A stretch of 64,000 nt of DNA from Schleiferiaceae bacterium (lineage in GTDB: Bacteria > Bacteroidota > Bacteroidia > Flavobacteriales > Schleiferiaceae). The stretch's first letter is position 1. The number at the start of each line of letters is the position of its first letter. The position numbers and the translations under genes were made by a program. The notes below the pieces were generated by a model that saw nothing but the letters and a program-made list of their open reading frames with translations, was not told the origin of the DNA and made no database searches. Of the stretch, positions 1-64,000 are shown in pieces. Location: NCBI GenBank assembly GCA_029254375.1, contig JAQWXR010000001.1, positions 1 to 64,000 on the forward strand. The letters run 5' to 3'.

Positions 1-28
1 TCGCCGTTCAGCGATAGTAGAAAATCTC

Positions 29-60
29 AGCAAGGGCCTTAGGGCTCTTGCTTTCTTTTC
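29..60 (+). terminator. Rho-independent terminator of an upstream transcript
   Basis: AGCAAGGGCC-TTAG-GGCTCTTGCT stem (one G:T pair) followed by TTCTTTTC. Confidence 0.6.
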
Positions 61-106
61 TAAAGTGTTGGCATTTATGTGATTATGAGTTTTTACAGTG
101 TCAACC

Positions 107-136
107 AGCCGCCTCAGAATTGAGGCGGCTTTTTTA
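107..136 (+). terminator. Rho-independent terminator
   Basis: Perfect stem GCCGCCTCA-GAAT-TGAGGCGGC followed by TTTTTT. Confidence 0.85.
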
Positions 137-1594
137 TATGAGTTCCGAATTACGCAAGAGTTTGGCTATTTGTGAAATCTTTAATGGAATCTGGGAATGA
201 TGTAGGCAGGTGAATGACATAATTAGGCCCTGCTTTGCAGAATCCTCATACATGTAACATTTACTTAGGGCATGGGTATTAATACCATTCTCTGCGAGCA
301 ATCTTGAAGCGGTTAAATCCCAATCTTTTATTGAGCCATGATAATAAGCAATTGTATTCATGGTCTTCGGAAAAGGTGGGAGTGGAAGTTCTGGCAGTAA
401 GGAGGTCCAGCTTTTTGAAAAGACATCCCAACGTTTTCCGTGATGCTTCCGAACTTCGTGAATGTGGTTTCTCAGAAGTCCATTCCGGATAAATTCGTCC
501 ATGACAACTTGAATGGAAGAGGGAACAGATCGATGGGATTGTGATGTGAAGGCACGAACAGGTTCTATAAGAGATTTGGGCACGATCATAAAAGCTAAGC
601 GTATAGATGGATGAAGTATCCGATTAAATGTGCTCAAGTAAATTACCCGTCCTTCCTTGTCAAGGCTGAATAAACTTTGCGAATCATCGTATTCTTTCGT
701 CAAGTCATGTTCAAAATCATTTTCTATGATGATGGACTTTTTTAAATTCGGAGAATTGAGTAACAATTCCTTTCTATCTCTAGTTAAAATGGTTTCATCC
801 GGATAACGAGTGGTTGCCGTGACATGGATTAGCTTAACTGGTTTCTTTTGGCTTATAACAGTGTCTAAAGAGGAAATTTCGGCTTGTAGACCACTGAATA
901 TGGCCAAAACATTTGGAAAAGATGGGATTTGTATAGCAACTGGATCCCCAGGATTGATGAGTATGCTTCCTGTAATAAAGAGGGATTGGACAGACCCGGA
1001 AACGACAATTATTTGCTCTGGTGAGCATTGTATGCCTCGATTGATGGAAAGATGCATTGAAAGTGCTTCCCGAAATTGCTCTAACCCGAAGGAGCTACTA
1101 TAGGTGAGACCAGAGTTTTGCACATTTCGCCAGTACTTATTCAACAGGCTTTTCCACTTGTTGACAGGGAACAGGTCAAGTGGTGGAATCCCAGGCTGAA
1201 AAGCATATGCCCCAGACTTCATGGGATTAGTTTTTTTAAAACTTTTCAGAAAAGAAATACCCGAGGTGGAAAGTTCAATTGAATGGAGCTGGGGCGTCTT
1301 GGCAAGCGGGTAGATTCTATTTGAAACAAAATAACCAGATCCCTTTCTTGAATTGGTAAAGCCTTGGTTTGAGAGTAATTCATAGGCTCTGATCACGGTA
1401 CTTCTTGATAGACCTAGTGATTCCGATAACTTCCTGCTTGGGGGAAGTGTGGTTTGACCTGTTAAGACTCCTGATTGGATCAGGTGCTTGAATATCTCAA
1501 ACAGTCGAATATAACTGGGATTTCTTTTTACACCAATTGTATCAGGTTTTATATTCCATTGCTGCTGGATCAAATCTAGGATATCAGTTTTCAT
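134..1594 (-). CDS. MocR-type transcriptional regulator (GntR HTH fused to fold-I aminotransferase-like domain)
   Basis: N-terminal winged HTH (PPSRKLSESLGLSRSTVIRAYELLSNQGFTNSRKGSGYFV) followed by an aminotransferase-like domain; 486 aa; divergent from the following operon. Confidence 0.9.
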   Translation of the reverse strand: MKTDILDLIQQQWNIKPDTIGVKRNPSYIRLFEIFKHLIQSGVLTGQTTLPPSRKLSESLGLSRSTVIRAYELLSNQGFTNSRKGSGYFVSNRIYPLAKTPQLHSIELSTSGISFLKSFKKTNPMKSGAYAFQPGIPPLDLFPVNKWKSLLNKYWRNVQNSGLTYSSSFGLEQFREALSMHLSINRGIQCSPEQIIVVSGSVQSLFITGSILINPGDPVAIQIPSFPNVLAIFSGLQAEISSLDTVISQKKPVKLIHVTATTRYPDETILTRDRKELLLNSPNLKKSIIIENDFEHDLTKEYDDSQSLFSLDKEGRVIYLSTFNRILHPSIRLAFMIVPKSLIEPVRAFTSQSHRSVPSSIQVVMDEFIRNGLLRNHIHEVRKHHGKRWDVFSKSWTSLLPELPLPPFPKTMNTIAYYHGSIKDWDLTASRLLAENGINTHALSKCYMYEDSAKQGLIMSFTCLHHSQIPLKISQIAKLLRNSELI

Positions 1595-1603
1595 CTGAAA
1601 AAT

Positions 1604-1634
1604 AATTGGTAGGTATAAAGAAAAAAAATTGGTA
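1604..1634. promoter_or_regulatory. Direct repeat AATTGGTA-N15-AATTGGTA, candidate MocR operator
   Basis: Exact 8-bp direct repeats at 1604-1611 and 1627-1634 in the 101-bp divergent intergenic region. Confidence 0.4.
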
Positions 1635-1695
1635 TGAAATGTACATGGAAATTTTCAAATCTTTACATGTAACTATATATGAAAAAAAGTAAGTA

Positions 1696-2865
1696 ATGAA
1701 AAAGTATCTACCCTTCCTTTTATCCTTTTGCTTTGTTTCTACTCCGTTGACCGCGCAGCTGAGCCTTCGGGGAATCCTGGATTTGGATTTACCTTCGGCG
1801 GGAGCAGCTGGTAAGGCTATTCATGTTCATGCAGACTCGGCTATTTCGGATTTAAGCAGGTATGGAATCGGCGTAGCAAATAATGGTGGTGGATCAGATG
1901 GCTTGGAATATGTTTTTCCGGCGATTTCACTTCAGGCAGGTGATGATGTTCTAATAGCTAGGGATTCTAGCGCCATGTCCAGCTATTTTGCAGGTTGTTT
2001 TAGCCAGTTTGAATTTGTCCTGACGGCAAATAATTCCATCTCCCAGAATGGGGACGATGCGATCGAGCTTTATAAGGACTCGAGCGTAGTAGAAGTTTTT
2101 GGGGATGTCAATGTGGATGGATCAGGAACGTTTTGGGAGTATTCAGATTCTTGGGCATTCAAAGACACCTTGGGCCTCACATGGCCAAATGGATGGATCT
2201 ATGGGGGGGTGGGATGCACCGTCGGTGATTCCTTAGTGTCAGCATCACTTTGCCCGTATCCTGAGTGCCTCAATGTTTTACTGCTTCATGATGTTACGTT
2301 TAGAGTAGATATGAATGAGTATGCAGGGTCTTTTACGACCCCAGAGGTAAATGGTACGTTTAATGGATGGTGTGGAAATTGTGCCGCAATGACCGATTCT
2401 GATGGGGATAATGTGTGGGAAATCACTTTAGCCCTTGAAGATGGCGTTGGGGTTGAATATAAATTCTCCTATGATAATTGGACTGGTCAAGAGGCAAATG
2501 ACCCTGCTTCACCTTGTACTAATGGTAACAGCACGTTTACAAATAGAGTTCTGACACCAGCTTCAGATACGGTTTTGGCACCCGTATGTTGGGGTTCTTG
2601 CGATGAGTGCTCAGGAATTGGCTTGTTAGACAGTGAATTAGGTTTAAAGGTTTATCCGAATCCAGCAAATTCGTATACAATACTTTTCACTACCCTTCAA
2701 AGTGCATCGTATTCTCTTCTAAACGCCATGGGGCAAACCATTCATGGTGGTACGATTCATTACGGAGAGAATTTCGTAGATTTTACGAGGTTGACTCCGG
2801 GCTTATACTTTATTGAAGTTAAGTCGAATGAGTATTCTGAGATTTTGAAAGTTATCCGTCAATAG
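1696..2865 (+). CDS. Secreted protein with lamin-tail-like domain and C-terminal T9SS sorting domain
   Basis: Signal peptide; lamin-tail-like region with SQNGDDAIELYKDSSVVEVFGDV; C-terminal LKVYPNPANSYTIL...LTPGLYFIEVKSN...EILKVIRQ typical of T9SS type A. Confidence 0.8.
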   Translation: MKKYLPFLLSFCFVSTPLTAQLSLRGILDLDLPSAGAAGKAIHVHADSAISDLSRYGIGVANNGGGSDGLEYVFPAISLQAGDDVLIARDSSAMSSYFAGCFSQFEFVLTANNSISQNGDDAIELYKDSSVVEVFGDVNVDGSGTFWEYSDSWAFKDTLGLTWPNGWIYGGVGCTVGDSLVSASLCPYPECLNVLLLHDVTFRVDMNEYAGSFTTPEVNGTFNGWCGNCAAMTDSDGDNVWEITLALEDGVGVEYKFSYDNWTGQEANDPASPCTNGNSTFTNRVLTPASDTVLAPVCWGSCDECSGIGLLDSELGLKVYPNPANSYTILFTTLQSASYSLLNAMGQTIHGGTIHYGENFVDFTRLTPGLYFIEVKSNEYSEILKVIRQ

Positions 2866-2873
2866 TAGGATCA

Positions 2874-3821
2874 ATGCGTATCATTAAGACTTCACATCTT
2901 TGCAGTTTAGCCGCGATTTCGCTGTTAATTTCTGGATGTCATACCGAAGATGTGCCGCTTAGGCCGTCGGTAACTTTTTCAGCCTCTCCTATTGTGATTT
3001 CAGAGGATAATGGTGTAGCAACTTTGGAATTAATCCTCAGTGAAGCATTAACTGAAACCTTGATAGCACAACTTAATATTGGAGGTTCGGCAGTGAAAGA
3101 TGAAGATTATGCACTTTCTAGTGAGGTGTTAGTTATTCAGCCTGGCGAGCTCAAAGGTACTGTGACCATTGCGGCACTTCAAGATCTGGAACAGGAGGAA
3201 AATGAAGAAATTACGCTAGAATTAGTCGAGAGCACGTCCTTCATTAATTTAACGCCTGGGGTATTGAGTATCCTGATTGAAGATGATGATTCCCCTTCGT
3301 CTGGGTCGCTGCTTATTTTGAATGAAGTGCTTTACGACCCGTCCAATAATGGCCTAAATGGCGATGCAAACGGTGATGGAGTGTATGTTCAAGATGAGGA
3401 TGAGTTCATAGAATTTGTTAATCTTAGTGCTACTACCATGGACCTTTCCGGATATAAGGTTTTCGACGCGACAGCATTGGGATCGAATACCCCTCGTCAT
3501 GTATTCCCTACTGGTTCTATTCTGAGTCCTGGAAAAGCGTTGATTTTATTTGGGGGGGGTACTCCATCTGGGTCTTTTGGGAATGCTCTTGTGCAAGTAG
3601 CTTCGAGCGGGGCGATTAACATGAACAATGCCGGAGATTTCATTACGCTTAGAGATGATCTTGATTCTACATTTTTAGAATTTGACATCACTCCACTTTC
3701 GGATAATCCAAATGAATCGTATACCCGGAATCCGGATCTTACAGGATCATTTGAACAACATAGTGCAGTGAATGGATTGCTTTTCACCCCGGGAACTAAG
3801 GTAGATGGTTCGCCATTTTAA
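2874..3821 (+). CDS. Lipoprotein with Calx-beta and lamin-tail domains
   Basis: Lipobox LLISGC; Calx-beta pattern (ISEDNGVATLELILSEAL..IEDDD); lamin-tail pattern (LNEVLYDPSNNGLNGDANGDG..DEFIEFVNLSATTMDLSGYKVFDA). Confidence 0.8.
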   Translation: MRIIKTSHLCSLAAISLLISGCHTEDVPLRPSVTFSASPIVISEDNGVATLELILSEALTETLIAQLNIGGSAVKDEDYALSSEVLVIQPGELKGTVTIAALQDLEQEENEEITLELVESTSFINLTPGVLSILIEDDDSPSSGSLLILNEVLYDPSNNGLNGDANGDGVYVQDEDEFIEFVNLSATTMDLSGYKVFDATALGSNTPRHVFPTGSILSPGKALILFGGGTPSGSFGNALVQVASSGAINMNNAGDFITLRDDLDSTFLEFDITPLSDNPNESYTRNPDLTGSFEQHSAVNGLLFTPGTKVDGSPF

Positions 3822-3840
3822 GCACCTAAAGTTCTGAGGT

Positions 3841-5196
3841 ATGCACATAGTTTGGATTTTTCTCGCCCTATTGGTCACAGGGATTTCGTTATACAAGAAA
3901 TGGCAAACCCAATGGGTGCTGTTTTTGGTTGGTTTTGGTATGATTTGCCTCGCCGAGTTCTTTGGACTAGGCTTTTTAAAGGAAGAGACTTCAGCCAATG
4001 GGGCGCCACTCCTCAATGCTCTTCATAGAACAGTCGGTCAATTTGAATCAACACTAGGAAGTGTGGGATTGATGATTATGAGCATAGGAGGTTTCGTGAC
4101 GTATTGTGACAACATCGGCGCCTCCCAAAAACTAGTTCAGATATCCTTGAACTTGCTGAATAAGTTAAAACTGCCTTCCTCATTTTTTGCCATTCTAGTT
4201 TTACCTCTAGGTCAGATCTTGTTTGTCTGTATACCATCAGCTGCTGGATTTGCATGTCTATTGATGGCTTCCGTGTTTCCCGTTCTTGTTGGCATGGGCG
4301 TGAACAGAGCCGCCGCGGCAGCCATAATTACTGGAACGACCGCATTTGGAATTGGTCCCGCCTCGGCCATTACAAATAGCGCAGCGACTATCATTGGCAT
4401 TCCAGTAGTTGACTACTTTATAAATGTTCAGCTCTCTGTTATGTGGGCAATGATGGCGGTGACTATGGTTCTCTATGCGGTCTCTAATAGGATTTTTGAC
4501 CGCATGCCCATAGACTATCCAGGAGTCGCTTCAAAGATGGAGCAGGATATGGAGCAAGTGCCATCTTATTTAGCGGTTCTCCCTATCCTTCCAATTTTAT
4601 TACTCACATCCGTTTACTTGAGTTCATCATTGCTTAACATACCCATGGAATTGTCAACCTCTGAGGCAATGATAGCAAGCATGATTTTGGCCTTCTTCGC
4701 ACGTTCAATAGGCTCTTTATCTTTATCCAAAAGCTTTGCTGAACTGTCCAACTTTTGGGTGGGAATGGGAGATATTTTTAAAAATGTGGTCACCTTGGTG
4801 ATGGCAGCGGAAATTTTTGCCAAGGGATTGATTTCCCTTGGGTTTATACAAATGCTAGTGGATAGTATGAATGCGCTTGGTCTAGGGTCAGTGGCTGTTC
4901 TTATTGTGTTTACAATTCTAATCTTCTTGGCATCCATTTTAATGGGTAGCGGTAATGCTGCATTTTTTTCTTTTGCACCCACGGTCCCAAAAATTGCATC
5001 AGAATTTGGATTAGAAGGAACGAAATTGATCCTGCCTATGAATTTAGGAGCATCGATGGGAAGAACGATCTCTCCAATTTCTGGGGTGCTCATTGCGGTT
5101 TCAACCATTGCCCAGGTACCCGTGTTTGAAATTTTAAAGCGCAATCTACTGCCGATGATAGGCGCGTTGATATTTATTCTAATCTATTCGGCATAA
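3841..5196 (+). CDS. DcuC-family C4-dicarboxylate / YfcC-like carrier
   Basis: Polytopic membrane protein, 451 aa; hydrophobic pattern with GTTAFGIGPASAITNSAATIIG and MGSGNAAFFSFAPTVPKIA. Confidence 0.75.
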   Translation: MHIVWIFLALLVTGISLYKKWQTQWVLFLVGFGMICLAEFFGLGFLKEETSANGAPLLNALHRTVGQFESTLGSVGLMIMSIGGFVTYCDNIGASQKLVQISLNLLNKLKLPSSFFAILVLPLGQILFVCIPSAAGFACLLMASVFPVLVGMGVNRAAAAAIITGTTAFGIGPASAITNSAATIIGIPVVDYFINVQLSVMWAMMAVTMVLYAVSNRIFDRMPIDYPGVASKMEQDMEQVPSYLAVLPILPILLLTSVYLSSSLLNIPMELSTSEAMIASMILAFFARSIGSLSLSKSFAELSNFWVGMGDIFKNVVTLVMAAEIFAKGLISLGFIQMLVDSMNALGLGSVAVLIVFTILIFLASILMGSGNAAFFSFAPTVPKIASEFGLEGTKLILPMNLGASMGRTISPISGVLIAVSTIAQVPVFEILKRNLLPMIGALIFILIYSA

Positions 5197-5206
5197 TTGC
5201 ATTCGT

Positions 5207-6316
5207 ATGAGGCTACTGAAAAATTTCCATGTATTCGCGCCAAAAGATCTTGGATTTGTGGATATTCTTGTTGCTCATGGCAAGGTGTTGTGTGTGGAAG
5301 AAAATTTAAACATTACCGGCATTCCTAACCTGGAGGTTGTTGATGGAGAGGGGGCGATTATCACCCCTGGGTTTATTGACCAACATATTCATCTTATAGG
5401 CGCAGGAGGGAAAAGAGGCTTTTCAAGTTTGACAAGGGAGCTAGAGATAACGGATTTATGGCGCGTTGGAACAACAACAGCGGTGGGTTTATTGGGGACT
5501 GATGGTGCTACGCGGAATCCTAAAAGTCTATACTCCAAAGTAAAGGCATTCGATGAGCAGGGCCTATCTGCATTTATGCATACAGGGTATTACGGTTTGG
5601 ATCCATGTTTTATAACCGACAGTGCTCAAAATGACCTCATATTCATCGACAAGGTTATTGGTTCGAAAGTGGCTATTTCCGATATAAGATCTTCGTTTCC
5701 AACAGATAACGAATTGTTGAAGCGTTGGCGAGAAGTTTACGTCGGAGGTATGGTTAGTGGTAAAAAAGGAGTGTTGCATGTCCACTTGGGCCCAGCAAAA
5801 GAGCATTTAGATCCTTTATTTCGAATGGTTAAAGACTTTGATGTGCCAATTTCATCCTTGTCACCAACGCATGTGGCGCGTTCAAAGGAATTATTCGAAG
5901 AGGCGATTTTATTTGCCAAGCTCGGCGGCTCCATTGACATTACCACAGGGGCATCGAAATTCACAGAACCACATCTAGCTGTTTACTGCGCAGTCGAAGA
6001 AGGTGTTCCCATTACTCAAATTACATTTTCAACCGATGGAAATGCTGGATTGGATGCAAAAGATGTTCATGGTAATGTGATCGGAACCAAATCTGCTCCC
6101 ATTGAAGCAAACCTGAGTTCTATTCGGGCCTTGTTAACAGATCGAATTATTGAGACTGAACAAGCTCTTTCTCTTGTAACCGTTAATGTGGCGAATCATT
6201 TAAACTTGAAAGGGAAAGGTAGAGTATCTAATGGCTATGATGCAGATTTCTGTGTTTTTGATGACCAATGGAACCTTAAAGATGTATACACTAAGGGTAT
6301 TTCAAGATGGATGTAA
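5207..6316 (+). CDS. iadA: Isoaspartyl dipeptidase (beta-aspartyl-peptidase), amidohydrolase superfamily
   Basis: TPGFIDQHIHLIGAGGKRGFSSLTRE metal-binding motif, GTTTAVGLLGTDGATRNPKSLYSK, FSTDGNAG; 369 aa. Confidence 0.88.
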   Translation: MRLLKNFHVFAPKDLGFVDILVAHGKVLCVEENLNITGIPNLEVVDGEGAIITPGFIDQHIHLIGAGGKRGFSSLTRELEITDLWRVGTTTAVGLLGTDGATRNPKSLYSKVKAFDEQGLSAFMHTGYYGLDPCFITDSAQNDLIFIDKVIGSKVAISDIRSSFPTDNELLKRWREVYVGGMVSGKKGVLHVHLGPAKEHLDPLFRMVKDFDVPISSLSPTHVARSKELFEEAILFAKLGGSIDITTGASKFTEPHLAVYCAVEEGVPITQITFSTDGNAGLDAKDVHGNVIGTKSAPIEANLSSIRALLTDRIIETEQALSLVTVNVANHLNLKGKGRVSNGYDADFCVFDDQWNLKDVYTKGISRWM

Positions 6317-7623
6317 AAGTTGTTTTTCTAGCGCTACTAATTGCATGCACTGGGACATCCCTTCAAGCGCAATTGGATGAAGATGAATGGGGTTTGACCA
6401 ATTCCTATGATTTTGGAGAGGGTTGGATAATCAAAGGAAACAACGTCGCTACGGAAATAACGGGAATGTTTCAACCTCAATTTGAGTGGAAGCATTATGG
6501 CGATAAAATCGAATTTCAAGATGTTTTTCGCTCAAGAATTCGACGTTTTCGTCTTCGGTTTAATGGACAATATGAGCCTGCACGTCTTTTTTATCGCGTT
6601 CAATATGATTTTGGAGGAGTTCCTGAAATTGATAACGGTGAGTTGATTAGAATTTCCCAAGCTTACATAGGGACTAGAATAGGACGAAGGGCGCGAATCA
6701 TTATTGGGCAGAGGGCTTCCCCTGCAAATAATCGTGAACTTTTTATGAACTCGGGAACCCTTCAGCTTGTTGAGCGCAGTAGAGTTACTAGTGCATTTGC
6801 CAGCTTGGCTGAATTTGGTGTTTTTTTTGAAAATACATGGAGGTTGTCCAGTACCAACTACATCCGGGGCTATACGAGCATAACCACTGGAGATGGAGCT
6901 TTTCCTATCAAGCCTGACTTTGGTGGATTTAAATACAGTGCTCGATTAGATTATTTGCCATTTGGTCTGTTCACGAGGTACGGTCAGTTTAGGCAAGTGG
7001 ATATGGTTCGAGAACTAACTCCTAAGCTAATAATTGGAGCCTTCTTGAGTCAAAATCAAGGAGTTAGTAGTCGAAGAGGAAGGACCCAAGGATCGATATT
7101 GTATTTAGATTCCGCATTTAATACTCTTTTGCCCAATTATTCTCAAATGGGCATTGATTTCATGTTCAAATACAGAGGCTTTTCAATGATAGGTGAGTGG
7201 GTGCGTGGAGGGGCAAGCGTACCTGATGGTATTCTCTATCGAGTGAGAACCGATGGTTCGATAAGTACAGATTTTCTTGTAAATGATCTTCAAAATATGC
7301 CGGATTACGTCAAATCGAGGATGATGCTAGGCAATGGGTACAATCTGCAAGCTGGATTCCTGACGAAAAAAGGAATCTCATTTGATGGGAGATATTCGCA
7401 TTTAGTGGCTGACCCGTTTTCATTTTTGACGAATGGGACATTCTACAATAGACCTTCATTTTACACCTTAGGTATGTCAAAATACATGACGAGATGGTAT
7501 GGAATGAAAATCCAAGGATCTGTCACAATGAATACGGTCGCACCTGGCGCAAATTCTCCAGGCAATGATCTATTGACCAAGCCTGAGTGGACGTATCGTT
7601 TAATTACAAGCTTTCTATTTTGA
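6307..7623 (+). CDS. Porin (phosphate-selective porin O/P-like)
   Basis: Signal peptide; FRSRIRRFRLRFNGQYEPARLFYRVQYDFGG; ends in F; 438 aa; start overlaps iadA stop. Confidence 0.75.
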   Translation: MDVKVVFLALLIACTGTSLQAQLDEDEWGLTNSYDFGEGWIIKGNNVATEITGMFQPQFEWKHYGDKIEFQDVFRSRIRRFRLRFNGQYEPARLFYRVQYDFGGVPEIDNGELIRISQAYIGTRIGRRARIIIGQRASPANNRELFMNSGTLQLVERSRVTSAFASLAEFGVFFENTWRLSSTNYIRGYTSITTGDGAFPIKPDFGGFKYSARLDYLPFGLFTRYGQFRQVDMVRELTPKLIIGAFLSQNQGVSSRRGRTQGSILYLDSAFNTLLPNYSQMGIDFMFKYRGFSMIGEWVRGGASVPDGILYRVRTDGSISTDFLVNDLQNMPDYVKSRMMLGNGYNLQAGFLTKKGISFDGRYSHLVADPFSFLTNGTFYNRPSFYTLGMSKYMTRWYGMKIQGSVTMNTVAPGANSPGNDLLTKPEWTYRLITSFLF

Positions 7624-9170
7624 AGAACTCGTTATTAATCGGTTTTATTCTCGTCGCAATTTCTTCAGGATTTGACCTTGAAAAGGGTTTTAATCCGCAG
7701 ACAAAAGAAATTACAACTCGCTTTTTTTCTGATCCACTAATTGATATCCCCACACCCGCATTTCAGAAAAAGAAGGGAGCGAGCACCTATGGTGAAGTCA
7801 TAGAATTTATTCAGAACACGGTCGAATCACACCGCGAATACGCGGAGTTAGCTTCCTTGGGAACTAGTCAGAAGGGGCTGAATATTCCTATTATTTTTCT
7901 TCGAAGTCCCACCGCTAAAAACCCACTGAGAATTTGGTTTCAAGGGGGATTACATGGGGATGAGATAGGGAGTGTTGAGTCTATGCTCTTCCTCCTTCAT
8001 GAATTACTCACTGACTCTGTTCATTTGCTTGAGCAGGCGGAATTCGCCATTGTGCCAGTAGCTAATCCGGACGGATTTTCAAAGGAAGATAGATTTTCAG
8101 CAAATGGACTAGATCTCAATAGAGATCAAACAAAAATGCTCGCGCCCGAGACTGAATTTTTAAAGGATGCATTCCATTCTTTTGCCCCTGAAATAGCTGT
8201 TGACTTTCATGAGTATAGACCTTATCGTAAAGATTATGTGAATTATGGAAGAGCTGGAATCACGTCCCCATATGATGCAATGTTTCTGCACACATCTAAT
8301 GAAAATGTCCCAGAAGATCTTCGAAAGATGATTCATCGGCAATTTGTGCTACCCGCAATGGATAAGATGGAAGAGGCGGGCTATAGAACAAGCGGTTATT
8401 TCAGCACCGTAGATATCCAAGGGAAAACGCATTTCCGATTGGGAAGCGCCAGCGCAAGATCAACGTCTACCTCTTATGCGCTAAGTAATACAATATCGTC
8501 ACTTATTGAGATTAGAGGGGTGGGTATAAGCACCACCTCATTAAAGCGACGAGTGCATTCTGCTTTTTTAATTGGCATGTCATACATCCATGAGGGAATT
8601 CGACTTGGTAAGGGTCTCAAAGAATTTTTGCATGAAAGGGCTGCTATAGAAAAGGCTACTGTGTTAGTGAGCTATAATCGACGAATGGACACCTTGCGAT
8701 TTATTGATCTGGATAAGGTAGAAGTTCAAGATTTCTATTTACCTATTCAGGATCTTAGCCGACAATCAGTTGACATATCACGCGTGCTCCCTCAAGCCTA
8801 TTTGATTCTTGGGAAAGATATAAAGGAAGTCGAAAGCCGCTTGAATCTATTGAATATCCAATGTTCTCGCAAGCAGCTCTCCGAGCTGCCTATCGAGCGA
8901 CTTAGAGCTTATGCCGTGGATAATTACAGAATGGATGGTACCCTTTATGAAGGTTCAAAAATGCAGAATTTAACCTGCCATCTAGAGCCACTAGATGCCA
9001 AAGAATATTCCGTGAAACAAGAGGTTTTATTTATTCCTGTAGATCAACCAAGAATGGGGCATTTGGTAGAATTATTAGAGCCAGATGCACCAAATAGTTT
9101 GTTTTCGTTCAGCATTATTCAATTAACTGCCTCCAAAACCATTAATATTTTACGTTATGAAAAAGGTTAG
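7620..9170 (+). CDS. M14-family zinc carboxypeptidase-like protein
   Basis: QGGLHGDEIGS zinc motif, NPDG, DLNRD, AVDFHEYRPY, SLIEIRGVG; probable TTG start at 7620 overlapping the upstream TGA (ORF track opens at 7587). Confidence 0.8.
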   Translation: MKNSLLIGFILVAISSGFDLEKGFNPQTKEITTRFFSDPLIDIPTPAFQKKKGASTYGEVIEFIQNTVESHREYAELASLGTSQKGLNIPIIFLRSPTAKNPLRIWFQGGLHGDEIGSVESMLFLLHELLTDSVHLLEQAEFAIVPVANPDGFSKEDRFSANGLDLNRDQTKMLAPETEFLKDAFHSFAPEIAVDFHEYRPYRKDYVNYGRAGITSPYDAMFLHTSNENVPEDLRKMIHRQFVLPAMDKMEEAGYRTSGYFSTVDIQGKTHFRLGSASARSTSTSYALSNTISSLIEIRGVGISTTSLKRRVHSAFLIGMSYIHEGIRLGKGLKEFLHERAAIEKATVLVSYNRRMDTLRFIDLDKVEVQDFYLPIQDLSRQSVDISRVLPQAYLILGKDIKEVESRLNLLNIQCSRKQLSELPIERLRAYAVDNYRMDGTLYEGSKMQNLTCHLEPLDAKEYSVKQEVLFIPVDQPRMGHLVELLEPDAPNSLFSFSIIQLTASKTINILRYEKG

Positions 9171-10383
9171 TAAGAAATTCTTCATGCCTTGCCTATTTGG
9201 ACTTTACGCATTGACAATTCCCCAAAAATCCGAAGCCCAAAGTAGCAGCCAAGTGGCCTTAGGTTCGGGGTTAACACTAACGTCAGACGATGACGAGTAT
9301 TCGTTTTCAATTTCTGGAACAGTTCAACCATTTATGTCCATAGCGAGCACTTCATCTAATAGAGATATCGCCCTCTATCCAGGGCTGACCATTATGAGAA
9401 TTCAGGCTACTGCCTTGTCAGAAAAGGTGACGTTATTCACTCAAATGAATTTCTCAGATGGTTCGCCGTTATTAGATGGTTTTCTGTCTTTTCGAGCCTC
9501 AAAACGCACTCGATTTTCGGTGGGTCAGCGCCCTAATGTTGGGAATAATCGCGAGATGCAATTCTATGAAGATCAATTGGCGTTTGTGAATCGCAGCAGT
9601 ATCAGTACAACGTTCTCCAAATCGGGTAGAGAATTTGGACTTCAGGCTATTCACCATTTTACCCTGGGAAATGTAATTGTAGAGCCGATGTGGTCGGTGA
9701 CGTCAGGAGATGGTCGCAACTCCTTCGGTATAGATTCGCGAGATGTGGATCTGGGTGGGTTGAAATATGCAGGCCGAATAGATTTGTATCCGCTTGGAGA
9801 ATTCTCCAAAGGAAATGATGTGGGAACCACAGATCTTGTAGGGGAGGAATCCCTAAAGTTTGTTTTAGGCCTTTCTGGCAGTTATAATCAAGGGGCTTCA
9901 GATAGAGTAGGTGAAGGGCATGGCGAAATTTTTTTCTACGACGCCTCAGGGAAACCAGCCTATCCAGATTTTCGTAAATGGAGTGCAGATGTACTTATGA
10001 AGTATCGGGGTTTCTCACTATTGACGGAGGTGGTTCAAACGACTGCCACTAATTTGCTTGAACTAAGAACAACCCCCTTGCCAACATCTGCTTTAATGCC
10101 CACAATGATAAGTAATTACCTAGTCTTGGGCACAGGCTATCATGCCCTAGCTGAATATCGTAAGGGCGATCACTGGGGCGTCCAAGGGAGGTATTCAATC
10201 ATATATGCTGAATTTGAGGAAAATGCACAGAGTCTAATTCACACCAATGCAACCTGGACTGGAGGAATCACCTATTATTTAATGGGAAATGATGCAAAGA
10301 TTCACCTGGAGGTAGGTAAAACTTTAGATGTCCTTCGAACTAGTCAAACGGTTTTGCAAGCGGTCATGCAAATTAGATTCTAA
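9157..10383 (+). CDS. Porin (O/P-like), second copy
   Basis: Signal peptide; FRASKRTRFSVGQRPNVGNNREMQFYEDQLAFVNRSSISTTF resembles RRARIIIGQRASPANNRELFMNSGTLQLVERSRVTSAF in 6307-7623; C-terminal F. Confidence 0.72.
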   Translation: MKKVSKKFFMPCLFGLYALTIPQKSEAQSSSQVALGSGLTLTSDDDEYSFSISGTVQPFMSIASTSSNRDIALYPGLTIMRIQATALSEKVTLFTQMNFSDGSPLLDGFLSFRASKRTRFSVGQRPNVGNNREMQFYEDQLAFVNRSSISTTFSKSGREFGLQAIHHFTLGNVIVEPMWSVTSGDGRNSFGIDSRDVDLGGLKYAGRIDLYPLGEFSKGNDVGTTDLVGEESLKFVLGLSGSYNQGASDRVGEGHGEIFFYDASGKPAYPDFRKWSADVLMKYRGFSLLTEVVQTTATNLLELRTTPLPTSALMPTMISNYLVLGTGYHALAEYRKGDHWGVQGRYSIIYAEFEENAQSLIHTNATWTGGITYYLMGNDAKIHLEVGKTLDVLRTSQTVLQAVMQIRF

Positions 10384-10537
10384 AGGAGTTCAACGTTTTG
10401 GTCTAGTTTGAATCATTCAGTTATACCGCTAAAATGTATATGTTCGATTCCTTGTCCATTAAAAAAGCGCTGAAAAAGGATAAAACCGGAGTATCGCTTA
10501 AATGATCAGAGAGTGGGTTGTCACGATATTTGAACTC

Positions 10538-11107
10538 ATGAAATTGATCTTAGCTACACAGAATCCCAACAAAGTAAAGGAAATTAAGGCAGCGTTGCCT
10601 TCGGACTGGACGGTCACTACGGCGGTGGAAGCAGGAATTCATGAAGAACTTCCAGAAACGGGAGATAGCTTAGAATTTAATGCCTTGCAAAAGGCGGACT
10701 ATTTGTTCGAAAAATTAGCCGAATCTGCTTTGTCGGATGATTCCGGGTTGGAAGTCAGTGCTCTGAACGGTGCCCCGGGTGTGTATTCAGCGCGATTTGG
10801 GGGACCTGAGAAAAAGGATGACGTGAACCGGGCAGCCTTGCTTCGAGCCATGGAAGGAGTTGAAGATCGTCGGGCCCGCTTTCGAACGGTGCTAGCATGG
10901 GTCGGCCCGCATGGTAAGGCCACCTTTGAAGGGGAAGTATGGGGTCAGATCCTGCACGAAGAATGCGGCGATGGAGGCTTTGGGTATGATTCTCTCTTCG
11001 TTCCCGATGATGGGGATGGACGAAGTTTTGCTGAAATGTCTTTGGATGAAAAGAAATCAATGAGTCATCGTAGTCGAGCGATTCGTGCCTGGCTAAATGC
11101 CCTTTGA
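10538..11107 (+). CDS. rdgB: XTP/dITP diphosphatase (RdgB/HAM1)
   Basis: MKLILATQNPNKVKEIKAALP, ALSDDSGLEVSALNGAPGVYSARF, GFGYDSLFVPD; start moved inside the 10502 ORF. Confidence 0.93.
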   Translation: MKLILATQNPNKVKEIKAALPSDWTVTTAVEAGIHEELPETGDSLEFNALQKADYLFEKLAESALSDDSGLEVSALNGAPGVYSARFGGPEKKDDVNRAALLRAMEGVEDRRARFRTVLAWVGPHGKATFEGEVWGQILHEECGDGGFGYDSLFVPDDGDGRSFAEMSLDEKKSMSHRSRAIRAWLNAL

Positions 11108-11118
11108 ATGACCCTTCT

Positions 11119-11679
11119 TTAATCGGCGTGTATTTCAGCTGTATCCTGCGTCTCCAAACTGAAGAAGCTCATGCGTACAGAGCCATATCGCCGTTGGTCA
11201 AAGCAGGCCGAATGCTGTAGAAAATCATGGTCGACGCTGTGTTCCAATACGAACAAACCATCATCGGTCATGCGCTCTAGTGCCAAGGCAATGAGGTTGC
11301 CGTAGTCCGGATAGTCATAAGGAGGGTCAGCAAAGATGAAATCCCATCGATACATGGTTTTTTTCAAAAAGCGTTCGGCATCGCCTAGGCTCGTTTTGAT
11401 CGCACTGTAATTTAGCTGTGTCGCGGTTTTGTCTATAAAGCGAAGGCAGTCTCTGAAACTATCGACTGAGGTTATGTCTTCGCATCCCCGGCTAGCCATT
11501 TCAAAGCTGATGTTCCCTGTACCGGAATAGAGGTCCAAAGCCCGAACATCGGCCCAATCCAAGTAGTTCTCCACGATGTTGAAAAGACCTTCTTTCGCCA
11601 TATCGGTGGTTGGTCGGACGGGTAGATTCTTTGGGGCAGCAAGGATTTTGCCGCGATTTTTACCACGAATAATGCGCAT
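11119..11679 (-). CDS. rsmD: RsmD-family 16S rRNA (guanine966-N2)-methyltransferase
   Basis: MRIIRGKNRGK, RPTTDMAKEGLFNI, ALDLYSGTGNISFEMASRG, FIFADPPYDYP. Confidence 0.93.
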   Translation of the reverse strand: MRIIRGKNRGKILAAPKNLPVRPTTDMAKEGLFNIVENYLDWADVRALDLYSGTGNISFEMASRGCEDITSVDSFRDCLRFIDKTATQLNYSAIKTSLGDAERFLKKTMYRWDFIFADPPYDYPDYGNLIALALERMTDDGLFVLEHSVDHDFLQHSACFDQRRYGSVRMSFFSLETQDTAEIHAD

Positions 11680-12413
11680 CAGCTTTTTGGAAATAAGACG
11701 GTCAAGGCGGACCAGGGATGTGAGGCCGTGCTGTCGATTTTTGCAATAAAGGGCCTCAAGGCGTCCCAGCAGGCCTCATCGGAATCCCCCTCCCAAATGA
11801 GTGGAACATGCTGGGCAGGGAGAGCACACTGGTCATACATGAGCATGCAGGCATACGCAGCGTCATTTGAACTGGAAATCGGGTATAAGCTGTGGCTGAG
11901 CAAGCGTCCATTTTGAATGGCGGCTACTTCGAGTCGATCACCTTGCCGGTGGACGCGTACCGCATCGCGCTTGGCCAAGGGGCTCAGCCATCGTTGCGCA
12001 TTGAGTGCCATGGTTGGAATGCATTGATCCACCACTCCTTCAGGGAAACGGTAATAAAGATCCATACCACGTTCTAAGGTATAGCAGCTCCAGTGTTGTC
12101 CCTCAGGGTCTAAGGGACGAAGCCATGCATTAGGTTCATCGACCCAATCTTTCGGAAACCATGCGGCAAAGGCTTCTTGACCGAAGGCATGCCACGCAGA
12201 AAATGAAGATCCAGCCTTTTGAATCCATTCAGCAGTTTCTCTGTGGGATAGGATGATGGAGGGGCCGAGAGGCCGACCATCTGCTGCTCGGACAATAGCC
12301 AAGAGCACAGCATCGGCTCCATAGCTCAATAAAACGACAGAATCCTCCGGAGAGGATTCTGTTTTTGGGAAAAATGCCCAAGACGCGGGCCACATATTAT
12401 TTCCAGTTACCAC
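11679..12413 (-). CDS. DUF3822-like protein
   Basis: 244 aa; immediately upstream of and coupled to rsmD, the usual Bacteroidetes arrangement; family call from context and weak sequence resemblance. Confidence 0.5.
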   Translation of the reverse strand: MVTGNNMWPASWAFFPKTESSPEDSVVLLSYGADAVLLAIVRAADGRPLGPSIILSHRETAEWIQKAGSSFSAWHAFGQEAFAAWFPKDWVDEPNAWLRPLDPEGQHWSCYTLERGMDLYYRFPEGVVDQCIPTMALNAQRWLSPLAKRDAVRVHRQGDRLEVAAIQNGRLLSHSLYPISSSNDAAYACMLMYDQCALPAQHVPLIWEGDSDEACWDALRPFIAKIDSTASHPWSALTVLFPKS

Positions 12414-13035
12414 TCAACGTGGGTTCAGTCAAGGAACCAACAATTAGCGCATCGATGCGTAAATTCTTGATGAATCCCTTGTACTGGTTATAGATATCTC
12501 CAAAAAACTTGCTGTTTGGAGCGATGATTTCGAATACCTGAACGCGCACACCGTTTCGGTCGATAAAGCCAGTACCCATATCAAACTCAGCTGTGTCACT
12601 CGTGAAAGGAATGTAACGCAATGGGGCGGGATCAAATCCTTCTTCGAACAACTCTGGATTCTTGAGGATTAATTTTTCTTTGGCGGTCGTTTGGCCAATG
12701 ATTCGATAAATGATGGTATCCTTTAACATATCCGTCTGGTAGACCTTGTTATAGGCCATAAAAGAGGAATCTTTACGCTCAATGATGTTGACTTGGGCGT
12801 ATTCCAAGAATGGAATCAATTCATCAAAGCTGGCCGCATACTTCCCATATTCCGCCTTAAAGGTTAGCTGTGCCTCGCGAAGTTGCTCCAAGCGATGGGT
12901 TACTTCGGTGTAGCGCTTTTCCTTAATGGCGCTGAATTCGATAGGTTCCATGATAATGCGATAGATACGGAAGGCGAGGATCACAGAGATCACACCAAGG
13001 GCTATGCGCAAATAAAGAATAGTACGTGCAGTCAT
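12397..13035 (-). CDS. Conserved membrane-anchored protein, pilin-like N-terminal helix
   Basis: ORF 12397-13056; internal start MTARTILYLRIALGV preferred because TAGTTTTG (-7-like) lies at 13054-13061; one N-terminal TM helix then coiled region. Confidence 0.6.
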   Translation of the reverse strand: MTARTILYLRIALGVISVILAFRIYRIIMEPIEFSAIKEKRYTEVTHRLEQLREAQLTFKAEYGKYAASFDELIPFLEYAQVNIIERKDSSFMAYNKVYQTDMLKDTIIYRIIGQTTAKEKLILKNPELFEEGFDPAPLRYIPFTSDTAEFDMGTGFIDRNGVRVQVFEIIAPNSKFFGDIYNQYKGFIKNLRIDALIVGSLTEPTLSGNWK

Positions 13036-13095
13036 GATAAAAAGTTTGCGTGCCAAAACTATGAAATTTTACCTTGTGCCCTTGTACCCGTCCCT

Positions 13096-14493
13096 GTGAA
13101 TTCTCAGCCACTTTTTGAAACACTTCTTCAGCGATTTCCTGGAACGCCCACGGCGGACCAAGAAGCGGCTATGCACGGCCTTGTCCAATATCTCTTGGAA
13201 CCCGCTGAGGAGCGCCTTTTCATCCTCAAAGGGTATGCAGGAACAGGCAAGACCACCCTCATGCGAACCTTAGCTTCTTCTCTCCAGGGGCTCAACATGC
13301 GCCCAGTGCTGGCCGCCCCCACGGGGCGAGCGGCTAAGGTGCTTCAGGGTCAAATGAAGCGACGAGCCTTCACTCTGCATCGCTTGCTATATCTCACAGT
13401 CAGGGATCCTGCGGGAGGGTTCAAGCGGATTAAGCGCCCAAATAAAGGGAGCTTGCAAGTCTTTATTGTCGACGAAGCGTCCATGCTCGGAGACCTGGGA
13501 GAGGCTCGGGAGCTCTTCATGGATTTGCTTCATTTCGTGCAGCAAGGGGAAGATTGCCGATTAATTCTCGTGGGCGATGAGGCCCAGTTGCCTCCCGTGG
13601 GGCAGTCTTTTTCACCCGCGTTGATTCCACGGCATATTCGTGATCATTATTTCTGGAGAATCCGTGGAGCGGCACTTTTTGAGGTCATGCGTCAAATGGC
13701 CCATTCTCAAATCTTGAACAATGCAACGGCGCTGCGCACTAGCCTTCTTGATGCAAGCCCCCAGTTTCCAAAACTTAGGGTAGGAATCGAAGTCCGTCGA
13801 TTGGGGGATGCCCAAGAAGTATTTGAAGCGCTGGAGACAGTCTTTGCTGGCGCAGATCCTGATGCTGTAGTGTTGACGCGCTCCAACAAGCGCGCCGTTG
13901 CCTACAACCGTCAGATTAGGGCTCGACTGCTCTGGCGTGAGGATGTATTAAATGCCGGTGATGTCGTCATGGTGGTTCAAAACAATGAACGATGGATTGA
14001 TCCAGAGGATTCGGCCGGGTTTATTGCCAATGGGGATTTATTTGAGGTGCTTTCCTGGCGCAATGAGGAGGAGCGTTTTGGTCTGCGGTTCGCCGATGCT
14101 AGTTTACGTTGGCTCGACAGAGAGGACGCCCCACAGGTGGAAGCGAAAATCATGCTGGATGCGCTGGATGCTGAATCGGCTCGGCTCCCAGAGACCAAAA
14201 TGAAAACACTAGTGCAAGGTGCTCGGGAAGAGGCCGCCCACCTACCTAAATCCCAACGAGCCGAATTTCTCCGAGAACACCCCTATGTTCAGGCCTTACA
14301 GCTCAAATTTGGCTATGCCCTCACAGGGCATAAAGCGCAAGGAGGTCAATGGAAAGAGGTTTTCATTGAATGGCCATACGCCCCAGAGATCAACGATGCA
14401 GAGTTCATTCGATGGATGTATACGGCCTTTACGCGCGCCCAGGATCGACTCTATTTGATTGGATTTCCGGAATCTACCTTTGCTGGAGAATGA
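13096..14493 (+). CDS. RecD-like ATP-dependent DNA helicase (AAA_30 / UvrD C-terminal)
   Basis: KGYAGTGKTTLMR Walker A, IVDEASMLGD Walker B, LVGDEAQLPPVG, ALTGHKAQGGQWKEVFIE, MYTAFTRAQDRLYLIG; GTG 13096 is the likely start, ORF opens at 12883. Confidence 0.87.
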   Translation: MNSQPLFETLLQRFPGTPTADQEAAMHGLVQYLLEPAEERLFILKGYAGTGKTTLMRTLASSLQGLNMRPVLAAPTGRAAKVLQGQMKRRAFTLHRLLYLTVRDPAGGFKRIKRPNKGSLQVFIVDEASMLGDLGEARELFMDLLHFVQQGEDCRLILVGDEAQLPPVGQSFSPALIPRHIRDHYFWRIRGAALFEVMRQMAHSQILNNATALRTSLLDASPQFPKLRVGIEVRRLGDAQEVFEALETVFAGADPDAVVLTRSNKRAVAYNRQIRARLLWREDVLNAGDVVMVVQNNERWIDPEDSAGFIANGDLFEVLSWRNEEERFGLRFADASLRWLDREDAPQVEAKIMLDALDAESARLPETKMKTLVQGAREEAAHLPKSQRAEFLREHPYVQALQLKFGYALTGHKAQGGQWKEVFIEWPYAPEINDAEFIRWMYTAFTRAQDRLYLIGFPESTFAGE

Positions 14494-15236
14494 GCTGGCA
14501 TTTATTTTTTGATCTGGATAGGACCCTTTGGCACCACGAACGAAATACAGAGGAGGTACTCCATGAATTTTGCCGAGAATTCCCAGACTTACATGCGGTG
14601 GACCCGAGAGAATTTACAGCAGCATACCAGAGAGTAAACGATGGATTGTGGGAGATCATCCAATCGGCGGGATATTCCGTGGACTATGTTCGGAAGCGTC
14701 GGTTTCCGCAGCTATTGGAGGCCATGGTGCCTAGCCTTTCCGCAAAAGTCCGGCGGGAACTTGGCCTGACCTTGGAAGCTGCATTTGCGGACCGAACCCC
14801 AGATCGTGCGCATCATTATGAGGGCATGATCCCTGTTTTACTTAATCTCGTTCAGCAGGGGTATGTGCTGCATATCTTGACCAATGGCGTCTTGGGCTCG
14901 CAATCGCGCAAAATTGCGGCCATGGGTCTAAGTGATGTTTTTGTGACACACAGCACATCGGATCTCGCCAAGGCGTATAAACCAGATCGAGCGATTTTTA
15001 CCTATGCCATGCGTGTGGCCGGCTGTCGCCCAGAGCAATCCGTCATGATAGGGGATTCTGTACTTCGAGATATTGTAGGGGGTCAAAAAGCAGGAATGAA
15101 AACACTTTGGTTTTGTGCGCCCGATGCATTGAAGCCCGACGCTGAGGGAAAAGCAGATGGCATTTTCTCTAATTACAAGCACTTGCCGGAGGCGCTCTGC
15201 CTCATTAACTGTCCTCCTTTCTCTTCGACGTCCTGA
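14490..15236 (+). CDS. YjjG-type HAD-family hydrolase (noncanonical pyrimidine nucleotidase-like)
   Basis: FFDLDRTLWH motif I, ILTNG motif II, KPDRAIF and MIGDSVLRDIVGGQKAGMKTLW; ATG 14490 overlaps the helicase stop. Confidence 0.82.
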   Translation: MSWHLFFDLDRTLWHHERNTEEVLHEFCREFPDLHAVDPREFTAAYQRVNDGLWEIIQSAGYSVDYVRKRRFPQLLEAMVPSLSAKVRRELGLTLEAAFADRTPDRAHHYEGMIPVLLNLVQQGYVLHILTNGVLGSQSRKIAAMGLSDVFVTHSTSDLAKAYKPDRAIFTYAMRVAGCRPEQSVMIGDSVLRDIVGGQKAGMKTLWFCAPDALKPDAEGKADGIFSNYKHLPEALCLINCPPFSSTS

Positions 15237-15310
15237 GCGATTTGCATTCGCTTTAGGCCACGCCGACGGCAGCCTTCGGCCCGTATCTTTGTGACTTAAG
15301 GCTCAAATCT

Positions 15311-18300
15311 ATGGTGAACGCGACCCCATACGTTCCAAAAAACAGCATTCGTATCGTCACAGCGGCTTCGCTTTTTGACGGGCACGATGCCAGTATCAAC
15401 ATTATGCGCCGCATTTTGCAATCAAGCGGAGCAGAGGTGATTCACCTCGGTCATGACCGAAGCGTGGAGGAAGTGGTAAATACCGCCATTCAAGAAGATG
15501 CGAATGCGATAGCCATGACATCCTACCAGGGAGGTCACATGGAATATTTTAAATACATGTGCGACTTGCTCCAAGAAAGAGGAGCGGGTCATATTCGAAT
15601 CTTTGGAGGGGGTGGAGGCACCATCCTTCCTGCTGAAATCGCTGAACTTCAAGGCTATGGTATTGCGCGTATCTACCATCCAGACGATGGCCGTGCCCTA
15701 GGGCTTCAAGGCATGATCAATGACTTGTTGGAGCAATGTGATTTTCCCATTGGAGAGCAGGTAGAAGGAGCGGTTCAAGGGGCCTTGCAGGGGGAGGCTC
15801 GGCATATGGCCCGTTTAATCAGCTGCGCGGAGAACTTCCCCGAGCGCTATGCCCAAGAACTTCCGGCGATAGAAAAAGCCTTGGCCGGGAAGGATAAAAC
15901 TCCCGTTCTGGGCATCACCGGCACCGGTGGGTCAGGCAAAAGCTCCTTAGTGGATGAATTGGTGCGCCGCTTCTTATTGGATTGTCCAGATAAACGCTTG
16001 GGCATCATCTCCGTGGATCCTTCCAAGCGCAAAACTGGAGGAGCATTACTAGGCGATCGCATTCGGATGAATGCCATTCAGCACCCCAATGTCTATATGC
16101 GATCCTTAGCTACACGTCAAAGTAACTTGGCATTGAGTAAGCATGTGGCTGAGGCCTTGCGGATTCTGCAGGCGGCGGCGTTTGACCTCATCATTCTCGA
16201 AACTTCAGGTATCGGTCAATCGGATACCGAAATTTTAGATCATAGTGACGTCTCCTTGTATGTCATGACGCCGGAGTACGGCGCGGCGACTCAGCTGGAG
16301 AAGATTGATATGTTGGACTTTGCCGACCTGATTTCCCTGAATAAATTTGATAAGCGTGGCGCATTAGACGCCTTGCGGGATGTGAAAAAGCAGGTCCAGC
16401 GGAACCACAATCGCTGGGAAGAGAATGTCGAGGATATGCCAGTTTTTGGCACCATGGCCTCACAATTTAATGACCCCGGGACAAACCGTCTATTCCGCGC
16501 TGTCATGGAGGCGATGGTGAATAAAGCAGGTGCCAGTCATCTGAAAGTCAAGACTGAACGTTCCGAAGGGCAGAGTGAAAAAATGTACATCATTCCGCCG
16601 GCTCGAACACGTTACCTCAGTGAAATTTCAGAGAGTCTTCGGGGCTACAAAGCGTGGGTGTTTCAGCAAGCGGAGGTGGCGGATCAACTGTACAGTCTGC
16701 AGCGCAGCATAGATACCCTTAAGGATTCCTCCTTGGAGGACAAGGATCGCCTCATTAAGGGGATTCAAGAAGCATTTGCTGGCAAGAAAAGAGATTTGGA
16801 CCCCTATAATTGGGACATGATTGAAGGCTGGCCTGCCCTCCGGGAACGCTTGAAGGCGCCGAACTATGTCTATCAAGTGCGTGGCAAAGACATCAAAGTA
16901 CCAACGCACTCTACCTCCTTGTCGGGTTCATCCATCCCGAAGGTGGTCACCCCTCAGTACCGATCATGGGGAGACATCCTGCGTTGGCTTTTGGAAGAAA
17001 ACGTCCCTGGAGCATTCCCTTATACGGCTGGAATTTATCCATTCAAGCGTACGGCCGAGGATCCTACCCGCATGTTTGCTGGCGAGGGAGGTCCTGAACG
17101 CACGAATAAGCGATTTCACTACGTTTCGCTTGGCATGCCTGCGAAGCGATTGAGCACGGCCTTTGACTCCGTGACTCTCTATGGCCATGATCCGGGCCGA
17201 CGCCCAGATATCTACGGTAAAATTGGCAATGCGGGGGTGAGTATTTGCTGCTTGGATGACGCCAAAAAACTTTATAGTGGATTTGATCTATGCGATCCGA
17301 CCACATCCGTATCGATGACCATCAATGGTCCGGCACCTATGTTGCTTGGCTTCTTTTTGAACGCCGCAGTGGACCAGCAATGCGAAAAGTATATTGTTGC
17401 CAACCAGCTTGAAGCCAAAGTAGAAGCGGTAAAAAAAGCGAAATACGACAAGCAAGATTTGCCTCGCCCGGCCTATCATGGGGCACTGCCCGAAGGAAAC
17501 AACGGCCTTGGCCTTATGCTATTAGGCGTCACAGGCGACGAAGTCCTTCCAGCAGATGTGTACGACAAAATCAAGGCGGATGCGCTCAGTACGACCCGTG
17601 GCACGGTTCAGGCGGATATTCTCAAGGAAGACCAGGCGCAGAATACCTGCATTTTTTCGACAGAATACGCACTCCGTTTAATGGGGGATGTGCAGTCCTA
17701 TTTTATCGACCAAAAGGTGCGCAACTTCTATTCCGTGTCTATTTCGGGATACCACATTGCCGAAGCGGGTGCAAATCCAATCACACAGTTAGCCTTTACC
17801 CTCGCCAACGGCTTCACATACGTGGAGTATTACTTGAGCCGCGGTATGGATATCAATGCTTTTGGCCCCAACTTGAGTTTCTTCTTCTCTAATGGTATCG
17901 ACCCAGAATATGCCGTCATAGGGCGCGTTGCGCGCCGAATTTGGGCCAAGGCCATGAAAACGAAATACGGAGCGGACACACGCGCCCAAATGCTGAAGTA
18001 CCATATTCAAACCTCTGGCCGCTCATTGCATGCTCAAGAGATTGACTTCAACGACATACGAACCACGCTGCAGGCCCTATATGCCATCTACGACAACTGC
18101 AACTCGCTTCACACGAATGCCTACGACGAAGCCATTACCACCCCAACGGAAGAGTCTGTCCGCCGGGCGATGGCCATCCAGTTAATCATCAATAAGGAGT
18201 TGGGCTTAGCCAAAAATGAAAACCCGATCCAAGGGGCATTTATTATAGAGGAGCTCACGGAGTTGGTCGAAGCAGCAGTTTTGATCGAATTTGATCGAAT

Positions 18301-18697
18301 TACCGAGCGCGGCGGCGTCCTTGGAGCTATGGAAACCATGTACCAACGCGGCAAGATCCAAGAGGAGTCCATGCACTATGAAATGCTTAAACACACTGGC
18401 GAATATCCCATCATTGGTGTGAATACATTCTTGAATTCTAAGGGCTCGCCTACGTTGATTCCTGGTGAGGTTATCCGTGCCACCGGAGAAGAGAAGGAGG
18501 AGCAAATTGCCTCAGTGAACGCACTTCGGTTAGCGTCCGGAACTAAGGCAGCCTCTGCGCTCGATGCTATTCGATCGGCCGCTTTGACCGGCGGAAATGT
18601 CTTCGAGGCCTTGATGGATGCATCCAAAGTATGCTCTCTTGGTCAAATGACAGAAGCAATGTTTGCTGTGGGCGGTCAGTACCGCCGAAATATGTAA
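15311..18697 (+). CDS. icmF: Fused isobutyryl-CoA mutase/GTPase IcmF (B12-binding, MeaB-like G domain, mutase domain)
   Basis: B12 motif [14 protein letters not shown], Walker [14 protein letters not shown], mutase [40 protein letters not shown]; 1128 aa. Confidence 0.92.
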
Positions 18698-18700
18698 GGT

Positions 18701-19378
18701 CTAGTTCGACGTCGCCTCGATACGCTCCCAGACATAAGGCACCTCCTGGTTCATGAGGTCCACCTTTTGGAGGACCCATTGACCTTTGAGTTTTTTGTAG
18801 GCAAGCGTCCCAACATTGTTGTCATTGCGGTACAGGTAGATGCGCTCTTTGGCCGTCTTTTGGGCCAAATAATAACTCGCCACACTGATACTTCCTTTGG
18901 GTGGTTGCACCATGGTGAGAAGATGCTCTTGGCCCACTTTGAGGCTCCAAATGTCGTCCACCACAATAGGATACTGGGTGGCCATGACGGGGTGGTAGAG
19001 GAGGCCAGCAGGGAGGGAGATCGTCTCGGACGCTTCGCCGAGCGCAAAACCTTGAAAAACTTCCATTAGGCCATCTTTAAAGTTCACGGAATAGGAGGGA
19101 CTAGACGGATTAAAAAGTTGATAGAATTCAATATGCCCATCCTTGAGTGAGAAAAAGGTGAGCTGTCGGATGCCGTCTCCTCGGCCAGGCACTTCAAGAA
19201 TTTGACCAAATTGGCCCGTTGAAGTGGCCCCTTTGAGCGTGAGAATGGAAAAGGCTTCATGCTGCACCAACTGGGGGTTATTGGCAAACTGATAACTGGC
19301 CGAATACAGCCAGCGCGGTTGGCAACTGACCAACGTCAATAGACCTACTCCTACGATGCATTTGTGGATAACTCCCAT
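18701..19378 (-). CDS. Putative lipoprotein, conserved hypothetical
   Basis: Internal start MGVIHKCIVGVGLLTLVSC gives a lipobox; ORF extends to 19594 without support. Confidence 0.6.
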   Translation of the reverse strand: MGVIHKCIVGVGLLTLVSCQPRWLYSASYQFANNPQLVQHEAFSILTLKGATSTGQFGQILEVPGRGDGIRQLTFFSLKDGHIEFYQLFNPSSPSYSVNFKDGLMEVFQGFALGEASETISLPAGLLYHPVMATQYPIVVDDIWSLKVGQEHLLTMVQPPKGSISVASYYLAQKTAKERIYLYRNDNNVGTLAYKKLKGQWVLQKVDLMNQEVPYVWERIEATSN

Positions 19379-19411
19379 GGTCCCAAGTTCGGCAATTCTC
19401 TGCGGGCTTGG

Positions 19412-19419
19412 TACCTTTA
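19412..19419 (+). promoter_or_regulatory. -7-like element TACCTTTA, 4 nt before exoIII ATG
   Basis: Match to the Bacteroidetes -7 consensus TAnnTTTG. Confidence 0.5.
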
Positions 19420-19423
19420 AGGC

Positions 19424-20185
19424 ATGAAAATTATTTCCTGGAATGTGAATGGAATTCGGGCAACGGCCGGCAAAGGGCTCCTGGATCAATTGGCCGCATG
19501 GGATGCGGATGTTGTATGTTTTCAAGAAACTAAAGCAACCGAAGAGCAGGTGGCGGAAGTGCTTTTTGGTACAGGCTATCATGTGTACGCCCATTCCGCA
19601 GAAAAGAAAGGCTACAGTGGCACCGCTTTGATTTCAAAAGAGGCTCCCTTGAGCGTAAAGGTGGGTGTGGGCATCCCTGAACACGACGGTGAGGGTCGCC
19701 TGATCGTGGCAGAATACACCGACTTCTACGTGGCCACGGCCTATGTGCCCAATTCAAAAGGCGATTTGAGTAGAATCCCCAACCGTCAAGCCTGGGACCG
19801 GGACATCGCGGACTTACTGGCCGACTACGACCAAAAGAAACCTATCGTCTACTGCGGTGACCTTAACGTGGCACATCATGATATTGATCTTTCTAATCCC
19901 AAGTCCAATTACAATAAAACGCCTGGCTATACGCAAGCCGAAATTGATGGCATGGACTACTTACTTAGCAAAGGTTTTGTGGACTCTTGGCGGGCACAGC
20001 ACCCCGACATGGTAAAATTCTCCTGGTGGAGTGTGCGTACTGGTGCGCGCGCAAAAAATATCGGATGGCGTTTGGACTACCACGTGGTCTCCCTGCGACT
20101 CATGGCCAAGGTGACCCATACCGACATCCTCACGGATGAATACGGAAGCGACCATTGTCCGGTATTGATTGAGATCGGAAATTAG
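19424..20185 (+). CDS. xth: Exodeoxyribonuclease III
   Basis: MKIISWNVNGIRA, VVCFQETKA, VYCGDLNVAHHDIDL, RLDYHVVS, SDHCPVLIE. Confidence 0.94.
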   Translation: MKIISWNVNGIRATAGKGLLDQLAAWDADVVCFQETKATEEQVAEVLFGTGYHVYAHSAEKKGYSGTALISKEAPLSVKVGVGIPEHDGEGRLIVAEYTDFYVATAYVPNSKGDLSRIPNRQAWDRDIADLLADYDQKKPIVYCGDLNVAHHDIDLSNPKSNYNKTPGYTQAEIDGMDYLLSKGFVDSWRAQHPDMVKFSWWSVRTGARAKNIGWRLDYHVVSLRLMAKVTHTDILTDEYGSDHCPVLIEIGN

Positions 20186-20193
20186 GAGGTTTT

Positions 20194-20257
20194 GGGTTGA
20201 AGGGTTGAAGAGTTGAAGGGTTGAAGGGTTGAAGAGTTGAAGGGTTGAAGGGTTAAC
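20194..20257. repeat. 8-bp tandem repeat (GGGTTGAA/GAGTTGAA), 8 units with 24-bp higher-order period
   Basis: Units in order: GGGTTGAA, GGGTTGAA, GAGTTGAA, GGGTTGAA, GGGTTGAA, GAGTTGAA, GGGTTGAA, GGGTTAAC. Confidence 0.95.
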
Positions 20258-20335
20258 GTGGCGGGCAAGTTCTCTTTGCCCCTTGAACCACTAAATCCTT
20301 TTACTTCGGTCTGTTTAACTAAAGGTCCTTTTCAC

Positions 20336-20343
20336 TAACTTTG
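20336..20343 (+). promoter_or_regulatory. -7 element TAACTTTG of the rpsF-rpsR-rplI operon
   Basis: TAnnTTTG consensus 20 nt upstream of rpsF ATG. Confidence 0.6.
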
Positions 20344-20363
20344 CACCCCTAATTTCATAAACT

Positions 20364-20699
20364 ATGAATCAGTACGAAACCGTTTTCATCCTAAATCCCG
20401 TCTTGTCTGAAGAGCAGACAAGGGAAGCGGTTGATAAGTACACCGGCTACCTACAATCGAATGGTGCCGAGCTTATCAACGTCGAAAAGTGGGGCCTCCG
20501 CAAGTTGGCTTACCCCATCGACAAAAAGAAGAGTGGGTTCTATAACCTCCTCGAATTCAAAGCTCCAGCTCCCGTCATTGCTACTCTTGAAGTAGAAATG
20601 AAGCGTGACGAGCGCATCTTGCGCTTCCTCACTGTGACGTTGGACAAGCACGGCGTTGAGTATGCTGCCAAGCGTCGCGCCAAAGTTAAAAACGCTTAA
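20364..20699 (+). CDS. rpsF: 30S ribosomal protein S6
   Basis: [44 protein letters not shown]. Confidence 0.97.
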
Positions 20700-20710
20700 T
20701 CCTTACAGAA

Positions 20711-21001
20711 ATGAGCACTTTGGAAACCACCGCTGGCAATCAATCAGAGATCCGCTACCTCCAGCCGATCGCTATTGACGCTACCAACACCAAGAAGTAT
20801 TGCCGCTTCAAAAAATACGGCATTAAGCACATCGACCACAAGGATCCGGATTTCTTGTTGCGTTTTGTGAACGAGCAGGGTAAGATTTTACCTCGTCGAC
20901 TCACAGGTACTTCCTTGAAGTATCAGCGTAAGTTGGCCCAGGCCATCAAGCGCGCTCGCCACTTGGGACTTATGCCTTACGTAGCCGACAACCTCAAATA
21001 A
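20711..21001 (+). CDS. rpsR: 30S ribosomal protein S18
   Basis: [64 protein letters not shown]. Confidence 0.97.
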
Positions 21002-21009
21002 GCAGCGCC

Positions 21010-21462
21010 ATGGAAGTTATTTTAAAATCTGACGTTGAAAACCTTGGTTACAAGGATGATATGGTCACCGTTAAGAACGGTTATGGCCTCAACTACTTGA
21101 TCCCAAAGGGCTTTGCTGCCTTGGCTACGCCTTCAGCAAAGAAAATGTTGGCGGAAGACCTCCGACAGCGTGCACACAAAGAAGCGAAGGTTGTCGAAGC
21201 TGCGAACAAAACAGCTGAGGCCTTGAATCGCGTTGATTTGAAACTCACAGCCAAGTCTGGTAAGGGTGGAAAATTGTTCGGTGCTATTACCAATGCCAGT
21301 GTGGCAGAGGAATTGAATGGTATGGGTCACGTGATCGATAAGAAGTTCATTCAAATTGCTGGAGGAACAATCAAGGCGGCTGGCAAATACGGCGCTAAGA
21401 TTCGCCTTCACCGCGATGTAGTCATTGACTTCAACTTTGAAGTAATCGGCGACGAGAAATAA
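21010..21462 (+). CDS. rplI: 50S ribosomal protein L9
   Basis: MEVILKSDVENLGYKDDMVTVKNGYGLNYLIPKGFAALAT. Confidence 0.97.
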   Translation: MEVILKSDVENLGYKDDMVTVKNGYGLNYLIPKGFAALATPSAKKMLAEDLRQRAHKEAKVVEAANKTAEALNRVDLKLTAKSGKGGKLFGAITNASVAEELNGMGHVIDKKFIQIAGGTIKAAGKYGAKIRLHRDVVIDFNFEVIGDEK

Positions 21463-21483
21463 ATTCTCTTCGCAGAGTTAAAG

Positions 21484-21514
21484 AAAACCCCGTCCTTCCG
21501 ACGGGGTTTTTTAC
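21484..21514 (+). terminator. Rho-independent terminator of the ribosomal protein operon
   Basis: AAAACCCCGTC-CTTCC-GACGGGGTTTTTT. Confidence 0.9.
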
Positions 21515-21523
21515 TTTTAAGGA

Positions 21524-23452
21524 ATGAAGGAAAGCAGTTCCGCATCCCCCGTAAATTATTGGGCCCTGGGCCTTGGCGCCTTGGTCGCGGCATTGCCTAT
21601 GTTTGGAACCTTTGCGGAACTTGGCGATCCCGGGCATTGGCCCTTACAGTTTGGGTTTTCCATTATCGGTGTGGCCATGGTTTTGAAGGCCTGGGCCTCG
21701 GCTAGTTCTGATTCCTATCGTATCTCGGGGCCGGTATTGCTTTGGATCACCTTAGTCCTTTGGTCCTGGGCGGCACCTTGGGTAACGGAAATGTATTCAG
21801 TGGCTGAATGGAAGTACAGTTCAGGACGGTTCACTGGCTATGCAGGCTTCCTTCTTTTAGGCGCTTTGTGGGCTTCGCGGGAATCGAACATGTATGAGCA
21901 CTTTAGGACCTTTGTACTCGGCTTTGGCGCCATGTTGAGTGTGCACTTCATGTTCAATTTTTTGCTGCAAGGCGCAGAAGCCTTGGAGGACCCCTATTTG
22001 AATCCGGGATTGATGGGTCATAAGAATTTCACAGCTAGCGCCATCGCGCTAACTTTACCTGTGGTGATCCTTGGTCGCTCCCGCGGTCAATGGCCTAACT
22101 ACTTGGCAGACGCAGCTTTGTGGCTTGGGGTCTTGTCCATTCTTCTCGCTCAAACGCGAAGCATTTGGCTGGGTGGAGCCTTAGCTCTCGTAGTCGGTCT
22201 TGCACTCGGTTGGCGCCCCGCTAAAAGTGTGCGGTACGCCTTGCTTGCAGGGGGCGCTATTGCGGGATTGCTCGCCTTTTCTGGCCCGGTCCAAAAGCGA
22301 CTCATGAATCCCGCCAACTTAGAAATTCGACAAATTTTTTGGGACCACTCATTTCAAATGCATTCCGAAAACCCCATCGCCGGAGTCGGCCCTGGCCAAT
22401 GGCGAATTCACTTCCCCAAGTATGGTCTAAGCGGAATGAACCCTAGTGTCGCCGAAGGCATCACCTCTGAGGTCCGTCCGCATAATGACTTCATTTGGGT
22501 TCTTTCCGAATTGGGATACGTGGGTTTCTTTTTATTTCTGGCCTTCTTTATTTTGGCTTTAAGGCAAGCGATTCAATCCTACCATTCGGCGAGATCAAGC
22601 GTGGAGGAGTCCACCTGGATAGCTATTCTGATTCTGGTCCTTGTCTATGCTACGTTTGAATTCCCCCTCGAACGCGCCGCTTTCTGGGTCCCTTTCAGTG
22701 TTTTGGTCGGAATCCGAAGCCATGGGGGCATTCGCGTTCCGCGAACTATTTTCCTTGGCATTGCTGCGCTGTCACTGGGCATATCTAGCGGTTTTGCATG
22801 GCAAGCGATTCAAGCGGATAGGGACAATCAAATTGTGCTTGAGCAGAACAGTCGAAAAGATGCACGCGGGATCGTACAATCGGCGACGGATGCGGTTTCC
22901 TCATGGAATGAATTGGATCGATTCAGCAACCCCATCATCTACTTTGCCGGGATGGGTAGCCTATTCGGTGAGGCCCAAAGCCTTGGACCTAATGCTACCT
23001 ATGGTCCACAAAATTTTAAACTAGCAGAAGGCTACTTTAACGAGGCTTTGGCGTTGCACCCCTTCCACGTCGTTACGCTCTACCAAAAGGCTAATATGTT
23101 CCGATATCGTCAACAATTGAAGGAGGCGAAGGAGACCTATGAACAGTTGCTATCAGTTTCACCTAGACACCCTGGCGGTCAAGTGAATTATGCTCAAACG
23201 CTTCTTGCCTTAAATCAGCCAGAAAGTGCTTCACGGGTCTTAATAGCCGCTTTTTTAACGAATGATTACTATGCCAACCCTGACTATCAGCGCACGGTTA
23301 TCCTGTCTTTGAGAGCTATGCCTGAATCCGTTCGTCATGAAGGCCTCAAGACCTTTGTTGCGTTGCGAAGCCAATTGGATGACGCAGGTCTTTTTCAAGC
23401 ATTTCAATCGTTTAAACTGCAGCGTATGCAGCAAGAGAAGGCGACGCACTAA
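21524..23452 (+). CDS. O-antigen ligase-like (Wzy_C) membrane protein with C-terminal TPR-like region
   Basis: Polytopic; NPIAGVGPGQWRIHFPKYG..VRPHNDFIWVLSELGYVG typical of Wzy_C; TPR-like C-terminus (YQKANMFRYRQQLKEAKETYEQLLSVSPRHPGG). Confidence 0.8.
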   Translation: MKESSSASPVNYWALGLGALVAALPMFGTFAELGDPGHWPLQFGFSIIGVAMVLKAWASASSDSYRISGPVLLWITLVLWSWAAPWVTEMYSVAEWKYSSGRFTGYAGFLLLGALWASRESNMYEHFRTFVLGFGAMLSVHFMFNFLLQGAEALEDPYLNPGLMGHKNFTASAIALTLPVVILGRSRGQWPNYLADAALWLGVLSILLAQTRSIWLGGALALVVGLALGWRPAKSVRYALLAGGAIAGLLAFSGPVQKRLMNPANLEIRQIFWDHSFQMHSENPIAGVGPGQWRIHFPKYGLSGMNPSVAEGITSEVRPHNDFIWVLSELGYVGFFLFLAFFILALRQAIQSYHSARSSVEESTWIAILILVLVYATFEFPLERAAFWVPFSVLVGIRSHGGIRVPRTIFLGIAALSLGISSGFAWQAIQADRDNQIVLEQNSRKDARGIVQSATDAVSSWNELDRFSNPIIYFAGMGSLFGEAQSLGPNATYGPQNFKLAEGYFNEALALHPFHVVTLYQKANMFRYRQQLKEAKETYEQLLSVSPRHPGGQVNYAQTLLALNQPESASRVLIAAFLTNDYYANPDYQRTVILSLRAMPESVRHEGLKTFVALRSQLDDAGLFQAFQSFKLQRMQQEKATH

Positions 23453-23453
23453 C

Positions 23454-23461
23454 TACCTTTG
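23454..23461 (+). promoter_or_regulatory. -7-like element TACCTTTG, 4 nt before the VIT1/CCC1 ATG
   Basis: Exact TAnnTTTG. Confidence 0.5.
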
Positions 23462-23465
23462 AGTC

Positions 23466-24239
23466 ATGGCGCATATCGATCCTCCATTGAAGTATCACCC
23501 CCATGATGAATCCCAATTGCATGCAAGCCCAAGCGGATGGCTTGGGAGATTCCGGGCCTATATCACGGAGTTTGTTTACGGAGGCATTGATGGGGCGGTA
23601 ACCACCTTTGCGGTGGTTGCCGGTGCAGCTGGTGCGGGACTTGGTACAACAACAACGATCATTCTCGGCTTTGCTAATTTGATTGCCGATGGGTTTTCCA
23701 TGGCTGTAGGGGCCTATTTATCGGCCAAGACAGATAAGGAAACATATGATCGGGCCCTGGCACAAGAATATTGGGAGGTGGATCACTTGCCCGAAGTCGA
23801 GCGTGAAGAAATCAGAGAAATATATGCATCCAAGGGCTTTGAAGGAGAATTATTGGAGCAAGTTGTCGATGTCATCTGCGCCGACAAGGACCGCTGGGTG
23901 GACGAGATGATGAAATCGGAACTCGAACTCTTTCCAGAGGAAAAGAAGCCAATCACGACCGCGTGGATGACCTTCTTGAGCTTTAATCTCGTAGGGTTTG
24001 TGCCTTTGTATGTCTATTTATTGCATCCATTTTCGTGGGTTTCTAAGTATACAGACAATGAGCTTTTTACGGCTTCAGCCATTTCCACAGGGCTTGCCTT
24101 CGTGGGAATAGGGGTTCTCAAGGCCCGAGTCAATTCACGCCCCATCTGGCGGAGCGTCTCCGAAACAGTCTTGCTGGGAGCCATAGCAGCTTTACTAGCC
24201 TATGCGGCAGGGGATCTCCTAGAACAATGGTTACGATAA
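23466..24239 (+). CDS. VIT1/CCC1-family metal transporter
   Basis: ITEFVYGGIDGAVTTFAVVAGAAGAGL, GFANLIADGFSMAVGAYLSAKTDKE. Confidence 0.88.
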   Translation: MAHIDPPLKYHPHDESQLHASPSGWLGRFRAYITEFVYGGIDGAVTTFAVVAGAAGAGLGTTTTIILGFANLIADGFSMAVGAYLSAKTDKETYDRALAQEYWEVDHLPEVEREEIREIYASKGFEGELLEQVVDVICADKDRWVDEMMKSELELFPEEKKPITTAWMTFLSFNLVGFVPLYVYLLHPFSWVSKYTDNELFTASAISTGLAFVGIGVLKARVNSRPIWRSVSETVLLGAIAALLAYAAGDLLEQWLR

Positions 24240-24245
24240 GTTTTT

Positions 24246-24884
24246 ATGTGGACTGAAAAACAAAAAACAAGGGGGGCTATTGGGCTACTCATTCTCCTAC
24301 ATCTCGTGGGCTTTGTAGGATGGCATACCACCTATGCGCCTATGATTTCGTTACTTACACCGATTCATTTACTAATCTCATTTTGGCTGTTGCTGGCCTT
24401 TGCTAGTGGCGGACAGGAGCTCAAGATGCGTTTGCTCATGGTGTATCTGTTGGGTTTGGGCGTTGAAATTCTTGGGGTTTCAACGGGCTACCCTTTCGGG
24501 AGATACGTTTACCTCGAGGGACTCGGGCCGAGTATTTTGGAGACGCCATGGATGATTGGGGTCAATTGGGCGATGCTCAGTCTTGCGATTGGTCAGTGGG
24601 TATTCCATTACTTACCTGAATTACTGCCATGGCAGCGGAATACGGTGACGGCCCTGCTGATGGTGCTAGTGGATTTCATCATTGAGCCGGTGGCCCCGAG
24701 TTTGCGCTTGTGGCTTTTTGCCGGCACCGCGGGTTGGATGAACTATGTTTCGTGGTTTGTTCTATCGTGGGTGATGCAGTGTATCCTTGGGAGGTCAAAA
24801 GATCAGCACAATCCCTTGGCGTTGCCTATGATCCTCTGTCAAGTGATTTTCTTTGCCGGATTTCATCTTTGGCCTGCCGCCTAA
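24246..24884 (+). CDS. CruF-like carotenoid biosynthesis protein (DUF422)
   Basis: GVEILGVSTGYPFGRYVYLEGLGPSILETPWMIGVNWAML, VLVDFIIEPVAPSLRLW. Confidence 0.75.
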   Translation: MWTEKQKTRGAIGLLILLHLVGFVGWHTTYAPMISLLTPIHLLISFWLLLAFASGGQELKMRLLMVYLLGLGVEILGVSTGYPFGRYVYLEGLGPSILETPWMIGVNWAMLSLAIGQWVFHYLPELLPWQRNTVTALLMVLVDFIIEPVAPSLRLWLFAGTAGWMNYVSWFVLSWVMQCILGRSKDQHNPLALPMILCQVIFFAGFHLWPAA

Positions 24885-24896
24885 TTCCCTGTTCCG

Positions 24897-24904
24897 TAGA
24901 TTTG
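24897..24904 (+). promoter_or_regulatory. -7-like element TAGATTTG, 4 nt before dnaX ATG
   Basis: Exact TAnnTTTG. Confidence 0.5.
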
Positions 24905-24908
24905 AGCC

Positions 24909-26888
24909 ATGGATGCGACCCCCTATATTGTTTCGGCCCGGAAATACCGCCCAAAAGATTTTGAGGCTGTCGTTGGTCAGTCGCATGTCACCGAAACATT
25001 GGAGCATGAAGTGGCCAGTGGGCACTTGGCTCAAGCCTTACTTTTTTGTGGTCCAAGGGGGGTGGGAAAAACGACCTGTGCTCGGATTTTAGCCCGGCGA
25101 ATCAATGAGGTCCACACGGGTCCGGATGCAGATTATAGCCTAAATATTTTTGAATTAGACGCGGCATCCAACAACTCGGTAGATGACATCCGACAATTGA
25201 TCGATCAAGTGCGTTTCGCTCCTCAAGTGGGTCGTTTTAAGGTCTACATCATCGATGAGGTGCACATGCTTTCACAAGCCGCATTTAATGCCTTTTTGAA
25301 GACCCTCGAAGAGCCTCCGGCGCATGCAATTTTCATCCTTGCGACAACGGAAAAGCACAAAGTTCTTCCGACCATCCTATCCCGTTGCCAAATATTTGAT
25401 TTTAAGCGGATTGCATTGCAAGATATCGCGAGTCATTTGCAGTTTGTAGCCGAAAAGGAAGGGATCCAAGCGGAAGAGGAGGCTTTGCATGCCATTGCCG
25501 AGAAAGCGGATGGGGCTTTGCGCGATTCACTGTCCATATTTGACCGGGTAGCGGCTTTCGCACGTGGTGGGAAGGTGACGTATGACCTCGTTCGAGAAAA
25601 TTTGCAACTGCTTGATCGTTCTGTTTTTTTCCAAAGTTTGGAGCACATGCTATCGGGAGGACATACCGCCTTATTGCTCCAAGTGAATGAAGTCTTGGAT
25701 CGCGGCTTTGACTTACACCGTTATGTTGGCGGTTTAGCAAGTCATGTGCGAGATGTCCTGCTGGCCAAGCACGAGGAGACCGTTGTGTTAATGGATGTTC
25801 CAGATGCTGTCAAAGAAAAGTACCGCGAGCAAGCCCAATTAGCCTCTCCAGCCTTTTTAGCGCAAGCCTTAAAGCAACTATCGCTCTGTGATTTATCCTA
25901 CCGAGCGAGTTCTAATCCTCGCCTTTTGGTGGAAATCGCCCTGATGGAGCTTGCAGGATTTGGCCAAGGCCAAGGAGACGTACTTGAAAAAAAAAAGCCT
26001 GAACCCCTCGACGTAGCGTCATCCTCAAAGAAGGCAGCTAAGGAGCAGCCCGTAAAAAGCGCTGTGCAAGTTACCGCCGGGACAATTCCCAAATTGATCG
26101 ATGAGCCTAGACAGAGCGAATCGCGATACTCCCTCCAGGCTAGACCGAAGGCATCCACTTCTTCTGCAACGGAACATGATACCACTCAAGAGTCTACGGC
26201 TTTAATACTTGAAGAGCCTGCTCAATCGACGGATAGTTTCTCCGGCATACAGCCGGGCAAATTGTCTGAGGCCTTCGACGTGCCCGATACTCTTGTCGTG
26301 GCAGCAGATTTGAACACTTCGAAGTCGGATTCGCCCGAAGCGTTGAGCGAAATTCCAGTCATTTCCCCCCGAGCCCATGCGGAGGGGATGCCCGCCGCCG
26401 AGGAAGTCGGTCGAAAGCGGCGAAGTACGTTTTCGCTCAAAGCTAATTTGCGTCCAGGAGGACAGCATTTCGGCGACGAAGGCCAAGAGATGGCTCAGTT
26501 GCTTAAGCCTGAGGTTAAACGACTTGCTCCGTTTAGCCAGATCGCCTTGGAGGCTGCGTGGTTAGATGCCGTCAAAAAAATGGAAGACCGCCCGGTCATT
26601 CATTCGGTAATAGCAAAGACGACTCCAGTATTGGAAGATGATTTTAGAGTCCGTGTTTCGGTGGAAAATCGTGTACAATCTGATTATCTCGAAGGGGTTC
26701 GGGATGAACTGCTGGGAGACCTGCGTGCGATGCTCGAGAATGATGCCCTTCGACTCATCACGGTGGTAGAAGAGGGGGCTAGCAATGCAAAAATCGTGTA
26801 TACCCCGGAGGAGCGATTTCAGTTTTTATTAGATAAAAACCCATATTTAGCCGAATTCAGAAGAGAATTTAAGCTGGATTTAGAGTAA
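24909..26888 (+). CDS. dnaX: DNA polymerase III subunit gamma/tau
   Basis: SARKYRPKDFEAVVGQSHVTETL, FCGPRGVGKTTCARILA, IIDEVHMLSQAAFNAFLKTLEEPP, SRCQIFDFKRI; 659 aa tau-length ORF. Confidence 0.94.
   Translation: MDATPYIVSARKYRPKDFEAVVGQSHVTETLEHEVASGHLAQALLFCGPRGVGKTTCARILARRINEVHTGPDADYSLNIFELDAASNNSVDDIRQLIDQVRFAPQVGRFKVYIIDEVHMLSQAAFNAFLKTLEEPPAHAIFILATTEKHKVLPTILSRCQIFDFKRIALQDIASHLQFVAEKEGIQAEEEALHAIAEKADGALRDSLSIFDRVAAFARGGKVTYDLVRENLQLLDRSVFFQSLEHMLSGGHTALLLQVNEVLDRGFDLHRYVGGLASHVRDVLLAKHEETVVLMDVPDAVKEKYREQAQLASPAFLAQALKQLSLCDLSYRASSNPRLLVEIALMELAGFGQGQGDVLEKKKPEPLDVASSSKKAAKEQPVKSAVQVTAGTIPKLIDEPRQSESRYSLQARPKASTSSATEHDTTQESTALILEEPAQSTDSFSGIQPGKLSEAFDVPDTLVVAADLNTSKSDSPEALSEIPVISPRAHAEGMPAAEEVGRKRRSTFSLKANLRPGGQHFGDEGQEMAQLLKPEVKRLAPFSQIALEAAWLDAVKKMEDRPVIHSVIAKTTPVLEDDFRVRVSVENRVQSDYLEGVRDELLGDLRAMLENDALRLITVVEEGASNAKIVYTPEERFQFLLDKNPYLAEFRREFKLDLE
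25987..26002 (+). promoter_or_regulatory. dnaX: Candidate frameshift/transcriptional slippage site in dnaX (A10 G CC TGA)
   Basis: A10 at 25987-25996, zero frame GAA AAA AAA AAG; -1 frame gives AAA GCC TGA with stop at 26000-26002; +1 frame stops at 26014-26016; AAGGAG at 25972-25977. Confidence 0.6.
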
Positions 26889-26937
26889 ATTTGATATTCT
26901 TTCAAAATTCGGCGGAAAAAGCTGAGAAATACGATTT

Positions 26938-28167
26938 ATGGATAAGATTAAAGTAGCAAACCCTGTCGTCGAGCTGGATGGCGACGAAATGACCCGAATC
27001 ATTTGGTCATTTATCAAAGATAAACTCATTCTCCCCTATGTGGATTTGGATATCAAATACTACGATTTGGGAATGGAACACCGCGATGCCACGGATGATC
27101 AAGTGACGATTGATGCAGCCGAAGCCATCAAAAAATACAATGTCGGCATCAAGTGCGCCACGATCACCCCAGATGAAGGGCGGGTAGAGGAATTCAACCT
27201 CAAGAAAATGTGGCGGAGCCCAAACGGTACGATCAGGAATATTCTAGGCGGAACAGTTTTCCGCGAGCCGATTATTTGCACTAACGTTCCTCGATTGGTG
27301 ACTACATGGAACAAGCCCATTGTCATAGGTCGTCATGCATTCGGTGATCAATACCGTGCGACAGACACCGTTATTACAGGCAAGGGCAAGTTGACAATGA
27401 CCTTCACCCCGGAAGATGGTTCGGAGCCTCAGTCCTTTGATGTCTACGACTTCCAAGGCGGCGGCGTGGCGATGAGCATGTACAACACCGATGAGTCGAT
27501 TTATGGTTTTGCGCGTTCATGCATGAACCTGGCCATGCAAAAGAAATGGCCCCTGTACTTATCTACTAAGAATACGATTCTTAAAAAGTATGATGGTCGA
27601 TTCAAGGATATTTTCCAAGAAGTCTATGAGGCTGAATTTGCTGAATCCTTCCAAACCGCGGGCATAACCTATGAGCATCGTTTGATCGATGATATGGTCG
27701 CTTCCGCATTGAAGTGGGAAGGTGGTTTCATTTGGGCTTGTAAGAACTACGACGGGGATGTGCAATCTGATACGGTGGCGCAAGGATTTGGATCCTTGGG
27801 TTTGATGACGTCGGTCTTGGTTACACCCGATGGGAAAACCCTGGAAGCCGAAGCAGCGCACGGTACGGTGACACGCCATTACCGTCAGCATCAGCAAGGG
27901 AATCAAACCAGTACAAACCCAATTGCCTCCATTTTTGCTTGGACTCGTGGCTTGGCTCACCGGGGAAAGTTGGATGGAAACGACGCCTTGGTGCATTTTG
28001 CCAACACCCTCGAGACGGTGTGCGTGGACGTGGTAGAATCAGGTAAGATGACCAAAGATTTGGCCATTTGCATTCACGGCAATGCCGTACAACATGGTAG
28101 CCACTATCTCTATACCCAAGAGTTCTTGGATGCGATTGACCAAGAGCTTCATGCACGCTTGAACTGA
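26938..28167 (+). CDS. icd: NADP-dependent isocitrate dehydrogenase (eukaryotic-type homodimeric)
   Basis: [73 protein letters not shown]. Confidence 0.95.
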
Positions 28168-28191
28168 GCCTGACTCAAAACCCAAAGAAGC

Positions 28192-28220
28192 AAAAAGCCC
28201 GCTATGAAGCGGGCTTTTTT
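28192..28220 (+). terminator. Rho-independent terminator downstream of icd
   Basis: AAAAAGCCCGC-TATGAA-GCGGGCTTTTTT. Confidence 0.9.
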
Positions 28221-28260
28221 ATTTGCTGCTTTGCCACGAAACCTTTTAACCCTTCAATCC

Positions 28261-29139
28261 TCAAGCAATTCCATGCCCGCGACTCGCTTGAAGTACGGCG
28301 AACCAATCTTCCATGGGGAACTCAAAATCCAGGGAAGCGACCGCTCTTTTTAGCCTTTCTACTTTTCCGCTTCCAAGGATGATACATGGTTTTGATGGAA
28401 GGCACCTAATCCAGGCATAGGCCAGGGCATCTATGGGCAGGTCGTAGGTGCCTGAGAGGCGTTGAAATAAATCCGCCACTGCTCGGTCGCGCTCGGTCTT
28501 CGGTGCAAACAGACGACCGCCGCCTAAAGGAGACCAAGCCATGGGGGAGTAATCGTGCAAAAGGGCGTGGTCTTGTCCGCCGTCAAAAAGATAGTCTACG
28601 TGAAGGGGTGAGATCTGCACTTGGTTGGTCACCAAGGGCTGCTCGCAAACACCCTGAAGCGCATCAAACTGCCCAGTAGTGTAATTGGACACGCCAAAGT
28701 TGACCACCTTGCCGGCCAATTTGAGATCGGAAAAAGCGCGGGCCACTTCGTCGGGCTGAAGTAAAGGAGAGGGGCGATGGAGTAGGAGTACATCCAGTTT
28801 TTCGGCGTGAAGACGCTTTAAGCTGTTCTCTGCGCTTTGCACAATATGGGCATAGCTGTAGTCATAGTGCTTGATGGTGCGATCGGGCGCAGAGGCAGAA
28901 AGGAGTTTAATGCCGCATTTGCTGACTAGCTGGACTTTTTGACGCGTCGCCGATGATAGTTGCGCAAATCCCTGCCCAAAAGCAGCTTCGCAACGGTAAT
29001 CTCCATAAATGTCTGCGTGGTCAATGGTGTATATACCCATGTCGAGGGAGGCCTCCACGAGCGCGGCAATTTCTGTAGGCTGAAGATCCCACTCCATCAA
29101 GCGCCAATAGCCATGGGAAAAAGGAGAAAATGGCTTCAT
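28261..29139 (-). CDS. Aldo/keto reductase
   Basis: DHADIYGDYRCEAAFGQGF, KLDVLLLHRPSPL, GKVVNFGVSNYT, AWIRCLPSKPCIILGSG. Confidence 0.9.
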   Translation of the reverse strand: MKPFSPFSHGYWRLMEWDLQPTEIAALVEASLDMGIYTIDHADIYGDYRCEAAFGQGFAQLSSATRQKVQLVSKCGIKLLSASAPDRTIKHYDYSYAHIVQSAENSLKRLHAEKLDVLLLHRPSPLLQPDEVARAFSDLKLAGKVVNFGVSNYTTGQFDALQGVCEQPLVTNQVQISPLHVDYLFDGGQDHALLHDYSPMAWSPLGGGRLFAPKTERDRAVADLFQRLSGTYDLPIDALAYAWIRCLPSKPCIILGSGKVERLKRAVASLDFEFPMEDWFAVLQASRGHGIA

Positions 29140-29999
29140 ACAGGGATTTTAAAATAAGTTAGTACCCGAAGGGTTTGGGTTTTTAATGATGGCTTGGCTC
29201 GAGCGTAGGCGTCGCGGGCAGCAGTCCAACGACCCACTTTATGGTGCGTACGTCCCACTTGGCGCCAGATTTCGGCTTCGGCCTCTTTGCGGTCCGAGAC
29301 TTGGATCCAGCCGCGTGTCACAAATTCATCCAAGCGAGCGAGCACCTTTTCAGCGTGGGCCTCAACGTCCTTGGTCATGCCCACATTGGTTCGGTAGCGT
29401 GTCCAGGGCGTGGTGGACCATTGCTCGGGACGGTGGCCAGCTTGCCAAAGCCGCATCCATAGTTCGATGTCTTCGACCAGGTCGCGGGATTCGCTCCAAC
29501 CTCCCATCTCATCCAAAGTCTGTCGACGTAGCAAGCTACCCGATGGCGCCAACGGCAAGCGTTTGGTCACGAGGTCAGCCGCCTGAAGAATCCGGTCGGT
29601 TTGGCGCAGCCGTTTATGCTTTCCATCCCATTCTGTATACGGATGCCAAAGCCAAGTAGGTTGGGGGGCTAGCTGCTTTAAGGCTGGGGTTAGGGCGCTG
29701 TGCCAACCATCTTCCAGGACATCATCGGCATCCAAGAAGAGGATCCACTCTGACGTGGCTGCACGCCAACCCGTGTTGCGGGTGGCCCCAAGCCCCTGGT
29801 TGACCGCATGCATCAGCACGGTTCGGTTGGAAGCGTCCTCCGCTTGCCAAGCTTGCAACAAGGCCGCGGTGCCATCGGTCGAGGCGTCGTCTACGGCAAT
29901 AGCCTGTACCCCCGCAGGCAGGCAGGCCAATGTTTCGGGTAAATAAGCCGCTGCCTCGTAACAGGGAACGATTACCGTGAAATCTGCCGCAGAACTCAT
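29136..29999 (-). CDS. Glycosyltransferase family 2
   Basis: FTVIVPCYEAAAYLPETLACL, AVDDASTDGTAALL, NQGLGATRNTGWRAATSEWILFLDADD. Confidence 0.9.
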   Translation of the reverse strand: MSSAADFTVIVPCYEAAAYLPETLACLPAGVQAIAVDDASTDGTAALLQAWQAEDASNRTVLMHAVNQGLGATRNTGWRAATSEWILFLDADDVLEDGWHSALTPALKQLAPQPTWLWHPYTEWDGKHKRLRQTDRILQAADLVTKRLPLAPSGSLLRRQTLDEMGGWSESRDLVEDIELWMRLWQAGHRPEQWSTTPWTRYRTNVGMTKDVEAHAEKVLARLDEFVTRGWIQVSDRKEAEAEIWRQVGRTHHKVGRWTAARDAYARAKPSLKTQTLRVLTYFKIPV

Positions 30000-31054
30000 G
30001 TCGCGCGAGGCATAAAGTGACGGGGAAAAAAGCGATGCAACACACGGCGCAGGGGTTCTTTGACCCTCAAGGCTTCTAGGATGAGAACGGCCAAACGCAC
30101 CAAGCCTTCGAAGGGTATGTGTAGTAAGACCAATGGGTGTAGGACTAAAAATCGCTTGAAAAGTGCGCCATTCACGGCAATGTTTTCCTTAAGTCCAGCG
30201 CCCCGCCACGTTTGGCGATACAACGAGTGGGTCCACCATGCGGCTACATTGCGGTAGGCCTTACGGATGATCCAGGTCTCGGGGGAATGCGCGGAACGGA
30301 TGTAGTCTACGATGGCCAGGAGCTCGCGGTACACCTTGCCATTGGCATTGGCGCGTTGACGCTGTGTGACGGCATGCAATCGAAAGTAGTTGAGGATTTC
30401 CGGCGTGTAGACAATATCCCCATCTTCGAGCATTCGGATATAGAACATCCAGTCACCGTTCAATTTGGCGGTGGGATCCGCGCCTCCAATCGCATGAAAT
30501 CGATCGGCCCGCAGCAAAGCCCCGGAGGCATTGGGTACGACATTGTGCAGGATCATAAAATTTTCAATTTCATGTAGCCCCTGGTTGACGTAGGACTTTG
30601 ACCAGCGATCGCCCCCAAAAATATACTGGTAATGCACGTCAAAGCTATGCAAATGCTCACTTTGCTCATTAATGAGCATAGACTGGCCATAGGCAATGAC
30701 GGCGCGGGGATGGGCGTCCAAAAGTCCCACCAACTTCTCCAGCAAATTAAGGTCGGCCACGTCGTCACTCTCAGCAATCCATAGGTAGTCACCTTGTGCT
30801 AAAGCCGCTCCCTTGTTCCATTGGGCGAATGTGCTTCCGCTATTTTGCACGTTCGGGGTAAAGCGGAAGCGGGCGTCCTTGGCTTCCCAGGCTTGTAAAA
30901 TATCAATCGATTGGTCTGTGGAGGCATCATCCAAGAGGAGCACTTCAAAATCTCTAAAGCTCTGCCCGGCAATGCTTTGCAAACGCTCTTCCAAATAAGG
31001 CGCATGCATGTAGTTAGGGACGATGACGCTCACGCGCGGCCGGGGCTCCTTCAT
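29996..31054 (-). CDS. Glycosyltransferase family 2
   Basis: VSVIVPNYMHAPYLEERLQSIAGQSFRDFEVLLLDDASTDQSIDIL, DYLWIAESDD. Confidence 0.9.
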   Translation of the reverse strand: MKEPRPRVSVIVPNYMHAPYLEERLQSIAGQSFRDFEVLLLDDASTDQSIDILQAWEAKDARFRFTPNVQNSGSTFAQWNKGAALAQGDYLWIAESDDVADLNLLEKLVGLLDAHPRAVIAYGQSMLINEQSEHLHSFDVHYQYIFGGDRWSKSYVNQGLHEIENFMILHNVVPNASGALLRADRFHAIGGADPTAKLNGDWMFYIRMLEDGDIVYTPEILNYFRLHAVTQRQRANANGKVYRELLAIVDYIRSAHSPETWIIRKAYRNVAAWWTHSLYRQTWRGAGLKENIAVNGALFKRFLVLHPLVLLHIPFEGLVRLAVLILEALRVKEPLRRVLHRFFPRHFMPRAT

Positions 31055-31083
31055 ACCCCGAATTTACACTACCTTCCGGCCCC

Positions 31084-31986
31084 ATGCGTGCAGTTATCTA
31101 TGGATTGCCCAAAAGTGGCACGACCTACCTCTTTTCGCTCCTGGCTGAAGCTATGGGCAAAGAGGGTTCGCTGCTTGAATGTTTTGAACCCAAAGCCATG
31201 GATAGCGATGGGACTTTACGCCGCGGTGACGGCATGGCTTGGCCGCAGGCGGCACACCAACTTGCCAAAATTCTCTACGCCGACTCCAATCAAAAGTCCG
31301 GCTGGAATGGCCCTGAGGCGCAGGCCGCATTTACAGATTTCGATAAAAAGATTTTTTTAGTCCGAGACCCGCGCGACCGCTGGATTTCGGGTTTTTTCTA
31401 CCGTTGGTTTCACCTGCACAATCCAGATCCCGAGGCTTTTTATCGCGCATCGCGCCTCACAGAGCACAAAGAAAAACATCCGAGTGAGGTCCCCTTTCAT
31501 CAACTGCATAGTAGCGACCCCGAAGTCCTCCAAATGTGGGCGAATGGGTACAAGCAGGGCTTGGACGCACTTTCGGATTTTTTGACCGGTCTCGCCCAAG
31601 AAGGCTGGTTCATCCTCCACTATGAGGACTTGGTCGACAAAAACTGGGCGGCTTTGGAGATCTATTTGGGCTTCAAATTGGCGGCGGATCATGGCATTCG
31701 CCCGAGTTTCAAACATGTGAGCCGAACCAACAGCCACAGCAACTGGCGCCGCTGGTTCACCCCGGAGGATGAGGCCTTTTTCAAGCCAGTTTTTGGCCCT
31801 TTCCTACAGGCCCAGGGCTACGATGCCGACGACTGGATGCTCGACAGTATGAGCCAACTCCCAAAAGAGGAAGGTTCGGCCTATATGCATCGCCTTTTTC
31901 ACCATCCGAATGGACCCTATGCGCTCCCCTTACCCTGGAAGGCGCGACTTAAAAAAATCGTAAGAGGTCTACTTGGACGAGCTTAA
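31084..31986 (+). CDS. Sulfotransferase-family protein
   Basis: AVIYGLPKSGTTYLFSLL 5'-PSB-like motif, KKIFLVRDPRDRWISGFF 3'-PB-like motif. Confidence 0.85.
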   Translation: MRAVIYGLPKSGTTYLFSLLAEAMGKEGSLLECFEPKAMDSDGTLRRGDGMAWPQAAHQLAKILYADSNQKSGWNGPEAQAAFTDFDKKIFLVRDPRDRWISGFFYRWFHLHNPDPEAFYRASRLTEHKEKHPSEVPFHQLHSSDPEVLQMWANGYKQGLDALSDFLTGLAQEGWFILHYEDLVDKNWAALEIYLGFKLAADHGIRPSFKHVSRTNSHSNWRRWFTPEDEAFFKPVFGPFLQAQGYDADDWMLDSMSQLPKEEGSAYMHRLFHHPNGPYALPLPWKARLKKIVRGLLGRA

Positions 31987-33149
31987 GGCTCCAAGCGCCA
32001 ATCCTGACGGATGTGCACTCCATTCTTGCCCGACGTGTAGGCGGGTGCTTGAGCGAGATAGCCCCCAGAAGCGACCTGAAAACCCCACACATTTTTGTGC
32101 TCATAGGCCACGACGCCACGCTCCGTCACACGAGCCTGGATACTGTACCAGCCTTCCATGAAGGGTAGTGCGTCAAAATGCACAAAGAGCTCGCCTAAAG
32201 CCGGCAAGACGGCAGGAGTAAAGCCATGCGCCCGCATCGCAAGGGGTGCAATGAACCGTCCGTCCGTGCCATGGACATTCAGACGAATGTCCACATCCTG
32301 CTGATCCCCTTCGCCTTCGTAGGCGATGCGCAGGGTATTCGCCACGCCCGTCTGCGGAGGGCCATCCATCCATTCCATATCGGTCAATCGCAATTTTCCG
32401 CTGCCGGTTGCCACGCCTTGCCCAGATTCAAAGGCCGCTTTGGGGCCATGAGCTTGTTGGAGGTAGTCTGAAATGAGTTCGGCCGAATCCCCATAGCGCA
32501 CATTCTTGCCGCGCTCGAGCCAAAGCGTCTGCGGACAGAGGGATTGTAGTGCGTAGAGATTGTGGGAGACAAAGAGGACGGTGCGGCCCAAATCGCTCAT
32601 TTGAGCCTCCATACTTTGGAGGCATTTGGCTTGAAAACTAGCATCACCCACCGCTAAAACTTCATCGACAACCAAAATGTCCGCATGCAAATGTGCCGCC
32701 ACAGAAAAACCCAAACGGACTTTCATCCCGCTCGAGTAATGCTTGATGGGATGGTCCATGTATTGGTCGTGAAGCCCTGCAAATTCCTGAATTTCCTCCA
32801 TGCGCTGCGTCATTTCGGGACGGCTCATGCCGTGCAATGCACCGCTGAGGTAGACGTTTTCGCGCCCGGACAAATCGGGGTGGAAACCTGTTCCAACTTC
32901 GAGCAGACTAGTCATTTGGCCGCGGTACTGGTAGCCTCCCGCACTTGGATGTGTCAGGCCCGAAAGCAGTTTCAGCAGCGTGGACTTGCCCGCGCCATTT
33001 GGTCCCATGAGGCCCAGCGCCGACCCTGCGGTCACCTCCAAATCAAGCGGCTGTAAGGCCCAGTAGAAGGTCCCTTTGAATTCCCCCCGGCCACGGTAGC
33101 GCTTGGCAAGGCCCTGCGTCTGAAGGGCGAGGTGCGAAGGCAGGCTCAT
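31983..33149 (-). CDS. Polysaccharide ABC transporter ATP-binding protein (Wzt-like, extended C-terminal domain)
   Basis: GLMGPNGAGKSTLLKLLSGL, HYSSGMKVRLGFSVAAHLHADILVVDEVLAVGDASFQAKC; about 150-aa C-terminal beta-rich extension. Confidence 0.9.
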   Translation of the reverse strand: MSLPSHLALQTQGLAKRYRGRGEFKGTFYWALQPLDLEVTAGSALGLMGPNGAGKSTLLKLLSGLTHPSAGGYQYRGQMTSLLEVGTGFHPDLSGRENVYLSGALHGMSRPEMTQRMEEIQEFAGLHDQYMDHPIKHYSSGMKVRLGFSVAAHLHADILVVDEVLAVGDASFQAKCLQSMEAQMSDLGRTVLFVSHNLYALQSLCPQTLWLERGKNVRYGDSAELISDYLQQAHGPKAAFESGQGVATGSGKLRLTDMEWMDGPPQTGVANTLRIAYEGEGDQQDVDIRLNVHGTDGRFIAPLAMRAHGFTPAVLPALGELFVHFDALPFMEGWYSIQARVTERGVVAYEHKNVWGFQVASGGYLAQAPAYTSGKNGVHIRQDWRLEP

Positions 33150-33994
33150 AGGTCGTCTATCAAAGTGCGTTCAACGGCTTTGAGAGCCCAAGTACCCGTC
33201 ACAAAAAGCCCAAAGGCCACAGCAAAGGAAATCATGTGGTGGTCATTCCAATTTCCAATTCCCAACCAGGCGTAGCGCATTCCGTCGGCGACACTGACAA
33301 AGGGATTGAGGTATAGGATCCATGCGTGGTCGCCGAGGGCATGCGCGAATCGTTCGGTCGGGTAGGCAATAGGGGTGAGCAAAAAGAGGCCTTGCACCAA
33401 GAAGGGTAGCAGGGCCAATCCGTCCCGATACCGCACAGAGAGGGCCGCGATCCAATAGGCCAAGCCAAGTGCTGCATAAAGCCCTAAAAAAGCAAAGAGA
33501 AGCACCCAATGCAGGCCCTCGATCCACATCCCGGTAGTATAGCCGCGGTATCCCCAAAACAGCAGGGTGGCCACGCTAAAATCTACCAGGGCGACCCCTG
33601 CTTTGCTCAAAGGAAGGGCAGTACGTGGAAAGAAAATCTTACTGACGATGTGTTGGTTGTGCACCAAGCTGGGAGCGCCTTGGAGCACTATATGCTGCGC
33701 CATGAGCCATGCGGGCAAGGCGGCAAAGGCAAAAAGGGGATAGGCAAGGCCCTGAGGGGCTTCCACCTGCACTATCCAGGAAAAGACGATGAGCACAATG
33801 GCTGCGGCCATTAAAGGTTGCCCAACTGACCAAAACCAGCCCATTCGCGTTTGGGCATAGCGCAATTGTAAATCCCTTCGAGCAAAGGCCCAAGCGACAC
33901 TCCGAGCACGCCGAATCTCTGCGGCACTTCGGCGCCAAAGAGGATCACTGGCGTGAACGGAGGTGTGATCTTTACTCATAGCGTAGGGCTTCAA
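33146..33994 (-). CDS. Polysaccharide ABC transporter permease (Wzm-like)
   Basis: ABC-2 membrane topology, FARRDLQLRYAQTRMGWFWSVGQPLM; coupled to Wzt-like gene; start may be 33979. Confidence 0.87.
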   Translation of the reverse strand: MKPYAMSKDHTSVHASDPLWRRSAAEIRRARSVAWAFARRDLQLRYAQTRMGWFWSVGQPLMAAAIVLIVFSWIVQVEAPQGLAYPLFAFAALPAWLMAQHIVLQGAPSLVHNQHIVSKIFFPRTALPLSKAGVALVDFSVATLLFWGYRGYTTGMWIEGLHWVLLFAFLGLYAALGLAYWIAALSVRYRDGLALLPFLVQGLFLLTPIAYPTERFAHALGDHAWILYLNPFVSVADGMRYAWLGIGNWNDHHMISFAVAFGLFVTGTWALKAVERTLIDDL

Positions 33995-35225
33995 TCGGAT
34001 CTAATTTGGAGGCTTGACGGGCTGGATACCAGCCAGAAATAATGCCAACCAACACCGATACGACCAAAGCTAAGATCATCCATTGAATCGGAAAAACCGC
34101 CGGAGAATCCATCAGAAAAGCCATTCCGTTTCCAACTGCTAGGCCGAGTGCGGTTCCAAGAATCCCACCAATGACGCTTACTAAGATCGCTTCAGCGAGA
34201 AACTGCAGAACAATAACGCGCTGATTAGCCCCAAGCGCCTTGCGTGTGCCAATCTCTCTAGTGCGCTCGGTCACGGACACGAGCATGATATTCATAAGGG
34301 CGACAGAAGCCCCAAGCAAAGTGATAAAACCAATTAATAAGGCTCCCATGCTAACGGAGCTCAGTGATTCAATGAGCATCGCAGATAAACTGTCACTTCG
34401 TCGGATGTTGAAATCGTTTTCTTCCCCTGGGCGCAATTTTCGGATTGCCCGCATCCGAGCCACGGCTTCTTCAATGGTCGCATCGAGCGCCAAGGCATTT
34501 GGGGCCATTGCGCTGGTGACATACGAGGACTGAGGAGAACCAAAAGCTTGGTGTCCCGTCATAAGCGGAACATAAACCATGTTATCACTCGCCATAAATC
34601 CACTATTCCCTTTGGCTGCAGTCAAGCCAATAATTGTGAAGGGTTTTCCATTGATTCGAATGCGCTCGCCAAGAGGGGAAATAGTTTCGAATAGTGCACG
34701 GGCCACATCAGGAGTTATGACTGCTACCGGGCGAGATTCTGCCTGTTCAATCGGGCTGAAGTAGCGCCCTTCTGAAATCGTAATCGCGTCGACCGTGGCG
34801 TTGTTGTCATCCGAAGCAACGATTCCAACATTGGGATTGGTCTTTTTTTCCTTGTACTGAACAATGGAGGTTCCGCTCATGTAGTCGCTTACACTAGCCA
34901 TAATACCACGCTCTTGTAGACTAGATTTGAGTTTGAGGGCTGATCGCAGTGGAATCTGGGGTTGCTGCTTTTGTTTGATCCCTCGACGCCCAATTTGAAT
35001 GTCCATTCCTCCTTGTTGAATGGTGAAGGTATTGGCTCCCATGGAAGTGAATTGACCCGAAATACTACTTTCCATGACACTCGTAGCCGTCAGCATACCG
35101 ACTAAAGCAGTGATTCCAATCGCGATAATAAGCGCAGTCAATATAGCGCGAAGTAGCTGAGCCCTAAGGGCTTGTATAGCCATTGTGACGGCTTCTAAGA
35201 GGATTGGTAGACGGATTTTGCTCAT
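33972..35225 (-). CDS. MacB-like ABC transporter permease (FtsX domain)
   Basis: ALRAQLLRAILTALIIAIGITALVGMLTA, ERTREIGTRKALGANQRVIVLQFLAEAI, SGWYPARQASKLDPIEALRYE. Confidence 0.9.
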   Translation of the reverse strand: MSKIRLPILLEAVTMAIQALRAQLLRAILTALIIAIGITALVGMLTATSVMESSISGQFTSMGANTFTIQQGGMDIQIGRRGIKQKQQPQIPLRSALKLKSSLQERGIMASVSDYMSGTSIVQYKEKKTNPNVGIVASDDNNATVDAITISEGRYFSPIEQAESRPVAVITPDVARALFETISPLGERIRINGKPFTIIGLTAAKGNSGFMASDNMVYVPLMTGHQAFGSPQSSYVTSAMAPNALALDATIEEAVARMRAIRKLRPGEENDFNIRRSDSLSAMLIESLSSVSMGALLIGFITLLGASVALMNIMLVSVTERTREIGTRKALGANQRVIVLQFLAEAILVSVIGGILGTALGLAVGNGMAFLMDSPAVFPIQWMILALVVSVLVGIISGWYPARQASKLDPIEALRYE

Positions 35226-35262
35226 ATTATGGTAAAGGTAGTGGGTGGATGGCTTGGCTATC

Positions 35263-35270
35263 TAACTTTG
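35263..35270 (+). promoter_or_regulatory. -7-like element TAACTTTG, 7 nt before ATG 35278
   Basis: Exact TAnnTTTG. Confidence 0.5.
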
Positions 35271-35277
35271 CAGTATC

Positions 35278-36102
35278 ATGATGCTGAACAAATTACATGC
35301 CGCGCTGGCCTTCTCACTGGCCTCTTTTGCGGTTCAAGCCCAATACGTATACCTTGATTTTCAGGATACGACCCTAGATGTTAACGGACAATTTGTTGAC
35401 ATTGATCTGAATAATGATACGGCCTATGATTTCCGTTTCACGTTGCTACGTGACACCGGGACCACCTCGACCATGATCGATGCGGCCATTATTTCTCCAT
35501 TTGATTCAGTGACTTCAGGGATTTTTGGTCAGCAACGTGGCTTATTCCATTATGCCGACCGCCTAGAGGTGGGCGATCTGATTGCATCTAGTGCTTCGGC
35601 ATGGCAGGGAATGTCCCCTAGCGACGAATATGGTACAATCGATTACCGTTTTGACAGTGTACATGACCCCTACTCTCAATGGCAAGCTCCGTATACCGAT
35701 GGCTTTTTGGGCGCGCGAATTCAAAAAGATGGGGCCTACATCTATGGCTGGATCCGTTTGGAAATGGCCGCAGATGGAAAGTCCTTTACACTGAAAGATT
35801 GCGCCTATCAAGAGAAAGCGGACAGCAGTATGGAAGCCGGTCACCTGTGGATTGGTCTAGATGATTTAGGCCTTCAGGGGTATGCATGGTTGTCCGTCGG
35901 CGAGCATATTCAGCTTCAGCGACCTGCGCATTCGGACCATGCCTCGGTTCAGGTTTTCTCGAGTCTCGGACAACTTTTATTGGAAGGCCAATGGGTGGAT
36001 GGAGACTGGGCATTCCCAAGTTCTTTGAGCCGCGACCGCGTGGTGATTCTTCACGTCCAAGAAGGGGATAAGCACTGGATCCAGCGCATTCCGCTCCGTT
36101 AG
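35278..36102 (+). CDS. Secreted hypothetical protein with T9SS-like C-terminal region
   Basis: Signal peptide; C-terminal VQVFSSLGQLLLEGQ..LSRDRVVILHVQEGDKHWIQRIPLR resembles T9SS sorting domains. Confidence 0.6.
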   Translation: MMLNKLHAALAFSLASFAVQAQYVYLDFQDTTLDVNGQFVDIDLNNDTAYDFRFTLLRDTGTTSTMIDAAIISPFDSVTSGIFGQQRGLFHYADRLEVGDLIASSASAWQGMSPSDEYGTIDYRFDSVHDPYSQWQAPYTDGFLGARIQKDGAYIYGWIRLEMAADGKSFTLKDCAYQEKADSSMEAGHLWIGLDDLGLQGYAWLSVGEHIQLQRPAHSDHASVQVFSSLGQLLLEGQWVDGDWAFPSSLSRDRVVILHVQEGDKHWIQRIPLR

Positions 36103-36156
36103 TTGGATTGAAATAATTCATCTTTTCCTGCTTTTAGGAAGAAAATCTGCAATGAT

Positions 36157-36172
36157 TTCGGAATAATCCGAA
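36157..36172. promoter_or_regulatory. Inverted repeat TTCGGA-ATAA-TCCGAA upstream of the aconitase gene
   Basis: Perfect 6-bp arms abutting -7-like TATTTTTG (36174-36181). Confidence 0.5.
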
Positions 36173-36198
36173 GTATTTTTGCGTCAAACACTCGATGT

Positions 36199-38463
36199 AT
36201 GGCATTTGATATTGAAATGATTCGTGGCTTTTATGAGCGCTTCCCAGGACGCGTAGCAGCTGCACGAACCGTCGTTGGTCACCCGTTGACCCTCTCTGAA
36301 AAAATCCTTTACGCCCACCTATGGCAGGGGGATGCAACCGAGGCACATCAACGTGGAGCCTCTTATGTGGACTTCGCACCAGACCGTGTTGCGATGCAAG
36401 ATGCCACGGCACAAATGGCGCTTCTTCAGTTCATGCAGGCAGGCCGCAAGCAAGCGGCTGTCCCCTCTACGGTACATTGTGATCACTTGATCCAGGCGCG
36501 CGTGGGCTCATCAGCGGACCTCCAGGAGGCAGTCAACAAGAGCAATGAGGTATTTAACTTTTTAGCCTCTGTTTCTAACAAATACGGCATTGGTTTTTGG
36601 AAGCCAGGAGCGGGAATCATTCATCAGGTGGTGTTGGAGAACTACGCTTTCCCAGGAGGCATGATGATCGGAACGGACTCGCATACCGTGAACGCTGGCG
36701 GCCTTGGCATGGTGGCCATTGGAGTTGGCGGTGCAGACGCAGTGGATGTCATGGCCGGTATGGCGTGGGAGTTGAAATTCCCCAAACTCATAGGAATCAA
36801 ATTGACTGGAGAACTCAACGGATGGGCTTCTGCCAAAGACGTGATTCTTAAAGTGGCTGGAATTCTTACCGTCAAGGGGGGCACTGGCTGTATTGTCGAA
36901 TATTTTGGAGAAGGCGCAAAGTCACTTTCTTGTACCGGAAAAGGCACGATTTGTAATATGGGTGCCGAAATTGGCGCTACGACGTCCACGTTTGCGTATG
37001 ATGCTTCCATGGAGCGCTACTTGCGCGCCACAGACCGCAGCGATGTAGCGGATTTGGCCAATACCGTAGCGGGCGAACTCACCGCAGACGCGGAAGTTTA
37101 TGCCCATCCTGAGAAGTACTTTGATCAAGTTATCGAGATTGACTTGTCTACGCTAGAACCCCATGTCAATGGACCGTTCACGCCTGATTTGGCAACGCCC
37201 ATCTCAAAGTTGGCCGAAGTCGCTAGAGCGAATCAATGGCCTCTAGATATTCAAGTGGGTCTAATTGGTTCGTGTACAAACTCTTCCTATGAAGATCTAA
37301 CACGAGCCGCATCCGTGGCCAAGCAGGCCGCGGCCAAAAACTTAGCAGTGCAGTCTGATTATAGTGTAACACCAGGCTCCGAGCAAGTCCGTTTTACCGC
37401 GGAGCGCGATGGATTACTCGGGGAATTTGAAGCTATTGGAGGAAAGGTCTTCGCGAATGCCTGTGGTCCCTGCATCGGTCAATGGGCCCGTGAAGGGGCT
37501 GACCAAGGCGAGAAGAATACCATTGTCCATTCCTTCAACCGAAACTTCGCGAAGCGTGCCGATGGCAATCCCAACACGCACGCATTCGTGGCTTCCCCTG
37601 AAATTGTGACCGCCTTGGCGATTGCCGGACGGTTGGATTTTAACCCGCTGACGGATCGCTTGATCAATAAGTCAGGCGAAGCGGTCCGCCTGGATCCACC
37701 GGTGGGTGAAGAGCTTCCATCACGCGGATATGCGGTAGAAGATGCGGGCTACCAAGCCCCAGCAGCTGATGGCTCTGGGGTGCTTGTCGCGGTGAATCCG
37801 GAAAGCCAACGTCTCCAGTTGCTGGATTCATTTGCAGCCTGGGATGGCCAGAATATCTCTGGCGCCAAATTGCTCATCAAGGCCCAAGGTAAGTGCACAA
37901 CGGACCACATTTCTATGGCTGGTCCGTGGTTGCGCTACCGTGGCCACTTGGACAACATAGCAAATAACACGCTAACCGGTGCGGTGAATTCGTTCAATGG
38001 CGCAACGAACTCGGTACTCAACCAACTCAATGGAGAGTACGGTGAAGTTCCGGCGGTGCAACGCGCCTACAGAGCTGCAGGGATCCCCACGTTAGTTGTC
38101 GGTGACCAGAATTATGGAGAAGGTTCTTCGCGTGAGCATGCGGCCATGCAGCCTCGGCACTTGGGTGTTCGCGCGGTCTTGGTGAAGAGCTTTGCGCGGA
38201 TTCATGAAACCAACCTTAAGAAGCAAGGGATGTTGGCCTTGACCTTTGTCAATGATGCGGACTACGATTGCATTCAAGAGCAAGATGCCATTGACTTCGT
38301 GGACTTGACGTCGTTTGCACCAGGTAAGCCTTTGACCCTCGTCTTCCATCACCCTGATGGCAGTCAAAACCAAGTCATAGCGAATCACACCTACAATGAA
38401 CAGCAAATTGAGTGGTTCAAGGCGGGCAGCGCGCTCAACTTAATCAAGCAAGGCAAAGCCTAA
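36199..38463 (+). CDS. acn: Aconitate hydratase (mitochondrial type)
   Basis: [94 protein letters not shown]. Confidence 0.96.
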
Positions 38464-38490
38464 GTTGATCGGGCGTTTATAAGTATTTTG

Positions 38491-38521
38491 AGCCGCAGCT
38501 TTTCCAGCTGCGGCTTTTTTA
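38491..38521 (+). terminator. Rho-independent terminator downstream of the aconitase gene
   Basis: AGCCGCAGCT-TTTCC-AGCTGCGGCTTTTTT. Confidence 0.92.
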
Positions 38522-38533
38522 TACCTTCCGACT

Positions 38534-39817
38534 ATGGTGTACTCGAAACGCACTCAGTGGGGCTGGGCTATGTACGATTGGGCAAACTCGTCCTACAGCT
38601 TGGTCATAGGCACAGCTATTTTTCCAATCTACTACACTGCGGTCATGGAAGGCGCCAGCAAAGAGGGATTCTCTTTTTTTGGAGGGAATATTAGTACTAC
38701 GGCGGCCTACACGTTTGCGGTCGCGGCTTCCTTCCTAACGGTGAGTTTGATCACCCCCTATCTCAGTGCATTAGCCGAAATAGGAGGGTCCAAAAAGCAG
38801 TTCATGCGTGGGTTTATCTACGCGGGTTCGGCGGCATGTATGGGGATGTATTTCTTTACGGAAGAAGCCCTTTGGTGGGGCTTACTCTCCCCGTACCTCG
38901 CTTCTTTGTGTTTCAGTGGAAGTTTAGTCTTTTACAACTCATACCTCCCGGAAATAGCCCCGGCGGAGGCCCAGGATGCGCTATCCGCTCGCGGATTTGC
39001 CCTCGGATACCTGGGTTCAAGTATGGTGCTCATTGCGGCGCTCGCATGCATTCAGAACCCTGATTGGTTTAATCAGGAGGGGGTGGGGTGGATTACCCGA
39101 ATGAGCTTTGTAACAGTCGGACTATGGTGGCTTGGCTGGGGGGAATACTCCTTGAGCCGATTGCCCAAGGGACATAAAATGGCCGATCAGGTTCGCGAAA
39201 AAGGCTGGATTCGTAGAGCCTACCAGAGGGTTTTTGCCGTCCTCCAAGAATTTCGAGCCATGCAAGGGGTTGAGCGCTTTCTTCTAGGGTTCTTTTTTGC
39301 CTCGGCAGGAGTACAAACAATAATCCTCATTGCCTCTTTGTTTGGCACTAAGGTTCTTGGTCTAGAAACCTCTGCACTGATCACCACAATCTTGTTGATC
39401 CAGTTCGTAGGTATCCTGGGTTCATGGCTCTTTAGTAAGTTGAGTTCGTGGTGGGGAAATTTACGGGCGTTGATTTTGGCTGGTTTCCTATGGGTGTGTA
39501 TTTGTGCTCTGGCCTATGTGGTAGATACGGAAACGCAATTTTATCTCCTTGGGTCGGCCGTAGGCCTGGTCTTGGGCGGAATTCAATCCCTTGCACGCTC
39601 TACCTTCTCTAAGCTTTTGCCATCAGAAGGGGAGCATGTGACGTTTTTCAGCTTCTTTGATATTGCCGAAAAACTGGCCACAGTGCTGGGTATGGTGGCT
39701 GTTGGATGGATGGAGACGGTGACAGGGGATTTGCGTCTTTCCGCCTTGCTATTGTCGTTCTTCTTCCTTCTCGCCGTGATTTCATGGATGGGGGTTAAAA
39801 CGGCACAGAAGTTGTGA
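38534..39817 (+). CDS. MFS transporter, UMF1/Atg22-like family
   Basis: WAMYDWANSSYSLVIGTAIFPIYYTAV, FYNSYLPEIAPAEAQDALSARGFALGYLGS; 12-TM pattern. Confidence 0.88.
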   Translation: MVYSKRTQWGWAMYDWANSSYSLVIGTAIFPIYYTAVMEGASKEGFSFFGGNISTTAAYTFAVAASFLTVSLITPYLSALAEIGGSKKQFMRGFIYAGSAACMGMYFFTEEALWWGLLSPYLASLCFSGSLVFYNSYLPEIAPAEAQDALSARGFALGYLGSSMVLIAALACIQNPDWFNQEGVGWITRMSFVTVGLWWLGWGEYSLSRLPKGHKMADQVREKGWIRRAYQRVFAVLQEFRAMQGVERFLLGFFFASAGVQTIILIASLFGTKVLGLETSALITTILLIQFVGILGSWLFSKLSSWWGNLRALILAGFLWVCICALAYVVDTETQFYLLGSAVGLVLGGIQSLARSTFSKLLPSEGEHVTFFSFFDIAEKLATVLGMVAVGWMETVTGDLRLSALLLSFFFLLAVISWMGVKTAQKL

Positions 39818-39827
39818 ACTCTTCAGC

Positions 39828-40184
39828 ATGAAAGCGATTGTATATTCTGCGTTGATGGCTTTCGTTGGATTGAGCGCGTGCTATTATGACCATGCGGATG
39901 AAGTCTATGGGAATACCCCGTGTGACGTCAGCTCCGTAACATGGACCAATGACATCGAGCCCCTGATTCAAAGCCAATGCCTCTCTTGCCATCAGGGCGT
40001 ATCAGCCTCTGGAGGGCTGGATCTATCTACCTATGCGAATGTGAAGCTCAATCTTAGCACCATGGTGGGTCGAATGAATAAGCCAGCCGGCGATCCGATG
40101 TTAATGCCCCAAAGTGGGCCTCTTGCCAATTGTAATTTAATACAAATGGATACCTGGGTGGCCCAAGGTGCTCCTGAAAACTAA
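39828..40184 (+). CDS. Small cytochrome c-like lipoprotein
   Basis: Lipobox VGLSAC; single CLSCH haem-binding motif; downstream M residues for axial ligation. Confidence 0.65.
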   Translation: MKAIVYSALMAFVGLSACYYDHADEVYGNTPCDVSSVTWTNDIEPLIQSQCLSCHQGVSASGGLDLSTYANVKLNLSTMVGRMNKPAGDPMLMPQSGPLANCNLIQMDTWVAQGAPEN

Positions 40185-40195
40185 AACCTAAAAAT

Positions 40196-40741
40196 ATGAA
40201 TAAGACCTTTTTCTTGACACTAGCTATGTTGGCTGTTCTTGCTGCTTCGGCACAAAAGTTAGTCAGCCGTGAGACCTATGTCCACTTCTTCTCTGAAACC
40301 CCAATTGAAAACATTGAGGCCCAATTGAATGATGCGGTAGGCCTGTTGAATACGGAGACCAGTGAATTTGTATTTCAGGTTAATATTCAGTCTTTCACCT
40401 TTAAGAAGTCTCTGATGCAGGAGCATTTTAATGAGAATTACATGGAGTCGAGCAAGTATCCCAAAGCGGTTTTTAAGGGCAATGTCGTTGGCGATGTCAC
40501 CTATGCGAAGGCCGGCAACTATGTGGTTTCTCTAAATGGTGAAATGACCATTCATGGAAAACAAAACAAAGTGAATATACCCGCAACAATTCAGGTCAGC
40601 AAGGATGGTCTTGTTGTTTTGGAATCCATGTTTATTGTCAAGCCAACCGACTATGATGTCGAGATTCCTTCTATGGTAATCACCAAAATCGCCAAGGAGT
40701 TGGAAGTGAAAGTGAAGTCAACCCTTCGCGCCCTTCGTTAA
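40196..40741 (+). CDS. YceI-family protein
   Basis: Signal peptide; VHFFSETPIENIEAQLNDAVGLLNTETSEFVFQVNIQSFTFKKSLMQEHFNENYMESSKYPKAVFKGNV. Confidence 0.85.
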   Translation: MNKTFFLTLAMLAVLAASAQKLVSRETYVHFFSETPIENIEAQLNDAVGLLNTETSEFVFQVNIQSFTFKKSLMQEHFNENYMESSKYPKAVFKGNVVGDVTYAKAGNYVVSLNGEMTIHGKQNKVNIPATIQVSKDGLVVLESMFIVKPTDYDVEIPSMVITKIAKELEVKVKSTLRALR

Positions 40742-41622
40742 TGCGTTATGCGCTTTTTTTCATACTGATTCTACTGAGTGGGTCGATCAAGGCACAAGAT
40801 GACTTGTTGGCCGAACTTGAAGTGCTGGCTCCTGCGCCGAGTAAGTCATTTAGTTACGCTACGTTCAAAGGCACTCGAGTAATCAATCAGCAGTCCATTG
40901 AGCTCCCGGGGAAGGGGGTGGGTCAGTTTGTCGTTGGCCACCGATTTGGGGCCTTGAATGATCGTCCACTCTACAATCTATTTGGCTTGGATGTAGCCCA
41001 AATTCGTTTTGAATATAGCTATTCTCCCCATGCATGGTTGAACGTGGGCGCCGGCCGTTCTTCGGGTTCCAAGACCTACGACGCCTTTACCAAGATGCGT
41101 TTTGTGCGTCAATCGTCTGGTTCGGGTTGGAATTCTCCGGTAAGTATGGCCTATTACAGCAGTGCGACGGTCATAACAACGCCATTTTCTGATGGATTTG
41201 ACCACTATTTTACAGACCGCTTGGCCTATACGCATCAAATTTTAATTGCGCGGAAATTCAATGATGCGCTCTCTTTGCAGCTCGCACCCACGTTAGTGCA
41301 TTTTAACTTGGTTCCAAGCACTCAGGACGCCAATGATCAATGGGGCATATCCATGGCTGGCCGCTACAAATTGACTCAGCGGATGGCGCTTACGGCCGAG
41401 TACATGCTAAGAGTGAATTCCTTGGACGGCTATCATAACTCTGGCAGTGTGGGTATTGATATTGAAACGGGAGGACATGTATTTCAATTCCACTTGACGA
41501 ATTCTCGCTCTATGGCCGATCCGCAATGGATGATGCAGACGCCAGGGCAGTGGAACAAGGGCGATATATTTTTAGGTTTTAACATAAGCCGAGTGTTTAC
41601 TCACGCTTCTCCAAACTACTGA
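40741..41622 (+). CDS. DUF5777-like outer membrane beta-barrel protein
   Basis: Signal peptide; FVVGHRFGALNDRPLYNLFGLDVAQIRFEYSYSPHAWLNVGAGRSS; ends ISRVFTHASPNY. Confidence 0.7.
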   Translation: MRYALFFILILLSGSIKAQDDLLAELEVLAPAPSKSFSYATFKGTRVINQQSIELPGKGVGQFVVGHRFGALNDRPLYNLFGLDVAQIRFEYSYSPHAWLNVGAGRSSGSKTYDAFTKMRFVRQSSGSGWNSPVSMAYYSSATVITTPFSDGFDHYFTDRLAYTHQILIARKFNDALSLQLAPTLVHFNLVPSTQDANDQWGISMAGRYKLTQRMALTAEYMLRVNSLDGYHNSGSVGIDIETGGHVFQFHLTNSRSMADPQWMMQTPGQWNKGDIFLGFNISRVFTHASPNY

Positions 41623-41667
41623 GGTGCAAATTGTTAGCCACAGTAGGCGCAGAATCCAACAACAAGG

Positions 41668-42867
41668 ATGACGCATAACTTTGATTTTATCGCCGTTGGT
41701 GGAGGTATTGTTGGCGCGGCTACCGCCTACCAATATGCCCAGCGCTATCCAGGCGCCCGCATCGCTATCCTGGAAAAAGAAAAACGGCCCGCGGCCCATC
41801 AAACTGGAAGAAACTCGGGTGTCATCCATTCAGGTCTGTACTATTCTCCCGGTTCGCTCAAAGCGCAAACGTGCTTGAAAGGCTACACCCAGTTACTCGA
41901 TTTTTGTGAAGCCCATCATGTTCACTACGAGGTCTGTGGGAAAATAGTAGTCGCTACGAATAATGAAGAATCAAATCGCCTCGAAATCCTCCAAGAAAGA
42001 GGGCGGAAAAACGGCTTAGCTGGGCTAGAATTTCTAGACTCGAGACAAACCCGAGAGGTCGAGCCTCACATTCAGGCTTTACGGGCATTGTGGGTGCCTC
42101 AGACGGGCATTGTGGACTACCCGGGGATGGCGGAGGCGCTCATCCGACGTGCACTAGAATCTAAAGGTTCCTTGCATCTTGAGACGCAGGTGAGCTCCTT
42201 GGAGCGCAAAGGAGATTTGACCACGCTCAAAAGCCATAACGGTGACCTTTTCGAGGCGCCTTTGGTCGTGGTTTGTGCGGGCCTTCAGAGTGATCGAATG
42301 GCACAAATGGACGGATTAAAAAGTACGGTTCGCATTGTTCCTTTCCGCGGGGATTATTATGATTTAACCCCGGCCGCGGCCCATAAAGTTCGGAATCTCG
42401 TCTATCCCGTGGCGGATCCAAATTTCCCATTCTTGGGGGTGCATTTTACCCGAATGGTCGATGGAGGCGTGGAGTGCGGACCAAATGCCGTGTTTTCATT
42501 TGCCAGAGAGGGATACCACAAAACGGCATTTGACCTCAGAGATTCGGCCTCAGCACTCAGTTTTGGTGGGACGTGGAGGTTGTTTTCACAGCACTGGCGT
42601 TATGGCTTGGGAGAATATGAACGTGCCTTCTCTAAAGCCAAATTCCTTCAGGCCCTTCAAAAAATGATGCCCGGTTTGACTATGGCAGATATCGTACCCG
42701 GAAGGGCTGGAATTCGCGCACAAGCCTTAACTCCTCAAGGGAAACTCGTCGATGATTTTGTCATTGAAAATGGAGCGGCCGCCGTGCATGTATTGAATGC
42801 GCCCTCGCCAGCGGCGACGGCGTCCCTAGCGATTGGAGAAGAGATTCTGCATCGGCTAGGCGCCTAA
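41668..42867 (+). CDS. lhgO: L-2-hydroxyglutarate oxidase/dehydrogenase
   Basis: DFIAVGGGIVGAATAYQYAQRYPGARIAILEKEKRPAAHQTGRNSGVIHSGLYYSPGSLKAQTC. Confidence 0.93.
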   Translation: MTHNFDFIAVGGGIVGAATAYQYAQRYPGARIAILEKEKRPAAHQTGRNSGVIHSGLYYSPGSLKAQTCLKGYTQLLDFCEAHHVHYEVCGKIVVATNNEESNRLEILQERGRKNGLAGLEFLDSRQTREVEPHIQALRALWVPQTGIVDYPGMAEALIRRALESKGSLHLETQVSSLERKGDLTTLKSHNGDLFEAPLVVVCAGLQSDRMAQMDGLKSTVRIVPFRGDYYDLTPAAAHKVRNLVYPVADPNFPFLGVHFTRMVDGGVECGPNAVFSFAREGYHKTAFDLRDSASALSFGGTWRLFSQHWRYGLGEYERAFSKAKFLQALQKMMPGLTMADIVPGRAGIRAQALTPQGKLVDDFVIENGAAAVHVLNAPSPAATASLAIGEEILHRLGA

Positions 42868-43874
42868 TTCATAGGCGATCCTGGCCAATCTGTTTCATTT
42901 CCGATATGAAACAAAGCGTCACCGCGGTGCACGAGCGGGATGTTATTATGCCCGATTATGAAGCCATCCATTGGGCTGAATACTTTGACGGTGTATGAAT
43001 CGTAGGGGTTTCGAATTCGACCGATCAGCTCACCTTCACGAACGGCATGGCCACTCTGTCGCTCAAACGAAAATAGTCCAGAGGCTTCAGCACGGACCCA
43101 GGCATTTCCCGCGATATGTCTTGGGGCTTTCTGGCTTCCTCGTTCGCGTTCTTTAATTCCATGTGTTTTTGGAGCCTTGGGCAACATACCTATACTGTGT
43201 AATAAGCGCTTCGTGCCTCGGATAGCTTCCTTCACGGCTTTTTCTTCGAGTCGCAAAGACTCACCGCCTTCATAGACAATGATGGGCACCCCCATTTCAT
43301 GACCACAAGCGCGCAGAGAACCGCTGATGAGGCTAGAGCTCATGCTGATAGGCGCTTGAAAGGCCTGCGCCATCTGAATGGCTTGAGCATCTTCCGGGGC
43401 GTAGCGAATTTGTGGGTAATTCGTTCGGCTCGCTCCGCCCGTATGAAAATCAATGCCCATATCCACCACAGGTAAAATCTTGGTAGATAGGGTGTGGGCT
43501 ACTTGGGATGCCAAAGACCCTTGGGCAGATCCTGGGAAGCTTCGGTTAACATCTTTTCCGTCAGGGACTTCCCTGCTAAAAAACAAAAAGCCATAGACGT
43601 TAATAATCGGGAGTGCCACGACGGTTCCGCAGCGGATTTCTTCCAGAACCCCTTGAGAGATCATTCGTCGGACTACCTCAATCCCATTGACTTCATCCCC
43701 GTGCAATCCACCGCTCAACAGAATGGTTGGCCCGGGGTTTACGCTTCGGAAAACGTGAACAGGCATATGAATTAACGTCCCCGAGAGCAGGCGAGCGACT
43801 TGTATTTCAACGGTTTTATTGCTTCCTGGTGGAATGACTATGTCATCGATAACCAAGGCGTCGTCACTAGTCAT
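42864..43874 (-). CDS. Succinylglutamate desuccinylase/aspartoacylase-family protein
   Basis: GGLHGDEVNGIEVVRRM zinc motif, DVNRSFPG, GIDFHTGG; 336 aa. Confidence 0.87.
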   Translation of the reverse strand: MTSDDALVIDDIVIPPGSNKTVEIQVARLLSGTLIHMPVHVFRSVNPGPTILLSGGLHGDEVNGIEVVRRMISQGVLEEIRCGTVVALPIINVYGFLFFSREVPDGKDVNRSFPGSAQGSLASQVAHTLSTKILPVVDMGIDFHTGGASRTNYPQIRYAPEDAQAIQMAQAFQAPISMSSSLISGSLRACGHEMGVPIIVYEGGESLRLEEKAVKEAIRGTKRLLHSIGMLPKAPKTHGIKERERGSQKAPRHIAGNAWVRAEASGLFSFERQSGHAVREGELIGRIRNPYDSYTVKVFSPMDGFIIGHNNIPLVHRGDALFHIGNETDWPGSPMN

Positions 43875-45215
43875 CTAGCGTCCGGTATAGGTTTGTGGTC
43901 GGAGGTTGCGGAGCTCTTCTTTACACTCTTCTGATACTTCCAAGCTCTCGATGAATGCGGAAATGGTTCCTTGGCTAATCCCCTCGTTGGTGCGGGTCAA
44001 GGCCTTGAGTGCTTCATAGGGCTGGGGATAGGCTTCGCGACGCAAAATGGTTTGAATTCCCTCCGCTACCACGGCCCAATTGGCTTCCAAGTCTGCATCG
44101 ATCGCGTATTCATTCACGATTAGCTTAGAAAGGCCTTTTTGAAGGTTCTGCATGGCGAGGAGGCTGTGTCCAAAAGGCACACCCACATTGCGCAAAACGG
44201 TACTGTCTGTGAGATCTCGCTGAAGACGTGAAATGGGTAATTTGGCGGACAAATGTTCTAGGAGTGCATTGGCCATCCCTAAATTCCCTTCTGCGTTTTC
44301 AAAATCTATAGGATTCACCTTGTGCGGCATCGCAGAGGATCCGACTTCGCCGGCAACAATGCGTTGCTTGAAGTACTCCATGCTGATGTATTGCCATACG
44401 TCTTTAGCGAAATCAATTAAGATGGTATGAATCCGCTTCATTCCATCGAGGTAGGCGGCCAGGTAATCGTAATGTTCGATTTGCGTGGTTGGGAAGGAGC
44501 GCTTCAAGCCCAAGGTATTCTGGCAAAATCCCGCAGCAAACTGATGCCAATCCGTCTCAGGAAAAGCGGCGTAGTGCGCATTGAATCCACCGGTGGCGCC
44601 GCCAAATTTGGCGGCAAAAGGGATGCTAGCCAGGAGTTCACGCTGATGCTCAATGCGAACAATGAAGACCTGCCATTCCTTTCCCAGCAGTGTTGGGGAG
44701 GCCGGTTGGCCATGGGTTCGGGCCAGCATAGGTAAATTTTTCCATGCCTCTGATTGACCATGGAGTTGATCCAAGAGGTCCTGTAATGCAGGAATAAAGA
44801 TCTCTTCATGGTACTCCTTGATTGATAATGGAATAGCCGTATTGTTGACATCCTGTGAAGTCAAACCAAAATGGATGTATTCAGATTGGGATGCGAGTCC
44901 TAGATCGGCCATTTTGGCTTTCAAGAAGTACTCGACCGCCTTCACATCGTGGTTGGTAGTCTTCTCAATCTGCTTGATCTCCAAAGCGTCGGCTTCGGTA
45001 AAGTGCGTGTAAATCTGTCGTAACGCCGCTTTTTCACTGGCCTGAATGTCCGAAAGGGCGGGCAGAGGCAATTCAGCCAGGGCGATGAGGTATTCTACCT
45101 CGACGCGCACTCGGTATGTGATCAGTCCATACTCAGAAAAATATGGCGAGAGAGCCCTAGTGGTCCGAGCGTAGCGGCCATCCAAGGGCGATAAAGCGTG
45201 TAAGGCGAATTCCAT
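43875..45215 (-). CDS. purB: Adenylosuccinate lyase
   Basis: LHALSPLDGRYARTTRALSPYFSEYGLI, TTNHDVKAVEYFLK, GSSAMPHKVNPIDFENAEGN. Confidence 0.96.
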   Translation of the reverse strand: MEFALHALSPLDGRYARTTRALSPYFSEYGLITYRVRVEVEYLIALAELPLPALSDIQASEKAALRQIYTHFTEADALEIKQIEKTTNHDVKAVEYFLKAKMADLGLASQSEYIHFGLTSQDVNNTAIPLSIKEYHEEIFIPALQDLLDQLHGQSEAWKNLPMLARTHGQPASPTLLGKEWQVFIVRIEHQRELLASIPFAAKFGGATGGFNAHYAAFPETDWHQFAAGFCQNTLGLKRSFPTTQIEHYDYLAAYLDGMKRIHTILIDFAKDVWQYISMEYFKQRIVAGEVGSSAMPHKVNPIDFENAEGNLGMANALLEHLSAKLPISRLQRDLTDSTVLRNVGVPFGHSLLAMQNLQKGLSKLIVNEYAIDADLEANWAVVAEGIQTILRREAYPQPYEALKALTRTNEGISQGTISAFIESLEVSEECKEELRNLRPQTYTGR

Positions 45216-45223
45216 TCTTAATA

Positions 45224-45661
45224 CTAAAGCTCAAAGGTACCAAAAGCCGGTAGCATGGGCACAGATTTCGGGCCGTCCGCTTTAAATATCTGCCAATCCC
45301 TACCATTCGTAAGGGCGCCCCATGGAGCTTGGGTGGATAAATTGTAGCGCATCCATTGATCTGCCACGAGCTCATTCAGAGGAATCTCTTCCGCTTTGCA
45401 CTCGACGAGCATCCACAATTGCCCTTTGTGAAATACCGCAATGTCGAATCGACGGAGCATTCCATTCACTTGGATACCGCGTTCTACGGAAATGGATTCT
45501 TTCGGGTAGCCTGCGTCGATAACTAAGCGTCTAAGGGCATCTTGCCTCACCCATTCCTCCGGTGTGGCCTTCACATGCTTTCGCCGGAAGGCATCCCAGA
45601 GGGTTTTCCCAAAAGGATCCAAATCGTGCATACTAGAATGAAGCCAAGGACGCGGTCGCAT
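45224..45661 (-). CDS. Type I restriction enzyme R N-terminal-like (HSDR_N) domain protein, solitary
   Basis: VRQDALRRLVIDAGYPKESISVERGIQVNGMLRRFDIAVFHKGQLWMLVECKAEEIPL (PD-(D/E)XK-like). Confidence 0.82.
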   Translation of the reverse strand: MRPRPWLHSSMHDLDPFGKTLWDAFRRKHVKATPEEWVRQDALRRLVIDAGYPKESISVERGIQVNGMLRRFDIAVFHKGQLWMLVECKAEEIPLNELVADQWMRYNLSTQAPWGALTNGRDWQIFKADGPKSVPMLPAFGTFEL

Positions 45662-45693
45662 GGTGCAAGGTTATGTACTTTTGTGGGAATCTA

Positions 45694-46482
45694 ATGAAGA
45701 AAAAAGTTCTGCCGTACCGCGATCCATTTGGATATCCTATTTGGGCAAAGCGTACCGTGATTTTTTGGTTTGGCATAGTGACCTGGTATCGATGCAATCG
45801 GATCAATACGCTGCGTATACTAGGTGGCGAGAATCTCAAGGGTCTGCCGGATCAAAATGTTCTTTTTGTGAGTAATCACCAAACATATTTCATGGATGTA
45901 GCCAGTATGTATCTGGTTTTCAGTCATGCAAAGCACAAGATTTATAATCGTGCGGATAGATTCTGGCCCTTTATAAATCCTAAAATCAATCTCTTTTTCA
46001 TTGCGGCGAAGGAAACCATGAAATCTGGTTTATTGCCAAGGGCAATGGCACTTGCTGGTTCAGTGAGTATTAAGCGCACTTGGCGTGAGGCAGGCAAGGA
46101 TGTTTCTAGAAATGTGGATAGTCGCGATTTGGACAACATCAAGAAAGCGATTCAAAGCGGATGGGTGATCACCTTCCCGCAGGGAACCACCAAACCATAC
46201 GTTCCAGGGAGGCGTGGAACGGCACACATTATTAAACAATTAAATCCGTTGGTAGTTCCGGTCGTTATTGACGGTTATCGACGTGCTTTTGACAAGAAGG
46301 GGCTTCGAACAAAAAAGCGAGGATCGAACATGACCATGCGATTCAAGCCTCCGATGAGATTTGACCAGGGTTTGAGTCCCCAAGACATTCTAGATCAGAT
46401 CATGGATGCGATCGAACAATCTGAAAAGCATCAAGGAATTCGTACCTTAGAAGCGGTAAAAATCAGCGAAAACATCGGATGA
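45694..46482 (+). CDS. 1-acyl-sn-glycerol-3-phosphate acyltransferase (PlsC-like)
   Basis: VSNHQTYFMDV (NHX4D-like), ITFPQGTTKPYVPGRRGTAHII; start at internal ATG 45694. Confidence 0.82.
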   Translation: MKKKVLPYRDPFGYPIWAKRTVIFWFGIVTWYRCNRINTLRILGGENLKGLPDQNVLFVSNHQTYFMDVASMYLVFSHAKHKIYNRADRFWPFINPKINLFFIAAKETMKSGLLPRAMALAGSVSIKRTWREAGKDVSRNVDSRDLDNIKKAIQSGWVITFPQGTTKPYVPGRRGTAHIIKQLNPLVVPVVIDGYRRAFDKKGLRTKKRGSNMTMRFKPPMRFDQGLSPQDILDQIMDAIEQSEKHQGIRTLEAVKISENIG

Positions 46483-47273
46483 ACCTTATGAAACGCATCT
46501 CTTTAATCCTTGTGGCGGCTTTGCTTGGCGTGGTAGCATGCACGAAGAATATCCTTCCCGAGGATGCCAGCTATGACCAGCGTAATGTGGTACTCAAGCA
46601 CTTCATGTACTTTGATGGGGTCACGATGGATACGAATAAGCGCTTCATGCTTGGGAATGCCGAAGTGCGCTTTCAGGACATTGAAATTGTATTTGGTCAA
46701 TATTACTTCACCGACCATTTAGACGACACTCTTACGCCAAACTTTAAGGATACGATCGACCCCTATGTCTTTGATCCTGTCGCAGCATCCTTAGCCTACA
46801 ACACGAATGCGCGTCTTTATCGACTTTCTAAAGGGGTGTATTCGGGCTTGCATCACTTCCGAATGGGACTTGATTCTACGGCCAATGCAACTCCGCCAAC
46901 TACCTTAGGTGAGAATCATAGCCTGCGCCACCCTGGCGTCTATCGAGGGGAGGGAAATGGCTATAATATTCTGTATATCAAAGGATTGTATCGAGATGCC
47001 ATGGATACCACCATCTTAACTCCGGATAAGCCTTTTGTATATCGAGTTTCCAATGAGCTCATGGATTTGGATTGGTTCAAGTCCATGTCCTTTAATGTGG
47101 TGCCCAATCGCGATGTCAATATCAACATCGTTTGGGACATTGATAAACTACTCCTCGGGGTGGATCCATTGTTGGTAGACGACTTAGATGTGGATCCAAG
47201 CGATCCCATTGCAGCCGGCCTATATCCCACGATCAAGGGGAACATGGAGGCGTCCTACAGCATTCAGCTTTAA
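46479..47273 (+). CDS. MbnP-like domain lipoprotein
   Basis: Lipobox GVVAC; VRFQDIEIVFGQYYFTD; HPGVYRGEGNGYNILYIKGLYRD resembles the MbnP M-W-GY-F-G core. Confidence 0.55.
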   Translation: MNLMKRISLILVAALLGVVACTKNILPEDASYDQRNVVLKHFMYFDGVTMDTNKRFMLGNAEVRFQDIEIVFGQYYFTDHLDDTLTPNFKDTIDPYVFDPVAASLAYNTNARLYRLSKGVYSGLHHFRMGLDSTANATPPTTLGENHSLRHPGVYRGEGNGYNILYIKGLYRDAMDTTILTPDKPFVYRVSNELMDLDWFKSMSFNVVPNRDVNINIVWDIDKLLLGVDPLLVDDLDVDPSDPIAAGLYPTIKGNMEASYSIQL

Positions 47274-47282
47274 ATATTTAGG

Positions 47283-48644
47283 ATGAAGGTTCACTTCATC
47301 GCCATTGGGGGTTCGGCCATGCATAATTTGGCCTTAGCCATGGCAGAGCGCGGTGATACCGTGATTACAGGTAGCGATGATGCCATATTTGAACCCTCAC
47401 GTAGCCGCTTAACGGTTGCTGGCATACTTCCAGAACAGGAAGGTTGGTTTCCTGAAAAAATTACATCGGACCTCGACGCCGTGATCCTTGGCATGCATGC
47501 GCGAGCGGACAATCCAGAACTTTTACAGGCCCAAGAAATGGGTCTAGCCATTTATTCCTACCCAGAATACCTCTACGAAGCTACCAAGCATAAGACGCGG
47601 GTAGTTATCGGAGGAAGCCACGGGAAGACCAGTACGACGTCGATGCTGCTGCACGCCCTGCGTATCGATGGTATGGATGTCGATTATATGGTGGGTGCGC
47701 AGTTGGCAGGCTACCAAACCATGGTTCGACTGAGCACGAGCGCGGAATGGGCCGTTTTTGAAGGGGATGAATACTTGTCCTCGCCGATTGATTTGCGGCC
47801 AAAATTCCATTTATACCGCGCCAATGTGGCCATTTTAACGGGTATGGCCTGGGATCATGTCAATGTCTTCCCCACCATGGCGGTTTATGAGCGGGCTTTC
47901 AGCGCATTTTTAGAAAGCATGGAACCAGGTGGTACGTTGATCTACAACGAGGAGGATGAGGCCTTGACTGCCGTCGTACTCGCCGATCAAAGCCCAATAC
48001 GCAAAATCCCCTATCGCACCCCAGCCTATCGCATTGAAGAGAATCAATGGATTTGGGAGACGCCCTCAGGGGATTTGGCCCTGAATATTTTGGGTAAGCA
48101 CAACCTGAGTAATGCCGAAGGGGCTCGTTGGCTTGCACAGGAGATGGGCATTCAAGCGGAAGATTTTTACGATGCCATGGCCACGTTTGAAGGAGCCCAA
48201 CGCCGTTTGGAAGTACTGGCCGAGTCGGATGCGCGCTGTGTGCATTTGGACTTTGCCCATGCGCCGAGCAAAGTGAAAGCGACAGTGGCCGCCTATGTGG
48301 AGACCTATGAGCAAACCGCTGGCCTCTTAGAATTGCACACCTTCAGTTCTTTGAACCCCGCCTTTATCCCGGGCTATGCGGGTACAATGGAGGGTTTGGG
48401 TCAAGCCATGGTCTACTTTGACCCAGCCGCGGTCGCTCACAAGAAGCTTCCTGCCTTAGATCCTGCGTGGGTGCAAAACATTTTTGGTCCTGAAGTTCGC
48501 GTGTTCACGCGTCAAGAAGACGTTCAGGCGGCTTTAAATGCCTTAGCAGATACCTGCCATTTGCTCATCATGTCTTCCGGAAATATGGGCGGCATGGACG
48601 TTCGAACCTGGGCTCCTTCTTGGGTCGAATCGCTGCCTCAGTAG
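47283..48644 (+). CDS. mpl: Mpl-type UDP-N-acetylmuramate-peptide ligase
   Basis: HFIAIGGSAMHNLALAMAERGDTVITGSDD, VVIGGSHGKTSTTSMLLHAL, WDHVNVFPT, DFAHAPSKV. Confidence 0.93.
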   Translation: MKVHFIAIGGSAMHNLALAMAERGDTVITGSDDAIFEPSRSRLTVAGILPEQEGWFPEKITSDLDAVILGMHARADNPELLQAQEMGLAIYSYPEYLYEATKHKTRVVIGGSHGKTSTTSMLLHALRIDGMDVDYMVGAQLAGYQTMVRLSTSAEWAVFEGDEYLSSPIDLRPKFHLYRANVAILTGMAWDHVNVFPTMAVYERAFSAFLESMEPGGTLIYNEEDEALTAVVLADQSPIRKIPYRTPAYRIEENQWIWETPSGDLALNILGKHNLSNAEGARWLAQEMGIQAEDFYDAMATFEGAQRRLEVLAESDARCVHLDFAHAPSKVKATVAAYVETYEQTAGLLELHTFSSLNPAFIPGYAGTMEGLGQAMVYFDPAAVAHKKLPALDPAWVQNIFGPEVRVFTRQEDVQAALNALADTCHLLIMSSGNMGGMDVRTWAPSWVESLPQ

Positions 48645-49297
48645 CAACCTCTAGGCATAAAACCCCCGTTTAGCGGCCACGTCAAACTCCACAACCAGGT
48701 GGTGCGCAATTTATCGCTGTGCATATCCAAGGTGGTTTGAGGGCCAAAAGCGATTTCCACCGGAAGTATAATGCAATGCTTCATCACGAATGGGCTAATG
48801 CGGTTTTGGTAATGGCCCTGCACACGAAGGACCCAGGGATAACCGGTCTGGTGGTAGACCAGCGGAACGCCTGGCGTTTCCGTGAAGGAACTGCGTGCAT
48901 AGCCCAAGCCGATACCGGCACTAAGGTCCCAGCTATTGGAGTTGCCAATGAGATAGCCGGTGGTGAGCACTCCGGCCCAACGCATTTGATCCAGGTAGAC
49001 CAGCTCGCCAGTTTCGGTGAGGGCTTGACTTTGCGCGTCTTGCAGACTAAGCGCTACCGAAAAATGCGGATGCACCCGGGCACTCAACTGCAGGCCACTT
49101 AAATTACCTGTGATGCTATTGATTGCGGAGGTATTGGGGGAGAAAAGTTGGTAAGGGCCGCTTTCAAAATGCGCGGCAAAGGGCATGATTGTTCTCAATT
49201 CCGCCACCACCACATCAGGCTTTCTGCTTTGCGCGCTATCTGTTTGCCCAAAAGCCAGAGTTGGGAGAAGGCCGAGGGCTGCAAGGAACACCCTCAT
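48638..49297 (-). CDS. Hypothetical outer membrane beta-barrel protein
   Basis: Signal peptide (FLAALGLLPTLAFGQ); amphipathic beta pattern. Confidence 0.55.
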   Translation of the reverse strand: MRVFLAALGLLPTLAFGQTDSAQSRKPDVVVAELRTIMPFAAHFESGPYQLFSPNTSAINSITGNLSGLQLSARVHPHFSVALSLQDAQSQALTETGELVYLDQMRWAGVLTTGYLIGNSNSWDLSAGIGLGYARSSFTETPGVPLVYHQTGYPWVLRVQGHYQNRISPFVMKHCIILPVEIAFGPQTTLDMHSDKLRTTWLWSLTWPLNGGFMPRGCY

Positions 49298-49632
49298 TCC
49301 TCCATCAATTTGCGCTGTATCTCATCCATCTCAAAGAAATCTTCGGCTTCTTGGTAGGAGGGAACAACAGGCAAATCCTCGTCGAAGAGATTCATGAGGC
49401 TTTCTCGCACTAGGATGATGAAACTATAGTTCTCATCGAGGCGCTCCACTTGAAAGTCCTGCAATTCCTCGAGGTCTTCGAATTCCTCCACACGAGAGAG
49501 GTTGAGGATGACATGGTCGTTGGAATGTTTGGTCATCAGTGTCAAAAGTTCTTCCATGTCGGAAGTACTGAACACATCCACATTAAACTTGATGTGCAGG
49601 AAGGCGGTTTTCGTTTCTACTTTAAATGACAT
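49294..49632 (-). CDS. STAS-like / anti-sigma antagonist-like small protein
   Basis: 112 aa; MSFKVETKTAFLHIKFNVDVFSTSDMEELLTLMTKHSNDHVILNLSRVEEFED. Confidence 0.5.
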   Translation of the reverse strand: MSFKVETKTAFLHIKFNVDVFSTSDMEELLTLMTKHSNDHVILNLSRVEEFEDLEELQDFQVERLDENYSFIILVRESLMNLFDEDLPVVPSYQEAEDFFEMDEIQRKLMEE

Positions 49633-49638
49633 GGTCGT

Positions 49639-50598
49639 TTATACGATATTCTTTCCTTGGGCGGCAAGTAGGTAAAGAACAGCCATTCGAACTGCCACAC
49701 CGTTTTGCACTTGGTCTAAGATAATAGCATGTTCCGAATCTGCCACCTCGGAGGTAATTTCTACCCCGCGATTTATAGGACCGGGGTGCAAAATCAATGG
49801 GATGGAGTCCAATGCTTGAAGTTTTTCCATGGTCACGCCATAGCGCATATGATATTCCCGAATGCTGGGGAAGTAGGCTCGGTCCATACGCTCATGCTGA
49901 ACACGGAGCATATTGGCCACATCGGCCCATTCCAGAGCGTCTTCGAGGCGCGGAATCACTAGGACCCCTAGGGAGTAAATATGTCGGGGAATCAAGGTGG
50001 CGGGTCCACAAACGGCCACTTCGGCACCTAGTTTTTGTAAGCAATAAATATTACTCAATGCTACGCGGGAATGGGTAATGTCACCAATGATGACGACGCG
50101 CTTTCCCTGCAGGCTACCCAGTTTTTCGGTCATAGAAAAAGCATCAAGCAACGCTTGCGTGGGGTGCTCATGGGTGCCATCGCCTGCATTCACGATGTGA
50201 GCATCGACGTGCTTGCTTAAGAATTCGGCGGCACCGGGCTCGGAATGACGCATCACAATCATATCCACCTTCATGGCCAAAATGTTATTCACGGTATCCA
50301 CTAAGGTTTCCCCTTTCTTCACGGAAGAATTGGATGCCGCAAAATTGATAACATCGGCACTTAAGCGTTTTTCTGCGAGCTCAAAGCTCAATCGCGTGCG
50401 AGTAGAATTCTCAAAAAACAGATTGGCGATGGTGATATCACGTAGGGACGGGACCTTTTTAATGGGGCGATTGATCACCTCTTTAAATTGGGCTGCCCAA
50501 TGCAGAACCAAATGAATGTCTTCAGGACTAAGTCCCTTGATGCCCAATAGGTGATGAGTGCTCAGTTTAGCGCTGTGCGGCATGTGGGGTGGATTCAA
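49639..50598 (-). CDS. pyrB: Aspartate carbamoyltransferase catalytic subunit
   Basis: FFENSTRTRLSFELAEKRLSADVINF, DGTHEHPTQALLDAFSM, LHPGPINRGVEI. Confidence 0.96.
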   Translation of the reverse strand: MNPPHMPHSAKLSTHHLLGIKGLSPEDIHLVLHWAAQFKEVINRPIKKVPSLRDITIANLFFENSTRTRLSFELAEKRLSADVINFAASNSSVKKGETLVDTVNNILAMKVDMIVMRHSEPGAAEFLSKHVDAHIVNAGDGTHEHPTQALLDAFSMTEKLGSLQGKRVVIIGDITHSRVALSNIYCLQKLGAEVAVCGPATLIPRHIYSLGVLVIPRLEDALEWADVANMLRVQHERMDRAYFPSIREYHMRYGVTMEKLQALDSIPLILHPGPINRGVEITSEVADSEHAIILDQVQNGVAVRMAVLYLLAAQGKNIV

Positions 50599-51118
50599 TC
50601 AATACAGAGGGTAGGTCGTTGGTCCATTCAAGGCGAACACGTTCTTCAGCAATGGCATCGACGCGTCGGCCGGAATAATCAGGCTGTATGGGTAGCTCTC
50701 GGGAAAAACGTCGATCAATCAAGACGCAGAGTTCAACCCTTTGAGGACGGCCATAGTCTTGTAAAGCATCCATAGCGGCGCGGACGCTTCGTCCGGTATA
50801 TAGCACATCATCGACGATAATGACTCGCTTTCCCTCGATGAGTACATCCATTTGATTGGGGCTAGCGGCGAGAGGTTCCTCGCGTCTGCGGAAATCATCG
50901 CGATGAAAAGTGATATCCAGTGCGCCGAATGGAACCTTGCTTACTCCATGTTCTTTCTGCAGTCGGGAAGCTATAGCCATAGCAAGTCGCGTTCCACGCG
51001 GCTGCAAACCAATTATCACGGAATTATTCCAAGGGAAGTGAACTTCGTTCAGTTGGCAACAAAGTCGGTTCAGCGTTATTTCGCAGTCCCGAGCATCCAG
51101 AAGGGTTTTGGTGGCCAT
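50567..51118 (-). CDS. pyrR: PyrR bifunctional regulator/uracil phosphoribosyltransferase
   Basis: IIGLQPRGTRLAMAIA, VIIVDDVLYTGRSVRAAMDAL; overlaps pyrB. Confidence 0.94.
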   Translation of the reverse strand: MATKTLLDARDCEITLNRLCCQLNEVHFPWNNSVIIGLQPRGTRLAMAIASRLQKEHGVSKVPFGALDITFHRDDFRRREEPLAASPNQMDVLIEGKRVIIVDDVLYTGRSVRAAMDALQDYGRPQRVELCVLIDRRFSRELPIQPDYSGRRVDAIAEERVRLEWTNDLPSVLIESTPHAAQR

Positions 51119-51213
51119 GTTAGCAACAAAGGTACTTTTTTAGCCGTGAATAGCGAACACCCTCAACGGAGGATAGATATCCCTCTCGAGAATCCCAAAA
51201 CGAAGAGAAGTTC

Positions 51214-53007
51214 CTAGCTATTCATGGAGATTAAGAATTCCTCATTGTTAAGGGTCTTGCTCATCCGGTCATGCATGAATTCCATTGCTTCCACGGGCGT
51301 CATGTCGGCCAAGTGGCGGCGTAGGATATACATCCGGCTTAATATTTCCTTCGGGAGGAGTAGATCTTCCTTGCGCGTGCCTGAAGACATTAGATCCAAA
51401 GCTGGCCATACCCTGCGGTTTGCGATCTTTCGATCCAATTGCATCTCCATGTTTCCAGTCCCTTTGAATTCCTCAAAAATAACCTCGTCCATTTTGGATC
51501 CCGTATCAATTAATGCGGTAGCCAAGATGGTTAGTGACCCTCCGTTTTCAATATTACGCGCGGCTCCAAAGAAACGCTTTGGGCGGTGCAAGGCGTTGGC
51601 ATCGACACCACCGGATAAAACCTTGCCAGACGCAGGGCTAACGGTGTTGTAGGCTCTTGCCAAACGCGTGATGGAATCCAAAAGGATGATCACGTCGTGG
51701 CCGCATTCGACGAGGCGCTTGGCCTTTTCTAATACGATGTTGGCGACGCGAACATGTCGTTCTGCTGGCTCATCGAAGGTGGAGGCGACTACTTCGGCAT
51801 TCACGCTCCGAGCCATGTCAGTGACTTCCTCAGGACGCTCATCGACCAAGAGAATAATCATGTATGCTTCGGGGTGATTGGCGGCGATGGCGTTGGCCAC
51901 TTCCTTGAGTAAGGTGGTCTTACCCGTTTTGGGCTGGGCCACAATCAAACCTCTTTGACCTTTTCCAATGGGGGAAAATAAATCAATCACCCGAGTGGAT
52001 AGCGTGCTACGGCGCCCAGTTAAATTGAATTTCTCTTCTGGAAAAAGGGGAGTTAGGTGTTCAAAGCTGACACGATCACGGATAAAATCTGGCTCGCGAC
52101 CGTTGATGCTAATGACTTTGGTTAATGGGAAGAACTTCTCACCTTCTCGTGGAGGGCGAACTTCGCCACGAACAGTATCGCCAGTCTTTAGGCCAAATTG
52201 CTTGACTTGTTGGACCGAGATATAGACATCATCTGGAGAGTTGAGATAGTTGTAATCTGAAGAACGTAAAAAAGCGAAATTATCAGGCATCATTTCAACC
52301 ACGCCTTCCGTGGGAATGATCCCTTCAAATTCGTAATTACGGCGATCCGGACGATCATTGCGATCTTGGCGCTCCCCGCGTTCTTGACGCTCCCCGCGTT
52401 CTTGACGCTCTGGTTGAGGCCCGCGTTCAGGGCGATCTTGACGCTCCCCACGATCTTGGCGCTCCCCACGTTCAGGGCGAGGCCCGCGTTCTGCGCGTTC
52501 AGGGCGATCCCCACGATCTTGGCGCTCCCCACGATCTTGACGCTCCGCGCGTTCAGGTCGAGGCCCGCGATCTTGACGTTCCCCGCGATCCGGGCGGTCA
52601 TTGCGCTCCCCGCGCTCTGGCCTTGATCCGCGTTCCTGACTCTCGCCGCGTTCTGGGTGCTCACCGCGATCATTTCTAGGCAAACGCTCTGGGCGTTCGG
52701 AACGGACTTGAATTCCTTTGTTTTTCTCAGAATTGAGCTCATTGGAGTTGACCTCCACATCACTCATTTCAGAGGGCTGATTTTTGCGAGCAGGGCGGCC
52801 CCGACGTCGTTCGATCGGAGAAGATTCCGAATCGTTCGATGCGTTTGAAGGTGCTTCAAGGTCTACGCCAACCTTAGATCCGATGGCTGAAATCGCCTCT
52901 ATAAGTTCTGGTTTGCGCAAATAACGCGCTTTAGGTACGCCAAGGGCTTCGCCCATAGCTTTGAGTTCGGGGAGTTTTAATTCCGTGATATTCGGGGAAT
53001 TAGCCAT
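51214..53007 (-). CDS. rho: Transcription termination factor Rho with an Arg/Glu/Asp-rich N-terminal insert
   Basis: [55 protein letters not shown]; 597 aa. Confidence 0.96.
52340..52700 (-). repeat. rho: Degenerate in-frame repeats encoding [16 protein letters not shown]-type low-complexity region in rho
   Basis: Many near-identical copies of cgatcttggcgctcccc-type units; protein (R/E/D/Q/G/P)-only for over 100 residues. Confidence 0.9.
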
Positions 53008-53129
53008 AAAAAGAGCAAAAAGTAATCGTGGAAAAGAGTGTTCTTGAGAGAATGTCTTGGAGGGGGAGGTGCGATTTTACACCTGTGAACGACTACAATA
53101 GTACAAAAAATTCGGAAATTGCACTCATT

Positions 53130-53501
53130 ATGTGGCAACGAATCCAAACTCTTTACATGGTCCTAGGGGCTGTGATGTTCTTTTTAGTCGGTTATGACAC
53201 CATCAGCAATGCGCAAGCGCTCCTTGCCGGATTGGGTATGGCTTTGCTTTTGGCCAATACTACCTACTTCAAGCACCGCAAGCGTCAATTTATGGTGAAT
53301 AGGGTGGTAGTTCTTGTAGCATTTATTCTTGAAGGCTGGCTTCTCTCTGGGGTATATGGAGTGGATGTAGAGGGAATTTCTCAAGCGGGAATGATGAGAT
53401 TGACCTCACCCTTGTTCGCTGTTATTTGTGCCGCATTGGCCAATCGCGCCATTCAAGCTGACGAAAAGAAGGTGAGTTCTGCTGATCGCTTTAGGAAGTG
53501 A
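53130..53501 (+). CDS. DUF4293-like membrane protein
   Basis: MWQRIQTLYMVLGAVMFFLVGYD start; four hydrophobic segments; ANRAIQADEKKVSSADRFR end; ORF opens at 53028. Confidence 0.8.
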   Translation: MWQRIQTLYMVLGAVMFFLVGYDTISNAQALLAGLGMALLLANTTYFKHRKRQFMVNRVVVLVAFILEGWLLSGVYGVDVEGISQAGMMRLTSPLFAVICAALANRAIQADEKKVSSADRFRK

Positions 53502-54033
53502 GAGAATCCTCATTTTTGAGTGCACCCCGTTTCCCCAATTCAATGACAGCCAAATTCTGCACGCCCTGGTCGCTGAGGTCAAAGCGAAGCATGGTGCGTT
53601 GATGGTGAAATCCATGATGCCCCATAGCTCCTGGGTTCATACACAGCACCCCAGATGAGTCGTGGCCTACTCGAAGAATGTGCGAGTGGCCACAAATAAA
53701 AATTTTGGGCTGATGGAGGCGGAAGCCCTCCCGAATGGAGGAGGGTAGACGCCCAGCCACGCCGCCGATATGTGTCATCCAGATCCGCTGACCAAAGCGT
53801 TCCTCGATGACATCTTTTGGGGCTTCACGGCGCATGACGCCATCATCAATGTTTCCATGAACAGCAAATACTTTCCCGCAGGTTTTGAGTTGATCGAGAA
53901 CGTCCAGCGAACCAATGTCTCCGGCATGCCAAATTTCGTCGGCGGCCCGGGCATGGCGAAGGATAGCTTCGTCCAAATGCCCATGACTATCGGACAATAA
54001 AAGGATGCGCTGCGCTGTACCTTTGGAATTCAT
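53491..54033 (-). CDS. YfcE-like metallophosphoesterase
   Basis: ILLLSDSHGHLD, DEIWHAGDIGS, AVHGNIDD, FICGHSHI. Confidence 0.92.
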   Translation of the reverse strand: MNSKGTAQRILLLSDSHGHLDEAILRHARAADEIWHAGDIGSLDVLDQLKTCGKVFAVHGNIDDGVMRREAPKDVIEERFGQRIWMTHIGGVAGRLPSSIREGFRLHQPKIFICGHSHILRVGHDSSGVLCMNPGAMGHHGFHHQRTMLRFDLSDQGVQNLAVIELGKRGALKNEDSLTS

Positions 54034-54035
54034 TG

Positions 54036-54818
54036 ATGCAAACTTCGGGATTATCTACGTACGCGATGCGCTTGGCTTTCCATGGCGCTCCTTTTAGTGG
54101 CTGGCAAGTACAGCCGTCCCAAAAAACGGTTCAAGGAGAAATTGAAACCGCACTTTCGTCCTTGCTTCGCGAGAACATAGGGATACAAGGTGCAGGGCGA
54201 ACCGATACAGGGGTGCATGCCGCTAACTATGTGGCGCATTTTGAAGGGCCCGAAGGCCTTGATGTTGAGGAATTAGCGTACAAGCTGAATAGATTCTTGC
54301 CCAGTCGCCTCGGCGTATTTGAAATTGTACGAACCGATAAGGAATTTCATGCGCGCTTTTCTGCGACGTCTCGCTCGTATCGCTATGTTTTGCAGCGCGA
54401 AAAGGATGTTTTTACCACCGATGTAGCATGGTATTACCAGCGGCCTATGGATTTTGAGCGCCTCAATCGAGCCGCTACCTCGCTGTATACAGGCCAGGAT
54501 TTTTCGGCGTTCGCCAGATTGGGAAGTCACAGTGGGAGCAGTGTATGCCAAATTCAGCACGCTCGCTGGCTTAACGAAGGGAATCAATGGATTTTTGAGG
54601 TTCGTGCAAATAGATTCTTGCGGAATATGGTTCGATCCTTAGTGGGGACCATGGTCGAGCACGCCTTAGACAAACGCACATGGGATTCCTGGGAGTCCCT
54701 TTTACTTGGAGGTAGCCGTGCAGATGCCGGCACCTCAGCACCAGCCCATGGCCTATGCTTCGCTGGGGTCACCTATTCAAATTCCCCTTTTGATGAGCGC
54801 GAAAACGCCCCCTTCTAA
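54036..54818 (+). CDS. truA: tRNA pseudouridine(38-40) synthase
   Basis: MRLAFHGAPFSGWQVQPSQKTVQGEIETAL, GAGRTDTGVHA, SRSYRYVLQ, FLRNMVRSLVGTMVE. Confidence 0.95.
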   Translation: MQTSGLSTYAMRLAFHGAPFSGWQVQPSQKTVQGEIETALSSLLRENIGIQGAGRTDTGVHAANYVAHFEGPEGLDVEELAYKLNRFLPSRLGVFEIVRTDKEFHARFSATSRSYRYVLQREKDVFTTDVAWYYQRPMDFERLNRAATSLYTGQDFSAFARLGSHSGSSVCQIQHARWLNEGNQWIFEVRANRFLRNMVRSLVGTMVEHALDKRTWDSWESLLLGGSRADAGTSAPAHGLCFAGVTYSNSPFDERENAPF

Positions 54819-56577
54819 GCCCACCGTATCGGGTAAAGCTTTCGACTGGAAAGTCCTTCGTCAGGTACTTGGTTATGCACGTCCTTACCGGTGGCAAACG
54901 ATTGCGGCCGCCGGTTTGTCGGTCATTTTAGGGATGCTCAGCACAGCGCGCCCCATTTTTGTGCGCGATGGGGTTGATGATGCGGTTGTTTCTGCAGACC
55001 CACAAGCTTTATATCACGCTATGATGCTGTTGGCTGCTGCGCTGATATTGGAATCTTTGGGTCAGTTTGCCTTCATCTATGCGACAAATGACCTTGGACA
55101 GAGAGTCATTCGCGATATTCGAATTCGGCTTTTTGGGCGGCTGCTTCAATTCAATATGCCGTTTTTTGACAAGACTCCCGTGGGAACCTTGGTCACCCGG
55201 TCCGTGAGTGATGTGGAGACCATGGCGGATATATTTTCAGATGGTTTGTTGGTCATTTTTGGCGATCTCTTCAAGATTGTTGTGATGGTCTCCGTAATGT
55301 TCTTCTTGTTCGATCCCGCATTGGTGGCAATCAGCCTTAGTGTCATCCCTCTGCTCTATATAGCGACCCGTTGGTTTCAACGGAGTATCAAATCCGCATT
55401 TACGGATGTCCGAAATCAAGTGGCCGCCTTGAATGCATTTGTTCAAGAGCGCATCACCGGTATGATGATCGTGCAGTTGTTTGCCCGGGAAAAGGTCGAA
55501 TACACGGGGTTTAAGGCAATCAATACCAAGCATAAAGACGCTAATATTCGGAGTATTTGGTACTTCTCGCTTTTCTTTCCGATCATCGAGATGCTTTCCG
55601 CAGTAAGCATTGGGTTAGCCATCTGGTATGGTGGTGTAGCGGCCGCAGAAGGAGCGGAAATTAGCATTGGTGATTTGACGGCATTGATTCTCTTCATCAA
55701 CTTGTTATACCGGCCGCTTCGCCAGTTGGCGGATCGGTTCAACACACTTCAGATGGGTATGGTGGCGAGCGAGCGGGTGCTCAAACTGATTGCCAACGAG
55801 TCAGATGTTGAACCAAGCGGTAAGCATGTTGCCGAAAAGGTTAATGGGCATGTAGAATTTCGAGGCGTACACTTCTCCTACCTTCCTGAGGAACCTATTC
55901 TTCGTGGGATTGATTTGAATATTCCAGTGGGCGAAACGTGGGCCTTGGTGGGTTCAACAGGCTCAGGGAAGAGCACACTCGTGCATTTACTTTTGGGCTA
56001 TTACCTCGTGCAAGAAGGTGAAATTCGCCTCGATGACGTGCGATTGCGGGATTGGAATCTTAGGTCTTTGCGCCAACATGTAGCCCTGGTGCAGCAGGAT
56101 GTCTTCTTGTTTTCGGATTCGGTGCGTAACAATGTGACGGTATACCGAAACATTTCAGATGAGGCGATTTGGGCGGCTGCTGAAGCTATGGGCATCGATG
56201 AGTTCCTCCGCAGTCTCCCAGGGGGCTTGGACTATGATGTGAAAGAACGTGGCGGTATGCTAAGCACCGGCCAGCGGCAGCTTCTGGCCTTCCTACGTGC
56301 CTATTTGCGCGAGCCCTCCTTGCTTATTTTGGATGAGGCGACCTCGAGCATTGACTCCCAGGCCGAAGATTGGATCCAAAAGGCAACGGTCACCCTAACG
56401 GAAGGGCGCACTTCGCTTGTTGTTGCGCACCGACTTGCCACGGTACTCAAGGCAGACCAAATTGTCGTCTTGGACAAGGGCCAAGTCGTCGAGCAAGGCC
56501 GTCACGAAGAATTGCTCACGAAAGGTGGCGCATACGCCAACCTCTACGAAAAGCAGTTTTTTGGAGAGGAATCCTGA
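54793..56577 (+). CDS. ABC transporter ATP-binding/permease protein (MsbA-like)
   Basis: TM domain plus ALVGSTGSGKSTLVHLLLGYY, LSTGQRQLLAFLRAYLREPSLLILDEATSSIDSQAE; start inside the 54706 ORF. Confidence 0.93.
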   Translation: MSAKTPPSKPTVSGKAFDWKVLRQVLGYARPYRWQTIAAAGLSVILGMLSTARPIFVRDGVDDAVVSADPQALYHAMMLLAAALILESLGQFAFIYATNDLGQRVIRDIRIRLFGRLLQFNMPFFDKTPVGTLVTRSVSDVETMADIFSDGLLVIFGDLFKIVVMVSVMFFLFDPALVAISLSVIPLLYIATRWFQRSIKSAFTDVRNQVAALNAFVQERITGMMIVQLFAREKVEYTGFKAINTKHKDANIRSIWYFSLFFPIIEMLSAVSIGLAIWYGGVAAAEGAEISIGDLTALILFINLLYRPLRQLADRFNTLQMGMVASERVLKLIANESDVEPSGKHVAEKVNGHVEFRGVHFSYLPEEPILRGIDLNIPVGETWALVGSTGSGKSTLVHLLLGYYLVQEGEIRLDDVRLRDWNLRSLRQHVALVQQDVFLFSDSVRNNVTVYRNISDEAIWAAAEAMGIDEFLRSLPGGLDYDVKERGGMLSTGQRQLLAFLRAYLREPSLLILDEATSSIDSQAEDWIQKATVTLTEGRTSLVVAHRLATVLKADQIVVLDKGQVVEQGRHEELLTKGGAYANLYEKQFFGEES

Positions 56578-56606
56578 CAAAAAAAAAGCGGCCCCGAAGG
56601 GCCGCT
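56578..56606 (-). terminator. Rho-independent terminator reading on the minus strand
   Basis: Minus strand GCGGCCC-TTCG-GGGCCGC followed by TTTTTTTTT; no T-tract in plus orientation. Confidence 0.85.
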
Positions 56607-56752
56607 GTGAACTTAGGAGTTTCGGAACGATACAGGCCGATCCAACTGGTAAAAAGGACCTGTGAACACACGAGTGTATATGCGCAAGGCCGCAACCTCC
56701 GTCCAAAAGAACGTGATCAATTGTAGCCCGCATCTGTACTCAAAGCGCGAGC
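56585..56752 (-). ncRNA. Candidate structured small RNA or 3'UTR element
   Basis: TACCTTTG at 56753-56760 (minus), several short hairpins including ACAGGTCC/GGCCTGT, ends in a strong terminator; no clear ORF. Confidence 0.3.
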
Positions 56753-56768
56753 CAAAGGTATTGGAAAT

Positions 56769-57323
56769 TCAGACCGGTAAGAGAGAATTCGGATCCTGAA
56801 TTTGGACCGCAGGGGCATAGGTGGCGACCAGGGCCTGGAATTCCTGCAGTCGAGTAATTTGAACGGCTACTATTCGGCCTTCTTGAAGTTCGAAAAACGC
56901 ATAGGTCCCTTCGTCAAAAGCGTAGGCGTGCACGCGTTTATACGGTCCAAAACTTCCAATCCTAAGTCCCCAGCCGCCAAAATCTCCAATGGGGCTGGCC
57001 TTGGCTAGGTAAATGGCCTGAACAGCCTCCCACGAACGCCATTTCCAGCGCCAAACAAAAGGACGGTAAATCACGCCAATGCCCCGTGCACTGATCCGCA
57101 AGCGGCACCAGGACATAATCATGGCGGTAACTCCAGCCTCGAGCGCAATAACACTAAGCAAGACCCAGAACATGGTTGGGCCCTCTTCGGAAGGTCGGCT
57201 TGCAAAGAAGGCAGCTAAATCTGCCCAGCCCACGGAAATAATGATGGTCAAGGTCGTGGTCAGGCTAATGCCCAAGACGATAAGAAAGACGGGAGGGATG
57301 CGGAATTGGTCGCGGTATTCCAT
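56769..57323 (-). CDS. Hypothetical membrane protein, PH-like domain (two TM helices)
   Basis: Two TM segments then RLRISARGIGVIYRPFVWRWKWRSWEAVQAIYLAKASPIG..WGLRIG typical of bacterial PH-like proteins. Confidence 0.6.
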   Translation of the reverse strand: MEYRDQFRIPPVFLIVLGISLTTTLTIIISVGWADLAAFFASRPSEEGPTMFWVLLSVIALEAGVTAMIMSWCRLRISARGIGVIYRPFVWRWKWRSWEAVQAIYLAKASPIGDFGGWGLRIGSFGPYKRVHAYAFDEGTYAFFELQEGRIVAVQITRLQEFQALVATYAPAVQIQDPNSLLPV

Positions 57324-57328
57324 ATGTG

Positions 57329-57336
57329 TAAAAGTA
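57329..57336 (-). promoter_or_regulatory. -7-like element TACTTTTA, 5 nt before ATG of 56769-57323
   Basis: Near match to TAnnTTTG. Confidence 0.45.
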
Positions 57337-57360
57337 CACGCTTAACAATTGTATGAGAAG

Positions 57361-57374
57361 GATGTTTGAACATC
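57361..57374. promoter_or_regulatory. Palindrome GATGTTTGAACATC, candidate operator 1
   Basis: 6-bp inverted arms GATGTT/AACATC; contains TTTG (57365-57368) in the -33 position. Confidence 0.6.
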
Positions 57375-57386
57375 TTTTGAGTGCTG

Positions 57387-57394
57387 TACATTTG
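57387..57394 (+). promoter_or_regulatory. -7 element TACATTTG of YceI gene
   Basis: Exact TAnnTTTG, 18 nt after TTTG 57365-57368. Confidence 0.6.
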
Positions 57395-57409
57395 CACACG
57401 TTACTTAAT

Positions 57410-57423
57410 AATGTTTAAACATC
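57410..57423. promoter_or_regulatory. Palindrome AATGTTTAAACATC, candidate operator 2
   Basis: Contains perfect 12-bp palindrome ATGTTTAAACAT; 12/14 identical to 57361-57374. Confidence 0.6.
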
Positions 57424-57431
57424 AAACTTAA

Positions 57432-58073
57432 ATGAAAAAACTTCTTTCTCTTTCTGCTGCAGCGCTTTTGGCTGTGGCCTGTGGCCAAGGCACTTTGGAT
57501 GCTACAGATGCAAAAGATGCTGCCCAAGGCGGCCAAACGTTGACCGTTGACGCGGCGGCTTCTAGCGTTGAATGGTACGGTCACAAGCCCTTCGCAGAGA
57601 GCTACGGCCACGCGGGTACCTTGAACATCACGGAAGGTTCCGTGGGTCTTGAGAACGGTGCCTTGGTGTCGGGCAGCTTTACGCTGGACATGAACACCAT
57701 CATGTGCACGGACGAAGCCCTTCCACAGGAGAAAAAAGACTACTTAGTCGGTCACTTAAAAAGCGCAGAATTCTTTGCTGTGGACAGCTTTGCCGTTGCC
57801 ACATTTGAAATCACGGGCGTAGATGCTCAAGAGGGTGAAAATAATTCTTTGGTTTCTGGCAATTTGACCATGCGAGGTGTGACCAACAACATCCAGTTCC
57901 CTGCCCATGTGACGGTGGTGGATTCTGTTGTTACATTGACCGCTCCCCAGTTCAATATTGACCGCAAGCAGTGGGGCGTCATGTATTCCTCCACGAGCAT
58001 TGTGGATTTAGCAAAAGATAACTTGATTTCCGACGATTTAGGTATCAAGTTTACCGTTTCTGCTAAGCTTTAA
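57432..58073 (+). CDS. YceI-family lipoprotein
   Basis: Lipobox LAVACG; LTVDAAASSVEWYGHKPFAESYGHAGTLNITEGSVGLENGALVSGSFTLDMNTI; NLTMRGVTNNIQFPAHV. Confidence 0.9.
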   Translation: MKKLLSLSAAALLAVACGQGTLDATDAKDAAQGGQTLTVDAAASSVEWYGHKPFAESYGHAGTLNITEGSVGLENGALVSGSFTLDMNTIMCTDEALPQEKKDYLVGHLKSAEFFAVDSFAVATFEITGVDAQEGENNSLVSGNLTMRGVTNNIQFPAHVTVVDSVVTLTAPQFNIDRKQWGVMYSSTSIVDLAKDNLISDDLGIKFTVSAKL

Positions 58074-58093
58074 TTAGCTTCCCGTTAATTGGG

Positions 58094-58125
58094 TGAAAGC
58101 CTCGGCGAAAGCCGGGGCTTTTTTT
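58094..58125 (+). terminator. Rho-independent terminator with GAAA tetraloop
   Basis: AAAGCCTCGGC-GAAA-GCCGGGGCTTTTTTT. Confidence 0.9.
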
Positions 58126-59032
58126 ATGCGCTTGGAGGGAGGAGCTGCTCAAAGGCGGTGCCCAGGGTGGGGTAATGGAATTGAAATCCGACGTTTTCCC
58201 ATTTCGCTGCGGAACACTTCGTGCTCATCAAGCCGACTTGAGCCATCTCTCCAAGCATCAGGTAAAGAGCCCATGCAGGAACCGAAGGGGCGATGAATGG
58301 ACGTTTGAGTATCTGGGCAAGGGTTCGGCTAAACTCACGATTACGAGTGGATTCGGGTCCAACCCCATTCCAAATGCCCTGGCAATCCTCCTGTTCAGCT
58401 AGGAATAAGAACTGCCGGGCCAGATCGTTTACATGAATCCAGGGCATCCAATGCATTCCATTTCCGAGTGCCGCCCCCAATCCCCAGTTGAATATGGGAA
58501 AGAGGGTGGCCAACACACCACTATTTTTCCCAAGTACGATGCCAATGCGGAGTTTGACCACGCGTAGGCCAAGGTCCTCCATGCGGTCCGCTTGATGCTC
58601 CCATGCGCGCACAACATCGCCCAGAAATCCCTCCGCACCCCCGTCATTTTCGTGGTAGAGTCGCTCCGGGTCGTTGGGGTAAATACCTACCGCAGAGGCA
58701 GAGATAAATGCCTTTGGACGCTGGTCTGCGGGCATGTCCTGAATCGCCTGGAAAAGGGTTTCGGCCCCTTGGATGCGGCTATCAAGAATAGCTTGTTTGT
58801 GTTTGCGCGTCCACCGTTCGGCCACGTTAGCCCCCGCAAGATGAAATACCGCTTCGACTCCCTTGAGTGCATCTGTATCCATGGTTCCTTGGCTCGGGTC
58901 CCAATGGGCATGTTCGTTGTGCGATTGCCGGGTCGAAAGTACCCGCACCTTGTGCCCTTGCGCCATCAGCACTCGTGACAATTCTTGACCTACCAAGCCG
59001 GTTCCGCCCGTGATTAAAAAAATGCGTCCCAT
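58124..59032 (-). CDS. TIGR01777-family SDR epimerase-like protein
   Basis: [34 protein letters not shown]-like N-terminus, [45 protein letters not shown]; start at internal ATG. Confidence 0.92.
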   Translation of the reverse strand: [302 protein letters not shown]

Positions 59033-59071
59033 ATGCAAAAGAACCCCATTTTTGTGGCACAGTTCATCCTC

Positions 59072-59644
59072 ATGCACCAATTAATTCCTCATTCTGGCTG
59101 GAAGCCACGATATCAAGCCTCTTTGGATCCCAAAAGCCCATTGTATTTGGACTCGGGAGCCCCTGAAAATGGTGCCTACCATCAGATGTATGACTTTGTG
59201 ATTCATCCGGAATGGGACGCCATTGGCTGTGAGACACTCTACATCAAGCTTCTCTTTGTCGATTACCAAGAATGCTTTGCTGTAATTGAGCTTTTAGGAG
59301 AATGGAATGACGCAGTCCACAACGATGTGATGGAAGTAAAAAGAAGGCTCGTGGATCCACTAAACCTTCATGGAATCGACAAGTTTTTGTTGCTCGCGGA
59401 CAATTTGTTGAATTTTCACGGTGGTGAAGAAGACTATTATGCTGAATGGGCTGAAGATTGTGAGGCCGGCTGGATTGTCATGTTAAACGCTAGAGACCAT
59501 GTTATTCAAGACCTTCATTCTGCACGCCTAAGTGCCTACATCTGGGCAGGAGAGCGGTATCGCTTTGCAGCCTGGCGTGCACAAGATCCGTTGGCCTTAT
59601 GTCAGGCCGTGGATTTGCTTATTCAAAAACAACTTGGGGCTTAA
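59072..59644 (+). CDS. Conserved hypothetical protein
   Basis: Soluble, about 190 aa, Trp/Tyr/Asp-rich; start at internal ATG 59072 (MHQLIPHSGWKP). Confidence 0.55.
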   Translation: MHQLIPHSGWKPRYQASLDPKSPLYLDSGAPENGAYHQMYDFVIHPEWDAIGCETLYIKLLFVDYQECFAVIELLGEWNDAVHNDVMEVKRRLVDPLNLHGIDKFLLLADNLLNFHGGEEDYYAEWAEDCEAGWIVMLNARDHVIQDLHSARLSAYIWAGERYRFAAWRAQDPLALCQAVDLLIQKQLGA

Positions 59645-60684
59645 ATCTGGACCATCCACTGGTGGCGGTCCTCTGTGCGTCCGTAGCGAATATCGGCCAG
59701 GGCGGACTTGACCCGCATGGCGACCCCATTTTCAGGCGCTGGGACCGAAATGATGGCCTCATGATAGCCTATGCCATCAATCGGACTGACCACAGCAGCG
59801 GTACCCATTCCAAATGCTTCTTCAAGGCTGCCATCTTTTGCGGCGGCCACGATTTCATCTACAGAAATGCGGCGCTCCTCCACCGGAATACCCCACTCCT
59901 TGGCCAAAATCAAGATGGAGTCACGGGTGATGCCTTCAAGAATCCGATCTGATAAGGCGGGGGTTAGTAAGCGACCGTTGATTACAAAAGCAACATTCAT
60001 TGTGCCGGCTTCTTCGAGGTAGGCATGATCAGCGTGATCGGTCCAAAGGACTTGGTTGAATCCTTCTTCTACTGCTTTGCGGGTCGCCAAAAATGCGCCA
60101 CCATAGTTTCCGGCAGCTTTGGCAAAACCAACCCCACCTTGGGCAGCTCGTGTGAAATGTTGCTCGATTTTGACCTTGACCGGCTTGGAGTAGAGTTCAC
60201 CCACTGGGCTCGTTACAATCGCAAATGTGTATTCTTCAGAGGGCCGCGCAGCGACGAATTCCGAACTCGAAAATAGAAAGGGACGCAAATACAATGCAGT
60301 ATTCTCTCCACCAGGAACCCATTCAGAATCAATTCGAATCAACTCCAAGAGGCCTTCCATGAAAATCTCTTTTGGCAGCTCAGGGATGAGCATACGGGCA
60401 CCCGACTTATTGAGTCGTTCCCAGTTTCGTTCGGGGCGAAAAATGGCAATGCTACCATCCGCTTGACGATAGGCTTTTTGGCCCTCAAAAACGGCCTGAC
60501 CATAGTGAAGAGCGTGCAAACCAAGGCCTTGCTTTAGGGCTCCATAGGGCTCGATGCTTCCTTCGCCCCATGCGCCGTTCTTAAATTCACAAATAAAGAT
60601 GTGGTCCGAAAGACCTGCACCAAATCCTAAATTGTTAAAATCAATGGTGGAGAGCCTGGAATCAGTGGTAGTATGTACTTTCAT
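59641..60684 (-). CDS. ilvE: Branched-chain amino acid aminotransferase
   Basis: GLHALHYGQAVFEGQKAYR, FRPERNWERLNKSGARMLIPELP, KAAGNYGGAFLATRKAVEEGFNQVLWTDHADHAYLEEAGTMNVAFVI. Confidence 0.95.
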   Translation of the reverse strand: MKVHTTTDSRLSTIDFNNLGFGAGLSDHIFICEFKNGAWGEGSIEPYGALKQGLGLHALHYGQAVFEGQKAYRQADGSIAIFRPERNWERLNKSGARMLIPELPKEIFMEGLLELIRIDSEWVPGGENTALYLRPFLFSSSEFVAARPSEEYTFAIVTSPVGELYSKPVKVKIEQHFTRAAQGGVGFAKAAGNYGGAFLATRKAVEEGFNQVLWTDHADHAYLEEAGTMNVAFVINGRLLTPALSDRILEGITRDSILILAKEWGIPVEERRISVDEIVAAAKDGSLEEAFGMGTAAVVSPIDGIGYHEAIISVPAPENGVAMRVKSALADIRYGRTEDRHQWMVQI

Positions 60685-60774
60685 GGGCGATCAGGGAAGG
60701 GTTGTGAGGCTCAGCGCGGCTAAGCCGGTGCAAAGGTACGAAGGATTGATTGTACCTTTATCAAAAGCCTTACT

Positions 60775-61320
60775 ATGAAACGTATTTTGATTCCTGCCTT
60801 AGCCCTCTTCGCGGCCTTTACCCGTCCAAGTGAATCTCCGGTGGAGACGATGAGTTTTGACTATTTCGGAGACAGCATCCAAGTAGCGGACACCACTAAT
60901 CTGAATGATCTTCTGGCTCAATTGGGTTCAGGCACTGACTCGCTCTACGCGACGTTTGCGGCACCGATTTCAGCGGTGTGTCAGGTAAAGGGCTGCTGGA
61001 TGCAGTTGGACCTGGGCAATGGAGAAGAGGCGCTGGTGCGTTTCAAAGATTACGGCTTCTTTGTGCCTATGGATGCAAGCTCAGAAAGGGCCATCATCAC
61101 AGGAAGCTTGACAGTGGACACCTTGAGTGTCGAATGGTTGCGTCACCAAGCCGAAGATGCGGGCAAATCTGACTCGGCTATTGCGGCGATTACTGAGCCA
61201 AAAATCTCCTATGCCGTTTTGGCAACGGGTGTAGCACTCCCTCAAAAAGTCCGTGAAATGGCGGAAGAAGAGGAGGCACACGATCATGAAGGCCACGATC
61301 ACGATGGCCATGAGCATTAA
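60775..61320 (+). CDS. DUF4920-like protein with His/Asp-rich C-terminal tail
   Basis: FAAPISAVCQVKGCWMQLDLGNGEEALVRFKDYGFFVPMDA; tail EEEEAHDHEGHDHDGHEH. Confidence 0.78.
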   Translation: MKRILIPALALFAAFTRPSESPVETMSFDYFGDSIQVADTTNLNDLLAQLGSGTDSLYATFAAPISAVCQVKGCWMQLDLGNGEEALVRFKDYGFFVPMDASSERAIITGSLTVDTLSVEWLRHQAEDAGKSDSAIAAITEPKISYAVLATGVALPQKVREMAEEEEAHDHEGHDHDGHEH

Positions 61321-61816
61321 ACATCAGACCCGAAAGGGTCTTTTGTTTTTGACGGCATCTCTTGGCATGCTGAGCCTGTCCGTGCTCAGTTGTAACGCTC
61401 CAGAAGCAACGCCTGAACAAAAGCCTGCGGATCAACCTAGTCGTCGAACGGGGATGTATGAAGCCAGTCCTTTAGCGGTAGCTATGCGTAGCATGGCGAC
61501 GGATATGGAGTCACTCCGGGCAAAAGCAGATGATGGCTCCTTGCAAATCGAAGAGGTAGATGCCATGATTTTGGCGCATGCCGATATGAAAACGGCTCAG
61601 GCCACCAAGCCATCAGATATCAAGGCTAGTTATACAGGCTATGCCGAAGCATATCTCCTCCAATTGGAAGAACTCAAGGAACAAATGCGTGCGAATGCTA
61701 GCAGGGAAGAGCGACTGGAGGCGTTTAATGCTGCCTTGACTACCTGTGTGGCCTGCCACCAAGAACATTGTCCTGGTCCTATTTCACGCATTGAAAAAAT
61801 TAAGGTTCAGCCATAA
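61310..61816 (+). CDS. Cytochrome c-like lipoprotein
   Basis: Lipobox SVLSC; CVACHQEHC near C-terminus; start at ATG 61310 overlapping the DUF4920-like stop. Confidence 0.62.
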   Translation: MSIKHQTRKGLLFLTASLGMLSLSVLSCNAPEATPEQKPADQPSRRTGMYEASPLAVAMRSMATDMESLRAKADDGSLQIEEVDAMILAHADMKTAQATKPSDIKASYTGYAEAYLLQLEELKEQMRANASREERLEAFNAALTTCVACHQEHCPGPISRIEKIKVQP

Positions 61817-62084
61817 TAGAGCGGGTAATCACCCATGATGCTCGTCCCACGTTGCGTTCTGAGCGCTGGAATTAAAGTTTTCACTCCTTGAATGAAGCTA
61901 GGGTCCGGACTCAAAGTACTTATAGATGCAGAATGGGCTAATCTTCCTTAGCGCAAAGTCACGTATCTAAGGTTAGATCTCACCTTGCCTATAATAGAGG
62001 CTTGGTAAGTTTAGAGGTCAGCCTGGGTCACCGTGCAAACAATAGATGTTGCGTGTGCGGCGTGGCTGAACGACATTTAGACCT

Positions 62085-62540
62085 ATGAAATATCGAAGCC
62101 TCCGCGTCTATGGGTTCTTAGAAAATGCTGAGGGGGATCTTCTGATCGCCTATGAACGCTTTGCAGGCCAACCCTTGATTAAATTTCCTGGAGGGGGCAT
62201 CGAATGGGGCGAAGGCCATCAAGAGGCCCTATGCCGTGAATTCATGGAGGAGTTAGGGGTATCAATCGCGGTGAAGGAGTGCATGTACTTTAATGATTTC
62301 CCGGTGCAATCCGCCATCAATCCAGCCTATCAAGTACAGTCATTTTTTTATCGCGTGAAACTCCATGAAACGGGAGGCCCCCAAAGGGTTCAGGCAGAGA
62401 CAAAACGCGAAGTCCCCAGCGAAGAGGGGGAGCGATTTGTGTGGGTTCCAAGAAATGAAATTGACGCAATCCCATTCACTTTTGAGATAGAGCAGGCGGC
62501 TATGCGCTCGTTTTTGGCCGCAGCCAAGAGCCCTCAATAG
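62085..62540 (+). CDS. NUDIX hydrolase
   Basis: GGGIEWGEGHQEALCREFMEELGV Nudix box. Confidence 0.92.
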   Translation: MKYRSLRVYGFLENAEGDLLIAYERFAGQPLIKFPGGGIEWGEGHQEALCREFMEELGVSIAVKECMYFNDFPVQSAINPAYQVQSFFYRVKLHETGGPQRVQAETKREVPSEEGERFVWVPRNEIDAIPFTFEIEQAAMRSFLAAAKSPQ

Positions 62541-62967
62541 GAAGAATAGGCTGCCAATCACCTTTGCTTTGGGCGACGGTATTCAAGAATTCTCCTTCAG
62601 CTTGGCGTGCCTGGCGTACGTTAACGGGTTCCCATGTTCTCGTGGCGTTGGACCGAACATAGAGCATCATGCGGCCAAATAGGTCAATGCCTAATAAGCG
62701 ACTGAGTTCATTGAGCGCTTTCATTCGGGTATCAATCGAACAACCACTCGCCGTATGGGTCTGTTCGTCCACGGCCAAAGCAATCAAGCGTCGATCTACC
62801 GTGGTATAGCCAGCGCTAATCGGCTGGCCATGCGCAGTCCATTCGCGACATATTCGATCCAAATGATCCTCAACAAGGGAATCTTGCCCTTCGGACCAAG
62901 GCGAAGCGGCGCAGAAACACCAGAATCGACTGTATTCGGGTAATTCAGACCAAGGTTTAGAGTTCAT
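62500..62967 (-). CDS. Conserved Bacteroidetes protein often labelled ABC transporter ATPase
   Basis: LPEYSRFWCFCAASPWSE, EWTAHGQPISAGYTTVDRRLIALAVDEQTHTASGCSIDTRM; start likely at MNSKPWSELP. Confidence 0.72.
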   Translation of the reverse strand: MNSKPWSELPEYSRFWCFCAASPWSEGQDSLVEDHLDRICREWTAHGQPISAGYTTVDRRLIALAVDEQTHTASGCSIDTRMKALNELSRLLGIDLFGRMMLYVRSNATRTWEPVNVRQARQAEGEFLNTVAQSKGDWQPILPIEGSWLRPKTSA

Positions 62968-63748
62968 CCGCCTGGGCAATGGCTTCGGCAATGTCTAATA
63001 CTTGAACACTACCTTCTTTTTCAAAGTGCTTGACACCGTCGGTCATCATCGTATTGCAAAAAGGGCAACCGGTAGCAATAATAGCTGGCTCGGTAGCCAA
63101 GGCTTCTTCCGCGCGTTCGTGGTTGATGTCTCTATCTCCTGCTTCCGGTTCTTTGAACATCTGGGCACCCCCAGCACCGCAGCAGAGACCCTGCTTTTTG
63201 CATCGACGCATCTCCGTCAATTCGGCCTCTAGAGTAGATAAAAGTTCCCGAGGCGCCTCATATTCCTGATTGACACGACCCAAGTAGCAGGGATCGTGAA
63301 AAACGATGCGTTTGCCCTTGAATGCCCCTCCCTCCACTTTCAGCTTGCCTTCTTTGAGCAGCGTCTGGAGGTATTGGGTGTGATGATAGACTTCAAAACT
63401 TCCACCAAGCTCTGGGTATTCATTTTTTAGGGTATTGAAGCAATGCGGGCACGTGGTCACGATGCGCTGCACGTCATAGGCATTCAAGATCTCAATATTG
63501 GCCAGGGCTTGCATTTGGAATAGGAACTCATTTCCCGCCCGGCGGGCAGGGTCTCCCGTGCAGCTTTCTTCTGCGCCTAAAACGGCAAAGGACACTCCTG
63601 AACGCTGAAGCAATCGAGCGAACGCTTTGGTTATTTTTTTGGCGCGGTCATCAAAGCTTCCTGCACAACCAACCCAGAACAACACATCCGGTTTTTCACC
63701 ACGTTGGGTCATTTCAGCTAGGGTAGGGACGTGTAAGGCTTCCATCAT
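62957..63748 (-). CDS. (Fe-S)-binding oxidoreductase subunit, heterodisulfide reductase-like CCG domains
   Basis: VLFWVGCAGSFDDRAKKITKAFARLLQRSGVSFAVLGAEESCTGDPARRAGNEFLFQ, VTTCPHCFNTLKNEYP, CCGAGGAQMFKE. Confidence 0.93.
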   Translation of the reverse strand: MMEALHVPTLAEMTQRGEKPDVLFWVGCAGSFDDRAKKITKAFARLLQRSGVSFAVLGAEESCTGDPARRAGNEFLFQMQALANIEILNAYDVQRIVTTCPHCFNTLKNEYPELGGSFEVYHHTQYLQTLLKEGKLKVEGGAFKGKRIVFHDPCYLGRVNQEYEAPRELLSTLEAELTEMRRCKKQGLCCGAGGAQMFKEPEAGDRDINHERAEEALATEPAIIATGCPFCNTMMTDGVKHFEKEGSVQVLDIAEAIAQADEL

Positions 63749-63751
63749 GTT

Positions 63752-64000
63752 TTATGCTTCAAATACTTCAATTGTGGCAGACTTGCGAACCAAATCCGTA
63801 AAGGCTCCCGAGTAGCGGGTGGCGCGTACAATGTGATTGTCAATCCAATGATAATTTCCGCCTCGTGGTTTACCCATCAATAGGCCGTGATAAGGGAAGG
63901 CATTAGCTTGAAGCCAATCTTCCGTTACCACGCGCTGTTCTTCAGTACGAGAGGTGAAGAAGGTAATGATATGTCCCTGGGCGTACCATTTCTGAATGGT
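63752..64000 (-). CDS. Partial CDS running off the window (HAD-like/phosphatase-type C-terminus)
   Basis: Own translation of the minus strand: ..TIQKWYAQGHIITFFTSRTEEQRVVTEDWLQANAFPYHGLLMGKPRGGNYHWIDNHIVRATRYSGAFTDLVRKSATIEVFEA*; truncated at window edge. Confidence 0.65.
   Translation of the reverse strand, partial: TIQKWYAQGHIITFFTSRTEEQRVVTEDWLQANAFPYHGLLMGKPRGGNYHWIDNHIVRATRYSGAFTDLVRKSATIEVFEA

Follow-up and report, generated by a model that had tools for sequence, protein, structure and literature searches.

The promoter of a lipoprotein-type yceI gene in a Schleiferiaceae bacterium is bracketed by two similar palindromes, O1 and O2. Judged across related genomes these are real, conserved sites, and with high probability they are the two operators of a homodimeric MarR-family repressor that is encoded elsewhere in the genome and would release yceI under a redox-type signal. 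The window, meaning the whole stretch of 64,000 nucleotides that was analysed, holds the following features at this promoter.

57361..57374, no strand assigned: predicted upstream operator O1, GATGTTTGAACATC, at about -38 to -25 (sequence and sister genomes)
57365..57368, plus strand: possible, weak -33 element TTTG within O1 (sequence)
57387..57394, plus strand: -7 promoter element TACATTTG, which fits TAHHTTTG; the clade form YAHHTTTG is conserved
57399, plus strand: putative transcription start (+1), from placement of the -7 element at -12 to -5
57410..57423, no strand assigned: predicted downstream operator O2, AATGTTTAAACATC, at about +12 to +25 (sequence and sister genomes)
57432..58073, plus strand: yceI, 213 aa, with a lipoprotein signal (LAVAC); open reading frame, PF04264 at 83.7 bits (cut-off 23.7)
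58098..58125, plus strand: likely intrinsic terminator of yceI, a hairpin followed by a T run (sequence)
56769..57323, minus strand: divergent gene of no assigned function; open reading frame, Pfam without match

In Flavobacterium johnsoniae, the element TAHHTTTG was mapped across -12 to -5 (PMC6847099), and the same placement here puts +1 at 57399, O1 at -38 to -25 and O2 at +12 to +25. When the sequence was re-read, both palindromes, the -7 element and the ATG at 57432 were found exactly where the sequence-only reading had located them, and its figures of 12/14 identity between O1 and O2 and 49 bp from start to start were also correct. The TTTG that it had assigned to the -33 position is present within O1, but the assignment itself is weak, since TTTG becomes TTTA in two relatives (G043 and G039). 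The protein belongs to the YceI family by its Pfam score, and a PDB sequence search returned 1wub as the sole match (E 0.0003). The divergent gene (start at 57323) had been described as PH-like and as possibly sharing the control; the Pfam search gave no match to it, and neither remark found support. Elsewhere in the window, the Rho factor (51214-53007, minus strand) contains a long repetitive stretch rich in arginine, glutamate and aspartate near the N terminus, and a small secreted protein (61253-61816, plus strand), which carries the motif CVACH and may be a c-type cytochrome, had no match in Pfam. A sequence labelled as a Chryseobacterium gleum MAG (L030, CAMCHP010000004.1) encodes a YceI 49% identical to that of the window; the label may be wrong.

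The bacterium's own genome (1.70 Mb, 53 contigs, 88.5% complete) was searched for further copies of the motif. The exact 12-mer ATGTTTNAACAT occurs at O1 and O2 only. With one mismatch allowed, 30 copies were counted vs 21 for a reversed-pattern control; enrichment so near the control level was rejected, and therefore the exact sites alone were trusted. The pattern TGTTTRAACA is found at 4 places, namely O1, O2, the start of a glutathione peroxidase gene and one intergenic position, with no copy inside a gene body, so that the genome-wide search suggested earlier revealed no frequent occurrence of exact copies in genes. Within the window, O1 and O2 are the sole pair of 14-mers with at least 6/7 palindromic pairs that are spaced by 20-80 bp and agree at 12/14 positions or more. 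Because one of 60 dinucleotide-shuffled versions of the window also contained a comparable pair, the pair is suggestive by itself, short of decisive.

Comparison of orthologous promoters carries the argument further. YceI orthologues are present in 66 of the 88 genomes of the family, and 64 upstream regions were usable. In 49 of these 64 promoters, TGTTnnAACA lies no more than 130 bp from the start; 0.0015 per promoter, or about 0.1 over all 64, would be expected, and the remainder of the same yceI loci contains 3 copies in 254 kb. It is on account of this frequency that O1 and O2 are taken as real sites. In every genus with a yceI site, the position is either over -33 (genera 5, 14, 18 and 19) or just past the -7 element (genera 3, 4, 7, 9, 10, 13 and 15). 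Genera 16 and 17 were not counted as losses of the site, TGTAnnTACA being present there instead. Among six sister genomes with the same lipoprotein gene, both palindromes are intact in five, and O1 has decayed in G048; with the window included, two palindromes are present in 6 of 7 genomes of the genus. The centres of O1 and O2 are 47-49 bp apart in the window's clade. When the sister promoters are aligned, the conserved blocks are the palindromes, the -7 element and the ATG, and the spacer is not conserved. The proposed check against orthologous YceI promoters thus came out in favour of conservation.

Two alternatives lose almost all their weight at this point. That two AT-rich palindromes might be alike by chance draws on the single comparable pair among the 60 shuffles, and it is refuted because the sites are conserved across the family at set places in the promoter and twin sites are confined to yceI, leaving it extremely improbable. 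The location of O2 inside the predicted leader would also suit an RNA element, with O1 as mere promoter sequence. However, O1 has the same sequence though untranscribed, other genera have a single site at -33, the same palindrome recurs at unrelated promoters, and the stem formed by TGTTTAAACA, a part of O2 retained in all six sister genomes, is limited to three pairs; this explanation is scarcely credible.

The twin layout itself is narrowly distributed. When 398 genomes of the order were searched for TGTTTRAACA in two copies 28-48 bp apart, such pairs turned up in the bacterium's own genus only and before yceI genes only, apart from G353, where the pattern is a tandem-repeat array and was rejected as an operator pair. 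Across the genus the copies are 45-49 bp apart. In three genomes of the same genus in which the lipoprotein yceI was not found (G049, G052 and G055), twins spaced by 45-46 bp precede a different yceI without signal peptide. As these promoters place twins before a second type of yceI, the dual operator tracks YceI function and not one particular gene.

The sequence-only reading had noted that no regulator is evident in the window, which is correct; a candidate is encoded elsewhere in the genome. This is a MarR protein of 151 aa (G000:C4:29358-29810; L098:1354-1809) directly behind frr in pyrH-frr, and it is the only protein of the genome above the MarR_2 cut-off, with 38.9 bits for PF12802 (cut-off 27) and 37.5 bits for PF01047 (cut-off 24.6). 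Its PDB matches are MarR proteins, in agreement with winged-helix membership. Other MarR-like proteins of the genome were rejected: the next ones are DtxR/MntR-like and Lrp-like, and the rest fall below the cut-off. On comparative grounds, this MarR is the likely regulator of O1 and O2. A MarR orthologue is absent from genus 6 (five genomes) and from G021, G033, G037 and G071, and all of these are without the yceI palindrome. The site is present and MarR was not found in G048, G027 and G069, which are incomplete or fragmented assemblies. Three genomes have MarR and another palindrome at yceI, G001 and G004 have MarR and yceI sites with 9/10 matches, none exact, and G082, with MarR and no yceI site, is a true exception. 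The co-distribution of MarR and site gives a Fisher value of 2.9e-5, uncorrected for descent, with about four independent losses behind the co-loss.

TGTTnnAACA also lies upstream of marR itself in at least 8 genera (2, 3, 4, 7, 14, 15, 18 and 19); in the bacterium's own genus, marR is located in the frr operon and lacks such a site. In Flavobacteriaceae, marR is upstream of yceI in one operon at 10 of 20 loci, either adjacent or separated by a nitroreductase-like gene, and TTGTATATACAA or a close variant is found at the marR promoter of these loci. Among 30 loci of lipoprotein-type yceI outside the family, none adjoins this marR, and the one palindrome match is within a gene start. MarR orthologues are also kept in three genomes of the same genus with few or no TGTTTRAACA sites (G041, G045 and G050); the operator may be a different one there, or the regulon may have disappeared. 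The MarR of these genomes (L119-L121, L208-L210 and L225-L226) is diverged, with EDGR in the wing, and no site was seen at pirin or FMN reductase.

Within the MarR proteins, an SxxxRxxxx stretch, which we take to be the recognition helix, has the form N..K in genera 16 and 17 and in Flavobacteriaceae, and D..R in others. The operator TGTAnnTACA accompanies N..K and TGTTnnAACA accompanies D..R: 42 genomes combine D..R with a TGTT site and 13 combine N..K with a TGTA site, and one N..K genome has a TGTT copy in addition to its TGTA site (L309). All N..K proteins are on one side of one branch in the MarR tree (99/99), which indicates one co-change, not many; several independent origins of N..K were rejected on this basis. 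By sequence comparison, helix and operator changed together across Flavobacteriales within one MarR subfamily. These results also bear on the possibility that a different repressor (TetR, HxlR/DUF24, PadR or similar) binds O1 and O2 and tracks MarR by descent only. Co-distribution with MarR does not prove binding; the screen of the genome covered a part of the regulator families. Yet the palindrome stands before marR itself in at least eight genera, it marks the promoter of the Flavobacteriaceae operon that joins marR and yceI, and the operator type follows the recognition helix of MarR, so that another repressor is regarded as unlikely.

Further putative targets were found beyond yceI. Within the genus, the palindrome is also present at promoters of pirin, FMN reductase and a DsbA-like protein. 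The glutathione peroxidase site is common to the bacterium's own genome (G000), G053, G054 and G039, has a variant core in G048, and overlaps both the -7 element and the ATG. The pirin promoter of the own genome (L212; C31:18783-19493) reads TGTGTTTTGATCCG vs TGTGTTTAAACACG in G054 and G048, and by this comparison is a decayed site. The same MarR seems to control glutathione peroxidase here as well, and further redox genes in the sister species; this list of targets suggests stress of a redox, quinone or electrophile type. An activator in place of a repressor would agree with the one site upstream of the -7 element, but in most genera the single site per promoter overlaps or follows the transcription start, and the glutathione peroxidase site covers the -7 element and ATG, a polymerase-blocking position. 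Activation is accordingly considered very unlikely.

The repressed promoter with two operators, first proposed from the window, therefore stands as the best reading and is supported by conserved sites on both sides of the -7 element. From the sites, their conservation and promoter positions, the co-distribution with MarR and the same sites at marR in relatives, we infer binding, repression, cooperation between O1 and O2 and a ligand. A MarR homodimer at O1 would cover the -33 region and one at O2 would sit just past the transcription start, and occupation of either or both operators would silence yceI. A small molecule would then free the repressor, and YceI would be made after release. The MarR of this genome contains 0 cysteines, and hence no redox-active cysteine of the thiol-switch type of OhrR and QsrR; a ligand, not a thiol switch, is therefore expected. 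What the ligand might be is guessed from the targets; the signal is probably tied to quinone, electrophile or peroxide stress, because the genes that appear co-regulated are those of glutathione peroxidase, pirin, FMN reductase and the DsbA-like protein. Members of the YceI family are known to bind isoprenoid lipids.

The fourth TGTTTRAACA copy of the genome (C36:25357) recurs at this locus in four other genomes (G043, G048, G053, G054), with G057-G059 as probable further cases. It is upstream of a block of about 650-700 nt without long open reading frames, between an FAD-oxidase gene and tRNA-Pro/trxB. This block contains one further feature.

L022:727-1390 (own genome, C36, about 24.6-25.25 kb), minus strand: predicted conserved structured RNA, also in L165, L166, L174, L175 and L191

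Pairs with two-sided changes number 65 vs 12.2 (sd 2.9) in column shuffles, and 90 vs 20.6 (sd 3.3) with a sixth genome added. The single-sequence z-score is -6.75, and the block ends in a terminator-like hairpin with a T run. Rfam gave no match beyond chance to this RNA of about 700 nt, and none was found in the phage and plasmid records searched. It is a candidate new large ncRNA family. MarR control of the RNA is a lead, not a result, since about 110 bp separate the palindrome from the first helix downstream of it. A more inclusive proposal joins a so far undescribed MarR regulon of Bacteroidota that would respond to isoprenoid-quinone or electrophile stress, the co-change of TGTT/AACA vs TGTA/TACA with D..R vs N..K, a passage from single to dual operator at yceI in one genus, and a MarR-controlled large ncRNA of no known family; as a whole it is advanced tentatively, as a possibility somewhat short of even.

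Systems of this kind are known. In the literature searched, no description was found of this regulon, of the dual operator peculiar to the genus or of the joint change in helix and operator; no paper there joined MarR, YceI and pirin, and none was relevant for MarR with YceI. An uncharacterised MarR of marine Flavobacteriales now has a predicted operator, residues linked to specificity and a list of targets, and YceI, which is widespread and of unclear role, would be placed in a redox- or quinone-type regulon. Furthermore, the natural series of promoters with no site, one near -33, one near +1, or both is a ready system for studying the effect of a second operator.

MarR-family regulons in which a promoter has two or more operators are familiar, as with E. 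coli MarR at marO. The present system resembles them in its winged-helix dimer family (PF12802/PF01047), in palindromic operators over the promoter and in the relatives' own marR gene being among the predicted targets, and differs in that the regulator is unlinked to yceI in this genus, the own-gene site is lost there, and a dual operator is confined to yceI in a single genus. MhqR, QsrR and OhrR govern redox- or quinone-sensing MarR regulons with similar types of target, namely reductases, thiol peroxidase and small redox proteins; to our knowledge, their descriptions do not include YceI and pirin, and the MarR described here, without cysteine, has no thiol switch. The marR-(nitroreductase)-yceI operons of Flavobacteriaceae share the orthologous MarR subfamily, the link to YceI and the promoter palindrome, whereas they combine TTGTATATACAA with N..K and the system here combines TGTTTRAACA with D..R. 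Finally, the 83.7-bit domain match places the protein with the YceI family (PF04264), to which Thermus TT1927b (PDB 1wub) belongs, but in contrast to TT1927b it is a lipoprotein, predicted to be under a dual operator.
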